This document shows positions 1-54,232 of a DNA stretch of 54,232 nucleotides, in pieces. Source of the DNA: Acidithiobacillus ferrivorans (GTDB lineage: Bacteria; Pseudomonadota; Gammaproteobacteria; Acidithiobacillales; Acidithiobacillaceae). The DNA is taken from contig DYJM01000004.1 in the NCBI GenBank assembly GCA_020723125.1, forward strand, positions 1-54,232. Direction: 5' to 3'. The notes below the pieces were generated by a model, which did not search any database, was not told where the DNA came from, and saw only the letters and a program-made list of their open reading frames with translations. The translations under genes were made by a program, and so were the position numbers. Within the stretch, counting starts at the first letter, position 1; each line of letters begins with the position of its first letter.

Positions 1-65
1 GATCATTCCGAGCAACGCATACACTGCACTCCATAGCGTTTGATCCAGGCCTCCAACAAAATAAT

Positions 66-1046
66 CTAACCATTGGGCGCAAAAGCGTCAAAATGGATCT
101 GTGCATGGGGCACTCCATGAGAACGCAAGAGATCAATAGCCGCTTCTATCATGCCGGGTCCGCCACACAGATACACTTCATGATCCTGCCAGTGGCCGTT
201 GGCTGCCACCGTGGGCAGAAGACGGCGGGCACCTTTCCACTGCGTATCTTCGCCATCGGAAATGGTGGGTGTAAAAGTGAAATGGGCATACTGTCCGGCC
301 CATTGCTGCAAGGTTTCCAGATGATAAAAATCCCGCTGTTTTTTGGCGCCGTAAAAAAGATGAATCGGGCGGGTTTGCCCAATGTGCATACTTTCCTGAA
401 TGATGGCTTCAATGGGTGCCAACCCTGTTCCTGCGGCAATACAAAGCAAGGGCCGCGTATTATCCTGGAGGGCGAAGTCCCCTTGTGGCGGTCCGAGCGT
501 GATTGCGTCGCCGCATTGAGCCTGGTAGAAAAGCCAGCGACTGAACAGACCACCCGGAAGTTCGCGGATATGAAAAACCAACTCGCCCCGGTCCTGTGGA
601 GGGGTGGCCATGGAGTAAGAACGCCATTGATCTTCTTGTCCCGGCACGGCCATTCGTGCATATTGCCCGCTTCGATATGGATAGGGTTTTTCCGGCCGTA
701 AGCGCAGTTCCAGCACATTCCAGGCCAGTTTGCTCAACCCCACGATTTCAGCATTCCAGATGTCCCCGGAAATCACTTCAGCTCGCAGCCGCAGATTGCT
801 GCGCGGATAAAGCTTGCACAAAATGGCCATGCCCGCAGCGCGCTCTGTGGGTAACAAAAGCAGGGGCATGAAGGGTCCCTGCTCACTCTCTCCGGACAGG
901 ATGGTGCCCTTGCAATCTCCGCAGGAACCGCTGGCGCATCCATGTTTAATGGCCACATGATGGGCTTTTGCTGCTTCGACAATATTCTGGTTTTCATCCG
1001 CCTTGAAGCGGACACCGGAGGGCTCCAGACAAATTTCGTATTCCAT
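66..1046 (-). CDS. 2Fe-2S ferredoxin-type NAD(P)H/FAD oxidoreductase
   Basis: The 326-residue protein joins an N-terminal plant-type [2Fe-2S] ferredoxin domain (about 1-90; Cys37, Cys42, Cys45 and Cys77) to a ferredoxin-reductase module. The module shows the FAD signature RSYS at 142-145, a nucleotide-binding GTGLAP at 206-211 and CGGPGM near the C-terminus. This is the architecture of oxygenase reductases and CDP-6-deoxyglucoseen reductase-like proteins, which pass electrons from NAD(P)H through FAD to the cluster. GAGGTGAC lies 5-12 bases before the ATG. It lies 59 bases behind a globin gene on the same strand, so I infer it reduces that globin. The exact partner is not proven, and an oxygenase elsewhere in the genome is possible. 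Confidence 0.88.
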   Translation of the reverse strand: MEYEICLEPSGVRFKADENQNIVEAAKAHHVAIKHGCASGSCGDCKGTILSGESEQGPFMPLLLLPTERAAGMAILCKLYPRSNLRLRAEVISGDIWNAEIVGLSKLAWNVLELRLRPEKPYPYRSGQYARMAVPGQEDQWRSYSMATPPQDRGELVFHIRELPGGLFSRWLFYQAQCGDAITLGPPQGDFALQDNTRPLLCIAAGTGLAPIEAIIQESMHIGQTRPIHLFYGAKKQRDFYHLETLQQWAGQYAHFTFTPTISDGEDTQWKGARRLLPTVAANGHWQDHEVYLCGGPGMIEAAIDLLRSHGVPHAQIHFDAFAPNG

Positions 1047-1063
1047 GGCGTCACCTCATCAGC

Positions 1064-1092
1064 GTGGCGCAGCGGAAATCTCCCTGCGCCAC
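1064..1092 (-). other. Intercistronic hairpin between globin and reductase
   Basis: A perfect 9-base inverted repeat (GTGGCGCAG at 1064-1072, CTGCGCCAC at 1084-1092) with an 11-base loop fills most of the 59-base gap. No T-run follows on the minus strand, so it does not look like a terminator. An mRNA stability or processing element that sets the ratio of the two proteins is plausible. Confidence 0.55.
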
Positions 1093-1105
1093 CGGTATGT
1101 CTGAA

Positions 1106-1567
1106 TCACACAGCAGGAGGAACGTCGTCGATGGTAACCGGGACAAAACGGGAAGGAGCCATCGCTTCATAGGCGGCTTCAATACAGACCGTGGAAGCGA
1201 GGTTATAGGCCTCAATCCAGGATTCTGCCATTTCCTGAGTCCAGGCAGCGCCCAGAAAATGTTTCAGGGTATTGAGCAGGCTTTTACCGACGATGGGATA
1301 ATGTTCCGGACGCGTATCATATTTGATGTGTGAAATGCCCAGTTCCTTCAGATAAGGGACCAACACTTCCAGATTGTCGATAGTGGTCGCAATCAGAATG
1401 ACCGAATTGAAAAGCCGTATACGTTGTTCGGTCATGTCTCCCGGAAACATTTTCCGGACTTCCGGAAAATGCGTAAACATATAGTCATAAAAATGCTCGG
1501 CAACCTGAACACCCAGGTCTTTCACGGCTGCACCACTGGATTGGATCAGTTGAATATTGATGCTCAT
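1106..1567 (-). CDS. Single-domain haemoglobin (flavohaemoglobin/VHb-type globin)
   Basis: The 153-residue protein is a classical bacterial globin. Alignment by eye to E. coli Hmp and Vitreoscilla VHb places B10 at Tyr27 (HFYDYMF), E7 at Gln48 and the proximal F8 histidine at His80. The Tyr/Gln distal pair is typical of NO-dioxygenating or O2-binding members. It ends after the globin fold, with no fused reductase. Shine-Dalgarno AGGAG is weakly seen (taggagtcatcccta) before the ATG. The next gene is a 2Fe-2S/FAD/NAD(P)H reductase, so together they could act as a two-gene flavohaemoglobin. A sequence matching an FNR-type site lies upstream. It is related to, but clearly different from, the globin at 43645. 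Confidence 0.92.
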   Translation of the reverse strand: MSINIQLIQSSGAAVKDLGVQVAEHFYDYMFTHFPEVRKMFPGDMTEQRIRLFNSVILIATTIDNLEVLVPYLKELGISHIKYDTRPEHYPIVGKSLLNTLKHFLGAAWTQEMAESWIEAYNLASTVCIEAAYEAMAPSRFVPVTIDDVPPAV

Positions 1568-1656
1568 TAGGGATGACTCCTATATGTGTATTCGGTGGAT
1601 AGGCTGCGTAACACAGCCAGCGTTTCGGAGAATAAGGATTGGTTAATGGAATTTCC

Positions 1657-1670
1657 TTGATTTCGGTCAA
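1657..1670 (-). promoter_or_regulatory. FNR/DNR-type box upstream of globin operon
   Basis: TTGAT-TTCG-GTCAA matches the FNR-family consensus TTGAT-N4-ATCAA at 9 of 10 defined bases. On the minus strand TATTCT at 1635-1630 is a plausible -10, giving a start near 1623. The box centre (1663.5) is then about 40.5 bases upstream, the standard class II activator position. Oxygen-sensing (FNR) and NO-sensing (DNR/NNR) proteins share this site, so which one binds cannot be told. Confidence 0.6.
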
Positions 1671-1688
1671 GTTTACGAATGTTCCGCT

Positions 1689-2861
1689 TTAGCTGTTCTG
1701 GCGAATGATGACCTCCGCCCGCTGTTGAGCCCGCAGCAGTTCAGTGCGATATACCGTGCTTTCATAACCTTGGGTCGGGGTGGTGGTCAGGGGCTGGAGT
1801 ACGGAATGTTTTTGTCCGGGTTTCCAGTGCAGTTCTGCAATCATGGAGAGCCCCGGACGCAAGGGGTGATCCGCCAGTTCCTTGGCAGGTATGGCAATAC
1901 GTACCGGCACGCGTTCCACAATATGAATGTAATTTCCGGTGGCATTCTCGGGGGGCAGAATGCTGAATGCACTGCCGGCACCGGGAAGCAAACCCAGAAC
2001 GGTGCCGTGATAGTGCAGCTGATGGCCGTAGTAATAGCTGGTCAACTGAACGGCCTGTCCGGGGCGGACATGGCGCATGGCCGTTTCCTTGATGTTGGCC
2101 ACCACCCATAAGTCATTGAGCGGCACTACGGAAAACAATGGCTGACCGTTATGCACCTTTAATCCGGGGTAAGCAGCACGTTGCGCGATATAACCCGATA
2201 TGGGGGCACGGATGAGCCGCCGTTGCCAGTTAATGTCGGCTTTTTCAAAAGCCGCAGCGGCCTGGCGAACCAGAGGATTGTCAGATACCGTGGTGCCCGC
2301 GACAATGGCTTGCGCCCCTCGTAATTTTGCCTGAATTTCTGCAACCTGTGCTGCTGCGGAAATGATTTCATTTTGCGTATTTTCAATGCGAATCATGGAA
2401 ACCGCCCCGCTGGGCAGAGACTGTTGGTAGCGGCTCAAATCCATTTTCAGTTTTTGCAGTTCAGCCATTTGGGCCTGAACGCTTTGTTGCAATGCCTGGA
2501 CCCGTGCAAAATCCTGGCGGACCTGTCTGACTGTTGCCGCCAGATGGGCACCGGCCTGTTCCATGGCCAGTCGGGTCTGCGAACCCTGAAGGATTGCCAG
2601 AATCTGGCCGGCGTGAACATATTCCGTATTCTCCACCAGCACCTGCTTGACGGTGCCTGCCGACAAACTATCTACCGGCGTGATGTTGCCGGTGACGTAA
2701 GCATCATTGGTTTCAATCCAGTACTGGCCCCGCAAAAACCACCAGAGGATTCCCAATCCAGCAGCAATGAGCACAATAACGGCAACCAGCAGCAACAGCC
2801 TGCGCCGCTGTTTTTCCGGTGAGGCGTTGTCAGGTGCAGAGGAGGATGGTGTTGTACTCAT
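1689..2861 (-). CDS. emrA: EmrA/HlyD-family membrane fusion protein
   Basis: The 390-residue periplasmic adaptor of a tripartite efflux pump. A short cytoplasmic N-terminus precedes one membrane helix (about 20-43). The family motif follows (TNDAYVTGNITPV, about 52-64), then a lipoyl half-motif, an alpha-helical hairpin rich in Gln/Ala (about 90-190), the second lipoyl half (RAPISGYIAQRA) and a beta-barrel domain. It would bridge the inner-membrane MFS pump and the outer-membrane channel encoded just upstream. The start codon overlaps the stop of the NodT-like gene (ATGA), so the genes are translationally coupled. The symbol follows family resemblance; the exported substrate is unknown. Confidence 0.88.
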   Translation of the reverse strand: MSTTPSSSAPDNASPEKQRRRLLLLVAVIVLIAAGLGILWWFLRGQYWIETNDAYVTGNITPVDSLSAGTVKQVLVENTEYVHAGQILAILQGSQTRLAMEQAGAHLAATVRQVRQDFARVQALQQSVQAQMAELQKLKMDLSRYQQSLPSGAVSMIRIENTQNEIISAAAQVAEIQAKLRGAQAIVAGTTVSDNPLVRQAAAAFEKADINWQRRLIRAPISGYIAQRAAYPGLKVHNGQPLFSVVPLNDLWVVANIKETAMRHVRPGQAVQLTSYYYGHQLHYHGTVLGLLPGAGSAFSILPPENATGNYIHIVERVPVRIAIPAKELADHPLRPGLSMIAELHWKPGQKHSVLQPLTTTPTQGYESTVYRTELLRAQQRAEVIIRQNS

Positions 2862-4291
2862 GCTGGTTTTTTCTCCGCCGTATATCCGCCCCCCAGGGCA
2901 ACATTGAGCAGCACCCAGGATTGCGCATTGCGTATTTGCAAAGTGATTTGCTGGTTTTGCAGGTTGATTTCCTGAATCTGGCTGCGATAAACGCTTATCT
3001 TATTGGTGGTTCCCGATTGAAAAGCGGCCGTAGCCAGTGCGCTATCCTGGCTGGCGGCCTTGCTCATCCGGGTCTGTTCCTGTATCTGCTGACGATATTT
3101 TTGCCAGGCGGCCAAATGCCCGGCAATTTCACGCACCGCGCGGAGAATGGTATGGCGATAATGATCTTGTGCGGCCAGATAGAAGGCATTTTGCGCTTTG
3201 AGACGGGCACGGAGCTTTCCGCCTTCGAAAATGGGCAGGGATACCACCGGAGCAATGGCATGGGCCAGATTTCCGGGGCTGAATAAATCTCCCAGATCAA
3301 TACTGTTCCAACCGGCAAACAGGGCAATATTGACATCAGGGTAAAAAGCCGCGCGGGCAGCGCCGACCTGTTGCGCAGCGACTTCTATTTCCCAGCGTGC
3401 AGCGACCATATCAGGACGATGGCTGATCAGACGCAGAGGTAATTGACGGGGGATATTTATGGCGGAGAAATCCGGTAACGGTTCTACGCCAATATTCCGT
3501 CCCCAATCGGGTCCCTGCCCGGCCAAGGCGGCCAGGATGTAGCGCTGTTGCGCAATGGCTGCCCGCAGTTGGGCGACTGACTGCCGCGCACTGCCATAAG
3601 TTTCTGTCTGCGCATACATCAGCCGGGCATTGTTCAGACCATCCTGCCAACGTTGTTTTTCCAGTTGCAACAAGGATTTTTGCAGGTTTTCCAGATGCTC
3701 CGCCAGATGCAGTTGCTCTGTCTCGCCCGCCAGCAGAAAATAATGCCAAGCCAGTTGTTTCTCCAACTGTAATTTTGCCTCGGCATAATCCGCCTGATGA
3801 ACGCGTACTTGCCCTAAAGCTGCACGAACCTGATCACTGTCGCGCCCCCACAAGTCCAGATGATAACGGAGTTCCAGCGGGTTGATTTCGGTATAGGTAA
3901 AGCTTTTGCCGTTGGCCTGAAGGTGCAAACCATTCTGCGAAAAATGCTCCTGGGTGAGGGCCGCTCCCGCCGAAACTTGTGGGAGGAGGGCGGCCTGTTG
4001 TTCTGCAGTCATGGCTTTGGCGGCCAGAATACGGGTACTGGCAAGCTGCAGCGATGGGTTTTTGCGAAGGGCTACCTGAATCAGATGGTCAAGAGCAGGT
4101 ATGTGCGCCGCTTTCCACCACTGCTGTGCAGGCCATGGACCCGCCCTGATGCCATAGTGATGATCGGCCCGTGCCAGGGTCTGCTGAATTTGAGGGCTAT
4201 GGGCGAGATGTGCACCGGGAAGATGCCCAGGCAGGCGCGCACAGGCCGCAAGCAGTAACAATGGTAGCAGCAGAACAATGGATTTTTTCAT
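2858..4291 (-). CDS. NodT-type outer-membrane efflux lipoprotein
   Basis: I place the start at 4291, where ATG overlaps the TGA of the MFS gene (TGATG). The longer frame upstream lacks sense, while this start gives a clean lipoprotein signal: MKKS, a Leu-rich core and lipobox LAAC with Cys17. The 477-residue product shows OEP/TolC family features: NPSLQLASTRI near the N-terminus, long Gln/Ala-rich helices and the repeat signature RPDMVAARWEIEVAAQQVGAARAAFYPDV. It forms the outer-membrane channel of the pump made with the flanking MFS and EmrA-type proteins. Several family members carry out drug or organic acid efflux; the substrate is not deducible here. Confidence 0.88.
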   Translation of the reverse strand: MKKSIVLLLPLLLLAACARLPGHLPGAHLAHSPQIQQTLARADHHYGIRAGPWPAQQWWKAAHIPALDHLIQVALRKNPSLQLASTRILAAKAMTAEQQAALLPQVSAGAALTQEHFSQNGLHLQANGKSFTYTEINPLELRYHLDLWGRDSDQVRAALGQVRVHQADYAEAKLQLEKQLAWHYFLLAGETEQLHLAEHLENLQKSLLQLEKQRWQDGLNNARLMYAQTETYGSARQSVAQLRAAIAQQRYILAALAGQGPDWGRNIGVEPLPDFSAINIPRQLPLRLISHRPDMVAARWEIEVAAQQVGAARAAFYPDVNIALFAGWNSIDLGDLFSPGNLAHAIAPVVSLPIFEGGKLRARLKAQNAFYLAAQDHYRHTILRAVREIAGHLAAWQKYRQQIQEQTRMSKAASQDSALATAAFQSGTTNKISVYRSQIQEINLQNQQITLQIRNAQSWVLLNVALGGGYTAEKKPA

Positions 4292-5832
4292 CAGAGATCC
4301 ACCAGTTCTTCTATGGCGCGGCGTACCCGAATATCCGGTTCTGTGTAAACCACCGGTTTGCTGAACAGCATGAGACCCGCGCCGAGCAGGAATCCCCATG
4401 CAGCTATATAAAATATTTCGTTGAAGGCGAGCATGGCTGCCTGATGCGCAATGTAGTGGGCAGTGCGGATAGTGCTCACCGAGGGATTGAGTGTATAAAT
4501 CGTCGGACGATTACCTTCGGCAAGAAAATGCGCATGCAGAATCATTCTCCGGTCGAAAAGTGTGGCAATAAGGGGGATGCCCATAGCCTGTCCACAGAGC
4601 CGCAATACATTCAAAAAGGCGGTACCACGCATTTCGGCAGGGCCGGATAATCCGGACAAGGCAATGGCGATGATGGATGGAAATAAACTTCCCAGAAATA
4701 TTCCTACAAAAGCTTGTGGCCACAGTAATTCGCTGAAAGAGGCCGGATGATTGTAGGAGGAAACCCAAAAACTGGCGGCCGCAAATCCCAATAAGGAGAA
4801 AATAGCCAGGATACGTGCATCCAGATGATTGAGCAGGCGCTGGGTCAAGATAAAACTGATTTTCGAAAAAATCGCCATGGGTAATATCAACAGACCGACC
4901 ATCCACGCGCTGTAGCCCATGACCAATTGAAATCCCACCACATAAATGGCGATGCTGCCTTGAAAAAACAGGGCGGTGAAAAACAGGACCATACTTCCGA
5001 TCATGAAGTTACGTCGTTTCAGGAGGGTGAGATCGAGTAAGGGGTGCGTGCTAAACCATTCCCAAATCCCGAAAAAAATCAGTGTGATCAGGCTGATGCT
5101 GCCGAGAAGAATAATAGTCTGGGAGCGCCACCAACTGATGACTTCCCCGGCATTAAGGGCTGACTCCAAAGTGGCCAGGGCAATCAGCAGCATGAGCAGA
5201 CCCGGCCAGTCCAGAGGGGGATGGCGATGCTCCATTTCCCGTCCGAATAACAAGATCATAATGATGACAGCCACGCCGATGGCAATGGGTATATTCAGGT
5301 AAAACAGCCAGCGCCAACCGATACTGTCGGTAATCCAACCGCCGATAACCGGCCCCAGAGTAAACGGGGTGAGGGCAGCGACTCCCCACAGCCCCAAGCC
5401 AATATTACGGCGATGTGCCTGGTAATGGCGCAGGATAAGCTGCAAGGAGACCGGGATGGTCAATCCCCCCGAAAATCCCTGGAGCATACGGGCACTGAGA
5501 AAAGCATCATAATGACTGGTTTGCGCGCAGATGGCCGAAGCCAGGGCGAACGCCAAAAAGGCCCCTGCCAAAACCCGCATTTCCCCCCAACGTTGCAAAA
5601 ACCAGGGAGAAGTCGGAAAGGCCATGGCCATGGCCAGAAAAAAATCTGCCTGGGTCCAATCCGCAAAATCCGGGTTGACGCCCAAACTGCCGGCAACATG
5701 GGGTATCATGGGCAGATAGGCGCCAGTGTTGAACAACACCAGAAAATGTCCGATCCCAATCACCAGGTTCAGCAGCAATACCATGCCGGTGCTGAGTGGG
5801 GAAACTGCCGGAGCATTGTGTGAAAAAGCCAT
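4291..5832 (-). CDS. emrB: DHA2-family (EmrB/QacA-type) MFS efflux pump
   Basis: The 513-residue protein is strongly hydrophobic, with about 14 predicted membrane segments. The loop between helices 2 and 3 (QRWGEMRVLAGAF) resembles MFS motif A. GPVIGGWITDSIGWRWLFYLNIPIA is the drug-antiporter motif C region of DHA2 transporters. It would use proton motive force to expel a hydrophobic compound through the partners encoded downstream. It is the first gene of a three-gene coupled operon, an order (pump, channel, adaptor) that differs from E. coli emrAB. The divergent LysR gene and a palindromic site in the shared 109-base gap suggest LysR control. Confidence 0.88.
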   Translation of the reverse strand: MAFSHNAPAVSPLSTGMVLLLNLVIGIGHFLVLFNTGAYLPMIPHVAGSLGVNPDFADWTQADFFLAMAMAFPTSPWFLQRWGEMRVLAGAFLAFALASAICAQTSHYDAFLSARMLQGFSGGLTIPVSLQLILRHYQAHRRNIGLGLWGVAALTPFTLGPVIGGWITDSIGWRWLFYLNIPIAIGVAVIIMILLFGREMEHRHPPLDWPGLLMLLIALATLESALNAGEVISWWRSQTIILLGSISLITLIFFGIWEWFSTHPLLDLTLLKRRNFMIGSMVLFFTALFFQGSIAIYVVGFQLVMGYSAWMVGLLILPMAIFSKISFILTQRLLNHLDARILAIFSLLGFAAASFWVSSYNHPASFSELLWPQAFVGIFLGSLFPSIIAIALSGLSGPAEMRGTAFLNVLRLCGQAMGIPLIATLFDRRMILHAHFLAEGNRPTIYTLNPSVSTIRTAHYIAHQAAMLAFNEIFYIAAWGFLLGAGLMLFSKPVVYTEPDIRVRRAIEELVDL

Positions 5833-5910
5833 GAATGGGAAACCGCTTCTATGCTGATGAACTAAACGCGCCGATCATGCGGGGCATGAATACATAGGTC
5901 AAATTGGTAA

Positions 5911-5927
5911 TATAGATATAATCTATA
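5911..5927. promoter_or_regulatory. LysR-type operator palindrome
   Basis: TATAGAT-ATA-ATCTATA is a 7-base-arm perfect inverted repeat in the divergent emrB/lysR gap. It contains the T-N11-A core expected of LysR-family binding sites. A second palindrome, ATATCGATAT at 5932-5941, abuts the lysR start codon. Their position suggests autoregulation of the regulator together with control of the efflux operon. Confidence 0.55.
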
Positions 5928-5941
5928 GGGCATATCGATAT

Positions 5942-6886
5942 ATGGACACAGAACTTTTATTAACCTTTCTGACCGTGGCCAAAAGTGGCGGGATCAGTGC
6001 AGCAGCGCGCATACTTCATCGTAGCCAGCCGGCCGTCACGGAACGACTGCAGAAATTGAGCCAGATGGTCGGAGAACCCTTGACGATGCGTCATGGTCGC
6101 GGCATTCAACTGACCCCCGCCGGTGAGGCGCTTCTGACGACCGCCCAACGTATGCGTGAAGTCATCGACGAATTCGAGGATATAATCTTACGTCGCCAAC
6201 GCCTGCAAAGTGGGGTTTTACGCATTGCGGCGACTAATACCGTAGCCAACTATTTTTTACCGGAACGCCTGGTTGCTTTTCAGCAGCAATTTCCTGATGT
6301 AGAAATTCAGTTGCGCGGAGGGGTTATTGACTGGGAAAGCATTGCTTTGTCTGACTGGGATTTATTCTTTCTGGAAGGTGGTCTGGATCTGGAAGGCTTG
6401 CCTTCCTATTACGCCGTAACACCCTGGCTGGATGATGAAATCATGACGATATTTCCAGAAGGACACGCTTTGTTGCAACGCGATGTTCTGAATCTGGAAG
6501 ATCTGATGGCCTACCCTCTGATCTGGCGCGAATCGGGTTCCGGAATCCGCCGCTCCGTCGAAAAAGTTTTTCGGGATGCCGGGTTGAACCCCAGACAGTC
6601 TATTGAAGTGTCGGGTGTTGAGGCGGTTGGCGCTGCTGTGGATGCCGGGCTGGGTATCGGTTTTGTGACTGCCGCCGCCTTGCTCTGCCGAAAAGACTGG
6701 CGCGTACAGGCGCGGCGTCTGCCAGCGCCGCGTGGCATCCAGTGGACTTTATATATGGCCAGACCACAACCCGCCTATCAGTCTCACACCATACGCGCTT
6801 TTTTGGAATTTCTGGAAACCGCTGCGCCAGGACTTCCGTTGACAGGCCGATATGTGATCAATCCAGACGCTGAAATTCACCCATAA
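5942..6886 (+). CDS. LysR-family transcriptional regulator
   Basis: The 314-residue protein has an N-terminal winged helix-turn-helix (about 1-60; LLTFLTVAKSGGISAAARILHRSQPAVTERLQKLSQ) and a substrate-binding effector domain (about 90-295). Such proteins usually activate a divergent target when a small ligand binds the effector domain, and repress their own gene. The divergent target here is the tripartite efflux operon starting at 5832. The effector may therefore be the exported compound, which is inference. A large inverted repeat begins six bases after its stop codon. Confidence 0.92.
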   Translation: MDTELLLTFLTVAKSGGISAAARILHRSQPAVTERLQKLSQMVGEPLTMRHGRGIQLTPAGEALLTTAQRMREVIDEFEDIILRRQRLQSGVLRIAATNTVANYFLPERLVAFQQQFPDVEIQLRGGVIDWESIALSDWDLFFLEGGLDLEGLPSYYAVTPWLDDEIMTIFPEGHALLQRDVLNLEDLMAYPLIWRESGSGIRRSVEKVFRDAGLNPRQSIEVSGVEAVGAAVDAGLGIGFVTAAALLCRKDWRVQARRLPAPRGIQWTLYMARPQPAYQSHTIRAFLEFLETAAPGLPLTGRYVINPDAEIHP

Positions 6887-6891
6887 CCCTA

Positions 6892-7082
6892 AAAACGGCA
6901 GTTGCTATGGGTGCTTTGCAGCGACTTTTGTTTCGAGCCGTTGTTGTTCTTGGCGAAATCCTGCGCCCGTCAGGAGAGCTGTTTGAGCCCGCAGGGCGAG
7001 TTCTCTCCTGACAGCAGGATGAGCCCTAGAACAACAGGCGAGGAACAACGGAGCAAAAAGCACCCATAGCAACTGCCGTTTT
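6892..7082. repeat. Nested long inverted repeat between convergent genes
   Basis: The outer arms 6892-6917 and 7057-7082 are perfect 26-base inverted copies. Inside are further perfect pairs: ATCCTGC 6958-6964 with GCAGGAT 7014-7020, and GTCAGGAGAG 6969-6978 with CTCTCCTGAC 7003-7012. Between these lies imperfect complementarity (CGTTGTTGTTC at about 6939-6949 against GAACAACG at 7043-7050). The whole 191-base unit could fold into one long stem. It sits between the convergent lysR and methyltransferase genes, and its right arm ends inside the methyltransferase stop codon. It carries no coding sequence. It may be a MITE-like element, or a bidirectional terminator derived from one. Confidence 0.8.
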
Positions 7083-7759
7083 CAGGATAACTGGTCACCG
7101 GTAAATTGCGAAGAGACACCACGATGGAGCACGAATACCAGCTCCTCAAAATGATTGGTATCCGCGGATCCTTCCTCCCGCAAGTCGATGGAAGACAGGT
7201 GCTGTACGGCCCAAGAGGGCTGGTAGAGTGCGCAGACTTCGGTCTCTGGTACGGCAAAGGGTGGGCCTTGCCGGGTTTCCTGAGGATAATCGAGGGTGAT
7301 GAGCAGGATCGGTGGCCGATGGGGAAGAATATCCCGTAATTTTGCGACGTAGGCGCGGCGCAATTCCGGGGGAAGGGCGATGAGTGCGGCGCGATCGTAC
7401 ACAGCGGCAATATCTTTCAATTCTGCACCGGTGAGGTCGAAAAAGTCTCCGCAAAAGATTTCGACAGGACCCGCCTGCCAGCGTTGAAAGGCACCCACGC
7501 TGTCCACTTGCGGATGCAGATGGTGTTCCTGAAAAAACTCCTGGACAGCAATGGGACTGAGTTCGACGCCGCGCACCCGATAGCCTTGCTGGACCAGCCA
7601 CAGCAGGTCCAGGCTCTTGCCACACAGGGGGACGAAAACTGTATCCTCTTGAGCGACTTGCAGACGATCCCAAAAGGCGGGAAGTCGTGGGTGAACATCT
7701 GGACGGTGGAAGCCGATGCGATGCTCCTGCCAGCGTTGCAGCCAATATTCCCGGTTCAT
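7082..7759 (-). CDS. tpm: Thiopurine S-methyltransferase family protein
   Basis: The 225-residue protein begins MNREYWLQRWQEHRIGFHRPDVHP, the typical N-terminus of bacterial TPMT. The start at 7759 overlaps the upstream stop (ATGA), which favours it over the ATG eight codons earlier. The SAM-binding region VFVPLCGKSLDLLWL is at about 42-56, and YDRAALIALPP follows. The family methylates thiopurines, selenite or tellurite species and other S/Se nucleophiles using SAM in the cytoplasm. Coupling to a HugZ-like FMN protein is unusual, and the biological substrate is unknown. The stop codon lies in the right arm of the long inverted repeat. Confidence 0.9.
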   Translation of the reverse strand: MNREYWLQRWQEHRIGFHRPDVHPRLPAFWDRLQVAQEDTVFVPLCGKSLDLLWLVQQGYRVRGVELSPIAVQEFFQEHHLHPQVDSVGAFQRWQAGPVEIFCGDFFDLTGAELKDIAAVYDRAALIALPPELRRAYVAKLRDILPHRPPILLITLDYPQETRQGPPFAVPETEVCALYQPSWAVQHLSSIDLREEGSADTNHFEELVFVLHRGVSSQFTGDQLS

Positions 7760-8490
7760 TCGAGTTCCTGCCCTTGCCGGCACTGCCGGGCCATGGCGAC
7801 CAGCGCTGTCCGGGCTTCTTGCGGGCCGGTGATGGGCTCAGGAAAATCAAAGCGCAACAATTTGCCATCGGCACGAACATCAAAACCGTCGTAGTCAATA
7901 CCCACCATTTCTACATCAACAGCCTCGTAATCATGCAGATACCAACAATAATCTCGTAAATTGTCACGATGATCAGCATTCATATGGGCAAGAATCCCGG
8001 CTTCAGCTTCCACCAGAGCTGGTGTGGGTGGGGGAGCATAATGTTCAGGCCGCACCCAGTGGATTTTGCCGAAGCCGCCAATATAGCGAATGTTTTCGAC
8101 CTGAATCCGATAGAAATAAAAATCATGGGCAGCGAAGTAATCCTGTGCCTGGGGTAAATAGCGCAGATAGCGGTCTCCAAAACCATTTTTGTCGGGCAAG
8201 CGGGCCGCGCGCCCAGTTAGCGTCACCCGGCCCATAGCTTGCGCATCATCTGCGCAGGGTTGAACCAGCAGACTCACCCGAGGATCGGCGTCAATATTCT
8301 TGGTATGTTCGGCCAGATTGGAGATGAGAATGACTGGATTACCTGCAGCATCGAGCACAAAAGGACTGACCGAGGCAAAAGGATAGCCTTCCAGTTTTTT
8401 GGAGAGTGTGCAGAGCGATCCATTATGGTAGCTGCGGACGAATCGCCTGGCTTCTGCGCCAATGGCAACTCCTTGGTCAATAGGTGTCAT
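7756..8490 (-). CDS. HugZ-like FMN-binding split-barrel protein with DUF2470 domain
   Basis: The 244-residue protein has a pyridoxamine-phosphate-oxidase-like FMN split barrel (about 10-150; SLCTLSKKLEGYPFASVSPFVLDAAGNPVILISNLAEHTKNI). A C-terminal DUF2470-type domain (about 165-240) follows, with NADHRDNL and a conserved tyrosine/aspartate-rich stretch. The combination matches HugZ-type haem-degrading or haem-binding proteins and plant GluTR-binding homologues. A role in haem handling is a family inference only. It is the upstream member of a two-gene unit with the methyltransferase, whose start overlaps this stop. Confidence 0.82.
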   Translation of the reverse strand: MTPIDQGVAIGAEARRFVRSYHNGSLCTLSKKLEGYPFASVSPFVLDAAGNPVILISNLAEHTKNIDADPRVSLLVQPCADDAQAMGRVTLTGRAARLPDKNGFGDRYLRYLPQAQDYFAAHDFYFYRIQVENIRYIGGFGKIHWVRPEHYAPPPTPALVEAEAGILAHMNADHRDNLRDYCWYLHDYEAVDVEMVGIDYDGFDVRADGKLLRFDFPEPITGPQEARTALVAMARQCRQGQELE

Positions 8491-8612
8491 GAGATTATCC
8501 AGACTGGGGGCATTCAGCCCAACCCCTGCAGTCTAAAGAGTGATTATTTATCTGTCGATGATTTGCCACTTGGCGGATGCCTCCATTCACTTTATCTTCA
8601 CCCAAAAACCTG

Positions 8613-9260
8613 ATGAGCGTAAATCCCATGACCTTGCTGAAAAAGTCTCTGCTATTGTTGTTGGCTTTTTTTCTGAACCCATTGCCAGCTTCAGCGGAAG
8701 CTTCGCTGTGGCAACAGGCGCAACATTGGGTTAAAGAGCAATGGTCCATGGCGACGGCAACCATGCCGCAATCGCCCGTGACTGTTCCGGCGCAGGGGAG
8801 CATCGAAGTGGCGTTTTCTCCGCCGGGAGGGGCAACGGCCGCCATCGTGCGCGCCGTGGACGGTGCCCGCCAGCGGGTTTGGGTGCAGGCCTACAGTTTT
8901 ACCAGCGCCCCTATTGCCAAGGCGGTTTTACAGGCGGCACGTCGAGGGCTGGACGTCCAGGTGGTGCTGGACAAAAGCCAGCGTACCCAGAAATATTCCG
9001 TGGCGGACTTTTTTGCCAATCAGGGCGTGCCTGTATTTATTGATGATCAGCATGCCATTGCCCACAACAAGGTGATGGTCATTGATGCGGATACCCTGAT
9101 CACCGGCAGTTTCAACTTCAGCAAGGCGGCGGAGCAGGCGAATGCCGAAAATCTGCTGATTTTTCGGGGAAATCCCGCACTGCAAAAGCTTTACGCGGAG
9201 AATTTCCGCTTTCATCTCAGTCACTCCACCCGCTACCCGCCGCGTCATGGTCTGGACTGA
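8613..9260 (+). CDS. Secreted phospholipase-D-family nuclease (Nuc-type)
   Basis: The protein carries a single HKD motif, HNKVMVIDADTLITGSFNFS, with His, Lys, Asp and the GSxxF tail. That makes it a one-motif member that would dimerise, like the Salmonella endonuclease Nuc. A signal peptide (MTLLKKSLLLLLAFFLNPLPASAEA) indicates export to the periplasm. The start is uncertain: ATG at 8577, 8613 and 8628 all precede the signal peptide, and none has a clear Shine-Dalgarno. I use 8613. The likely activity is non-specific DNA hydrolysis or phosphodiester cleavage. It stands alone, divergent from the HugZ-like gene. Confidence 0.85.
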   Translation: MSVNPMTLLKKSLLLLLAFFLNPLPASAEASLWQQAQHWVKEQWSMATATMPQSPVTVPAQGSIEVAFSPPGGATAAIVRAVDGARQRVWVQAYSFTSAPIAKAVLQAARRGLDVQVVLDKSQRTQKYSVADFFANQGVPVFIDDQHAIAHNKVMVIDADTLITGSFNFSKAAEQANAENLLIFRGNPALQKLYAENFRFHLSHSTRYPPRHGLD

Positions 9261-9280
9261 CGGCGGGTGTCACGAGCAAT

Positions 9281-10519
9281 TCAGACCAGACCCTCCAGCA
9301 ATTGCACATCCACCATGCTTCCGGCTGGCGCACCCTCGGCGTCGGCAGCCAGAATGATCAGGCAGTCCGCATGCGCGAGTCCACTCATGATATGCGAAGC
9401 CTGTTGACCGACCCCCGCCACCTGGAGACCGTTTTCTCCAGAAATCAGCACGCCGCGTTGAAAGTCGGTGCGCCCCGGTTTTTTCTTGAGTGCCTGGGCC
9501 AGAGGCAGTTTAAGAACGGTAGGCGTCCAGGGGGCACTTTTCCCCATCCGTTTGAGGATGCAGGGACGCACAAACTGGTAGAAAGTTACCATGGTGGAAA
9601 CCGGGTTGCCGGGCAGACCAAAAAAGGTAGCCTCTCCCAGTTGGCCAAAGGCCAGCGGGCGACCGGGTTTCATGTTCATTTTCCAGAAATTGATGCTGCC
9701 AATGCGTCCCAGCAGTTCGGCAATGTAATCCGCATCACCTACCGACACGCCGCCGGTGCTGATCACCAAATCAGCCATGCCTGCGGCTTGTTGCAGGGTT
9801 TTTTCCAGATCCTCCGGGTTATCCAGGATCCGTCCAAGGTCGAGAACTTCACAACCGAGACGCTGGAGCATCCCTTGCAGGGCGTACCGGTTACTGTCGT
9901 AAATCTGCCCTGCCTCCAGGGTGCTCCCCAGCGGACGCAGTTCATCACCCGTTGAAAAAAAGGCCACACGCAGCCGTCGAAAAACCTTGAGCTCGGCAAT
10001 GCCCAGACTGGCGAGCAGGGCCAGTTGGGCGGGGCGGAGCAGTGTGCCGGCAGGGAGAGCCTCGATGCCGGGCTGCAGATCTTCGCCAGCCTGACGAATA
10101 TTGGCGCCGGGTGCCGGGCGCTGCTGAGGAAGGATGGTTTTATCCTGAATTTCTGCCTGTTCCTGAATCAGGACGCTGTCTGCACCTTCTGGCAAGACGG
10201 CACCGGTCATGATGCGCACGCACTCACCAGGCCCCACTACACCCGTGAAGGGATGTCCGGCAAAACAATGGCCAATGAGCTGTCGGGGCTTTTCGCCGTC
10301 ACTGCTGCGCAGGGCGTAACCATCCATCGCCGAGTTCGGCCAGGCGGGGACCGCTTGCGGTGCGCGTATGTCTTCAGCGAGAACCCGACCCAGTGCAGCA
10401 CTGAGGTGCAGAACTTCGGTATCGGTCAGGGCCGGGCTGCTGGCAAGAATGGCAGCGCGTGCCTCCTCAACACTTTTGGCCATGGGGTCATGTTCGTTAT
10501 CACTACAGCAGTGAGCCAT
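9281..10519 (-). CDS. moeA: Molybdopterin molybdotransferase MoeA
   Basis: The 412-residue enzyme inserts molybdate into adenylylated molybdopterin. Family landmarks are AWPNSAMDGYALR (about 58-70), the GVSVGDADYI loop, MKPGRPLAFGQL and LPGNPVSTMVTFYQFVRP. It is the last gene of a mobA-mobB-moeA run. Its start codon directly follows the mobB stop (10520-10522) with no gap. The short N-terminal stretch with two cysteines (MAHCCSDNEHDP) is extra, and translation may begin at the next Met at residue 13. No molybdoenzyme gene is in this window. Confidence 0.94.
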   Translation of the reverse strand: MAHCCSDNEHDPMAKSVEEARAAILASSPALTDTEVLHLSAALGRVLAEDIRAPQAVPAWPNSAMDGYALRSSDGEKPRQLIGHCFAGHPFTGVVGPGECVRIMTGAVLPEGADSVLIQEQAEIQDKTILPQQRPAPGANIRQAGEDLQPGIEALPAGTLLRPAQLALLASLGIAELKVFRRLRVAFFSTGDELRPLGSTLEAGQIYDSNRYALQGMLQRLGCEVLDLGRILDNPEDLEKTLQQAAGMADLVISTGGVSVGDADYIAELLGRIGSINFWKMNMKPGRPLAFGQLGEATFFGLPGNPVSTMVTFYQFVRPCILKRMGKSAPWTPTVLKLPLAQALKKKPGRTDFQRGVLISGENGLQVAGVGQQASHIMSGLAHADCLIILAADAEGAPAGSMVDVQLLEGLV

Positions 10520-11014
10520 TCAGGGTTCCTCGTGTATCCAGTGGTGAATAAATTGCGCTATGCTTTCAGGGGCATTGAGGTCCAGTACCGCGCAGTGTGT
10601 GAGTAAGGTCGCATCGCTGGCTACGGCAATGATCCGGTGATCTGCTGCGGCCAGCAAAGGTTTTTGCAGCGCCGGACGGTGTACCTCTATTTTCGGAATG
10701 GGCAAAGCCTTGTTCCCCTCAATCAACAGCAAATCTGCAGGCGCAGGCAAGCAGGCAACAATGCTTTCCAGCGTGACTCGTTGCGGCGCCAGACAGGTAG
10801 TGAACCAGCGTTTTGGGCCTTGAAGCATGACCGTTTCGGCACCGGCCTCACGCAGGCGGTAGCTGTCTTTTCCGGGGGTATCCCAGTCCACATCATGATG
10901 CGTGGATTTGACCACGGCAATGCGTAAACCCGCTGCGCGAAGCAAGGGGATCAAGGCGCAAAGCAGGGTAGTTTTTCCGCTGCCGCTGTATCCTATCACA
11001 CCCAACGCTTTCAA
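10520..11014 (-). CDS. mobB: Molybdopterin-guanine dinucleotide biosynthesis adaptor MobB
   Basis: The 164-residue protein is a small GTP-binding protein with a Walker A at 8-16 (GYSGSGKTT), DVDWDTPGKDSYRLREAGA and the LLLIEGNK segment that follows the Walker B strand. It is thought to assist MobA in attaching GMP to molybdenum cofactor. It overlaps mobA by four bases and abuts moeA, so all three cofactor genes are one transcription unit. Confidence 0.92.
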   Translation of the reverse strand: MKALGVIGYSGSGKTTLLCALIPLLRAAGLRIAVVKSTHHDVDWDTPGKDSYRLREAGAETVMLQGPKRWFTTCLAPQRVTLESIVACLPAPADLLLIEGNKALPIPKIEVHRPALQKPLLAAADHRIIAVASDATLLTHCAVLDLNAPESIAQFIHHWIHEEP

Positions 11015-11625
11015 GACAGGTCCTCGGGCGCATTACAATTGCGCAGAACCGCTTCATCCAGGTGCAGGGTGGTGTAATCCAGATCACGAAACCAGTCCTG
11101 AACCCGCCGTCCACCTTGATTCAGATAAGCTTGCAGGTGGGGTAAAAGACGGCGATGACATAAGGCGAGTACCGCATACCAGCGCTGGTCGCTGCGCACC
11201 ACGACCAGATCCTTGTCCATTTTTGCCTGCCACATCTGCCGCAACAGATCGTGGGGGAGGAGCGGACTGTCCACGGGGATGCTGGCCACCCAATCCTGAC
11301 TGGCAGCGGCCAGTCCGGCACTCAGGCCCATGAGTGGACCCTCAAAAGTGGTGCAGGAGTCAGAAATAACGGGGTAGCCTAAGGCCCGGTAAGCTTCGAT
11401 CTGACGGTTGGCACTGATCAGAATTTCTGCGCTGTCTGCCTGCAGGATCTGGATGGCATGGGCAATCAGAGGCACATTGCGCCAAAGGACCCAGCCTTTA
11501 TCCACCCCGCCCATGCGCCGGCCAGCCCCTCCGGCAAGAATCAATCCGGTGATCGGGAGCGGTGGAAGAGCCGATGAGGAAACAGTTTCCCGGTGGTCCA
11601 TGCTATTTAGCTGCTGCCCTGTCAT
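11011..11625 (-). CDS. mobA: Molybdenum cofactor guanylyltransferase MobA
   Basis: The 204-residue protein carries the nucleotidyltransferase signature LAGGAGRRMGGVDKGW (about 30-45). SIPVDSPLLP is the metal-binding Asp region. It transfers GMP from GTP to molybdopterin to make the bis-MGD type cofactor used by DMSO-reductase-family enzymes. About 25 residues precede the catalytic domain, so a start at the second Met (residue 9) is possible. It is the first gene of the moeA/mobB/mobA unit and faces away from the gene at 11680. Confidence 0.92.
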   Translation of the reverse strand: MTGQQLNSMDHRETVSSSALPPLPITGLILAGGAGRRMGGVDKGWVLWRNVPLIAHAIQILQADSAEILISANRQIEAYRALGYPVISDSCTTFEGPLMGLSAGLAAASQDWVASIPVDSPLLPHDLLRQMWQAKMDKDLVVVRSDQRWYAVLALCHRRLLPHLQAYLNQGGRRVQDWFRDLDYTTLHLDEAVLRNCNAPEDLS

Positions 11626-11679
11626 AAAAGCCTATGCTATCCTTCCACAATTCTCAGGCAAGTAAAACCCGGAGCAGGT

Positions 11680-12237
11680 ATGTGGGATTGGTTGCGGGGC
11701 AAGTCAGGACCGACTGCTCCCCCCCGTGGTGTGGTGGTGGATGCTGGTATTCCCAATCAGGAGCGCGTCGCAGAATTGCCGCTGCCCGAGGCGTTGTTTA
11801 TTTTGCATTATAATGGCTTCGCAAGGCTTCCGGAAAATGCCGAGCTGCGCCAGTTACTGCTGAACACGGCGCGTAATGGTGATTTTTTGCGTGATTTGCC
11901 CCGGGTCAGTGCCCGACGTCTGGAAGAAAGTGCTGCGCTGCAGTCCCGTTTCGGCATAGAACTGGAAACCGTCGTGCAATTTTTCAAGGTCTTGCACAGT
12001 GAAATTACCCGCCGCATGTATATTGATGCGGCCCGCCAGCGCGAGGATGTCGCCGGGCTGCAATTTACCCTCCGTGAGCCCGCCATGGCCGATGCCGAGG
12101 TATGCGCCATTGCCGAGGCCAATTCATTCGGTCTGGGTGCTGGTACTTATCCATTTACCCATATTCCCGAGAATCCGCATCCGGGAACAGAAAACCCCTT
12201 TATTATTCGTATTGTCATGAAAAAGGATCTGGCATGA
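11680..12237 (+). CDS. Conserved-looking hypothetical protein coupled to leuB
   Basis: I do not recognise the family. The 185-residue product has no signal peptide or membrane helix. A basic N-terminus (MWDWLRGK) is followed by a proline-rich linker, a central helical segment (about 35-135, rich in Leu/Arg/Glu) and a C-terminal stretch with [19 protein letters not shown]. The start ATG is preceded by GGAGCAGG, and the TGA overlaps the leuB ATG (ATGA). Codon use resembles its neighbours, so it is probably a real gene. The coupling suggests co-expression with leucine synthesis, but no function can be assigned. Confidence 0.75.
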
Positions 12238-13304
12238 AAAAAATAGCAATTTTCCCGGGTGACGGGATTGGACCCGAAATTGTGGACGCCGCACGACTGG
12301 TGCTGGATGCCGTGAATCAGGCAGCCGGCCTGAATTTGCAATGTACTGAAGGACTGGTCGGCGGTGCCGCCCTGGATGCAGCTGATGACCCCTTGCCTGA
12401 AGCTTCCCTGCAGTTGGCCATGGCTGCCGATGCGGTCATTCTCGGTGCTGTCGGTGGCCCGCGCTGGGATAGCCTGCCGCCTGCCAAGCGTCCCGAGCAG
12501 GGTTTGCTGCGCTTGCGCAAGAATCTGGATTTGTTTGCCAATTTGCGTCCGGCACAGATATTCCCGCAGTTATTGAGTGCGTCGCCACTGCGTCCGGAAC
12601 TGGTGCGGGATGTGGATATTCTGGTGGTGCGCGAGCTGACGGGCGATATTTACTTTGGTCAGCCCAGAGCTGTGGAGCTGGTGGACGGCAAGCGTCGTGC
12701 CTACAACACCATGGTATATGACGAAGACGAAATCCGGCGCATTGCCCACGTTGCCTTCAAGGCTGCACAGGGTCGCCGTAAACAGTTATGTTCGGTGGAC
12801 AAGGCGAATGTCCTCGAAACCACCCGTCTGTGGCGCGAAGTGGTGACTGAATTGGCAGCGGAGTATCCCGATGTCCACTTAACCCACATGTATGTGGACA
12901 ATGCAGCGATGCAGCTGATTCGTGCCCCTTCCCAGTTTGATGTGCTGCTTACGGGGAATATGTTTGGTGACATTCTGTCGGATGAGGCCAGTCAACTGAC
13001 CGGCTCCATCGGTATGTTGCCTTCGGCTTCCCTGGGCGAAGGGCGGGGCATGTATGAACCCATTCATGGCTCTGCTCCGGATATTGCCGGGCAGGATAAA
13101 GCCAATCCGCTCGCCACGATTTTGTCTGTGGCCATGATGTTGCGTCATTCTCTGGGTAACGAAGCATGGGCACAACGGGTGGAAAAGGCGGTTCAGAAAG
13201 TTCTGGATGAGGGGCTGCGGACGGCCGATATTGCTGCAGCCGGTGAAGCCGTAGTCGGAACCCGTGCCATGGGCCAGGCGGTGGTCAAGGCGTTGCAACT
13301 CTAA
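12234..13304 (+). CDS. leuB: 3-isopropylmalate dehydrogenase
   Basis: The 356-residue enzyme oxidises and decarboxylates 3-isopropylmalate to 2-oxoisocaproate with NAD+ in leucine synthesis. It shows the N-terminal [13 protein letters not shown], the substrate loop [15 protein letters not shown], the [14 protein letters not shown] segment and the metal/NAD region [20 protein letters not shown], followed by [10 protein letters not shown]. The ATG at 12234, behind AAGGAT, is chosen over a longer in-frame Met at 12102. It matches the family length and overlaps the upstream stop. asd follows 13 bases later. leuC and leuD are not in the window. Confidence 0.96.
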
Positions 13305-13317
13305 GGATGAATGAAGC

Positions 13318-14340
13318 ATGAAAAAAACGCATTATAACGTGGCCATACTGGGGGCGACGGGTGCCGTCGGCGAAGTCATGCTGCAAATCCTCGAGCAGCG
13401 CAAGTTTCCCGTTGATCAGCTTTACCTGTTGGCCAGTAGTCGCTCTGCAGGGGGGCGGCTGCCGTTTCGGGGCAAGCAGATTCTGGTGCAGGATGCGGCC
13501 AGTTTTGACTGGTCTCTGGTGGATATCGGTCTGTTTTCTGCCGGTGCCAAAGTCAGTGCCCAGTTTGCGCCCTTGGCGGCGGAGGCGGGCTGCGTCGTCA
13601 TTGATAATACTTCCCAGTACCGTTATGACGACGATATTCCCCTGGTGGTCCCGGAGGTCAATCCCCAGCGTATTGCCGATCATGTGAATCGGGGCATTAT
13701 TGCCAATCCCAATTGTTCCACTATCCAGATGTTGCTGGCTTTGAAACCCATTGCCGATGCCGTGGGTATTGAGCGCGTGGTCGTGGCCACCTATCAGGCG
13801 GTCAGCGGAGCGGGTAAGCGCGCCATTGAAGAATTGGGACAGCAGACCATGGCCCTGTTCCGCCACGAAGAGGCGGTCTGCGATGTTTTCCCCAAGCGGA
13901 TTTCCTTCAATTGTCTGCCTCAGATTGATGTGTTTCAGGACAACGGTTACACCAAGGAAGAAATGAAAATGCTCTGGGAAACCCGAAAAATTCTGGAGCT
14001 TCCTGACATCGCGCTGACCGCAACCTGCGTGCGGGTGCCCGTATTTTACGGCCATTCCGAGGCGGTCAATGTGGTGACCCGTGAACCGATTACCCCGCAG
14101 GCCGTGCGGGCCTTGCTGGAAAAGGCACCGGGCGTGACGGTGGTGGATAATCGGGAGAAGAATTTATGGCCATCGGCTCTGGATGCAGCAGGCCAGGACA
14201 GCACTTATGTGGGGCGCATTCGCGGGGATTGTTCCCACGAGAAGGGCATTAATTTCTGGGTGGTGTCCGATAATATTCGCAAGGGCGCGGCATTGAATAG
14301 TGTGCAGATTGCAGAGTTGTTGATTCGCGACCATTTATAG
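13318..14340 (+). CDS. asd: Aspartate-semialdehyde dehydrogenase
   Basis: The 340-residue NADPH-dependent enzyme makes aspartate semialdehyde from aspartyl phosphate, feeding Lys, Met, Thr and diaminopimelate synthesis. It has the Rossmann motif GATGAVGE at 12-19, the catalytic Cys133 in NPNCSTIQ, the GAGKRAIEELGQQT segment and an RVPVFYGHSEAVNV substrate region. AAGGATGA lies before the start. It is part of the leuB-asd-fimV-truA gene order common in proteobacteria. Confidence 0.96.
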   Translation: MKKTHYNVAILGATGAVGEVMLQILEQRKFPVDQLYLLASSRSAGGRLPFRGKQILVQDAASFDWSLVDIGLFSAGAKVSAQFAPLAAEAGCVVIDNTSQYRYDDDIPLVVPEVNPQRIADHVNRGIIANPNCSTIQMLLALKPIADAVGIERVVVATYQAVSGAGKRAIEELGQQTMALFRHEEAVCDVFPKRISFNCLPQIDVFQDNGYTKEEMKMLWETRKILELPDIALTATCVRVPVFYGHSEAVNVVTREPITPQAVRALLEKAPGVTVVDNREKNLWPSALDAAGQDSTYVGRIRGDCSHEKGINFWVVSDNIRKGAALNSVQIAELLIRDHL

Positions 14341-14406
14341 GGACACTGCGGGTTGAAAGTGGCCCATTGCGGTACGCTTGCGTTACAGAAAAATGGGGAA
14401 ATAACA

Positions 14407-16773
14407 ATGGAGAGAAAGAATTGGTTGTGGGCCATGGCCGGAATGGGCTTACTCATGCCGGGCCTGGCTCAGGCACTGGGGTTGGGATCCCTGCGGGTCT
14501 TGTCTGCCCCCGGGGAACCCTTTCGTGCCGAAATACCCATCCAATCAGTAACCCCTCAGACTGCATCCAGTATTAATGCCAGCCTGGCTCCGAACAGCGC
14601 GTTTGCCGTGATCAATCTGCCCCAGGCTCCGGCCCTTGAGCATTGGCAAGTTACGGTGCGGCGTGGGAGCCAACCCGCCATTCTGATTTCCAGTCCTCTA
14701 CCCGTGAGTCAGCCAAATTTACAGTTTTTGGTACAGCTCAACTGGTCGGGGGGGCGGTTAGTCCGGGAATACTCGGCCAGTGTTGCGAATGCTGCGGCAG
14801 CGATGCCCCCGGTATCCAGCGCGGCACCCGTTGTCCCGTCGGCAATTTCGCCAGCGCGTGTGTCAGCGACCGAATCCGTGGCGCAGCCTCCCGCACCCGC
14901 TAGACTGTACCATGGTTGGTCGCGGGTAAACCGTTATGGCCCCGTTCCGGTAAACAGCTCTCTGTTTGATATAGCGCAGTCTATCACCAACAGTAACGCA
15001 GTTACCCTGGATCAGGTCATGTCGGCAGTCGTCAAGGCTAATCCACAGGCCTTCAAAAATGCCAACCCGACCTATTTGTATGCGGGAAGCATGCTGAATT
15101 TGCCCAATGTGAATCAGGTGCAGGCCATGACTCCGGCTCAGGCCACGGCCTGGTTGTCAACCCAAAGTCAAGCAGGAACTGTGGCGTCCCCTCCTGCCAC
15201 TCAAACCTCACGGGCTGCGGCTTCCACTTCCACACCACAAAAAGCTTCCACAATTCCCACTGAAAGTGCTACGCATCTGGTGCTGTCCAGTGCGCCAGCC
15301 AATGCAGTCGCTGCCAGTGCTGAGACGGCATCTGCCACCAGTTCGCCTCTGGCAGTGGACACCCTGGCCCTGCAGACGGAAACTCAGAAGCTGAAAAGTG
15401 AAGTAACGGGCCTTGGACAGCGTTTGAGCGCAGAAGAGCGTTTACTGGCCAATCAGGGCGTCCAGTTGGCTACGCTCTCGCGCAATAGCGCCAACAATAG
15501 TTTGCTCAACAACATCCCACTGCTGATTTCCCTGGGGGGAAATCTACTGCTGCTCATCCTCTTTATATGGATGCTGCGCCGTCAGAAAGAATCGGAAAGA
15601 CGTCAGCGTGAAGTTTCTCAACGTCTTTCCACACTGAACAGCAGCAAATCGAAACCGGTTGCCGAGCCGCCGGTTGTTGCACCGGCACCGGCAGCGGCAG
15701 CGGCTGCCGCATATAGTGCGGGAGTGGAACCAGCAATAACCTCCCCAGCCGTTTCCACGCCAGCACCGGTCACGACTCCTGCCTCCAAAGAGGCAGTGGT
15801 GGAGGAGATTGTGCCGGTTGCTGAACAGGCTCCAGCGCAAACACAGACTGAAGATCATGATGACCGGATGGAAATTGATCCCATCGGACAGGCGGACCTC
15901 TACCTGACTTATGGTAAATCCGAGCAGGCCATTACGGTAATGCATGAAGCGCTGGATGAGAATCCCAGACGCAAGGAACTTTACGTCAAGCTTCTGGATA
16001 TGTATGCCACTCTGGATCGTCGTAGCGATTATCTGGAACTGGCGGAACGGATGCGGGGACGCTTTGGCCCCCATAACGCCGCCTGGCAGGAGGTGGCTGT
16101 TCAGGGGTCCCGCCTGTTTCCGGGGAACGCCTTGTTTGCTTCGGAGGATGAACGCGAGGCGGACGTAATGGCCAAGCGGGCTCCCGGAGAAACGCCTGCT
16201 GATAAAGTGCAAGAGGCTCCGGCCACCGAGCATGATGCAGACGATATGCTGGATTTTGATTTTTCCCATGGGCAGGTTGCGCCTGCCGCTGCTGCGGACG
16301 ACTCATTTCCTGCCGACGAAAAAGCCCGCCTGTTGCAGGATATTGGTGAACAATTCCGGTTGATGGATGCAGATCATCTCCATGCTGAACAAACGACTGA
16401 CGAGGTGGACTCCGCAAGTCACGAGCCCATCACGGCTCCCGAAGCGCCCAAGGCCGAAGCCACAAGTGCGGAAGATACGCTGCCATTCTCTTTCGGGCTG
16501 TCACCGTTTGACGAAGAACAGGCTCCGGCTGTTCCTGCCAGGGAACCCGATCCCGAGCCTGAAGCGCTTCGCGAAATGCCCAAGCCAGCCATTGTTGAAG
16601 AGACGAGTCCTGCAGCCGAAGACTGGGATGCAGTCGGGACCAAACTGGATCTGGCCAAAGCCTATATCGAAATGGGTGACAGTGAATCGGCGCGCGACCT
16701 TCTCGAAGAGGTGAGCAAGGAAGGGAGTAGTGCTCAGCGCGAAGAAGCCCAGAAAATGCTCGAAGACTTGTAA
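14407..16773 (+). CDS. fimV: FimV-like peptidoglycan-binding protein
   Basis: The start at 14407 (GGGGAAATAACA before ATG) gives 788 residues with a signal peptide ending LAQA. The N-terminal FimV domain follows (GLGSLRVLSAPGEPFRAEIPI), then a LysM-like segment (about 170-235; NSSLFDIAQSITNSNAVTLDQVMSAVVKANPQAF). One membrane helix lies at about 366-390, followed by a Pro/Ala-rich acidic cytoplasmic region with TPR-like repeats (LYLTYGKSEQAITVMHEALDENP). The conserved FimV C-terminal helix pair (LDLAKAYIEMGDSESARDLLEEV) ends the protein. Family members organise type IV pili and polar functions at the cell pole. It sits between asd and truA, its usual place. Confidence 0.9.
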   Translation: MERKNWLWAMAGMGLLMPGLAQALGLGSLRVLSAPGEPFRAEIPIQSVTPQTASSINASLAPNSAFAVINLPQAPALEHWQVTVRRGSQPAILISSPLPVSQPNLQFLVQLNWSGGRLVREYSASVANAAAAMPPVSSAAPVVPSAISPARVSATESVAQPPAPARLYHGWSRVNRYGPVPVNSSLFDIAQSITNSNAVTLDQVMSAVVKANPQAFKNANPTYLYAGSMLNLPNVNQVQAMTPAQATAWLSTQSQAGTVASPPATQTSRAAASTSTPQKASTIPTESATHLVLSSAPANAVAASAETASATSSPLAVDTLALQTETQKLKSEVTGLGQRLSAEERLLANQGVQLATLSRNSANNSLLNNIPLLISLGGNLLLLILFIWMLRRQKESERRQREVSQRLSTLNSSKSKPVAEPPVVAPAPAAAAAAAYSAGVEPAITSPAVSTPAPVTTPASKEAVVEEIVPVAEQAPAQTQTEDHDDRMEIDPIGQADLYLTYGKSEQAITVMHEALDENPRRKELYVKLLDMYATLDRRSDYLELAERMRGRFGPHNAAWQEVAVQGSRLFPGNALFASEDEREADVMAKRAPGETPADKVQEAPATEHDADDMLDFDFSHGQVAPAAAADDSFPADEKARLLQDIGEQFRLMDADHLHAEQTTDEVDSASHEPITAPEAPKAEATSAEDTLPFSFGLSPFDEEQAPAVPAREPDPEPEALREMPKPAIVEETSPAAEDWDAVGTKLDLAKAYIEMGDSESARDLLEEVSKEGSSAQREEAQKMLEDL

Positions 16774-16774
16774 T

Positions 16775-17602
16775 TTGTCTCCTGACGTTCTGGTAGATCC
16801 CCCAAGGCCAGGCATACGCTGGGCCTTGGGCGTTGAATATGATGGCAACGGGTTTTGCGGCTGGCAGCGTCAGTTGGGCCAGGCCAGCGTGCAGCAGTCT
16901 CTGGAGGAGGCCCTCAGTCGTCTGGCCGGGACGGCTATTCCGGTCACTGTGGCAGGGCGGACCGATACGGGCGTGCACGCGCTGTGCCAGGTGGTCCATT
17001 TTGACGCACCCGTGCAGCGTTCTGCGGAATCCTGGCTGCGCGCCACCAATACTTATCTTCCAGATGGCGTGGCAGTGCGCTGGGCGCAGCCGGTATCAGC
17101 GCATTTTCATGCCCGATTTTCGGCAACGGCCAGACGCTATCGCTACGTGATTTTAAATCGCCGGGAAAAATCGGCGTTGTGGCGTCATCACAGCGCCTGG
17201 GTGTACAGCCCGCTAGCCATTGAACCCATGCAGGTGGCGGCGGACTTGCTACTGGGTACCCATGATTTTTCTGCTTTTCGGGCTTCATCCTGTCAGGCCA
17301 ATAATCCTGTCCGCAGTTTACATCGCCTGACGGTCAGCCGGCGTGGTGACCTGATTAGCATTGACGCCGAAGCCAATGGATTTTTGCACCATATGGTGCG
17401 TAACCTTGCGGGCGTTTTGATAGCCATTGGCCGTGGTGATCACGCTCCACAATGGGCGGCGGAAGTCCTTGCCAGCCGGGATCGGTGTCGGGCGGGAGTG
17501 ACCGCCCCGCCGGGCGGTCTTTATTTTGTGGCACCACGCTATCCCGAAGAATTTGCATTACCGGTAGATGACGTAGATCCCGGTTTCCTGACCGGTACTT
17601 GA
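16775..17602 (+). CDS. truA: tRNA pseudouridine(38-40) synthase
   Basis: The enzyme converts U38-U40 of tRNA anticodon stems to pseudouridine. GRTDTGVHALCQVVHF contains the catalytic Asp. ARFSATARRYRY and FLHHMVRNLAGVLIAIG are further family blocks. The start is unclear. An ATG at 16730 overlaps fimV by 44 bases out of frame and adds residues unlike the family. A TTG at 16775, just after the fimV stop, leaves about 17 residues before the conserved ALGVEYDG, close to the usual length, so I chose it. A clear Shine-Dalgarno is absent. Confidence 0.93.
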   Translation: MSPDVLVDPPRPGIRWALGVEYDGNGFCGWQRQLGQASVQQSLEEALSRLAGTAIPVTVAGRTDTGVHALCQVVHFDAPVQRSAESWLRATNTYLPDGVAVRWAQPVSAHFHARFSATARRYRYVILNRREKSALWRHHSAWVYSPLAIEPMQVAADLLLGTHDFSAFRASSCQANNPVRSLHRLTVSRRGDLISIDAEANGFLHHMVRNLAGVLIAIGRGDHAPQWAAEVLASRDRCRAGVTAPPGGLYFVAPRYPEEFALPVDDVDPGFLTGT

Positions 17603-17729
17603 AGGCCCTTAAATCGAGCATCCAGGATTGATGCAGGTGTTTTGCAGTGATGTTGGCGCAGAAAGTATTTGTGCCGATGCTGTCATCCCGAGTCATGCTT
17701 TATCCCGATGGCAGTGTTAGAATGCGCTG

Positions 17730-18341
17730 ATGATACGGGTGAAAATTTGTGGCATAACGCATGTGGGGGATGCTCTGGCGGCGGCACGGGTTGGCGCAGA
17801 TGCCATTGGCCTGGTGTTTTATGAAAAGAGCCCGCGTGCGGTATCGGTTTCCCGGGCCCGCGAGATACTTCAGGCATTGCCCCCTTTTGTGAGTTCGGTC
17901 GGCTTATTTGTCAATGCGGAGGCATCTGCCATTGAACGGGTGCTGGATAGCTGTTCTCTGGATATTCTCCAGTTTCATGGTGATGAACCTCCTGATTTCT
18001 GTCGGTGTTTTGGCCGTCCCTATCTGAAAGCCTTGCGTGTCTCAGGAGAAGAAGACTTGCGCCGCCCGGTCGATGATTATTTTGACGCTCAGGGCTTGTT
18101 GCTGGATTGTGCGGTAGCTGGACACTGGGGTGGTTCCGGACAGAGCTTTGCCTGGTGGAAGCTGCCGGACTTGGGCAAGCCCCTGATTCTGGCGGGTGGT
18201 TTGCGTGCCGACAATGTGCAGGAAGCCATCCGCGTGGCTTGCCCCTATGCGGTGGATGTCAGCAGTGGCGTAGAGCAGTCGCCGGGTATCAAGGATCATG
18301 ACAAAATGGCGGAGTTTATGGCCCAACTGCAAGGGTTTTGA
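17730..18341 (+). CDS. trpF: Phosphoribosylanthranilate isomerase
   Basis: The 203-residue TIM-barrel enzyme catalyses the Amadori rearrangement in tryptophan synthesis. MIRVKICGITHVGDALAA carries the catalytic Cys7. Further family blocks are DAIGLVFYEKSPRAV, LQFHGDEPPDFC, LILAGGLRADNV and AVDVSSGVEQSPGIKD. It begins the trpF-trpB-trpA-accD-folC-cvpA-purF-metZ series. TAGAAT at 17717-17722 is a possible -10 in the 127-base gap, but no convincing -35 accompanies it. trpB follows 9 bases downstream. Confidence 0.96.
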   Translation: MIRVKICGITHVGDALAAARVGADAIGLVFYEKSPRAVSVSRAREILQALPPFVSSVGLFVNAEASAIERVLDSCSLDILQFHGDEPPDFCRCFGRPYLKALRVSGEEDLRRPVDDYFDAQGLLLDCAVAGHWGGSGQSFAWWKLPDLGKPLILAGGLRADNVQEAIRVACPYAVDVSSGVEQSPGIKDHDKMAEFMAQLQGF

Positions 18342-18350
18342 GGAGAGAGT

Positions 18351-19550
18351 ATGGACAATTACGAACTGCCGGATGCAATGGGGCATTATGGACCCTATGG
18401 CGGACGTTTTGTGGCGGAGACGCTGATTCCGGCACTGGATGAATTAAACCAGGCTTATCAGGAAGCTCAGGCTGATCCCGAGTTTCGCGCAGAATTACAC
18501 AGTGAGTTGCGGCAGTTTGTCGGGCGTCCCAATCCTCTGTACCACGCCGAGCGCATCTCCCGCAGGTTGGGTGGTGCCCAGATTTATTTGAAACGGGAAG
18601 ACCTGAATCATACGGGCGCGCACAAAATCAATAATGCCGTGGGACAGGCATTATTGGCCCGGCGCATGGGCAAGAAGCGGATCATTGCGGAAACGGGGGC
18701 AGGGCAGCATGGAGTGGCTACTGCCACGGTCGCCACCCGTTATGGCATGGAATGTCTGGTGTATATGGGTGAAGAAGACATCCAGCGGCAATCCAGCAAC
18801 GTTTACCGCATGCGTTTGCTGGGTGCCCAGGTGGCGGCCGTAAGCAGTGGCACCCGCACGCTGAAAGATGCCCTCAATGAAGCGCTGCGCGACTGGGTCA
18901 CCCATGTGGACAATACGTTTTATGTTATCGGCACCGTAGCGGGTCCTCATCCTTATCCTGCCATGGTCCGGGATTTTCATCGGGTTATTGGTGATGAAGC
19001 GCGGGCGCAGTGTCTGGAGCTGACCGGTCGCCTGCCGGACGTATGCGTAGCCTGTGTGGGCGGCGGCAGTAATGCCATCGGCCTGTTTTATCCCTTCATC
19101 AATGATCGGTCGGTGCGTCTGATCGGTGTGGAGGCGGGGGGGCTGGGCCTCAGCACCGGCCAGCATGCCGCACCTCTGACGACAGGGCGTCCGGGGGTGT
19201 TGCATGGTAATCGCACCTATCTCATGGAAGATGAAGACGGCCAGATTCTGCCAACCCACTCGATCTCGGCAGGGCTGGATTATCCGGGAGTGGGACCGGA
19301 GCACGCCTACCTCAAAGACATTGGTCGTGCTGAATATGTGGCAGCCACAGATCAGGAAGCCTTGCAGGCCTTTCACGAACTGTGCCGCACGGAAGGCATC
19401 ATTCCGGCTCTGGAGTCCTCCCATGCCCTGGCCCATGCCTTTGCCATCGCGCCCGGCATGCGTTCAGATCAGACCATTATCGTCAATTTATCGGGCCGGG
19501 GTGACAAGGATATTCACACGGTCGCGGCTCTGGAGGGTATTCATTTATGA
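18351..19550 (+). CDS. trpB: Tryptophan synthase beta chain
   Basis: The 399-residue PLP enzyme condenses indole with serine. The N-terminal [15 protein letters not shown], the PLP lysine in [30 protein letters not shown] and the phosphate-binding GGGSNAIG are all present. AGGAGAGAGT precedes the ATG. It forms the alpha2-beta2 complex with TrpA, whose start overlaps its stop by four bases. The protein appears complete. Confidence 0.97.
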
Positions 19551-20362
19551 GTCGTCTATCGGCCATGTTCGCGCAGTTGCAGCAGAAAAATCGGGCGGCC
19601 CTTATCCCTTTTATCACTGCCGGCGATCCTTCCCTGACGGCAACGGTGCCCCTCATGCATGCCCTGGTAGAATCGGGAGCGGATGCGATTGAGTTGGGCA
19701 TGCCTTTTTCCGATCCCATGGCAGATGGACCCAGTATTCAGCGGGCCAGTGAGCGCGCCCTTGGGCGTGGCGTCAAGTTGCGGATGGTCCTGGAATGGGT
19801 CCGCGAATTCCGACGCAGCAATCGACAGACGCCGGTCATTCTCATGGGTTATCTGAATCCGCTGGAAGCCATGGGTATGGCGACCTTTGCGGAGTTGGCG
19901 GCAGAGGCGGGCGTGGATGGGGTCATCATTGTCGATCTCACCCCCGACGAGGGCCACGAGGAATCTGCTCTGCTCAAGGCCAGTGGCGTGGATCCCATTT
20001 TTCTGCTGGCTCCCACCAGTGGCGCGGCGCGGGTGCGGACGGTCCGCGAACTGGGCAGCGGTTTTGTTTATTATGTTTCCTTGCGGGGCATTACCGGAGC
20101 CACCCAGTCGGACTGGCCCGAAGTTTTGCAGCGTGTTGGTGAATTGCGCCGGGAATTGGCGCTGCCAGTAGCCATCGGTTTTGGAATTCGTGATGCCGAC
20201 ACAGCAGCACGGGTTGCCCAAGGTGCGGATGCCGTAGTGGTTGGCAGTGCCCTGGTCGAACAACTGGCCGATTGCAGCAATGATCAGGCAGCCGTTCAGG
20301 TAGTCAAAAACTTCATTCAAGCGTTGGCGAGTGCCGTACAAAAACCCCGGAGTATGCAATGA
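19547..20362 (+). CDS. trpA: Tryptophan synthase alpha chain
   Basis: The 271-residue TIM-barrel subunit cleaves indole-3-glycerol phosphate and channels indole to TrpB. The catalytic Glu lies in [27 protein letters not shown], and the catalytic Asp in [25 protein letters not shown] and [27 protein letters not shown] follow. It is coupled at both ends: ATGA with trpB upstream and ATGA with accD downstream. That links tryptophan and fatty-acid genes on one mRNA. Confidence 0.97.
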
Positions 20363-21243
20363 GCTGGTTCGACCGGGTATTACCCCCAAAAATCAAGAAA
20401 AACCCCAATCCGGAGCAGCAGGCGGCGGAAAACAAGCGCACGGTACCCGAGGGACTCTGGTCCAAGTGCCCCACCTGCCAAACGGTTTTGTATCGCACCG
20501 AGCTGGAAGAAAACCTGTTTGTCTGTCCCAATTGCGGTCATCATCAGCGCATCACGGCCCGGCAGCGTCTGGATTTTTTCCTGGATGCAGAACCGCGCCT
20601 GGAAATTGCCAGGGAATATGTCCCCGTTGATCCCCTGCGTTTCAAAGATCAGAAGCGCTACAAGGAGCGTTTGCAGGAAGCCCAGACCAAGACCGGTGAA
20701 AAAGATGCTTTGGTAGTCATGCGCGGCCTGCTGCATGGGCGTCCGGTAGTTGCTGCCGCTTTTGCCTTTGAATTCATGGGGGGGAGCATGGGTTCGGTGG
20801 TCGGCGCCCGTTTTGCCCGGGCCGCAGAAACCGCCCTGGTAGATCGTTGTCCATTGGTCTGTTTTTCGGCCAGTGGCGGTGCCCGGATGCAGGAAGGTCT
20901 GCTGTCATTGATGCAGATGGCCAAAACCTCGGCAGCCGTTGAACGCCTGGCCAAGGCCGGACTGCCTTTTATTTCGGTGCTGACGGACCCCACCATGGGC
21001 GGGGTTTCTGCCAGCCTCGCGACGCTGGGCGACGTGCTGATTGCCGAGCCCAAGGCCCTCATTGGCTTTGCGGGGCCACGCGTCATCGAACAGACGATCC
21101 GCGAAAAGCTGCCGCTTGGTTTTCAGCGTTCGGAGTATTTGCTGGAACACGGGGCTATTGATCAGATTGTGGATCGCCGCCAGTTGCGCACGGTGATCGG
21201 TGAAATACTGGGAATGCTGACCCAGTCCAGCAGCAATCCCTAG
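20359..21243 (+). CDS. accD: Acetyl-CoA carboxylase carboxyltransferase beta subunit
   Basis: The 294-residue protein has the N-terminal four-cysteine zinc ribbon (Cys37, Cys40, Cys56, Cys59) seen in AccD and a crotonase-like carboxyltransferase core. The core shows [46 protein letters not shown] and [14 protein letters not shown]. With AccA it makes malonyl-CoA. It overlaps trpA by four bases. folC starts nine bases after its stop, behind the AGGAG shared with the stop region. Confidence 0.97.
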
Positions 21244-21252
21244 GAGCTGGTT

Positions 21253-22545
21253 GTGCCGCAGAACAGGGCGTTGACGGATGCCCTCAGCGATCAGGTGATG
21301 CGCATGGCCGGCCCGCCGGAACGGATTGTCCTGGGTCTGGAGCGTATGCGCACGGCCATGGCTTTGCTGGATTTGCCAGCGCGTTTGCCGATGCCGGTCA
21401 TTACCGTGGCCGGTACCAATGGCAAGGGTTCTACGGTGGCTTGTCTGGAGACTTTTTATCGACAGGCCGGTTACCGGGTTGCCGCCTATACCAGTCCGCA
21501 TATCTGGTCGTTTAACGAGCGTCTGCGGCTGAATGGCATATCTGCGCCAAGATCTGACTGGGAAGCTGCACTGGATGACATTGCGGCAGTGACCGGAAAC
21601 ATTGCCCTGACCTTTTTTGAAATCACGACTCTGGCGGCTGTGCGGATTCTCTGTGCGGCGCAGGTGGATCTGGCCATATTGGAGGTCGGACTGGGTGGGC
21701 GACTGGATGCTGTCAACGCTTTTGATCCGGACTGCACTGTGCTGACTACGGTAGACCTGGATCATCAGGAATGGCTGGGACCGGATCGACTGTCCATCGG
21801 TCGGGAAAAATCCGGAATCTTTCGGCCCAATGTGCCGGCTCTCTACGGGGATGCTGCAAATCCCTGTGCCTCCGTGCTGGAAACAGCAGCGCAGCATCAG
21901 GTGCCATTACAATTGCTCGGTCGGGATTTTCATTTTGATGTGCAGGCCCGCCGTTGGTGGGGATTTGGTCAGACCCTGGCGATGCCGGAACCACTCTGGC
22001 CCGCTGCCGCACAATGGCAGAATCTAGCCCTCGCCCTGGCCGCCGTCTGGTTTTTGCAAAAAAAATTACCCGTTCCAAATGCCGCATTGAGCCATTGGTC
22101 AATCCGGCCAGATTTGCCGGGCAGGGCACAGATGTTACGGCCTTGGGGAGAAAACGGTCCGCGTCTGATTGTCGATGTCGCCCACAATCCTCAGGCAGTG
22201 GCACAATTGGCAACGCTGTTGCAGGGCCAGGGCGGGCGCTGCCATGCCGTAGTGGCCATGCTTGCCGATAAAGACATTGCAGGTACCCTGAAAAACTTGC
22301 TCAGGCTTGTGGAAGTCTGGCATGTTCTGGATATAACCGATACGCCACGTGCCGCCAGTGCTGCCAGTCTGCAGAAATGTTTGTGGGAAATGGGCGCTGC
22401 TCATGTGGAAATTGAGGAAAACATGCAAACCGCTCTTGATACACTGGGTTCCGTTTTGACTGCCGATGACAGCATTGTCTGCTTCGGATCATTTCATCTG
22501 GTCAAGCAGTTGCCCCGGCAATGGCTGGAAGGTATCAGCGTGTGA
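21253..22545 (+). CDS. folC: Bifunctional folylpolyglutamate/dihydrofolate synthase
   Basis: The 430-residue Mur-ligase-family enzyme adds glutamate to folates. The P-loop GTNGKGS is at 54-60. YTSPHIWSFNERLRLNG and LDAVNAFDPDCTVLTTVDLDHQEWLG are typical central blocks, and VDVAHNPQAVAQL marks the C-terminal domain. Translation starts at GTG, with AGGAG eight bases upstream. Its TGA overlaps the GTG start of cvpA (GTGA). Confidence 0.95.
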   Translation: MPQNRALTDALSDQVMRMAGPPERIVLGLERMRTAMALLDLPARLPMPVITVAGTNGKGSTVACLETFYRQAGYRVAAYTSPHIWSFNERLRLNGISAPRSDWEAALDDIAAVTGNIALTFFEITTLAAVRILCAAQVDLAILEVGLGGRLDAVNAFDPDCTVLTTVDLDHQEWLGPDRLSIGREKSGIFRPNVPALYGDAANPCASVLETAAQHQVPLQLLGRDFHFDVQARRWWGFGQTLAMPEPLWPAAAQWQNLALALAAVWFLQKKLPVPNAALSHWSIRPDLPGRAQMLRPWGENGPRLIVDVAHNPQAVAQLATLLQGQGGRCHAVVAMLADKDIAGTLKNLLRLVEVWHVLDITDTPRAASAASLQKCLWEMGAAHVEIEENMQTALDTLGSVLTADDSIVCFGSFHLVKQLPRQWLEGISV

Positions 22546-23039
22546 ATTACTGGCTGGATATTGTCGTGGTCGGACTGGTCGTGTTATCCGCCCTGTGGGG
22601 ACTGTTTCGGGGCATGGTTCGCGAATTTTTTTCACTGGCTGCCTGGCTTGGCGGATTTTATGTAGCCTGGACCTGGGGAGGGAGCTGGCTGGCGCCCCAG
22701 TTGTCCCATGACATTCCTGTCGGATGGCGAGTACCCTTAGCCTCTTTTATCCTGTTTTTTGCCTGTCTGGTAGTTGGAACCCTGTGCGCTTTTGTGGTGC
22801 GTAAGTTATTATACGGCATTGGCTTTGGAGCCACCGACCGGTTTCTCGGCACTTTTTTCGGATTCCTGCGGGGCTTGGTGCTGATCGCCATTCTGGTCAC
22901 ATTGGTACAATCTTCAGATTTGTCCCATGAGTCCTGGTGGAAAAACTCCTGGCTGGCGCAGGAGCCCATAAAACACTGGTCACAATCGTTGACGGCGCCA
23001 GCCGTGTCCTATTTGGAGTCGCAGAAAATTGCACACTGA
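22542..23039 (+). CDS. cvpA: CvpA-family inner-membrane protein
   Basis: I choose GTG at 22542 because it overlaps the folC stop and has GGAAGG nine bases upstream. The 165-residue product has four hydrophobic segments (about 4-22, 28-46, 62-82 and 98-120). It shows the family signature GLFRGMVREFFSLAAWLGGFYVAW and a GIGFGATDRFLGTFFGFLRG loop. CvpA proteins affect colicin V production and envelope stress. The biochemical role is unknown. Its place directly before purF is the usual one. Confidence 0.9.
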   Translation: MNYWLDIVVVGLVVLSALWGLFRGMVREFFSLAAWLGGFYVAWTWGGSWLAPQLSHDIPVGWRVPLASFILFFACLVVGTLCAFVVRKLLYGIGFGATDRFLGTFFGFLRGLVLIAILVTLVQSSDLSHESWWKNSWLAQEPIKHWSQSLTAPAVSYLESQKIAH

Positions 23040-23055
23040 ACGTTGGGAAGAACAA

Positions 23056-24474
23056 TTGATAGAAGATGATCATTTCCATGATGAATGTGGAGTGATCGGC
23101 GTTTTCGGGCATCCGGAAGCCGCCAATCTGACTTATCTGGGGCTTTACGCCCTGCAGCATCGTGGTCAGGAATCTGCCGGTATTGTTTCGGAAGATCAGG
23201 GCAAGCTCTTTGTCCAGCGCGGTATGGGACGGGTGGCGGATGTGTTTGGTCTGGAACAGATCAGTAAACTGCCCGGCGAACAGGCCATTGGCCATGTGCG
23301 TTATTCCACGGCGGGCGGTTCTGTGCTCAGGAATACCCAGCCGATTTTTATCAATTACCGGCACGGTGCTTTTGCCGTCGGGCATAATGGTAATCTGGTC
23401 AATGCGGATGAATTACGCCTTCGTCTGGAACAGGAAGGCGCTATTTTCCATACGGATATGGACACGGAAGTCATCGTCCACCTGCTGGCGCGAGTCCCCG
23501 GAGCAGACCCCGGAACCCGCCTGACGGCAGCCCTGAAGCAGGTTTCGGGTGCCTATTCCCTGGTCTGCCTGACCGAAACCCGCCTGATCGGTGTGCGCGA
23601 TCCCATGGGCTTCCGCCCCCTGGTACTGGGGCGTCTGATTGATTCCGGGGGGTTTGTGCTGGCTTCCGAAACCTGCGCCCTGGATTTGATGGGTGCTGAA
23701 TTTGTCCGGGATATTGAGCCCGGCGAACTCATCATTATTTCCAAGGAGGGCATTGAAAGCCGCAAGCCATTTGCCCCCGCCGAACGCAGGATGTGTGTGT
23801 TTGAATATATTTATTTTGCGCGACCCGATAGTGTTCTGGATGGCACCCATGTGTATACAGCCCGTAAGCGGATTGGCAGGGCCCTTGCCCATCTGCACCC
23901 GCGTGAGGCCGATTTGGTGGTACCCGTACCGGACTCGGGTGTCGCTGCGGCCATGGGTTATGCAGAAGCTTCCGGTCTCCCCTTTGAACTGGGCCTGATC
24001 CGTAATCATTATGTCGGCCGCACCTTTATCCTGCCCGCCCAGCGTGGTCGCGATTTTGGCGTCAAGGTCAAGCTCAATGCCCAACCCAATATTCTCCGGG
24101 GTAAACGTGTCATTCTGGTGGATGACTCGATTGTGCGCGGCACCACCAGCGCCAAAATTGTCAATCTGGTGCGCGCTGCCGGGGCGCGTGAAGTGCATTT
24201 TCTGGTCAGTTCACCACCGACGACGGGGCCCTGTTATTACGGCATTGATACTCCGGACCGCTCCCAGTTGATTGCTGCCCAGCATAGTATTGAGGAAGTG
24301 CGTAAAATCATCGGGGCGGACAGTTTGGGCTATATCAGTCTGGATGCCCTCTACGAAGCGGTAGGTGCGCGCAGCCAGGGATTTTGTGATGCCTGTTTCA
24401 GTGACGACTATCCCTTGCCTACCCCTGAAGGGCATGGCTCCCGTCAGTTGCACCTGCTCAAGGAGGTGAAATGA
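23056..24474 (+). CDS. purF: Amidophosphoribosyltransferase, Fe-S and propeptide type
   Basis: The enzyme makes 5-phosphoribosylamine, the first step of purine synthesis. I favour TTG at 23056 (GGGAAG upstream). It gives a 10-residue propeptide before the catalytic cysteine of DECGVIGVFG, close to the 11-residue propeptide of Bacillus PurF. TTG at 23029 is an alternative that would overlap cvpA by 11 bases. HRGQESAG and the PRPP motif VILVDDSIVRGTTS are present. Cysteines in RRMCVFEYIYFARPDS, TTGPCYYGID and GFCDACFSDDYP match the [4Fe-4S] ligands of the Bacillus-type enzyme, unlike cluster-free E. coli PurF. Confidence 0.95.
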   Translation: MIEDDHFHDECGVIGVFGHPEAANLTYLGLYALQHRGQESAGIVSEDQGKLFVQRGMGRVADVFGLEQISKLPGEQAIGHVRYSTAGGSVLRNTQPIFINYRHGAFAVGHNGNLVNADELRLRLEQEGAIFHTDMDTEVIVHLLARVPGADPGTRLTAALKQVSGAYSLVCLTETRLIGVRDPMGFRPLVLGRLIDSGGFVLASETCALDLMGAEFVRDIEPGELIIISKEGIESRKPFAPAERRMCVFEYIYFARPDSVLDGTHVYTARKRIGRALAHLHPREADLVVPVPDSGVAAAMGYAEASGLPFELGLIRNHYVGRTFILPAQRGRDFGVKVKLNAQPNILRGKRVILVDDSIVRGTTSAKIVNLVRAAGAREVHFLVSSPPTTGPCYYGIDTPDRSQLIAAQHSIEEVRKIIGADSLGYISLDALYEAVGARSQGFCDACFSDDYPLPTPEGHGSRQLHLLKEVK

Positions 24475-25688
24475 GTTCAGAAAATCAGGATGCGGATTGG
24501 ACGGCGCAATTGCGTCCGGAAACCCTCGCCATTCGTTCGGGCATTCACCGTACCCAGGAACAGGAACATAGCGAAGCCATTTTTCCGACTTCCAGTTTTG
24601 TATTTGCCTCTGCAGAGGAAGCCGCCGAGCGTTTCGCCGGACGAGTCCCGGGAAATATTTACGCACGCTTTACCAATCCGACGGTGCGCACTTTTGAAGA
24701 ACGCCTGGCCGCTCTGGAAGGCGCTGAGGCTTGTGTAGCGACCGCTTCAGGGATGGCCGCCTGCATGACGGCCTTCATGGGGTTATTGAAGGCTGGCGAT
24801 CATATTGTCGCATCGCGTTCCATTTTCGGTACGACGGTACAGTTTCTCAGCAGCATTCTCGGACGTTTCGGGGTGGAAACCACCTTTGTGCCCCTGGCGG
24901 ATCTGGAGGCCTGGAAAGCCGCCATGCGTCCGGAAACCCGCCTGCTGTTTCTGGAAACCCCTTCCAATCCCTTGACGGAAATTGGCGATATGACCGCTTT
25001 GGCTGATCTGGCGCATCAACACGACGCCTGGCTGGTGGTGGATAATTGTTTCTGTACGCCGATCCTTCAGCAACCTCTGCGCTTTGGGGCCGATCTGGTG
25101 TTACATTCTGCCACCAAATACCTGGACGGGCAGGGCCGGACTTTGGGCGGTGCCGTGTGCGGCAGTAACGCCCTGTTGAATAATGGCCCCCGCAATTTTG
25201 TGCGCACCGCCGGCCCCAGCCTGAGTCCCTTTAATGCCTGGGTGCAGCTTAAGGGACTGGAAACGCTGGCTTTGCGCATGGACAAGCATTGTCAGAACGC
25301 CCAGCAAATTGCTGAGTGGCTGGTGAGCCGTCCGGAAGTGGAAAAAGTGTATTTTCCAGGCCTGAAAACCCATCCGCAATATGCCTTGGCCACGCAGCAA
25401 CAAAAACGTCCGGGTGCCATCCTCTCCTTTGACTTGAAAGGTGGGCAGGCGGCAGCCTGGGCTTTCGTCAATGGCCTGCGCCTGCTTTCCCTGACCGCCA
25501 ACCTGGGGGATGCCAAAAGCACCATCACCCATCCGGCCAGCACAACCCATAGCCGGGTCAGTCCTGAAGCCCGGGCTGCTGCCGGCGTTGGCGATGGTTT
25601 GCTGCGCATCAGTGTCGGTCTGGAGCATGTCGATGATCTAACGGAAGATTTGCAAAGGGGTTTTGCGGCCGCAAATAGCGCTGTCTGA
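24471..25688 (+). CDS. metZ: O-succinylhomoserine sulfhydrylase
   Basis: The 405-residue Cys/Met-metabolism PLP enzyme has the cofactor lysine at Lys216 (HSATKYLDGQGR), RFTNPTVRTFEERLAALEGAEA, and SLGD-like LTANLGDAKSTITHPASTTH. It uses sulfide and an acylated homoserine to make homocysteine directly. The short motif details and position after purF fit MetZ rather than MetB or MetY, though specificity for succinyl over acetyl esters cannot be read here. The start overlaps the purF stop (ATGA), behind AAGGAGG. Confidence 0.92.
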   Translation: MSSENQDADWTAQLRPETLAIRSGIHRTQEQEHSEAIFPTSSFVFASAEEAAERFAGRVPGNIYARFTNPTVRTFEERLAALEGAEACVATASGMAACMTAFMGLLKAGDHIVASRSIFGTTVQFLSSILGRFGVETTFVPLADLEAWKAAMRPETRLLFLETPSNPLTEIGDMTALADLAHQHDAWLVVDNCFCTPILQQPLRFGADLVLHSATKYLDGQGRTLGGAVCGSNALLNNGPRNFVRTAGPSLSPFNAWVQLKGLETLALRMDKHCQNAQQIAEWLVSRPEVEKVYFPGLKTHPQYALATQQQKRPGAILSFDLKGGQAAAWAFVNGLRLLSLTANLGDAKSTITHPASTTHSRVSPEARAAAGVGDGLLRISVGLEHVDDLTEDLQRGFAAANSAV

Positions 25689-25751
25689 TTTGCGCTATGC
25701 TGTGTTTACAGAGAGTTGTTTCCCTATCATTAAACTGACGGAGAGAAAGAG

Positions 25752-26345
25752 ATGACAAGATTCCGCGCCTTACAACGTCATGGCCTCCAGCCGGATACCC
25801 GCATTTGTGTGTTTGATAATGGTTTGCCCCTGAGTCTCAAGCCGGAAGACTCCGCGCTGAATAGTATGACGGATCTGCGCCGCGTCCCGGCCGCATCCAC
25901 CAAGCCGGAGTCCACTATTGATCAGGCCATGCAGCGCATGATTCATGTGGGCGTACGCCTGTTATTTGTTCTGGATGATTTGGGGACCCTGGTCGGATTG
26001 ATTACGGCTCGGGACATCATGGGTGAAAAGCCGGTTCGGCTGGCTGCAGAAGACCATATCGCTCGTGATGACATCAAGGTCCAGAACATCATGGTGCCCC
26101 TAGGACAAATTGATGTGCTGGATTTTTCCGAGGTAGAACGCTCCACTGTAGGGGATATTGTCCTCACCTTGCGCAAGGCCGGTCGTCAGCATGCCCTGGT
26201 GCGTGAAGAAACCACGCATGGATTTGAAATACGTGGAATTTTTTCCATCAGCCAGATTGCCCGGCAGTTGGGTGTAACCCTGCCAAGTAATGGTGTGGTA
26301 CAAAGCTTTGCGGGTTTGGAGCAACTCATCGCCAGTGATGACTAA
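25752..26345 (+). CDS. Two-CBS-domain protein
   Basis: The 197-residue soluble protein has two CBS modules (about 45-105 and 112-185), recognised by STIDQAMQRMIHVGVRLLFVLDDLGTLVGLITARDIMG and the second repeat ending EIRGIFSISQIARQLG. CBS pairs bind adenine nucleotides or SAM and act as sensors. GGAGAGAAAGAG precedes the ATG. The next gene encodes a membrane CBS/CorC protein, but the two are not obviously co-dependent. Partner and ligand are unknown. Confidence 0.85.
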   Translation: MTRFRALQRHGLQPDTRICVFDNGLPLSLKPEDSALNSMTDLRRVPAASTKPESTIDQAMQRMIHVGVRLLFVLDDLGTLVGLITARDIMGEKPVRLAAEDHIARDDIKVQNIMVPLGQIDVLDFSEVERSTVGDIVLTLRKAGRQHALVREETTHGFEIRGIFSISQIARQLGVTLPSNGVVQSFAGLEQLIASDD

Positions 26346-26386
26346 ACACATTCCGAGCAAAGTGCTGCAGGTGGGGGTCTGCCCCG

Positions 26387-27712
26387 GTGACTGAAGCAAA
26401 CGGGCTGCTACTGGCAGCCCTCCTGATTTTTCTCAATGGATTCTTTGTGGCTGCCGAATTTGCCCTGGTCCGCCTGCGCAGCACCCATGCGCGTACTCTG
26501 GCCCAGGAGCGTGGGCTGCGTGGGCGCATTCTGGTGCGGATGCATGCGCGTCTGGATGCTTATCTTTCTGCCACGCAACTGGGCATTACCTTTGCTTCCC
26601 TGGGCATTGGCTGGATTGGTGAGCCCGCTATGGCGCGTCTGCTGGAACCAGTCTTCCGCTTTTTCGGATTCAGGGATCCGGTATTGCTGCATTCCATTGC
26701 GCTGGCAGTGGGCTTTGCCCTGGTTTCATTCGTGGTTATTGTGATGGGCGAGTTGGTGCCCAAATCTCTGGCCATTCGTAAGGTCGAAGCCGTTTCCCTG
26801 TGGACGGGCGCTCCGCTTTACGCCTTCTATTGGCTGATGTATCCCGCCATTTTTGTTCTCAATGGGGCGACCGGCATGGTGCTGCGCCTGTTCGCTCTGC
26901 GTCTGGATCAGCATGCCGGTGATGCCCCCCATTCCCGGGACGAACTGGCGATGATTCTTGCCCTCAGCCAGGCGCAGGGAACCCTGGGGCAGCGCACCGG
27001 CGATATTCTCGACCGTACGCTGGACTTCAATGAACTGACGGCCGGTGATTTGATGCGTCCCGCAGCAGACATGGTATGCCTGATGCGCGAAGAGAGTTCC
27101 GAAGAAACCCGGGCGCTGATGTTGCGCCATCGTTTTACCCGTTACCCGGTTTGCGCGGGTGACCGCCAGCATGTGATCGGTCTGCTGCATGTGAAAGACG
27201 CCTTTGCACAACTGGCGCGCCATGATGATCTGGGTGACCTCAAAAGCCTTTTACGCCCCTTACCCTCGGTCAATAAGTCCATGCCCGCCATGGATTTGCT
27301 GAGCCATTTTCGTTCCGGTCACCCGCATTTTGCGCTGGTGGTGGATGACCTCGGCACGATCACCGGTTTTGTAACATTGGATCATGTTCTGGAAAGTCTC
27401 CTCGGCGTCATTCCCGACGAATTCCGTCATCAGCGCAAGGAGTGGCAGCGGCGTCTGGATGGTAGCTGGGTGGGTTCGGGAAGTCTGTCTCTCTATTCAC
27501 TGGAGCGATGTCTGGATCGGGATATTGACGAAGATGCAGCAGATACCATCGGTGGGTTGATCATGCGCCAACTGGACAGAGTTCCGGAAGAAGGCGAAAG
27601 AGTGGTGTTTCCCGATTTTGATGTTCTGGTATTGCGCAAAAAAGGTCCGCGTATTACCCAGGTGCAAGTCTTCCCCCATCCTGAAAATGATCAGTCGGAC
27701 TGGTTTTCCTGA
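26387..27712 (+). CDS. HlyC/CorC-family (DUF21-CBS) membrane protein
   Basis: The 441-residue protein starts at GTG. It has an N-terminal CNNM/DUF21 membrane domain with about four helices (1-190; LNGFFVAAEFALVRLR, GIGWIGEPAMARLLEPV). A CBS pair follows (about 205-325; DLMRPAADMVCL, TRYPVCAGDRQHVIGLLHVKDAF), then a CorC/HlyC C-terminal domain (about 345-430; TIGGLIMRQLDRVPEEGERVVF). Family members mediate Mg2+/Co2+ efflux or Na+-coupled Mg2+ export. The old name haemolysin is misleading. Confidence 0.9.
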   Translation: MTEANGLLLAALLIFLNGFFVAAEFALVRLRSTHARTLAQERGLRGRILVRMHARLDAYLSATQLGITFASLGIGWIGEPAMARLLEPVFRFFGFRDPVLLHSIALAVGFALVSFVVIVMGELVPKSLAIRKVEAVSLWTGAPLYAFYWLMYPAIFVLNGATGMVLRLFALRLDQHAGDAPHSRDELAMILALSQAQGTLGQRTGDILDRTLDFNELTAGDLMRPAADMVCLMREESSEETRALMLRHRFTRYPVCAGDRQHVIGLLHVKDAFAQLARHDDLGDLKSLLRPLPSVNKSMPAMDLLSHFRSGHPHFALVVDDLGTITGFVTLDHVLESLLGVIPDEFRHQRKEWQRRLDGSWVGSGSLSLYSLERCLDRDIDEDAADTIGGLIMRQLDRVPEEGERVVFPDFDVLVLRKKGPRITQVQVFPHPENDQSDWFS

Positions 27713-27725
27713 AAATAGAGACAAG

Positions 27726-29884
<2,159 letters not shown>

Positions 29885-29926
29885 AGGCTACAATGGGCGC
29901 CCTTGAACCTGATCAGGAGTAAATGA

Positions 29927-30262
29927 ATGAGTTTTTCACCGATTGCCAATGCCTATGCCGGAACTGCAGCCGGTGCTGGTTCAGACTCTGGACTGATCAT
30001 GATTGTCTATATTCTGGTCTTCGGGGCAATTATCTATTTCATGATGATTCGTCCGCAGATGAGAAAATCCAAGGAACAACGCCAGCTCATGGCTTCCATC
30101 TCCAAGGGGGATGAAGTGGTTACCCTCGGCGGCCTCGCCGGGCGCGTCATGCAACTGGGTGATGAATATTTGCATATTGAAGTCGCTGAAGGGGTTACCG
30201 TAAAAGTCCAGAAGGCGGCGGTCACCTTGTTGCTTCCCAAAGGGACTCTGAAAAAACTTTAA
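29927..30262 (+). CDS. yajC: Sec translocon accessory protein YajC
   Basis: The 111-residue inner-membrane protein has one helix (about 23-43; GLIMIVYILVFGAIIYFMMIRPQMRKSKEQR) and a cytoplasmic tail with KGDEVVTLGGLAGRV. It associates with SecD and SecF to support preprotein export. CAGGAG lies nine bases before the ATG. secD begins nine bases after the stop. Confidence 0.95.
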   Translation: MSFSPIANAYAGTAAGAGSDSGLIMIVYILVFGAIIYFMMIRPQMRKSKEQRQLMASISKGDEVVTLGGLAGRVMQLGDEYLHIEVAEGVTVKVQKAAVTLLLPKGTLKKL

Positions 30263-30271
30263 GGCCTGTTC

Positions 30272-32056
30272 ATGACCCGTTATCCGTGGTGGAAGTACCT
30301 GATCATTCTCCTGGTTGTTTTCCCTGCGCTGCTTTATGCACTGCCCAATTTTTACGGTTGGCATGCTGCCGTGGAAGTCCGCGCTCCGATCGGAACGATC
30401 ATTCCGCCCGTAACGACCCTGCAAGGCTGGCTCAAGGACGCCAAAATTCCGGTGAGCAGCGTCCGTAGTGATGCCCAGGGCAGCACATTCTTTTTCCCCA
30501 ACGATAATGCCCAGGGGCTGGCCGAAACCTTGTTGCAGGACAAGCTTCCGGCCAACGCCCAGGTGATTCTGTCGCAAATGTCCGCCGAGCCCGACTGGCT
30601 GAAATTCATAGGTGGCAAGCCCGTTAATCTCGGGCTGGATTTGCGCGGTGGTGTGTATCTGCTCTTGCGCGTGGATACCGACGCGGTCATCAAGCACGCT
30701 CTGGAACAGGATAGTGGCAGTCTGCGCACTTTTCTGCGCCATAAAGACCTGCAATATCTGGCTGTGAACACTACCGGGCCTGATGCTCTGGCCATCGAAA
30801 TGGCCAGTCCGGCTTTGGCTGTGGAAGCGCAAAAAGTGATTGCCCGGCAATACCCCGATTATGCCGTCACCGTCCAACCCAAGGGCATAATCGACGTCAC
30901 CATCACGCCCGATGCCGCCAAGAAAATGAAAGACGATGCCTTGCAGCAGGCCATTGTGGTAATTCGTAACCGTATTGACGAACTGGGTGTTTCCGAGCCG
31001 GTGATTCAGCGCCAGGGCGTTGAGCATATTGCCGTGCAGCTTCCCGGTGTTCAGGATACCCAGCGCGCCAAATCCATCATAGGTTCCACGGCCCAACTGG
31101 AATTCAAGATGGTGGATGATCAAGCCAACATGGCAGATGCGCTCAAGGGCCAACTCCCTCCGGGAACCGCCCTGTATTATGGTCTGCACAATTCACCCTA
31201 TGTGCTGTATACCGATACGGTGCTGACGGGTCGTTATCTCAGTAACGCCAGTGCCGGCGTGGATAACAATAACGGCGAATCCATTATCAACGTCAGCTTC
31301 AATAATGCCGGTACCCGGATTTTTGGCGATCTGACCAGCAAAAATGTCGGCAAGCGCATGGCCATTCTGCTCGATAACAAGGTGGTTACGGCGCCGGTGA
31401 TTCGTGAAGCCATCACCGGCGGCAGAGCCCAGATCACCGGTTTTGCCAATCTCAAAGCCGCCAGCAATGCCGCCATTGAACTGCGGGCAGGCGCCTTACC
31501 TGCGCCGGTTCACATTTCCGAGGAGCGCACGGTTGGTCCTACCCTGGGGCAGGATTCCATTCATGATGGCGTCATGGCGGTGGTATTCGGCATGATTTTC
31601 GTGGTGGCCTTCATGACCCTTTATTATCGGGCTTTTGGTCTGATTGCCGATCTGGCCATTCTCGTCAATATTCTCGCCATTCTGGCCGTGCTTTCCCTGA
31701 TGGGCGGCACCCTGACCCTGCCGGGTATTGCGGGTATTGTTCTGAAAATTGGTCTTGCCGTCGATGCAAACGTGCTGGTGTTTGAACGGATCCGCGAAGA
31801 ACTGCGCCATGGCATGAGTGTCCGTGCGGCCATTGATTCCGGGTTCAAAAAAGCCTTTGCTACCATTGTGGACTCCAATATTACGGTGTTGATCGCCGCG
31901 CTGGTGCTCTTCCAGTTTGGTACCGGTGCCATCAAGGGATTTGCCCTGGTGCTGACTATCGGGGTCATTACCTCCATGTTTACTGCGACCATGATGAGTC
32001 GCGGTATTATCGAACGCGTCCTCGGTAAGCGGCGCATTCAAAAACTGTATATCTGA
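30272..32056 (+). CDS. secD: Protein translocase subunit SecD
   Basis: The 594-residue RND-type membrane protein has an N-terminal helix, a large periplasmic P1 domain, the family motif NLGLDLRGGVYLLL (about 113-126) and five further helices in the C-terminal third. That third includes GIAGIVLKIGLAVDANVLVFERIREELRHG and a final GFALVLTIGVITSMFTATMMSRG. With SecF it uses proton motive force to pull secreted proteins through SecYEG. It is nine bases upstream of secF. Confidence 0.97.
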   Translation: MTRYPWWKYLIILLVVFPALLYALPNFYGWHAAVEVRAPIGTIIPPVTTLQGWLKDAKIPVSSVRSDAQGSTFFFPNDNAQGLAETLLQDKLPANAQVILSQMSAEPDWLKFIGGKPVNLGLDLRGGVYLLLRVDTDAVIKHALEQDSGSLRTFLRHKDLQYLAVNTTGPDALAIEMASPALAVEAQKVIARQYPDYAVTVQPKGIIDVTITPDAAKKMKDDALQQAIVVIRNRIDELGVSEPVIQRQGVEHIAVQLPGVQDTQRAKSIIGSTAQLEFKMVDDQANMADALKGQLPPGTALYYGLHNSPYVLYTDTVLTGRYLSNASAGVDNNNGESIINVSFNNAGTRIFGDLTSKNVGKRMAILLDNKVVTAPVIREAITGGRAQITGFANLKAASNAAIELRAGALPAPVHISEERTVGPTLGQDSIHDGVMAVVFGMIFVVAFMTLYYRAFGLIADLAILVNILAILAVLSLMGGTLTLPGIAGIVLKIGLAVDANVLVFERIREELRHGMSVRAAIDSGFKKAFATIVDSNITVLIAALVLFQFGTGAIKGFALVLTIGVITSMFTATMMSRGIIERVLGKRRIQKLYI

Positions 32057-32065
32057 GGCCGCATC

Positions 32066-33016
32066 ATGGAATTGTTCAAAGCCCGTACCCATGTGGATTT
32101 CATGTCGAGGCGCCGGATATTCCTCGGAATATCTGCCTTGTTGATTGTCGCCTCAGTAGTCGTATTTTTTGTGCGTGGGCTGAACTACAGCATTGATTTT
32201 ACGGGTGGTACTTTGGTGGAGCTGGCCTTCAGCAAAACCCCGGATTTGGGTGCAGTGCGCGGTACCCTGACCACTGCCGGATTTCATAATGTGGTGGTGC
32301 AAACCTTTGGTGGCGATCGTGATTTGCTAATTCGCCTGCGTACCCAGCCGGGCGAAAGCAGCGCCGTCGGCACCAAAATTCTTCAGGTATTCCAGAAAAA
32401 TCAGACGGCTTATCCCGACGTGCAATTACGTCGCACCGAATACGTGGGCCCGGAAGTCGGCAAGGAATTGCGCAATAAGGGCATCATGGCCCTGATTATT
32501 GTTACCCTGGGTATTTTGATTTATGTCGGTTTTCGTTTTGAATGGCGTTTTGCTGTGGGTGGCGTATTGGCCATGCTCCATGACCCCATTCTGGTAGTAG
32601 GATTTTTTGCCGTCACCCAGGAAGAGTTCTCGCTGACGGTCATTGCGGCCTTGTTGGTGATCATGGGTTACTCGCTCAATGATACCGTGGTGGTGTTTGA
32701 CCGGATGCGTGAAGATCTGCGCGCCTCCCGAAGTGGCGATGTCGCGCAGGTTTTTAACGTGGCCATCAATGAAACCCTGTCGAGAACAGTCATCACCAGT
32801 TTTATCACCTTCATGGTGGCCCTCTCCCTGTTTTTGTTCGGGGGACCGGTGATTCATGGTTTTGCCACCGCCCTGGTAATTGGCGTTGTGGTCGGTACCT
32901 ATTCCTCCATTTTTGTTGCCAGTCCCATTGCCTTATGGCTGGGACTGAAGCGTGAGCATGTTCTCAAACGCCAGTTCATCAGCTCCAAAGACCGGAATGA
33001 TGGAGCACGTTTGTAA
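32066..33016 (+). CDS. secF: Protein translocase subunit SecF
   Basis: The 316-residue partner of SecD has six membrane helices, the N-terminal GLNYSIDFTGGTLVEL motif and GYSLNDTVVVFDRMREDLR in the pore region. It ends the queA-tgt-yajC-secD-secF set. Only 90 bases separate it from tRNA-Ser. After that tRNA the gene content changes to accessory functions. Confidence 0.97.
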   Translation: MELFKARTHVDFMSRRRIFLGISALLIVASVVVFFVRGLNYSIDFTGGTLVELAFSKTPDLGAVRGTLTTAGFHNVVVQTFGGDRDLLIRLRTQPGESSAVGTKILQVFQKNQTAYPDVQLRRTEYVGPEVGKELRNKGIMALIIVTLGILIYVGFRFEWRFAVGGVLAMLHDPILVVGFFAVTQEEFSLTVIAALLVIMGYSLNDTVVVFDRMREDLRASRSGDVAQVFNVAINETLSRTVITSFITFMVALSLFLFGGPVIHGFATALVIGVVVGTYSSIFVASPIALWLGLKREHVLKRQFISSKDRNDGARL

Positions 33017-33106
33017 GTCAGGCCGAATCTCTTGGCAAGCAGCGGCTGAAACCGTTTATACAAGGACTTGCCGAAGACTGCACGAAAGCTTAATGTATGC
33101 CTCCAC

Positions 33107-33198
33107 GGAGAGGTACCGAAGTGGCCATAACGGCGCCGACTCGAAATCGGATGGGGGTTAATAGCCCCACGTGGGTTCGAATCCCACCCTCTCCGCCA
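33107..33198 (+). tRNA. tRNA-Ser(CGA)
   Basis: The 92-base gene has perfectly paired acceptor arms (GGAGAGG 33107-33113, CCTCTCC 33188-33194), a G discriminator and an encoded CCA. The anticodon loop is CTCGAAA with CGA at 33142-33144, reading codon UCG. The long variable arm (GGGGGTTAATAGCCCC region) is typical of serine tRNA, and the T-loop is GTTCGAATC. Its last 14 bases plus one more are repeated at 44683-44697, the signature of a tRNA-targeted integration. Confidence 0.96.
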
Positions 33199-33378
33199 AA
33201 AACATAATGCAACAAACTGATTCACAAGTAATATAATTTTTTAAAATTAATCTATCCTAACCCACGATCTTACCCGGTTAAAATTCTTCCGTGTGTCCGC
33301 AATTTATTTTAAACATGTATGGAAGTTCTCCTGTTTTCTGCTGAAAACTGACAAATCACAGGCGCTGTTTGACAACCG
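33199..33378. other. Non-coding AT-rich gap after tRNA-Ser
   Basis: No gene is seen. It holds two short palindromes: AATTTT-TT-AAAATT at about 33236-33249 and GTTTTC-TGCT-GAAAAC near 33329-33344. A further one, TTTGAC-AACC-GTCAAA (33368-33383), overlaps the dsrE-like stop. Any of these could serve in ending the leftward operon, but none has a good U-run. Confidence 0.5.
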
Positions 33379-33717
33379 TCAAAAACACACGACTTCATCT
33401 GCGGCACTGATCCAGCTGGACAAGCCTTTCATGGAACTTCTGCTGCCCCCGCTCGGTAATGTTTTTATAGCCTGTGCCGTCAAAGAGCTACCACAGCACT
33501 GGACCTCCAGGCCCAATTCCAGCAACTCTCTTAATAGGCTCCGAGTGCTGTCAGAAGCCTTATCCCAGTCTTTCAGGATCAGCACGCCCTGACCGGCAAG
33601 AAACAAGCGAACGTCTTTGTTGTCTGCCATCATGGCACCGGCGAGACGAACCGCCGTATCGGCGCGAGGATTTTCCTCATCAGGACCTGCATGCAGGATG
33701 ATTAATGCTTGGCTCAT
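33379..33717 (-). CDS. DsrE/DsrF-family small protein
   Basis: The 112-residue soluble protein fits the DsrE fold. It has a beta-strand start (SQALIILHAGPDEENPRADTAVRLAGAMM), a central FLAGQGVLIL strand-loop and the conserved cysteine region EVQCCGSSL at about 72-80. DsrE-type proteins bind or relay sulfane sulfur, and here two adjacent cysteines are available. It is the last gene of a four-gene operon with a persulfide dioxygenase, an ArsR regulator and an MFS transporter, 15 bases after the MFS stop. Confidence 0.8.
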   Translation of the reverse strand: MSQALIILHAGPDEENPRADTAVRLAGAMMADNKDVRLFLAGQGVLILKDWDKASDSTRSLLRELLELGLEVQCCGSSLTAQAIKTLPSGGSRSSMKGLSSWISAADEVVCF

Positions 33718-33732
33718 GGAAGATCCTCCGGT

Positions 33733-34998
33733 TCAGATACTTCGGGGATGGGTTTCTTGAACCGCAAAGGCAATCCATAAGCCCGACAAGGCCACAATGC
33801 CAGCGGTCAGCCAGATCGCGGGGAGGATTTTATCACTCCATTGAGCCACCAGACCAAGAATGACCCCGCCGATGGCATAACCCGTGTCCCGCCAATAACG
33901 ATAAGTGCCCAGTATCCGACCCCGTTGCATGGCCGGAGCGACATCCGACATGGCGGCAATCAAATTGGGATAAAGCAGCGCCATGCCGAGCCCCATCAGG
34001 GCAGCGGTGACAATCCATGCAGCAAAGTGGTTCACCAGTGCGGTTCCTGCCAATCCTGCGGATAACAGGGCAAAGCCCAACAAAACCGGTGGCTTGCGAC
34101 CTATACGATCAGCCAGATGCCCGGTCCAGAACTGGCAGAGCCCCCAGACCATGGCATAAACGCCGGTAATCCAGCCGATATAAATAATGCCGAGGCCGTG
34201 GAATTTGAAAAACAACGGGAAGAGCACCCAGACCAGCGTGTCCGCAATCTTGTTGGTGACACCGCCCTGGCAAAGCGCCCGGTAGGTCCGATCCTGAAAG
34301 GAAACCTGCAGGAAAGTGCTGAACATACTTTGTGCGGGTACCGCTGCCGGGGCAGCCGCGTCTTGTTGTATATGCTCGGCACGCACCCAGTGAATGGTGT
34401 CTTTTATCCACAGCAGCAGCAGCAACGCCAGCGCAATGACCACGAGCCCAAAGAGCAGCAAGGACCAGCGGGGACCATACAAAACGGCCAGATACCCCGT
34501 GGCCAGACCCGCTGCACCCACGGCAATGTAACCCATGGCCTCATTGATGCCGACCGCCAGACCGCGCTGATGGTTGGCCGACAAATCAATCTGGCTGGTG
34601 ACGGTCATGGTCCAGGTGAAGGCCTGGTTGAAGCCCAGGAAGACGTTGGCACCGATAATCCACCACCAGTTGGGGGCAAAGAAAATCAGAATCGGAATGG
34701 GAATGCCGGCTATCCAGCCGAGCAGCAAAACCCGCTTGCGACCGATGCGATCAGAAAGTCCACCCGCCACAAAGTTCAGGGCACCCTTGACCAGGCCAAA
34801 GGAAATCACAAAGGAAGCCAGGAAGAAAAAGGCGTGACTATCCACACCAAAGTGCGCTGCCATGGTGGGCAGCACATTGCGTTCCATGCCGATGATCAGA
34901 CCCACAAAAAAGACCTGCACCGTCTGCAGCAGAAACTGTCCACGGTTGCAACCAATGCCCCGGACGTAAGCGCTTGCCTGGTCCGCTGTGACGTTCAT
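33733..34998 (-). CDS. MFS transporter in sulfane-sulfur operon
   Basis: The 421-residue protein has about 12 membrane helices and MFS motif A repeats: GGLSDRIGRKRVLLLG in the first half and GHLADRIGRKPPVLLG in the second. Substrate is not predictable from sequence. Its position between an ArsR regulator (ATGA overlap) and a DsrE-like gene suggests transport of a sulfur compound or of a product of sulfane-sulfur oxidation. That is an inference from context. Confidence 0.85.
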   Translation of the reverse strand: MNVTADQASAYVRGIGCNRGQFLLQTVQVFFVGLIIGMERNVLPTMAAHFGVDSHAFFFLASFVISFGLVKGALNFVAGGLSDRIGRKRVLLLGWIAGIPIPILIFFAPNWWWIIGANVFLGFNQAFTWTMTVTSQIDLSANHQRGLAVGINEAMGYIAVGAAGLATGYLAVLYGPRWSLLLFGLVVIALALLLLLWIKDTIHWVRAEHIQQDAAAPAAVPAQSMFSTFLQVSFQDRTYRALCQGGVTNKIADTLVWVLFPLFFKFHGLGIIYIGWITGVYAMVWGLCQFWTGHLADRIGRKPPVLLGFALLSAGLAGTALVNHFAAWIVTAALMGLGMALLYPNLIAAMSDVAPAMQRGRILGTYRYWRDTGYAIGGVILGLVAQWSDKILPAIWLTAGIVALSGLWIAFAVQETHPRSI

Positions 34999-35357
34999 GC
35001 GGGGTCTTTTTGGTGGAGAGGAACCACGGTGCTCAGTACCTCATGGTGATGCGCAGTAATCTGCATCTGGTCGAGAATGAGCTCGCGCACAATTTCGCAG
35101 ACTTCCAAAACCTTGGGGCTGGTGAGTCGGTAATGGCAGAAAGTACCGCACTTGTCGCAGTGCACCAGACCTCTCGCCTTGAGAATATTCATGTGCTGGG
35201 AAACATTGGCTTTCGACATGCCTGTCAGTTTGGTGAGCTCGCTGGCGGTTTTTTGTCCTTCACCCAGATAGTGAATGATCTCCAGGCGCTTGGGATGGGC
35301 AATGGCCGCAAACACTTCCGAAAACAGTGCAAAGCGGATGGTTTCCTGTTGCTTCAT
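34995..35357 (-). CDS. ArsR-family transcriptional regulator
   Basis: The 120-residue winged-helix repressor shows IAHPKRLEIIHYLGEGQKTASELTKLTGMSKANVSQHMNILKARGLV (about 19-65), the ArsR DNA-binding core. Cysteines lie in HCDKCGTFCHYR (about 66-77) and in VCEI (about 87). Persulfide sensors of the BigR/SqrR group use a cysteine pair, and these residues could play that part, but the spacing has not been compared in detail. The gene is coupled at both ends (ATGA) inside the persulfide dioxygenase operon, so it probably controls that operon. Confidence 0.88.
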   Translation of the reverse strand: MKQQETIRFALFSEVFAAIAHPKRLEIIHYLGEGQKTASELTKLTGMSKANVSQHMNILKARGLVHCDKCGTFCHYRLTSPKVLEVCEIVRELILDQMQITAHHHEVLSTVVPLHQKDPA

Positions 35358-36091
35358 GCTGCCCTCCCCAGATTGCTGGCAACAATGCGCGCCATCTCCG
35401 CCGGTCGTTCTGGAATGTTGGCGGTCAGCTCATGCATGAAGGTCGCCCGGTCCATACTCAAATAGGGATCCCAGCGCTTTTCAAAACCGATGGTCGACGA
35501 GGGTTTTCCTGAAAGGCCGGCTCCGCAGACACTGCCGGCAGCATGTCCCGGAAAGATTTCCAGATCATCCGGAAGGGTTAGCAGTTTCTGCTGGAGGCTA
35601 TCATAGAGTTTTACTGCCATTTCCTCGGGGGTGCCCCCCAGATCCGGCCGTCCCACGCCGCCAACAAAAAGGGTATCGCCCGTCAGGGCAAACCAGGGAG
35701 CCTTGCTGCGCCGGATATCGCTGACTAAAAGACAAAGGCTGTCAGGGGTATGACCGGGAGTATGCAGCACCTGGGTGATCACATTGCCGGTCTCCAGTAT
35801 TTCGCCGTCTTTGAGACCTCGAATCGGAAATTGTACCTGATCCCCATCACTTTCGTGCATGCAGTAAGGCGCTCCTGCCAGCGCCGCCAAGGCTCGCCCG
35901 CCCGAAAGATGATCAGCATGTATATGCGTGTCAATGACAAAGCTGATGCGCACGGCCGCTTTCCGGGCCTCGGCCATAAACCACCCCTCATCGCCGGCCA
36001 CCACATCTACCGCGACGGCAAAACCTTTACCACCACAGCCGTAGAAGTAAGACAGAGTTCCATCGTCACCACGTCTTTGTTGGAAAAACAT
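35354..36091 (-). CDS. Persulfide dioxygenase-like metallo-beta-lactamase-fold protein
   Basis: The 245-residue protein has the metal motif THIHADHLSGG (about 54-64), LHTPGHTPDSLCLLV, LTGDTLFVGGVGRPDLGG and IFPGHAAGSVCGAGLSGKPSSTIGFEKR. The last block is typical of ETHE1/Blh-type persulfide dioxygenases, which oxidise glutathione persulfide to sulfite. GGAGG lies six bases before the ATG. As first gene of the pdo-arsR-MFS-dsrE operon it would detoxify sulfane sulfur in the cytoplasm. A glyoxalase II activity is less likely given the SGKPSST motif. Confidence 0.87.
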   Translation of the reverse strand: MFFQQRRGDDGTLSYFYGCGGKGFAVAVDVVAGDEGWFMAEARKAAVRISFVIDTHIHADHLSGGRALAALAGAPYCMHESDGDQVQFPIRGLKDGEILETGNVITQVLHTPGHTPDSLCLLVSDIRRSKAPWFALTGDTLFVGGVGRPDLGGTPEEMAVKLYDSLQQKLLTLPDDLEIFPGHAAGSVCGAGLSGKPSSTIGFEKRWDPYLSMDRATFMHELTANIPERPAEMARIVASNLGRAA

Positions 36092-36114
36092 GAAGCACCT
36101 CCATCTGTAAGATA

Positions 36115-36132
36115 GTTAATAAATTTATTGAC
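36115..36132. promoter_or_regulatory. Candidate ArsR operator upstream of persulfide dioxygenase
   Basis: GTTAATAAATTTATTGAC is an 18-base AT-rich palindrome with one mismatched pair. Its inner 12 bases (36118-36129) are perfect. It lies 24 bases before the ATG of the operon, where a bound repressor would block transcription. AT-rich dyads are normal targets of ArsR/BigR-type repressors. Confidence 0.5.
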
Positions 36133-36420
36133 CAGCATAGAACTGCTATCGGCTTTACGTCAAGGAATCATATAGGGCCAGTACCGGTTGGAATGACAAG
36201 GTTCCAAAAACATCTTGATTAAGAAATGGTTCAATGGAAGCTTTAACTGCTTGCAGTGGTTAAGTTGACAGACTACCTTTAAAAGATCGTCCTGCATTAT
36301 AGACTTCGGCAGCGCATAAGAGTATCTGGTTTTTCTTATGCGGATGTGCCCCATCAGTCATCGGCATATTCTAATTTTTGGCTAGTATGAGGATGATTTT
36401 TTAAAAGGAGTACTCTTGGA
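36133..36420. other. Divergent intergenic region with hairpin
   Basis: This gap separates the leftward sulfur operon from the rightward COG4315 gene. It contains an 8-base perfect inverted repeat (CGCATAAG 36313-36320, CTTATGCG 36335-36342) and an AAGGAG at 36405-36410 serving the downstream start. No convincing gene is seen; a 64-codon frame at 36160-36354 lacks support. Confidence 0.5.
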
Positions 36421-36801
36421 TTGGCCAAGGTATCTGGACACCAGGAGAAAGTACTGACCGCCATGGATGGCCATACCTTATACTATTTTACCCGTGATAG
36501 CGCAGATAAGGCGACCTGTACAGCTTCCTGCGCGGCTATGTGGCCCCCTCTGCGGATGAGCGGCCCCATTGCTCCACATGTCCCCAATATCCCTGGCAAG
36601 TTTACTGCCACAAAAGGCGCCAATGGATGGCAAGTGAATTATAAAGGGCATCCCCTATATACATTCCAAGGGGACAAAATTGCCGGGCAGGCGAATGGTA
36701 ATGGAATATTTGGCGGAACCTGGTGGGCTGTGACGCCCACTGTCAAGCCTTTGAGTACAGCAAGTACTCAGCCTGCGCCCCATAAAAGCACCGGTTGGTA
36801 A
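36421..36801 (+). CDS. COG4315-type 'secreted repeat' protein, no signal peptide
   Basis: The 126-residue protein has two units of the lipoprotein repeat family COG4315: LTAMDGHTLYYFTRDSADKATCTASCAAMWPP (about 11-42) and VNYKGHPLYTFQGDKIAGQANGNGIFGGTWWAVTP (about 76-110). Family members are usually exported. Here translation appears to start at TTG (AAGGAG ten bases upstream), and no signal peptide is present. The 5' part may have been lost, or the start misread. The function of the family is unknown. A transpeptidase gene follows after 16 bases. Confidence 0.75.
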   Translation: MAKVSGHQEKVLTAMDGHTLYYFTRDSADKATCTASCAAMWPPLRMSGPIAPHVPNIPGKFTATKGANGWQVNYKGHPLYTFQGDKIAGQANGNGIFGGTWWAVTPTVKPLSTASTQPAPHKSTGW

Positions 36802-36817
36802 TGCGGGCTATCCATCG

Positions 36818-37675
36818 GTGTCAATGCGGCATAATGATTTCCTGAGGTGGGGCCACACTGCCTCTCTGCTGGTCGGCAGGAGTGCGACACATGAAAAATA
36901 TTGCATTTCACTGTTTATGCTACTGTATCTTACTGTAGCTGCTGGCAGTGCCCAGGCGGTGACGACGCAGCCACCGACTTGGTTGCGTGTTGCCAGGGTG
37001 CTCGCGCAACTGCATTATTTACCGGGGCAAGTAGGATGGACCGGCCTACATACGGCCAATCCACAAATCTGGTGGTTATGGCCGCCGAACACACCGCCAA
37101 CGTTGCAGAAACTCACCCCGGATTCTCCTGGATCGCCCTTACTCTTCGGCGCTTTGGATTTTTTTGCCAAGGTGCATGGGCTACCCTGGTCCAATCAAAG
37201 CAGCGACTGGTTTGATCAGGGCAACCGCCATCGTCTTTATGCGGCCATCCTCGCCGCCCGTCGTCGGCATCGGGAAGACGCGCCAAAGCCGTTTGTGTGG
37301 GTTTATGTGCGCAAAGGTACGCCAGAAACTTTGTCCATCTGGAAGTACAACGCGGAAAAGAACCGGAGCAAATGGGTTTTGCATAGTCTGACCAATACGG
37401 GCGTGCCCGGCGCAATCACTCCCAATGGTACCTGGGCGGTGTATGCGCGTTTTCCAAGCACGCGCATGACCGGCTGTTTCCCCCATGGTGAGTGTTATAA
37501 CGATCCAGATGTCCGTTTCGTGAATTATTTCTGGGATGGTCGGGCAGTACACTATTTCCCTCGTCTGGCGTATGGATTTCGGCAAAGCAATGGTTGTGTG
37601 GAGTTGCCATTAAAAGCAGCACAACGGGCCTATGGGTTGATACATATCGGTACGCCAGTGACGGTGATGCCATGA
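36818..37675 (+). CDS. L,D-transpeptidase (YkuD family)
   Basis: The 285-residue protein starts at GTG 36818 or ATG 36824. An internal hydrophobic segment (about 29-48; YCISLFMLLYLTVAAGSAQA) serves as signal or anchor. The YkuD domain (about 165-285) contains the catalytic motif RQSNGCVELP with Cys260 and the preceding NYFWDGRAVHYFP histidine. Such enzymes form 3-3 crosslinks or attach lipoproteins to peptidoglycan in the periplasm. A CFPHGECYNDPD insert carries two extra cysteines. It appears to share a transcript with the COG4315 gene upstream. Confidence 0.85.
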   Translation: MSMRHNDFLRWGHTASLLVGRSATHEKYCISLFMLLYLTVAAGSAQAVTTQPPTWLRVARVLAQLHYLPGQVGWTGLHTANPQIWWLWPPNTPPTLQKLTPDSPGSPLLFGALDFFAKVHGLPWSNQSSDWFDQGNRHRLYAAILAARRRHREDAPKPFVWVYVRKGTPETLSIWKYNAEKNRSKWVLHSLTNTGVPGAITPNGTWAVYARFPSTRMTGCFPHGECYNDPDVRFVNYFWDGRAVHYFPRLAYGFRQSNGCVELPLKAAQRAYGLIHIGTPVTVMP

Positions 37676-37803
37676 TCCGTTGGATGCGACTCAGCCGGCA
37701 TGTACCGTGGATAGACTGGTCTAGTGCTCTGGATTGGATCACTTTGCACGACCTGCGTCAGGTTCAAGGGGAATGGAGTCTGGTCTGCCTGGCGTGGAAC
37801 TAA
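37672..37803 (+). CDS. Possible small protein coupled to L,D-transpeptidase
   Basis: A 43-codon frame begins in an ATGA overlap with the transpeptidase stop. The product is rich in Trp (five, including MIRWMRLSRHVPWIDW) and has no recognised domain. The coupling is the only support; it could be chance. Confidence 0.3.
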   Translation: MIRWMRLSRHVPWIDWSSALDWITLHDLRQVQGEWSLVCLAWN

Positions 37804-38080
37804 AACGCATGGTCGCATTGCGTGTGTAGGGCAGAAAAATGCACATTAAACACAAAAAACAGGGTAACAATGACCGAAACAGGCATGCTCAAAATGATCA
37901 TTTTCAAAAAATCGTGACGAAATTTGGCGATGGTCCGAAGTTAACGTCGGCGGGCTGCTGGATCAAAATACACCGCCGCAGATATAAGAGAATTTTGACA
38001 AGCATCTCCTCATCTACTAAACCTAGAGGTGCAGCTGGGATTTCCATAGCTTGATTATTCACTGCAAAGAGGAGAGTCTC
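37804..38080. other. Intergenic region before small-protein pair
   Basis: No supported gene is visible. It ends with GAGGAGA, the ribosome site of the gene at 38081. TTGACA at about 37997-38002 could be a -35, but no well spaced -10 follows. A 71-codon frame at 37839 has poor coding character. Confidence 0.4.
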
Positions 38081-38275
38081 ATGGAGCTTGTCCACAAGGA
38101 TGCCCAAAGTATCACCATTCGTTTTGACAAAAAGGATCTGTCGAAAATTGTTGAGCCCCTCGTTAAAAACGCCGAAAGTTTTGCCAAAGATACTCTAGAC
38201 ATGGCTTACCTGCTAGCCGAACAAGACTATCGGATCGACGATCACTTCCAGCAGCCCCCGCACGCTTTTGAATAG
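38081..38275 (+). CDS. Small hypothetical protein, paralogue 1 of tandem pair
   Basis: The 64-residue acidic protein starts at ATG behind a strong GAGGAGA. An N-terminal beta-like segment (AQSITIRFDKKDL) is followed by a predicted amphipathic helix (about 18-50; IVEPLVKNAESFAKDTLDMAYLLAEQD). It resembles the next gene in length, order of elements and the NA..A...LA pattern. I do not recognise the family. No signal peptide or cysteine is present. The pair probably forms one transcript, nine bases apart. Confidence 0.65.
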   Translation: MELVHKDAQSITIRFDKKDLSKIVEPLVKNAESFAKDTLDMAYLLAEQDYRIDDHFQQPPHAFE

Positions 38276-38284
38276 GAGGATTCC

Positions 38285-38506
38285 ATGCAGATTCGTCAAG
38301 AAAAGGAACACAGTGTGGAGTTGGTTCTGAGCGCCAATGAGGCAGAACATATTGCCCAGAATATTCAGGACAATGCCAAACTGGCAGGGGCGGCCGCAGT
38401 AGCCTTGGCCGATTTTTTGCAGCAAGAGGGTTTCGGTAGTGACAAGCTCCCTAAGGAAAGCTTGCGTCATGAATGGAAAAATCCGGACGATATGAACCTG
38501 AGTTAA
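38285..38506 (+). CDS. Small hypothetical protein, paralogue 2 of tandem pair
   Basis: The 73-residue protein starts behind AGGAGG. It has the same plan as the preceding gene: a short strand (HSVELVLSANEA), a long Ala-rich helix (about 18-48; HIAQNIQDNAKLAGAAAVALADFLQQEG) and a charged tail. The two may form a heteromer. The family is not recognised and no function is inferred. Confidence 0.65.
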   Translation: MQIRQEKEHSVELVLSANEAEHIAQNIQDNAKLAGAAAVALADFLQQEGFGSDKLPKESLRHEWKNPDDMNLS

Positions 38507-38854
38507 CGCGTTGGCCATTTCGGAACCATACGCATGAGCATCTGTCGTATTGGTGGTGAAGCGATTGGGTAATGATACGGGCGGTTAAAGGAGCTTGGCG
38601 TTGAGGCGCGAATGATCGGACTGTAGCTTTGACTGCGAGTACTGGCATCGGTTTTCGGAAAATAATTGGAGAGGGGAGGGGTGTCATGGCCACTGCAGAA
38701 CTCAATGCTCATGAAGTTAATATAGCCTGTCATGCCGCGCTCATCGGCAATGACCCTGTTGTGCAGCAAGGAATGCTGATCAGGAACACGACGCTAAACG
38801 GGTGCGTTTGAGAAGACTGACGGACTTGTCTTCATATGTAGCGCAAATTTCCTG
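38507..38854. other. Gap of 348 bases with a possible small gene
   Basis: Mostly non-coding. A 41-codon frame at 38686-38811 (starting MATAELNAHEVNIACHAALIG) has a strong purine-rich GGGGAGGGG before its ATG. The frame could also extend upstream to TTG 38629. It may be a small gene or the end of a degraded one. The region separates convergent transcripts. Confidence 0.35.
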
Positions 38855-39907
38855 TCATACCGCGCATTGCTCCATTTCCGACGCCAACGCCAGATATTTC
38901 TGGGAGTCACGCAGCCCGGTGATGAAACGGTGAGGAATACCCTCCAGGCCTACCTGAGCGCCCACGAGGGCTCCTGTCAGCATCGCGCGGGACATGTTTT
39001 GTCCGCCCCCATTGATGGCGTGCAATACAGCGGATTCATAATCTTCCCGGAAGCGGCTGGCCAGGTAGTAAGCGGCTGGAAGTTGGTGATATACGGCACA
39101 GGGCATGCCATATACCAGACTCACCTTCCAGGCGGGTTCAATGATGATGTCGGGATCTGCGGCGGCCAACGCGGCATAACCTGCCGTGAGCAATGCATCG
39201 GGGGATGAAAACTGACCGGCCTGAATCTTTTCGGCGCCTTGCGGTGGGTGCAGATGACCCTGAGTTACCTGATGAAATGGTAATATGCCACTGCTTACTT
39301 GCGCCATCAGTCTGGCGCCCATTTGCGGCGTCAAGGAAACCCCAGAGATCAACTGACTCAAAACGGCGTTGAATGCAACGCTCATGGCGACGATGGCCGG
39401 ATCGCGCTGGGTCAGGATGATGTTACTGCACGCCGCTTCTGCCATTTTTTTCGGCTGCAGGGCAAAAAAGGCAGCAATGGCAATGGCGCGCTCGGCACCT
39501 TCCGTCGTGTCTGCGTCACCGGCACATGCTCCCCATGGGCGTTTTTCCGACACCCGCTTCCGCCAGGCTTCCCGAATGGATTGGTTAGTGTAGCCTCCCG
39601 GTCCCTGCATGGGTGTGCCGTCCAATTGGGGAAACAGTTCCGTATCCAGTCGATGCGTAAAATCGTCCTCCTCATAACCCGCGCAGTGGATTAACGATTC
39701 CATCAGCATGACCAGTAGCAGCCCGGTTTGGGAAAGGTCACCGGCACGCAGGCCAGCATGATAGCGGCCAGGGCGTGGCGTCAGATAATCCGTAATCCAG
39801 GGGCCGCACTCCTGCCGTAATTCGGCAAGGTCGTAGTACCAATGACAGCCCAAGGCCAGCGCATCGCCAATCAGTGCGCCCATCAACGCGCCTGCTACGC
39901 GTTGCAC
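38855..39907 (-). CDS. ADP-ribosylglycohydrolase family protein
   Basis: The 350-residue protein has the DraG/ARH fold signatures: GALMGALIGDALALGCHWYYD (about 6-26), GDADTTEGAERAIAIAAFFALQP in the middle, and AINGGGQNMSRAMLTGALVGAQVGLEGIP (about 295-323). In this position most members carry Asp residues that bind Mg2+; here GGGQNMSRA replaces the common GGDTDT, so the metal site may be altered. Family members remove ADP-ribose from proteins or hydrolyse related bonds. It starts at GTG (AAGGAG upstream), overlapping the CDGSH gene by 13 bases. Confidence 0.82.
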   Translation of the reverse strand: MQRVAGALMGALIGDALALGCHWYYDLAELRQECGPWITDYLTPRPGRYHAGLRAGDLSQTGLLLVMLMESLIHCAGYEEDDFTHRLDTELFPQLDGTPMQGPGGYTNQSIREAWRKRVSEKRPWGACAGDADTTEGAERAIAIAAFFALQPKKMAEAACSNIILTQRDPAIVAMSVAFNAVLSQLISGVSLTPQMGARLMAQVSSGILPFHQVTQGHLHPPQGAEKIQAGQFSSPDALLTAGYAALAAADPDIIIEPAWKVSLVYGMPCAVYHQLPAAYYLASRFREDYESAVLHAINGGGQNMSRAMLTGALVGAQVGLEGIPHRFITGLRDSQKYLALASEMEQCAV

Positions 39908-40614
39908 GCTTCATCTCCTTTTTCGTCATGAAATCCGATGGATATATGTGTACCGTCGCAAAAGGGCTTGTTACGAGACGCGCCGCAGCGGCACACAGTC
40001 ATTCGATTGCGCACTTCGTATGCGAAACCATCCGATCCGATTAATGACAGCCCACCGCGCAACCATAATGGTCCGGAACAAGCCTTGGAAGGGTCTTCAA
40101 TCAATGCAATGGAAGGTTCAAACTTCGGCTCTATCGGTTTCCCGGTATCGTTGTCCCAAGCCACCAGTCGCCCCGACGGGCAGGCGCAGGTCTGCTTGAC
40201 AAAATGCTTGCTGGGTAAGGAGTTATCAGTGGTGAAGACGAGTTTCCACACGGATCCGTGGGGGTCACAAAAACGTGCGGAAGAACACAGGCTCTCCACA
40301 TCGGTTAATGACATGCTTGGGCCCCGCAACGTCTTGGCCTGCTCCAGATAGGGCAGGTGTTGCGCAGTTTCGGTGCCATCAAAACCAACGGTGAGATGCG
40401 AACCATCGCAAAATGGCTTGTTGCTGCTATGGCCGCAGCGGCACAGCGCGTAGCGTTCCTGAGAGGGGTATGTCCGGCTGTGTTTCCACTTTGTCGATTC
40501 ACCCGCCTCGTTGGTTCCGATAATTTCCTGGCTGAGGGGAACCTTTCCCGAGACAACATATGGGCCATCCTTGGTGATTTGGACCTGAGGTCCCCTAGCT
40601 TTTACCGGGTTCAT
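39895..40614 (-). CDS. Double-CDGSH iron-sulfur protein
   Basis: The 239-residue protein has two CDGSH [2Fe-2S] motifs: CRCGHSSNKPFCDGSH (about 58-73) and CRCGASRNKPFCDGTH (about 210-225). Each has the three Cys and one His ligands. Between them is a region with three to four extra cysteines (ESLCSSARFCDPHG, TCACPSGRLVAWD) related to a divalent CDGSH-associated domain. Such proteins take part in redox and Fe-S signalling, but the role in bacteria is poorly known. GGAGG lies six bases before the ATG. It is coupled to the ADP-ribosylglycohydrolase and divergent from katG. Confidence 0.85.
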   Translation of the reverse strand: MNPVKARGPQVQITKDGPYVVSGKVPLSQEIIGTNEAGESTKWKHSRTYPSQERYALCRCGHSSNKPFCDGSHLTVGFDGTETAQHLPYLEQAKTLRGPSMSLTDVESLCSSARFCDPHGSVWKLVFTTDNSLPSKHFVKQTCACPSGRLVAWDNDTGKPIEPKFEPSIALIEDPSKACSGPLWLRGGLSLIGSDGFAYEVRNRMTVCRCGASRNKPFCDGTHISIGFHDEKGDEACNA

Positions 40615-40736
40615 TTTGGCGCCTCCAATGGGTTGAAAAATCCTGATGGGCGGACGAGCCCTATCACACTGACCTCTGCAAATCCACGCCCCATAACTTT
40701 AGCTCACGGGAGCGCTTTTCGAAATTTTCCGGGTGC

Positions 40737-43063
<2,327 letters not shown>

Positions 43064-43644
43064 TGCGGGCAATGTCCGGAGGACCTTCCAGAAATGTTCC
43101 GCCGTCTTTGCGACCCATCCTTCCAGGGAGGGTGAGCGAGAGGTATTCTGAATCCCGTGGGCACTTTCGATTGGATATAATGGGTCGCAGAGGGTTTTAT
43201 AAAGAAGAAAGTGCCAAGTCAGTCACAGGAATCCAAATGCTGTATACTGACTTGTGTAGGGTTCATGGTGTATTGTTGGAATCCTTACATTACATTCGTT
43301 AAGAGGCGCATCCGTACGTCCTTATGGCCTATTTACCCGTATGTTTCCGGGAGCATTAACCACGTTTCAGCAATAAATAACTAGATAATATATTCATGTT
43401 TCTAAGCTGGGACATTGGATTCGCGTGTCAATATCGTCCTGAGTTCGCGTCAGAAACCTGCTCTTCTTAAGATGTCCCGTTTGGATCGGACACACCAGAT
43501 ACGCGTATTACAAAGCCCGCTTACGGGTAATGATATCCCACCACAGCCATCAATCGCCCATTAAAGTGAACAAAGGATACCCGAAAGTAGCAGGTTTGTT
43601 GTGCTTGAAAAAAACGGACCAATCACCAGCATTGTAGGCAATAT
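43064..43644. other. Non-coding region between katG and the second globin
   Basis: About 580 bases with no supported gene, the longest gap here. It has uneven composition and several short frames without homology that I can recognise. An 80-codon frame at 43060-43302 looks unconvincing. A minus-strand frame just left of the globin gene (about 43548-43655) reads like a protein end (YNAGDWSVFFKHNKPATFG), which might be a gene remnant. It carries no recognisable transposase. Confidence 0.4.
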
Positions 43645-44106
43645 TCAACCTTTCAGTAACCGTTTCCATAAAGGTTTTTTGTTCGCCATTTCGTATTGCT
43701 CTGCTGCCGCAATCATCACGTCGGACAACAAGGTATAAGCATCAACCCAGGCTTGCTTCACCGGTTCGGTAAAGTCCTCAGCCAGTCCCTGTTCCAGAGC
43801 ATAAATCAAGGCTTCGCCGACATAGGTGTAGTGCTCACTTTGCACGCCGTAATTCACATGACTACGGGCGAGGTTCTGCGCTGCGGGGACGATGTCATCC
43901 AGGTTCTTTAATCCATTGACGACGGTATGAATCATGGCCATGAGTTTGCGCCCCTGTTCAACCATATCCCCTTTGAACATGGGTTTGACCTGAGGGGCGA
44001 TTTCGAATAGCCGGGCGTAAAACAACTCGGCGGCCTGATCCGAGATGGGTTTGACTTTACTGAAGCTGGATTGTACGAGATCAATTTGTTCTGCGCTGAG
44101 ACTCAT
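43645..44106 (-). CDS. Single-domain haemoglobin, second copy
   Basis: The start MSLSAEQIDL at 44106 has AAGGAGCC upstream. The ORF could run 19 codons further upstream through the leader hairpin. The 153-residue globin has B10 Tyr30, E7 Gln51 and proximal F8 His83 (RSHVNYGV). It differs greatly from the globin at 1106 but shares the distal Tyr/Gln pair. A basic tail (KKPLWKRLLKG) may contact membrane or DNA. No reductase gene is adjacent. It may bind O2 or NO. Its leader carries a terminator-like hairpin. Confidence 0.9.
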   Translation of the reverse strand: MSLSAEQIDLVQSSFSKVKPISDQAAELFYARLFEIAPQVKPMFKGDMVEQGRKLMAMIHTVVNGLKNLDDIVPAAQNLARSHVNYGVQSEHYTYVGEALIYALEQGLAEDFTEPVKQAWVDAYTLLSDVMIAAAEQYEMANKKPLWKRLLKG

Positions 44107-44133
44107 TTGGGGCTCCTTGAATGAATTAAACAA

Positions 44134-44182
44134 AAAGGCGCCAACGAAACCACAATCATGCATGGTTTCATTGGACGCCTTT
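44134..44182 (-). terminator. Terminator-like hairpin in the leader of the second globin gene
   Basis: In the minus-strand transcript the 20-base arm from 44182 to 44163 pairs with the 19-base arm from 44152 to 44134, around a 10-base loop. Only one mismatch and one bulge interrupt it. TTTTTGTTT follows directly. This has all features of an intrinsic terminator, yet it sits only 28 bases before the globin ATG. A complete promoter cannot fit between, so read-through must be allowed at times. Confidence 0.6.
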
Positions 44183-44321
44183 GTCCAGTGGTCAGTAGGT
44201 TTGCGTGAACCGAAATCAGCAAGTGGACGCTAACTTGCCTGACGTTCCAATGCATATAATGTGCCAAACCTAATACCACTTAGGCATAGCCCTATATTAG
44301 TGGTCTTCAGCGCGAAAATGC

Positions 44322-44504
44322 TCATGATAATAGGCCGTCAGAATTTTCCCATGCACCAACATCACGCGCATTTGCGCCCTTGCTTGGTGCGTTTGCTGCA
44401 TATTGGTGCGCTGATTCGTTAAGAATTGTAATCCTCTGGTTGAGTCTTTGATTGGGAGCCCCGGTCATCTCCAGGGCGTTGAGTTTTCCAATGGTCGTCG
44501 CCAT
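44322..44504 (-). CDS. Possible small hypothetical protein
   Basis: The 60-codon frame starts at ATG, with AGGAG nine bases upstream. The product (MATTIGKLNALEMTGAPNQR and onward) is polar, rich in Asn and Ala, and of no known family. It lies upstream of the second globin on the same strand, so the leader hairpin at 44134-44182 could be its terminator. Support is only the ribosome site. Confidence 0.3.
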   Translation of the reverse strand: MATTIGKLNALEMTGAPNQRLNQRITILNESAHQYAANAPSKGANARDVGAWENSDGLLS

Positions 44505-44670
44505 CGTGCTATTCTCCTGTATGGTGACACTCCGCCAGGCACGTCTGTCTTACCGTTTATCTCGCCCTATGGCGTGGCTTGTGGTGAAATCCGCCGGACT
44601 TTAGTGGGGAGTAGTTTTGATAACATCATGAATAAAAATATTAAAGAAAATCTTGAACGCTGGTGGACAA

Positions 44671-44697
44671 TGGTTTGTATTTCACCCTCTCCGCCAA
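44671..44697 (+). repeat. Decayed copy of tRNA-Ser 3' end (candidate att site)
   Basis: Bases 44683-44697 are identical to 33185-33199, the last 14 bases of tRNA-Ser plus one. Immediately before, TGGTTTGTATTT corresponds to the tRNA T-arm GGGTTCGAATCC with scattered changes. The match therefore extends beyond the exact core, which favours a displaced tRNA end over chance. Confidence 0.65.
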
Positions 44698-44734
44698 TAA
44701 TATGGTTTCAAATGTTTCAGCATTGGAGCACTGA

Positions 44735-45808
44735 TTGTTGTCTGCGCCAAAATTCCGAATGCATTATTCAGCATTAAAAAATCTTTCTCCTGCGTATTTT
44801 ACGCTAGTGATGGGTACCGGCGTTATTTCCATTTCGGCAGAAATGTTGCATTTAACACTCCTCGCAAGTGTTTTGCTCGGGCTGAATATCGCCTTCTACA
44901 GCATTTTATGGATCATGAATATTGGCCGTGTGTTACGCTACCCTGCGGAGATGTTTGCCGATTTTGCCAATGTGCAAAAAGGCTCTGGTTTCCTGACGGT
45001 AGTGGCTGGAAGCTGCGTTCTTGGCAGTCAATTGGTTATCCTTGAAAATCAGACCATTCCCGCGCTTTTCTTGTTGGGATTGGCCGTAATTGTTTACTTG
45101 ACGCTGAATTATGGCTTACTCACTCGATTCATGATTCAGAAGCATAAACCTGGACTGATAAATGGTATTTCTGGTAGCTGGCTCTTGCACATCATCGCCC
45201 CACAATCCATTGCCATATTGATTTTACTGCTGGATGTTCACTGTTCTTTCATGCCCAGGGCGGAATTTGACTTCATCGCACTCAGTCTCTGGCTATTGGG
45301 GGGAATGTTATATATCTGGGTTATGGGGCTGATATTTTATCGAATGGTTTTTTTGGATTTTTTACCCGAACATCTTCATTCTTCCTATTGGAGTAATATG
45401 GGCGCCATGGCTATTTCCACCTTGGCAGGATCGTTGCTGGTGGTTAATGGGGAGTCAGCGCCCTATCTGTACCCATTTCTGCCTTTTATAAAGGGATTTA
45501 CCCTGCTTTACTGGGCAGGTGGGAGCTGGTGGATTCCGTTGCTGGTCATACTGGGGTTCTGGCGCTATGTCCTGAGAAAGTTTCCCCTCCGATATGATGA
45601 TTCTTACTGGGCCATGGTATTTCCGCTGGGAATGTACAGTCTTGCAACACTCCACATGGCCCATAGCTTGGGCCTGCCTTTTTTGTTCCCGCTGGCCCAT
45701 GCTGCTTTTTTTCTGGCACTGACCGCTTGGTGCCTTACCTTTTTGGGGATGCTTTATGGCTTCCTGCGCAGCAGTCACCAAAAAACATTCCACCATAATG
45801 GTGATTGA
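44735..45808 (+). CDS. TDT-family (TehA/SLAC1-type) transporter
   Basis: The roughly 357-residue membrane protein has about ten helices and the N-terminal signature LSPAYFTLVMGTGVISISAEM found in tellurite-resistance/dicarboxylate transporters and SLAC1-type anion channels. Translation may begin at TTG 44735 or, more conventionally, at ATG 44759 (MHYSALKNLSP). Likely substrates are anions such as organic acids or sulfite; none can be chosen from the sequence. It is the first gene past the candidate att copy. Confidence 0.82.
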   Translation: MLSAPKFRMHYSALKNLSPAYFTLVMGTGVISISAEMLHLTLLASVLLGLNIAFYSILWIMNIGRVLRYPAEMFADFANVQKGSGFLTVVAGSCVLGSQLVILENQTIPALFLLGLAVIVYLTLNYGLLTRFMIQKHKPGLINGISGSWLLHIIAPQSIAILILLLDVHCSFMPRAEFDFIALSLWLLGGMLYIWVMGLIFYRMVFLDFLPEHLHSSYWSNMGAMAISTLAGSLLVVNGESAPYLYPFLPFIKGFTLLYWAGGSWWIPLLVILGFWRYVLRKFPLRYDDSYWAMVFPLGMYSLATLHMAHSLGLPFLFPLAHAAFFLALTAWCLTFLGMLYGFLRSSHQKTFHHNGD

Positions 45809-45884
45809 GCGGTTTTAACCCTGACGATTTTGAGTGGTCGATATTGATCCCGGATCGGGGTTCTGATACCTTCGCGACTTGTGA

Positions 45885-45908
45885 GTGCAAACGTGGTGTT
45901 GCACTTTT
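45885..45908 (+). terminator. Possible terminator of the TDT transporter gene
   Basis: AGTGCAA and TTGCACT form a 7-base stem around an 8-base loop, followed by TTTCG. It lies between the transporter stop and the SRP RNA. The short U-run makes it a weak candidate. Confidence 0.4.
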
Positions 45909-45950
45909 CGTCTGTTCTCGTCCTTGCGTGGACAATTTCAGGTTTTCTAT

Positions 45951-46062
45951 GGCGACAACAATCGGTCCCCTCGCAGTGGTAGCTGGTGAACCCCGTCAGG
46001 CCCGGAAGGGAGCAGCGGTAGCCGGCGATCCAGGTGCCGGGGTGCGGCTGATTCGCGTCGCC
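45951..46062 (+). ncRNA. ffs: 4.5S signal recognition particle RNA
   Basis: The conserved domain IV hairpin is plain: GTCAGGCCCGGAAGGGAGCAGC with the GGAA-type loop, bounded by GTAGCTGGTGAACCCC and GGTAGCCGG. The outer helix pairs GGCGAC (45951-45956) with GTCGCC (46057-46062). The RNA binds Ffh and targets membrane proteins to SecYEG. Exact ends are estimated from the outer stem. The dnaX start lies 21 bases after it, a common ffs-dnaX arrangement. Confidence 0.9.
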
Positions 46063-46082
46063 TCCCAATTTAGTGTTTTCCC

Positions 46083-47780
46083 ATGACGGGATATTTAGCC
46101 CTTGCCCGACGTTGGCGGCCCCAGCATTTTGAAGATTTTGTTGGTCAGGAAGCGGTTGTGGCGGCTTTACGTCATGCCCTGGACTCCGGCCGAATCCACC
46201 ATGCATTTTTGTTCACGGGAACGCGTGGCGTAGGTAAAACCACTTTGGCAAGGCTGCTTGCCAAATGTTTGAACTGCGAAAAAGGTATCAGCAGCCAACC
46301 CTGCGGAACCTGCAGTGCCTGTCTGAGTATCAGCGCCGGCAATTTTGTCGATTTGCTGGAAGTGGATGCCGCCAGCCGCACGCGCGTGGATGAAACCCGT
46401 GAACTGCTCGATAATGTCCAGTACGCACCGGTGGCCGGACGCTATAAAATCTACCTCATCGATGAAGTGCACATGCTGTCCACCCACAGTTTCAATGCAC
46501 TCCTGAAAACCCTTGAAGAGCCGCCCGAACACGTCAAGTTTTTGCTGGCAACCACGGATCCGCAGAAGCTTCCCGTCACCGTTTTATCCCGCTGTTTGCA
46601 GTTCAACTTACGCAGGCTGGAAATCGGCCAGATTCAGGGGCGCTTGCAGCAGATCATGCTGGCCGAGAAAATTTCCGCAGAAGATGCCGCACTGCACATA
46701 TTGTCCAAAGCTGCCGATGGCAGTTTACGCGATGCCCTCAGCCTTCTGGATCAGGCCATTGTCCATGGTGGTGGCGAAGTGCGCCGCGAGGGTGTGCTTG
46801 GCATGCTGGGACGCAGTGGCGACGATACTGTTATGCTGATGATTGCAGCGCTGATTGCCCAAGATGCGGAACGGGTATTTGCGCTGGTCAACGAACACCT
46901 GGCGCGGGGTCTGGATGCTGCCGGGCTACTGGACCTGATTATCGAGGGGACGCATCGATTGAGTCTTGCTCAGTTTGTGCCGGGCGTTGCAGAAGGTGAT
47001 GATGCGGAACTGATCAGTCAGTTACGAAACAAAATCAATCCACTGGTTTTACAGTCCTGGTACGCCCTGTTGCTGTCAGCGCGCCGGGATTTTCAGCTCT
47101 ATCCAGATCAACGCATGGCACTGGAAATGGCGTTTTTGCGGGTGCTCAGTTTCTCAAGGGGAAATATTCCACCAGCGACGGTACCGCTCAAACCGGAAGA
47201 AAAGCCCAGTTCCATCTCTCAAGCCTCTACAGAGACTGCGATCACAGCCGTTGAAACGGTTCAACCCGTCCTGCCAGAAACGATTCCAGAATCGCGCACA
47301 TTTGCGGATATGGTCCGCGAGCCCGCTCCGGAAATTCACAGCGAAAATGAATGCATACCGCCGCAAGCGGACAATTTGCGCCTTTCCTGGCAGGAACTGA
47401 TTGCCGCATTATCACTTTCACCGCTGCTGCAGGAACAACTGCGTCACGGTCAAGCCCTGCACTGTGATGCGCAAAAGGTGGATCTGCTCGTAGAGCCTCG
47501 CTACCTGCCCTTTATTATCAAGGAAAAAGCGCGAATTCTGAAAGCGCTCAGTGAGCACTTTGGTCAGACGCCGCAACTCGTCATCAGTGAATTGACCGAG
47601 GCAAGCGGCGTCCGCAGTGTAAATGCTGAAGCAGAATCTCAGGCATCCGCGCAACAGGAAGAAGCGCAGGTCAGGGTGGCCAATGATCCTCTGATCAAAC
47701 AATTTACGGAAATACTGGGTACTCAGGTAGAATCCATTACCTTGATGACTTCAACGAATCAACAGGGAGGTAGTCGATGA
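46083..47780 (+). CDS. dnaX: DNA polymerase III tau subunit
   Basis: The 565-residue clamp-loader ATPase has the N-terminal [20 protein letters not shown], Walker [18 protein letters not shown] (about 43-59), a zinc module with cysteines in [19 protein letters not shown], Walker [11 protein letters not shown], and the SRC sensor [11 protein letters not shown]. The C-terminal part binds the polymerase core. I see no A-AAA-AAG slippery heptamer in frame, so a separate gamma protein made by frameshift is not evident. It overlaps ybaB. Confidence 0.95.
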
Positions 47781-48103
47781 TGAAAGGTGGTTTGGGAAAT
47801 ATCATGAAACAGGCGCAGCAACTCCAGGATCGCCTGCAAAAAACCCAGGAAGAATTGGCCCATATTGAAGTCCAGGGACATGCCGGCGGTAATCTGGTAG
47901 AGGTCACCATGACCTGTCGCCATGATGTGCGCAAGGTGCGGATTGATCCCTCGTTGCTGGCGGATAATGATCAGGAAATGCTGGAAGACTTGGTAGCTGC
48001 GGCCATTAACGATGCGGTACGCAATGCTGAAAAGGTCAGTGCTGAACGGATGTCGGAAGTCACAGGCGGCATGAATATTCCGGGCATGAATCTGCCTTTC
48101 TGA
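47777..48103 (+). CDS. ybaB: YbaB/EbfC-family nucleoid-associated protein
   Basis: The 108-residue protein begins [28 protein letters not shown] and has the [16 protein letters not shown] beta region and the terminal helix ending in a Met/Pro tail. Family members bind DNA as dimers and may aid recombination or chromosome compaction. Its ATG overlaps the dnaX stop. recR follows one base after its own stop. Confidence 0.95.
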
Positions 48104-48104
48104 T

Positions 48105-48704
48105 ATGGCCGATGTTCCGAGTATGGAGGCTTTGGAGGCGCTGTTAAGGCGCCTTCCCGGTATTGGTCCGCGTTCTGCGCAGCGCATCTGCTACGATCTG
48201 CTGGTGCGTAAACGCAATCTTCTTCCCCAATTGGCCACCGCGCTGGAACGCGCGCATGCTGCAGTGCGCTTTTGCGAACGCTGCAATAATCTCAGCGAAG
48301 CCCCTTTGTGTGCTGTCTGTAAGGGTTCGCACCGGGATCATTCGCTGTTGTGCATTGTGGAATCACCCGCAGATTTGCGCGCCATTGAAGATACCGGCAT
48401 GTTCAGCGGCGACTATTTTGTGTTGATGGGCCATTTGTCACCTCTGGATGGAGTCGGTCCGGAAGCCCTGCATCTGGATCGTCTCAGTGAGCGTTTGGCA
48501 GAAGCGGGTCTGCAGGAGGTGATATTTGCCACCAACACCACTCTGGAAGGTGAGGCCACTGCCCGGTTTCTGGCCGATCTGGTGCCTGCAGGCATTACCA
48601 TCAGTCGTATTGCTCACGGCGTTCCGGTGGGCGGTGAACTGGAATATGTGGATCGCGGTACACTCGGACGGGCGCTGCATGGACGCCGCCTGCTGGATGA
48701 ATAG
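48105..48704 (+). CDS. recR: Recombination protein RecR
   Basis: The 199-residue protein has the helix-hairpin-helix LLRRLPGIGPRSAQRI, the four-cysteine zinc finger CERCNNLSEAPLCAVC (about 57-72) and a Toprim domain with IVESPADLRAIE and the GHLSPLDGVGPE loop. With RecF and RecO it loads RecA at gaps. The dnaX-ybaB-recR order is conserved widely in bacteria. Confidence 0.97.
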   Translation: MADVPSMEALEALLRRLPGIGPRSAQRICYDLLVRKRNLLPQLATALERAHAAVRFCERCNNLSEAPLCAVCKGSHRDHSLLCIVESPADLRAIEDTGMFSGDYFVLMGHLSPLDGVGPEALHLDRLSERLAEAGLQEVIFATNTTLEGEATARFLADLVPAGITISRIAHGVPVGGELEYVDRGTLGRALHGRRLLDE

Positions 48705-48738
48705 TTAAAACAAAACATTTGAGAGAGGAAGAAGTTGT

Positions 48739-49956
48739 ATGCTGGCTACGGGTGTGACGCCTCCGGGCGGGAATGTATTTTTTTTACTGATGGGCGCCAT
48801 TCTGGTTTTTGCCATGCATGGCGGCTTTGCCTTTCTGGAACTGGGGACCGTGCGCCGGCGCAGTCAGGTCAATGCTTTGGTCAAAATCCTCAGTGACTTT
48901 GGTATTTCGACCATTGTATATTTTTTTATCGGTTATCATATTGCTTACGGCATCAGTTTTTTCGGAAGCGTGCAAACCCTGACTGCCGGCGATCATGGTT
49001 TCGAAATGGTGCGTTTTTTCTTCCTGCTGACCTTTGCGGCAGCCGTACCCGCCATCATTTCCGGAGGCATTGCCGAGCGCGCCCGTTTTTATCCGCAATT
49101 GCTGGCTACGGCTTTTCTGGTGGGTCTGGTGTATCCCTTTTATGAAGGCATCGTCTGGGATAACAATTACGGCATTCAGGCCTGGTTTACGCAGACATTT
49201 GGTGCGCCGTTTCATGATTTCGCCGGTTCGGTAGTGGTCCATGCCATGGGTGGCTGGATGGCCCTGATGGCCGTCTGGTTATTGGGACCGCGCCGGGGGC
49301 GCTATGGTAAGGATGGTACGGTGCATGCCATGCCGCCTTCCAATATTCCTTTTCTGGCCTTGGGCTCCTGGATTCTGATCATCGGCTGGTTTGGCTTTAA
49401 TGTGATGAGCGCCCAGCAGTTGGCTCAGGTTCAGGGTCTGGTGGCCCTGAATTCACTCATGGCCCTGGTGGGTGGCATGCTCGCCGCTCTGGCCGTTGGC
49501 AAGGGCGACCCGGGTTTCGTGCATAACGGGGCATTGGCAGGGCTGGTGGCCATTTGTGCCGGATCGGATGTGGTCCAGCCCATCGGGGCTCTGGCCATTG
49601 GTGCCATAGCCGGGATTATTTTTGTGTATTTATTTACCTTTGTACAACATCGACTGCGCCTGGACGATGTGCTCGGGGTCTGGCCTTTGCATGGCGTTTG
49701 CGGTGTCTGGGGTGGTCTGGCGGTGGGAATTTTCGGCCTGAAAATGCTGGGGGGTGCAGGAGGCGTCAGTATTTGGTCGCAACTGCTGGGCACCGGTTTG
49801 GGCACTTTGATTGCGCTGGTGGGTAGCGGGCTGGTTTATGGCACCATCAAGGCTTTCATTGGGCTTCGCCTGGATGCCGAGGCGGAATATGCCGGTCCCG
49901 ATTTGAGTATTCACCATGTCAGCGCGTATCCTGAGGAGGATATTGAGAGGGCCTGA
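48739..49956 (+). CDS. amt: Ammonium transporter (Amt family)
   Basis: The 405-residue protein has about 11 helices. The two pore histidines lie in DFAGSVVVHAMGGWMAL and WPLHGVCGVWGGLAVG, and IGWFGFNVMSA is another family block. It conducts ammonium into the cell. GAGAGAGGAAGAAG is upstream. The N-terminus is short and no separate signal peptide is seen. A glnK gene, often adjacent to amt, is absent from this window, so regulation by PII must come from elsewhere. Confidence 0.94.
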   Translation: MLATGVTPPGGNVFFLLMGAILVFAMHGGFAFLELGTVRRRSQVNALVKILSDFGISTIVYFFIGYHIAYGISFFGSVQTLTAGDHGFEMVRFFFLLTFAAAVPAIISGGIAERARFYPQLLATAFLVGLVYPFYEGIVWDNNYGIQAWFTQTFGAPFHDFAGSVVVHAMGGWMALMAVWLLGPRRGRYGKDGTVHAMPPSNIPFLALGSWILIIGWFGFNVMSAQQLAQVQGLVALNSLMALVGGMLAALAVGKGDPGFVHNGALAGLVAICAGSDVVQPIGALAIGAIAGIIFVYLFTFVQHRLRLDDVLGVWPLHGVCGVWGGLAVGIFGLKMLGGAGGVSIWSQLLGTGLGTLIALVGSGLVYGTIKAFIGLRLDAEAEYAGPDLSIHHVSAYPEEDIERA

Positions 49957-49958
49957 AC

Positions 49959-50804
49959 GTGGATGATGACTTTGTTGCATTGACTTGGGAGAGTCTGCCA
50001 AAAATACCGAAAAGGTCTCCTGATGCACATAAAGGTCGTTTTGGTCATGTTTTTGTACTGGGTGGCGCGCCAGGAATGGGCGGAGCACTGGCTTTGGCTG
50101 CTGCGGCTGCTTACCGGGTTGGGGCAGGGCTGGTGACCGCCGTGGGTCATCCTTCCGCAGTCCCTTATCTGGCTTCCGCGCTTCCAGAAGCGACCTGGTG
50201 GGACTGGCCCCCGAATTTCTCTGCCTTACCGGACAATGCAGTACTCGCCGTGGGGCCCGGTCTGGGGCAGGGTCTGGCAGCCCATGATATGCTGTCCGAG
50301 GTCGGGAGTTTGCCCATTCCCCAGGTCTGGGATGCGGATGCCCTCAATATTCTTGCGCGTTTTGCTGCGCCCTTGCTCAGTGCGCAGGCTGTTCGATTGT
50401 TTACCCCGCATCCGGGTGAAGCGGCCCGGCTGTTGGAAATGGAGACTCAGGCCGTTCAGATGGATCGGATAACGGCAATCCAAGCCCTGCAATCCCGCTA
50501 TGGCGGGCATTGGGTTTTGAAGGGGCAGCACAGTCTGATGTTGGGTGAAACAGCGCGCTGTTATTGCCCCTGGGGAAATCCGGGAATGGCTACCGGCGGC
50601 AGCGGCGATGTGCTCACCGGAGTGTTGGCAGGATTACTGGCCCAGGGTTTATCTGCCGATGATTCCTTGATTCTGGGGGTTGCCATTCATGCCCTCGCCG
50701 GCGATCGTGCGGCCCGACGTTTGGGAGAAGAAAGCCTGTTGGCCAGCAATATTCTCGAAGAACTACCTTTTGTCATACGGGAGATGAATGCCATCCATGT
50801 CTGA
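49959..50804 (+). CDS. nnrD: ADP-dependent NAD(P)H-hydrate dehydratase
   Basis: The 281-residue enzyme repairs hydrated NAD(P)H. GRFGHVFVLGGAPGMGGALALAAAAAYRVGAGLVT, FTPHPGEAARLL and GNPGMATGGSGDVLTGVLAGLLAQG with the active-site Asp are diagnostic. Only the dehydratase part is present; the NnrE epimerase half of the bifunctional protein is missing and may be encoded elsewhere. It begins with GTG two bases after amt. The bioA frame starts 17 bases before its end. Confidence 0.92.
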   Translation: MDDDFVALTWESLPKIPKRSPDAHKGRFGHVFVLGGAPGMGGALALAAAAAYRVGAGLVTAVGHPSAVPYLASALPEATWWDWPPNFSALPDNAVLAVGPGLGQGLAAHDMLSEVGSLPIPQVWDADALNILARFAAPLLSAQAVRLFTPHPGEAARLLEMETQAVQMDRITAIQALQSRYGGHWVLKGQHSLMLGETARCYCPWGNPGMATGGSGDVLTGVLAGLLAQGLSADDSLILGVAIHALAGDRAARRLGEESLLASNILEELPFVIREMNAIHV

Positions 50805-52149
50805 AAGGGAAATGCTGAAAGCCTGGGATCGCCGTTATTTTTGGCATCCCTTCACCCAGATGCAATGTTATGGTGACGACGATCCCTGGATTATCGAGAG
50901 GGCAGAAGGGCATTATGTGTATGATGTGGATGGCGCGCGCTGCCTGGATGCGGTGGCGAGCCTTTGGTGTAATGTGCATGGTCATCGCCATCCGCGCCTT
51001 GATGCTGCCCTTCTGGAGCAGTTGGGAAAAGTCGCGCATACGACAGCCCTGGGCGCCAGCAATCCACCGGCTATCCGTCTCGCCAAAAAGCTGGTTGAGT
51101 GCACACCCGAATCCCTGCAACATTGTTTTTTCAGTGAAGATGGTTCCGAGGCGGTAGAAGTGGCCATTAAAATGGCGGCGCAGTACTGGGCCAACATTGG
51201 GCGCCCCGAAAAGCATCTTTTTTTGACCCTCGATAATGCTTATCACGGCGATACCGTGGGAGCTGTTTCGGTGGGCGGATTTCCGCTGTTTCACGAAGTG
51301 TATGGTCATTTGCTGTTCCCGACGCGCAGGTTGCCCAGCCCTTATGTGCTGCAATGGGAACAATGCCAGGGAGATGCCGCGCAGGCAGCCAAGCTCTGGC
51401 TGAGTACGCTGGAAACCGTTTTACTGGCCGAAAAAGACCATATTGCCGCTTTGATTCTGGAAGGCGGCGTGCAGGGTGCAGCCGGGATATTGCCTTTTCC
51501 ACCCGGAATCTTGTCGGGCGCACAAAAGCTCTGTAATACCCATGATGTCCTGCTTGTTGTTGACGAAGTGGCCACGGGTTTCGGTCGCAGCGGCAAATTA
51601 TTTGCCTGCGAAAATGAAAACGTCGCGCCCGACTTGCTGGCGCTCGGCAAAGGACTGAGTGGCGGTTATTTACCCATTGCCGCAACGCTGACTTCAGAAA
51701 AAATCTATCAGGCTTTTCTGGCCCCCTTTGGCGAAGCCAGGCAGTTTTATTACGGACATACCTTTACGGCCAACCCTTTGGCCGCTGCGGTGGCGCTGGA
51801 AAATCTGCGCATTTTTGCCGAAGGCGATTTGTTGTCCGAAATCCCCAATAAAATCGAAAAACTGCGCGCAGGTCTGGAAGTATTTCGGCATCAACCCTGG
51901 GCAGGTGAGCCCCGGCAATTTGGCTTGATGGCGGCCATTCCCTTGCGTGACCCGGCTACCGGAGCGGCTTACCCTTATGGCGAACGTGTCGAATACATGG
52001 TCTGCAAACGTGCTCGGGAAATGGGTGTTTATAGCCGGCCTCTTGGTGATCTGCTCACCATTGTGCCCCCTCTGTCGGTGACAGAGCAGGAAATAGACAC
52101 TATTCTCCACACATTATTTGACGCCATGGCGGAAGGAAGAACCCAATGA
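50788..52149 (+). CDS. bioA: Adenosylmethionine-8-amino-7-oxononanoate aminotransferase
   Basis: The 453-residue PLP enzyme makes 7,8-diaminopelargonate in biotin synthesis. The N-terminal DRRYFWHPFTQM, GHRHPRLDAALLEQLGKVAHTT, SDDGS-like FSEDGSEAVEVAIKMA, the cofactor Asp of VVDEVATGFGRSG and the PLP lysine in ALGKGLSGGYLPI are family features. ATG at 50788 or 50797 are both possible. No other bio gene is nearby. It stands between nnrD and tsaE, which are usually close together. Confidence 0.94.
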   Translation: MPSMSEREMLKAWDRRYFWHPFTQMQCYGDDDPWIIERAEGHYVYDVDGARCLDAVASLWCNVHGHRHPRLDAALLEQLGKVAHTTALGASNPPAIRLAKKLVECTPESLQHCFFSEDGSEAVEVAIKMAAQYWANIGRPEKHLFLTLDNAYHGDTVGAVSVGGFPLFHEVYGHLLFPTRRLPSPYVLQWEQCQGDAAQAAKLWLSTLETVLLAEKDHIAALILEGGVQGAAGILPFPPGILSGAQKLCNTHDVLLVVDEVATGFGRSGKLFACENENVAPDLLALGKGLSGGYLPIAATLTSEKIYQAFLAPFGEARQFYYGHTFTANPLAAAVALENLRIFAEGDLLSEIPNKIEKLRAGLEVFRHQPWAGEPRQFGLMAAIPLRDPATGAAYPYGERVEYMVCKRAREMGVYSRPLGDLLTIVPPLSVTEQEIDTILHTLFDAMAEGRTQ

Positions 52150-52601
52150 CAACGGCCCAGGAAATCATGACCCGTGCGCCCAGCACGGTGCAGGAAGATG
52201 ATTCGGTCAAGAATGTCGGCAAAATCCTGTTGCAGACGGGGCATCACAGTATTCCCGTAGTCAATGCCTCCGGGCATCTGGTCGGCATGATCGGTGAGCG
52301 CGACCTGATTGATGCCAACCGCGAGGTGCATTTGCCCACCATGCTGACCATTCTCGATGGATTGATTCCGTTGGGTGGCATGCATGAATACGAAGAAGAA
52401 TTGCGTAAGGTCACGGCGGTTACGGCAGGCCAGTTGGCTACTACCAAGGTCGTGACCGCAGGACCCGATGAAAACACCGATGCGGTCGCCGAAAAACTCT
52501 TGCGTAAGGAAGTACATGCCTTGCCTGTTGTGGATACAGATGGAAAGCTGTTGGGTATCATCACCCGCTCCGATATTCTCCAGCATTTGTTAAAACCCTG
52601 A
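52146..52601 (+). CDS. Two-CBS-domain protein
   Basis: The 151-residue protein consists of two CBS modules and little else. The first is AQEIMTRAPSTVQEDDSVKNVGKILLQTGHHSIPVVNASGHLVGMIGERDLID. The second ends VVDTDGKLLGIITRSDILQHLLKP, with the inserted MLTILDGLIPLGGMHEYEEELRK between. Ligand is probably an adenine nucleotide. It is coupled to bioA (ATGA) and ends two bases before tsaE. Function is unknown. Confidence 0.86.
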   Translation: MTTAQEIMTRAPSTVQEDDSVKNVGKILLQTGHHSIPVVNASGHLVGMIGERDLIDANREVHLPTMLTILDGLIPLGGMHEYEEELRKVTAVTAGQLATTKVVTAGPDENTDAVAEKLLRKEVHALPVVDTDGKLLGIITRSDILQHLLKP

Positions 52602-52603
52602 GT

Positions 52604-53083
52604 TTGCCGATGGATTGGGACTTTCCCAGTGCAGATATCTGCCAGTCCTGGGGGGCGGCCCTGGCGCAAACATTACAGGCACCGGCAGTCATTTATCTTG
52701 AAGGCGACCTGGGAGTCGGTAAGACAACGCTTGCCCAGGGTATTTTGCGGGCGCTGGGCGTCACCCAAGCCATCAAAAGTCCCACCTATACTTTGCTCGA
52801 AACCTATGCCACAAAATCCGGACTGGCCCATCATCTGGATTTGTATCGTTTGAATGATCCCGAAGAGCTGGAATTTATCGGCATCCGTGACTATCTGGCG
52901 ACACCTGCCCTGTGGCTGATCGAATGGCCGGAAAGAGGCAAGGGGCATCTGCCGGACGCTGATCTCAAACTGCATTTGCATATTCTTCCTGATGCCCGCC
53001 ATCATTTGTCCGCAACAGCGCAGCATGTGCGCGCCGAAGCCTGGGTGCAGGCCTTACCGGTTGATCTGGCGAGCATTACATGA
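52604..53083 (+). CDS. tsaE: tRNA threonylcarbamoyladenosine synthesis ATPase TsaE
   Basis: The 159-residue P-loop ATPase has Walker [16 protein letters not shown] (about 34-48), SPTYTLLETY, HHLDLYRLNDPEELEFIG and LIEWPERG, all family blocks. With TsaB and TsaD it makes t6A37 in tRNA. Translation may start at TTG 52604 or ATG 52610. Its stop overlaps the mutL start (ATGA). Confidence 0.95.
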   Translation: MPMDWDFPSADICQSWGAALAQTLQAPAVIYLEGDLGVGKTTLAQGILRALGVTQAIKSPTYTLLETYATKSGLAHHLDLYRLNDPEELEFIGIRDYLATPALWLIEWPERGKGHLPDADLKLHLHILPDARHHLSATAQHVRAEAWVQALPVDLASIT

Positions 53084-54232
53084 ACAACTCAGTGACCAGC
53101 CCGCCACGCGTGCGCCGCCTGGACGCCACCCTCGCCAATCAGATTGCAGCGGGGGAGGTGGTGGAAAGGCCCGCCTCGATCCTCAAGGAACTGCTGGAAA
53201 ATAGTCTGGATGCACAGGCTACCCGGATTACCATTCAATTACAGGGTGGTGGTATGGATTTGCTGAGTGTGGAAGACAATGGCACCGGCATATTACCCGA
53301 AGATCTGCCGCTGGCACTGGAGCGTCATGCCACCAGTAAGGTGGCAAGCTGGGAAGATTTGCAGGCTATCCAGACCATGGGCTTTCGTGGTGAAGCACTG
53401 CCCGCTATTGCCTCGGTGGCGCGGATGGAAATTCTGAGCAGAACGCACGACGCGGGGCAGGGCGCCCGGCTCCAGGTGCATGGTGGTGAGGTCCTGGCCT
53501 CGGAACCTGCTGCCCGCGCCCCCGGAACGACGGTGCAGGTTGCCGACCTGTTTTACAATGTCCCGGCGCGCCGCAAATTTCTGCGTTCGGCTGCCGCCGA
53601 ATTGACGCGTATCCAGAAGGTGCTCCGCCAGATAGCCCTGGCCAATTTCCCGGTGGCCTTTCAACTGCTGCAAAATCGTCGCAGCCTGGTGCAGTATCCG
53701 GCAGCCACTGATGCCGAAGCCTGTTCTGCCAGAGTCGCAAGCATTCTGGGCGAAGGTTTTCTGGCGAATGCGTTGTACCTCGAGCAAAGTGATCAGGGTA
53801 TGTCGTTACGGGGCTGGCTGGGCTTGCCCACCTATAACCGCGCCCGGGGCGACGAACAATACTTTTTCGTCAATGCTCGTCCGGTGCGTGATCCGGTGCT
53901 GACCCATGCCTTGCGCGCTGCCTATCAGGATGTATTGTTTCAGGATCGCCACCCGTTGTTTGTTTTATATCTGGATATGCCTGCCGAGCAAGTGGATGTG
54001 AATGTGCATCCAGCCAAGGCTGAAGTCCGTTTTCGGGATAGTCGCACGGTACATGATTTCCTTTTTCATACCCTGCGCCGGATTATTGCCGAGCAGGGTG
54101 GGGATAAACCGCAAATTTCCGTTCCGGTACAGCCAGCCATGCGCCCCCTCGGCCTTGCTCCGGATAATCCCGGTGCTGGTGCTGTCCGTCCGTCTTCGGG
54201 TCCATCTTCTGCTTATGTACCTTCCTTCCAGC
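53080..54232 (+). CDS. mutL: DNA mismatch repair protein MutL (5' part)
   Basis: The reading frame is open to the window end, giving the first 384 codons only. The GHKL ATPase domain is clear: ANQIAAGEVVERPASILKELLENSLDA, DNGTGI, TMGFRGEALPAIASVA and DLFYNVPARRKFL. NVHPAKAEVRF closes the transducer domain (about 309-319). The beginning of the Pro/Ser-rich linker is seen. MutL couples MutS to strand excision. No coding disruption is visible. The C-terminal dimerisation domain is beyond the window. Confidence 0.96.
   Translation, partial: MNNSVTSPPRVRRLDATLANQIAAGEVVERPASILKELLENSLDAQATRITIQLQGGGMDLLSVEDNGTGILPEDLPLALERHATSKVASWEDLQAIQTMGFRGEALPAIASVARMEILSRTHDAGQGARLQVHGGEVLASEPAARAPGTTVQVADLFYNVPARRKFLRSAAAELTRIQKVLRQIALANFPVAFQLLQNRRSLVQYPAATDAEACSARVASILGEGFLANALYLEQSDQGMSLRGWLGLPTYNRARGDEQYFFVNARPVRDPVLTHALRAAYQDVLFQDRHPLFVLYLDMPAEQVDVNVHPAKAEVRFRDSRTVHDFLFHTLRRIIAEQGGDKPQISVPVQPAMRPLGLAPDNPGAGAVRPSSGPSSAYVPSFQ

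Follow-up and report, generated by a model that had tools for sequence, protein, structure and literature searches.

Globins and reductases in nitric oxide detoxification

Flavohaemoglobins such as Hmp carry a globin, an FAD and an NAD domain in one polypeptide, the fused C-terminal domain serving to re-reduce the globin. Single-domain globins can also destroy NO in vitro, but in vivo re-reduction limits their activity, and for most such haemoglobins the cognate reductase is not known (Smagghe et al., PMC2323109). A candidate arrangement was predicted in Acidithiobacillus ferrooxidans by Rodionov et al. 2005, whose account of this species describes two dnr paralogues, one with hcp-COG0543 and one with cgb-COG0543-COG0446, as well as a candidate DNR site for each operon and two predicted NO-detoxifying systems (PMC1274295). 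The locus analysed here shares with the second of these operons the genus, the order of a globin followed by a COG0543-type reductase, a candidate upstream DNR site and, going by synteny, a dnr paralogue in the cluster, and therefore belongs to an already predicted kind. It differs in that the portion of the earlier paper on this operon names COG0543 with no mention of a [2Fe-2S] domain (PMC1274295), and in that the third gene, COG0446, falls beyond the contig end here, nearer relatives having thioredoxin, hemerythrin and GcvH-like genes instead. What the present analysis adds is the joint inheritance of the two genes across the order, the recognition of the [2Fe-2S] domain, a precise layout of the promoter and an agreement with proteomics already published. 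A search of the open literature found no experimental test of the globin–reductase pair.

Three other systems offer partial parallels. In Legionella pneumophila a globin and ferredoxin reductase pair, glbN-lpg2536, was proposed by Rodionov et al. (PMC1274295) and repeated by Gardner (PMC3820574); as presented in the relevant passages of both papers, it likewise has a globin followed by a ferredoxin-reductase-type gene, an NO-responsive regulator and predicted NO oxidation, but its globin is a truncated cyanoglobin rather than a 3/3 globin and it is a target of NsrR rather than of DNR. Campylobacter jejuni Cgb is, like the globin described below, a single-domain 3/3 globin of NO defence under a Crp/Fnr-family regulator; in contrast, the site of that regulator, NssR, is TTAAC-N4-GTTAA, and the section on Cgb in Rodionov et al. 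notes no dedicated reductase gene for it (PMC1274295). Finally, in hcp-hcr an NO-related acceptor has an NADH reductase of its own, which contains FAD and [2Fe-2S], and hcp too is a predicted DNR target in the part of that study on A. ferrooxidans (PMC1274295); here, however, the acceptor is Hcp and not a globin, and the hcp-linked reductase is just 27% identical to the reductase of our locus.

The window, that is the whole stretch of 54,232 nucleotides that was analysed, is the entire contig C172, from a draft genome of Acidithiobacillus, and the genes of interest lie at its start (Table 1). An earlier note made from the sequence alone had described a globin and a reductase with an added [2Fe-2S] domain as neighbouring but separate genes, and this reading holds: the two are distinct open reading frames with a 59-base gap and not a flavohaemoglobin. 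We posit that the pair probably acts as an NO dioxygenase split over two proteins, and that NO switches it on by way of a DNR-like activator. In the mechanism that we infer for catalysis, for electron transfer between the two proteins and for NO as the signal, the ferrous globin would bind O2, convert NO to nitrate and turn ferric, and the [2Fe-2S]/FAD reductase would then pass electrons from NAD(P)H to the globin for its re-reduction. The regulator, a DNR-like member of the Crp/Fnr family whose gene adjoins the cluster, would sense NO, bind the promoter box and activate transcription.

Table 1. Coordinates of the globin–reductase locus and its upstream neighbours in the window
Feature	Position	Strand	Remarks
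NAD(P)H reductase, 326 aa: N-terminal [2Fe-2S], FAD and NAD domains	66-1046	-	Pfam Fer2 + FAD_binding_6 + NAD_binding_1
Intercistronic region with stable stem-loop, 59 bases	1047-1105	-	-26.4 kcal/mol, z -2.6
Single-domain haemoglobin, Vitreoscilla/flavohaemoglobin-globin type, 153 aa	1106-1567	-	First gene of pair; Pfam Globin 1.4e-15
Predicted -10 element TATTCT	1629-1634	-	A and T at +24 and +28 past box invariant in 33/33 upstream regions
FNR/DNR-type activator box TTGACCGAAATCAA	1657-1670	-	9/10 match to TTGAT-N4-ATCAA
EmrA-like adaptor	1689-2861	-	Upstream efflux gene
NodT-family outer membrane factor	2858-4399	-	Upstream efflux gene
EmrB-like MFS	4291-5832	-	Upstream efflux gene
LysR-type regulator, divergent, beside efflux genes	5942-6886	+	Conserved neighbour

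Promoter architecture and the linked regulator

The FNR/DNR box reported in the earlier note is present as described, in a promoter that separates the upstream efflux genes from the globin. Shuffling the 300-bp upstream region 2000 times gave a match as good as TTGACCGAAATCAA in 8 cases, and the degenerate form TTGAY-N4-RTCAA occurs only nine times in the genome, mostly within genes (two occurrences for a control pattern). Across the Acidithiobacillales, wherever the upstream region of a copy is complete, TTGAY-N4-RTCAA lies 68-133 bp before the start codon, the one exception being L075, whose box is a partial match with two mismatches. An alignment of 33 non-identical, box-anchored upstream regions from the order, in which the box columns were chosen by pattern and the -10 columns were not, has GGA following the box and an A and a T of a TAnnCT-like -10 at invariant distances (Table 1). 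This fixed spacing places the centre of the box at -41.5 from the implied transcription start, in agreement with the class II position put forward earlier. A box resembling TTGAT-N4-ATCAA thus stands at the activator position upstream of the operon, as in a DNR regulon.

In relatives a Crp/Fnr-family gene either diverges from the globin or closes the cluster. The nearest solved relatives of its product are an uncharacterised cyclic-nucleotide-binding-type protein and DNR (103-119 bits), against 46-47 bits for FNR, DNR being the nearest structure from a characterised protein. The source genome has its copy at the end of contig C66, with 97% identity to the regulator linked to the L062 cluster. 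Gene order in L062 and L123 points to C66 and C172 being neighbours, which would place a DNR-family regulator near the operon here as well.

The regulator bears on the alternative that the reductase holds the globin in its ferrous state, allowing O2 to be bound or consumed and limiting reactive oxygen, with FNR in control at low O2. A. ferrooxidans does have a [4Fe-4S] FNR (PMC6659574) and FNR and DNR boxes are nearly identical, but the linked regulator is DNR-like with a far lower score against FNR, a plasmid-borne copy of the pair clusters with NO-stress genes, and the box, as the only clear promoter site of its type found in the genome, suits a regulator devoted to this locus more than a global FNR. 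We therefore regard O2 scavenging or buffering as unlikely. The earlier note had left a two-component NO dioxygenase and an O2-scavenging system side by side; such a system is supported, and the DNR-like regulator, the DNR-type box and the hcp, NnrS and hemerythrin genes near the plasmid copy favour its NO branch.

Both hcp and nnrS are typical nitrosative-stress genes in the treatment of these genes by Rodionov et al. 2005 (PMC1274295). Downstream of the pair in the A. ferrooxidans plasmid copy come genes for a thioredoxin-like protein, two hemerythrins, a GcvH-like protein and DUF2249; farther along lie a Crp/Fnr gene, hcp, an hcr-like reductase and NnrS. The other genes of this plasmid cluster are likewise typical of nitrosative stress. 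Published proteomics can be related to a similar arrangement: the order globin, reductase, pyridine-nucleotide-disulfide reductase in L072 fits AFE_0861-0860-0859, an assignment of locus tags that we infer from gene order, and in pyrite biofilm cells AFE_0861 was the most increased protein (log2 6.9), with AFE_0859 increased too (PMC6450195).

A consensus scan found neither a promoter nor an intrinsic terminator within the gap between globin and reductase. Hairpins occur in this gap in every relative sampled (L002, L006, L008, L014, L020, L022-L024, L027 and L070), their sequences differing by lineage. The hairpin possibly directs mRNA processing that gives globin in excess over reductase. At the other end of the reductase the contig stops 65 bases past the gene, so that the rest of the operon is outside the window, and the break is probably due to a repeated or variable region. 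No orthologues of the hemerythrin and the DNA glycosylase of relatives' clusters were found in the source genome.

The EmrA/EmrB/outer-membrane efflux set and its LysR regulator keep their place upstream of the globin in many genomes and plasmids of Acidithiobacillus.

Features of the two proteins

The AlphaFold2 model of the globin has a mean pLDDT of 93.8, and by sequence and fold its closest solved relatives are Vitreoscilla haemoglobin (Vgb), thermoglobin, Hell's Gate globin I, flavohaemoglobins and the Campylobacter globin. Haem-pocket residues invariant in the family alignment are Tyr27 (B10), Gln48 (E7), Leu52 (E11), His80 (F8) and Tyr90 (G5), where helix names are taken from an alignment with Vgb and an Hmp sequence. 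With a proximal His, Tyr B10, Gln E7 and no D helix, the protein is a single-domain 3/3 globin. The proximal His-Tyr-Glu network of Vgb and Hmp is incomplete: Tyr90 is present, but Ala132 aligns with Glu137 of Vgb (Glu H23), and Ala occupies this position in all aligned family members. The missing Glu counts against the proposed NO dioxygenase; Glu H23 is not a requirement for every single-domain globin. Compared with Hmp, the locus thus combines a homologous globin domain, the same distal pocket, an FAD and NAD reductase partner and the same expected reaction with a division into two polypeptides, an extra N-terminal [2Fe-2S] domain, a reductase closer to MmoC and BenC, and the replacement of Glu H23 by Ala.

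Judged from these residues, the distal pocket Tyr-Gln-Leu is of the kind found in NO dioxygenases. This argues against another reading of the NO response, namely that the reduced globin acts mainly as an NO reductase or denitrosylase at low O2, or within a repair module together with hemerythrin and thioredoxin, and not as a dioxygenase. The box belongs to a family used by regulators of NO and low O2, hemerythrin, thioredoxin-like and lipoyl-carrier (GcvH-like) genes lie downstream of the pair in many genomes, and for Campylobacter Cgb a denitrosylase route has been suggested before (by a title among the references of PMC3820574). Acidithiobacillus, however, is by general knowledge largely aerobic, and with the dioxygenase-like pocket this leaves low-O2 chemistry a rather improbable main function.

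In many Acidithiobacillus clusters the genes after the pair include one for a hemerythrin and one for a GcvH-like protein of lipoyl-carrier type whose sequence ends in CMRCSE (for example L059 13546-14447 and L062 11444-12357). In A. concretivorus (L123 3046-3105) the GcvH-like gene is matched past the reductase only over its final 20 residues, as if a deletion had left a scar.

The reductase has the architecture of oxygenase-type [2Fe-2S]/FAD reductases, with Fer2, FAD_binding_6 and NAD_binding_1 domains and a CX4CX2CXnC pattern of cluster ligands (C37-x4-C42-x2-C45-x31-C77). The four cysteines and the RSYS, GTGL and YLCG motifs of the FAD and NAD domains are invariant across 33 reductase orthologues. 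Scores against the MmoC and BenC models were 193 and 181 bits, compared with 91.5 bits against the Hmp model; as these fall below the respective cut-offs of 500 and 430, the protein is neither MmoC proper nor BenC proper. Its closest characterised homologues (MmoC, BenC, carbazole dioxygenase reductase and P450 reductase) serve oxygenases. An oxygenase partner for the reductase itself was considered and rejected, as no oxygenase was recognised in the gene neighbourhoods examined. The situation that the earlier note named as counting against its proposal, homologues of the reductase consistently sitting with an oxygenase, is accordingly found among the nearest characterised homologues and not among the orthologues.

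A more specific proposal, which we offer tentatively, is that haem electrons in this putative split NO dioxygenase may come via the [2Fe-2S] cluster of a separate oxygenase-type reductase and not directly from FAD, and that the locus may represent a dedicated reductase for a single-domain 3/3 globin within a duplicated, sometimes plasmid-borne nitrosative-stress module of acidophiles.

Co-inheritance of globin and reductase

A survey of co-occurrence across genomes, as the earlier note had advised, revealed a close association of the two genes. Both are present in 28 of the 31 Acidithiobacillales genomes and neither in the other three, which have nothing closer than a reductase paralogue of about 30-36% identity or a piece of one, where orthologues were defined by at least 50% identity. 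An exact overlap of presence and absence of this kind would arise by chance with a probability of about 2e-4, phylogeny being ignored. Within the order, the reductase orthologue lies directly downstream of the globin on the same strand in 39 of 40 globin copies; the lone globin, L047 of A. ferriphilus, has other DNA downstream. In genomes with two or three copies the pair stays intact and the thioredoxin, hemerythrin, GcvH-like, glycosylase and efflux genes around it vary, and further copies of the pair are plasmid-borne. Distance matrices of globin and reductase are correlated (r = 0.855, Mantel 0/2000), part of which is explained by shared ancestry.

A partnership between globin and reductase is strongly supported. 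That the reductase instead serves an oxygenase, a hemerythrin or another redox protein, with the globin merely adjoining, is very improbable: its oxygenase-serving relatives and the occurrence of globin homologues without a reductase would fit such a role, but the clusters examined contain no recognised oxygenase and the pairing persists in nearly every copy while other neighbours change.

A pair inherited, duplicated and absent together across an entire order is a strong candidate for a cognate globin and reductase, and makes the question of such partners directly testable. No fused flavohaemoglobin was found above the Hmp family cut-off in 57 relatives, and the pair suggests how iron- and sulfur-oxidising acidophiles that lack one may handle NO. 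In acid with ferrous iron, NO readily forms from nitrite.

Globins 59-69% identical to that of the window occur with no adjoining reductase in Nitrospirota (L052-L057, labelled here as Leptospirillum-type; the records say Nitrospirae) and on one Methylacidiphilaceae contig (L050). Searches for the reductase orthologue gave only weak matches of about 23-33% identity in the globin-bearing Nitrospirota genomes, the best covering the FAD and NAD domains alone, and no match in the Methylacidiphilaceae genome. Together with L047, these cases indicate that the globin can exist without this reductase, and they count against the proposed pairing. The globin clade common to the acidophile-associated Nitrospirota and the Methylacidiphilaceae contig suggests transfer among acidophiles.

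A phylum-wide distribution of the same pair was also considered and rejected, the matches examined outside the Acidithiobacillales being single-domain globins of a second type or fused flavohaemoglobins. The window itself encodes a second single-domain globin of this other type (43645-44163, minus strand) that is 37% identical to the first and has relatives elsewhere in the phylum at 41-57% identity. Near it lies a catalase-peroxidase gene (40766-43063, plus strand).
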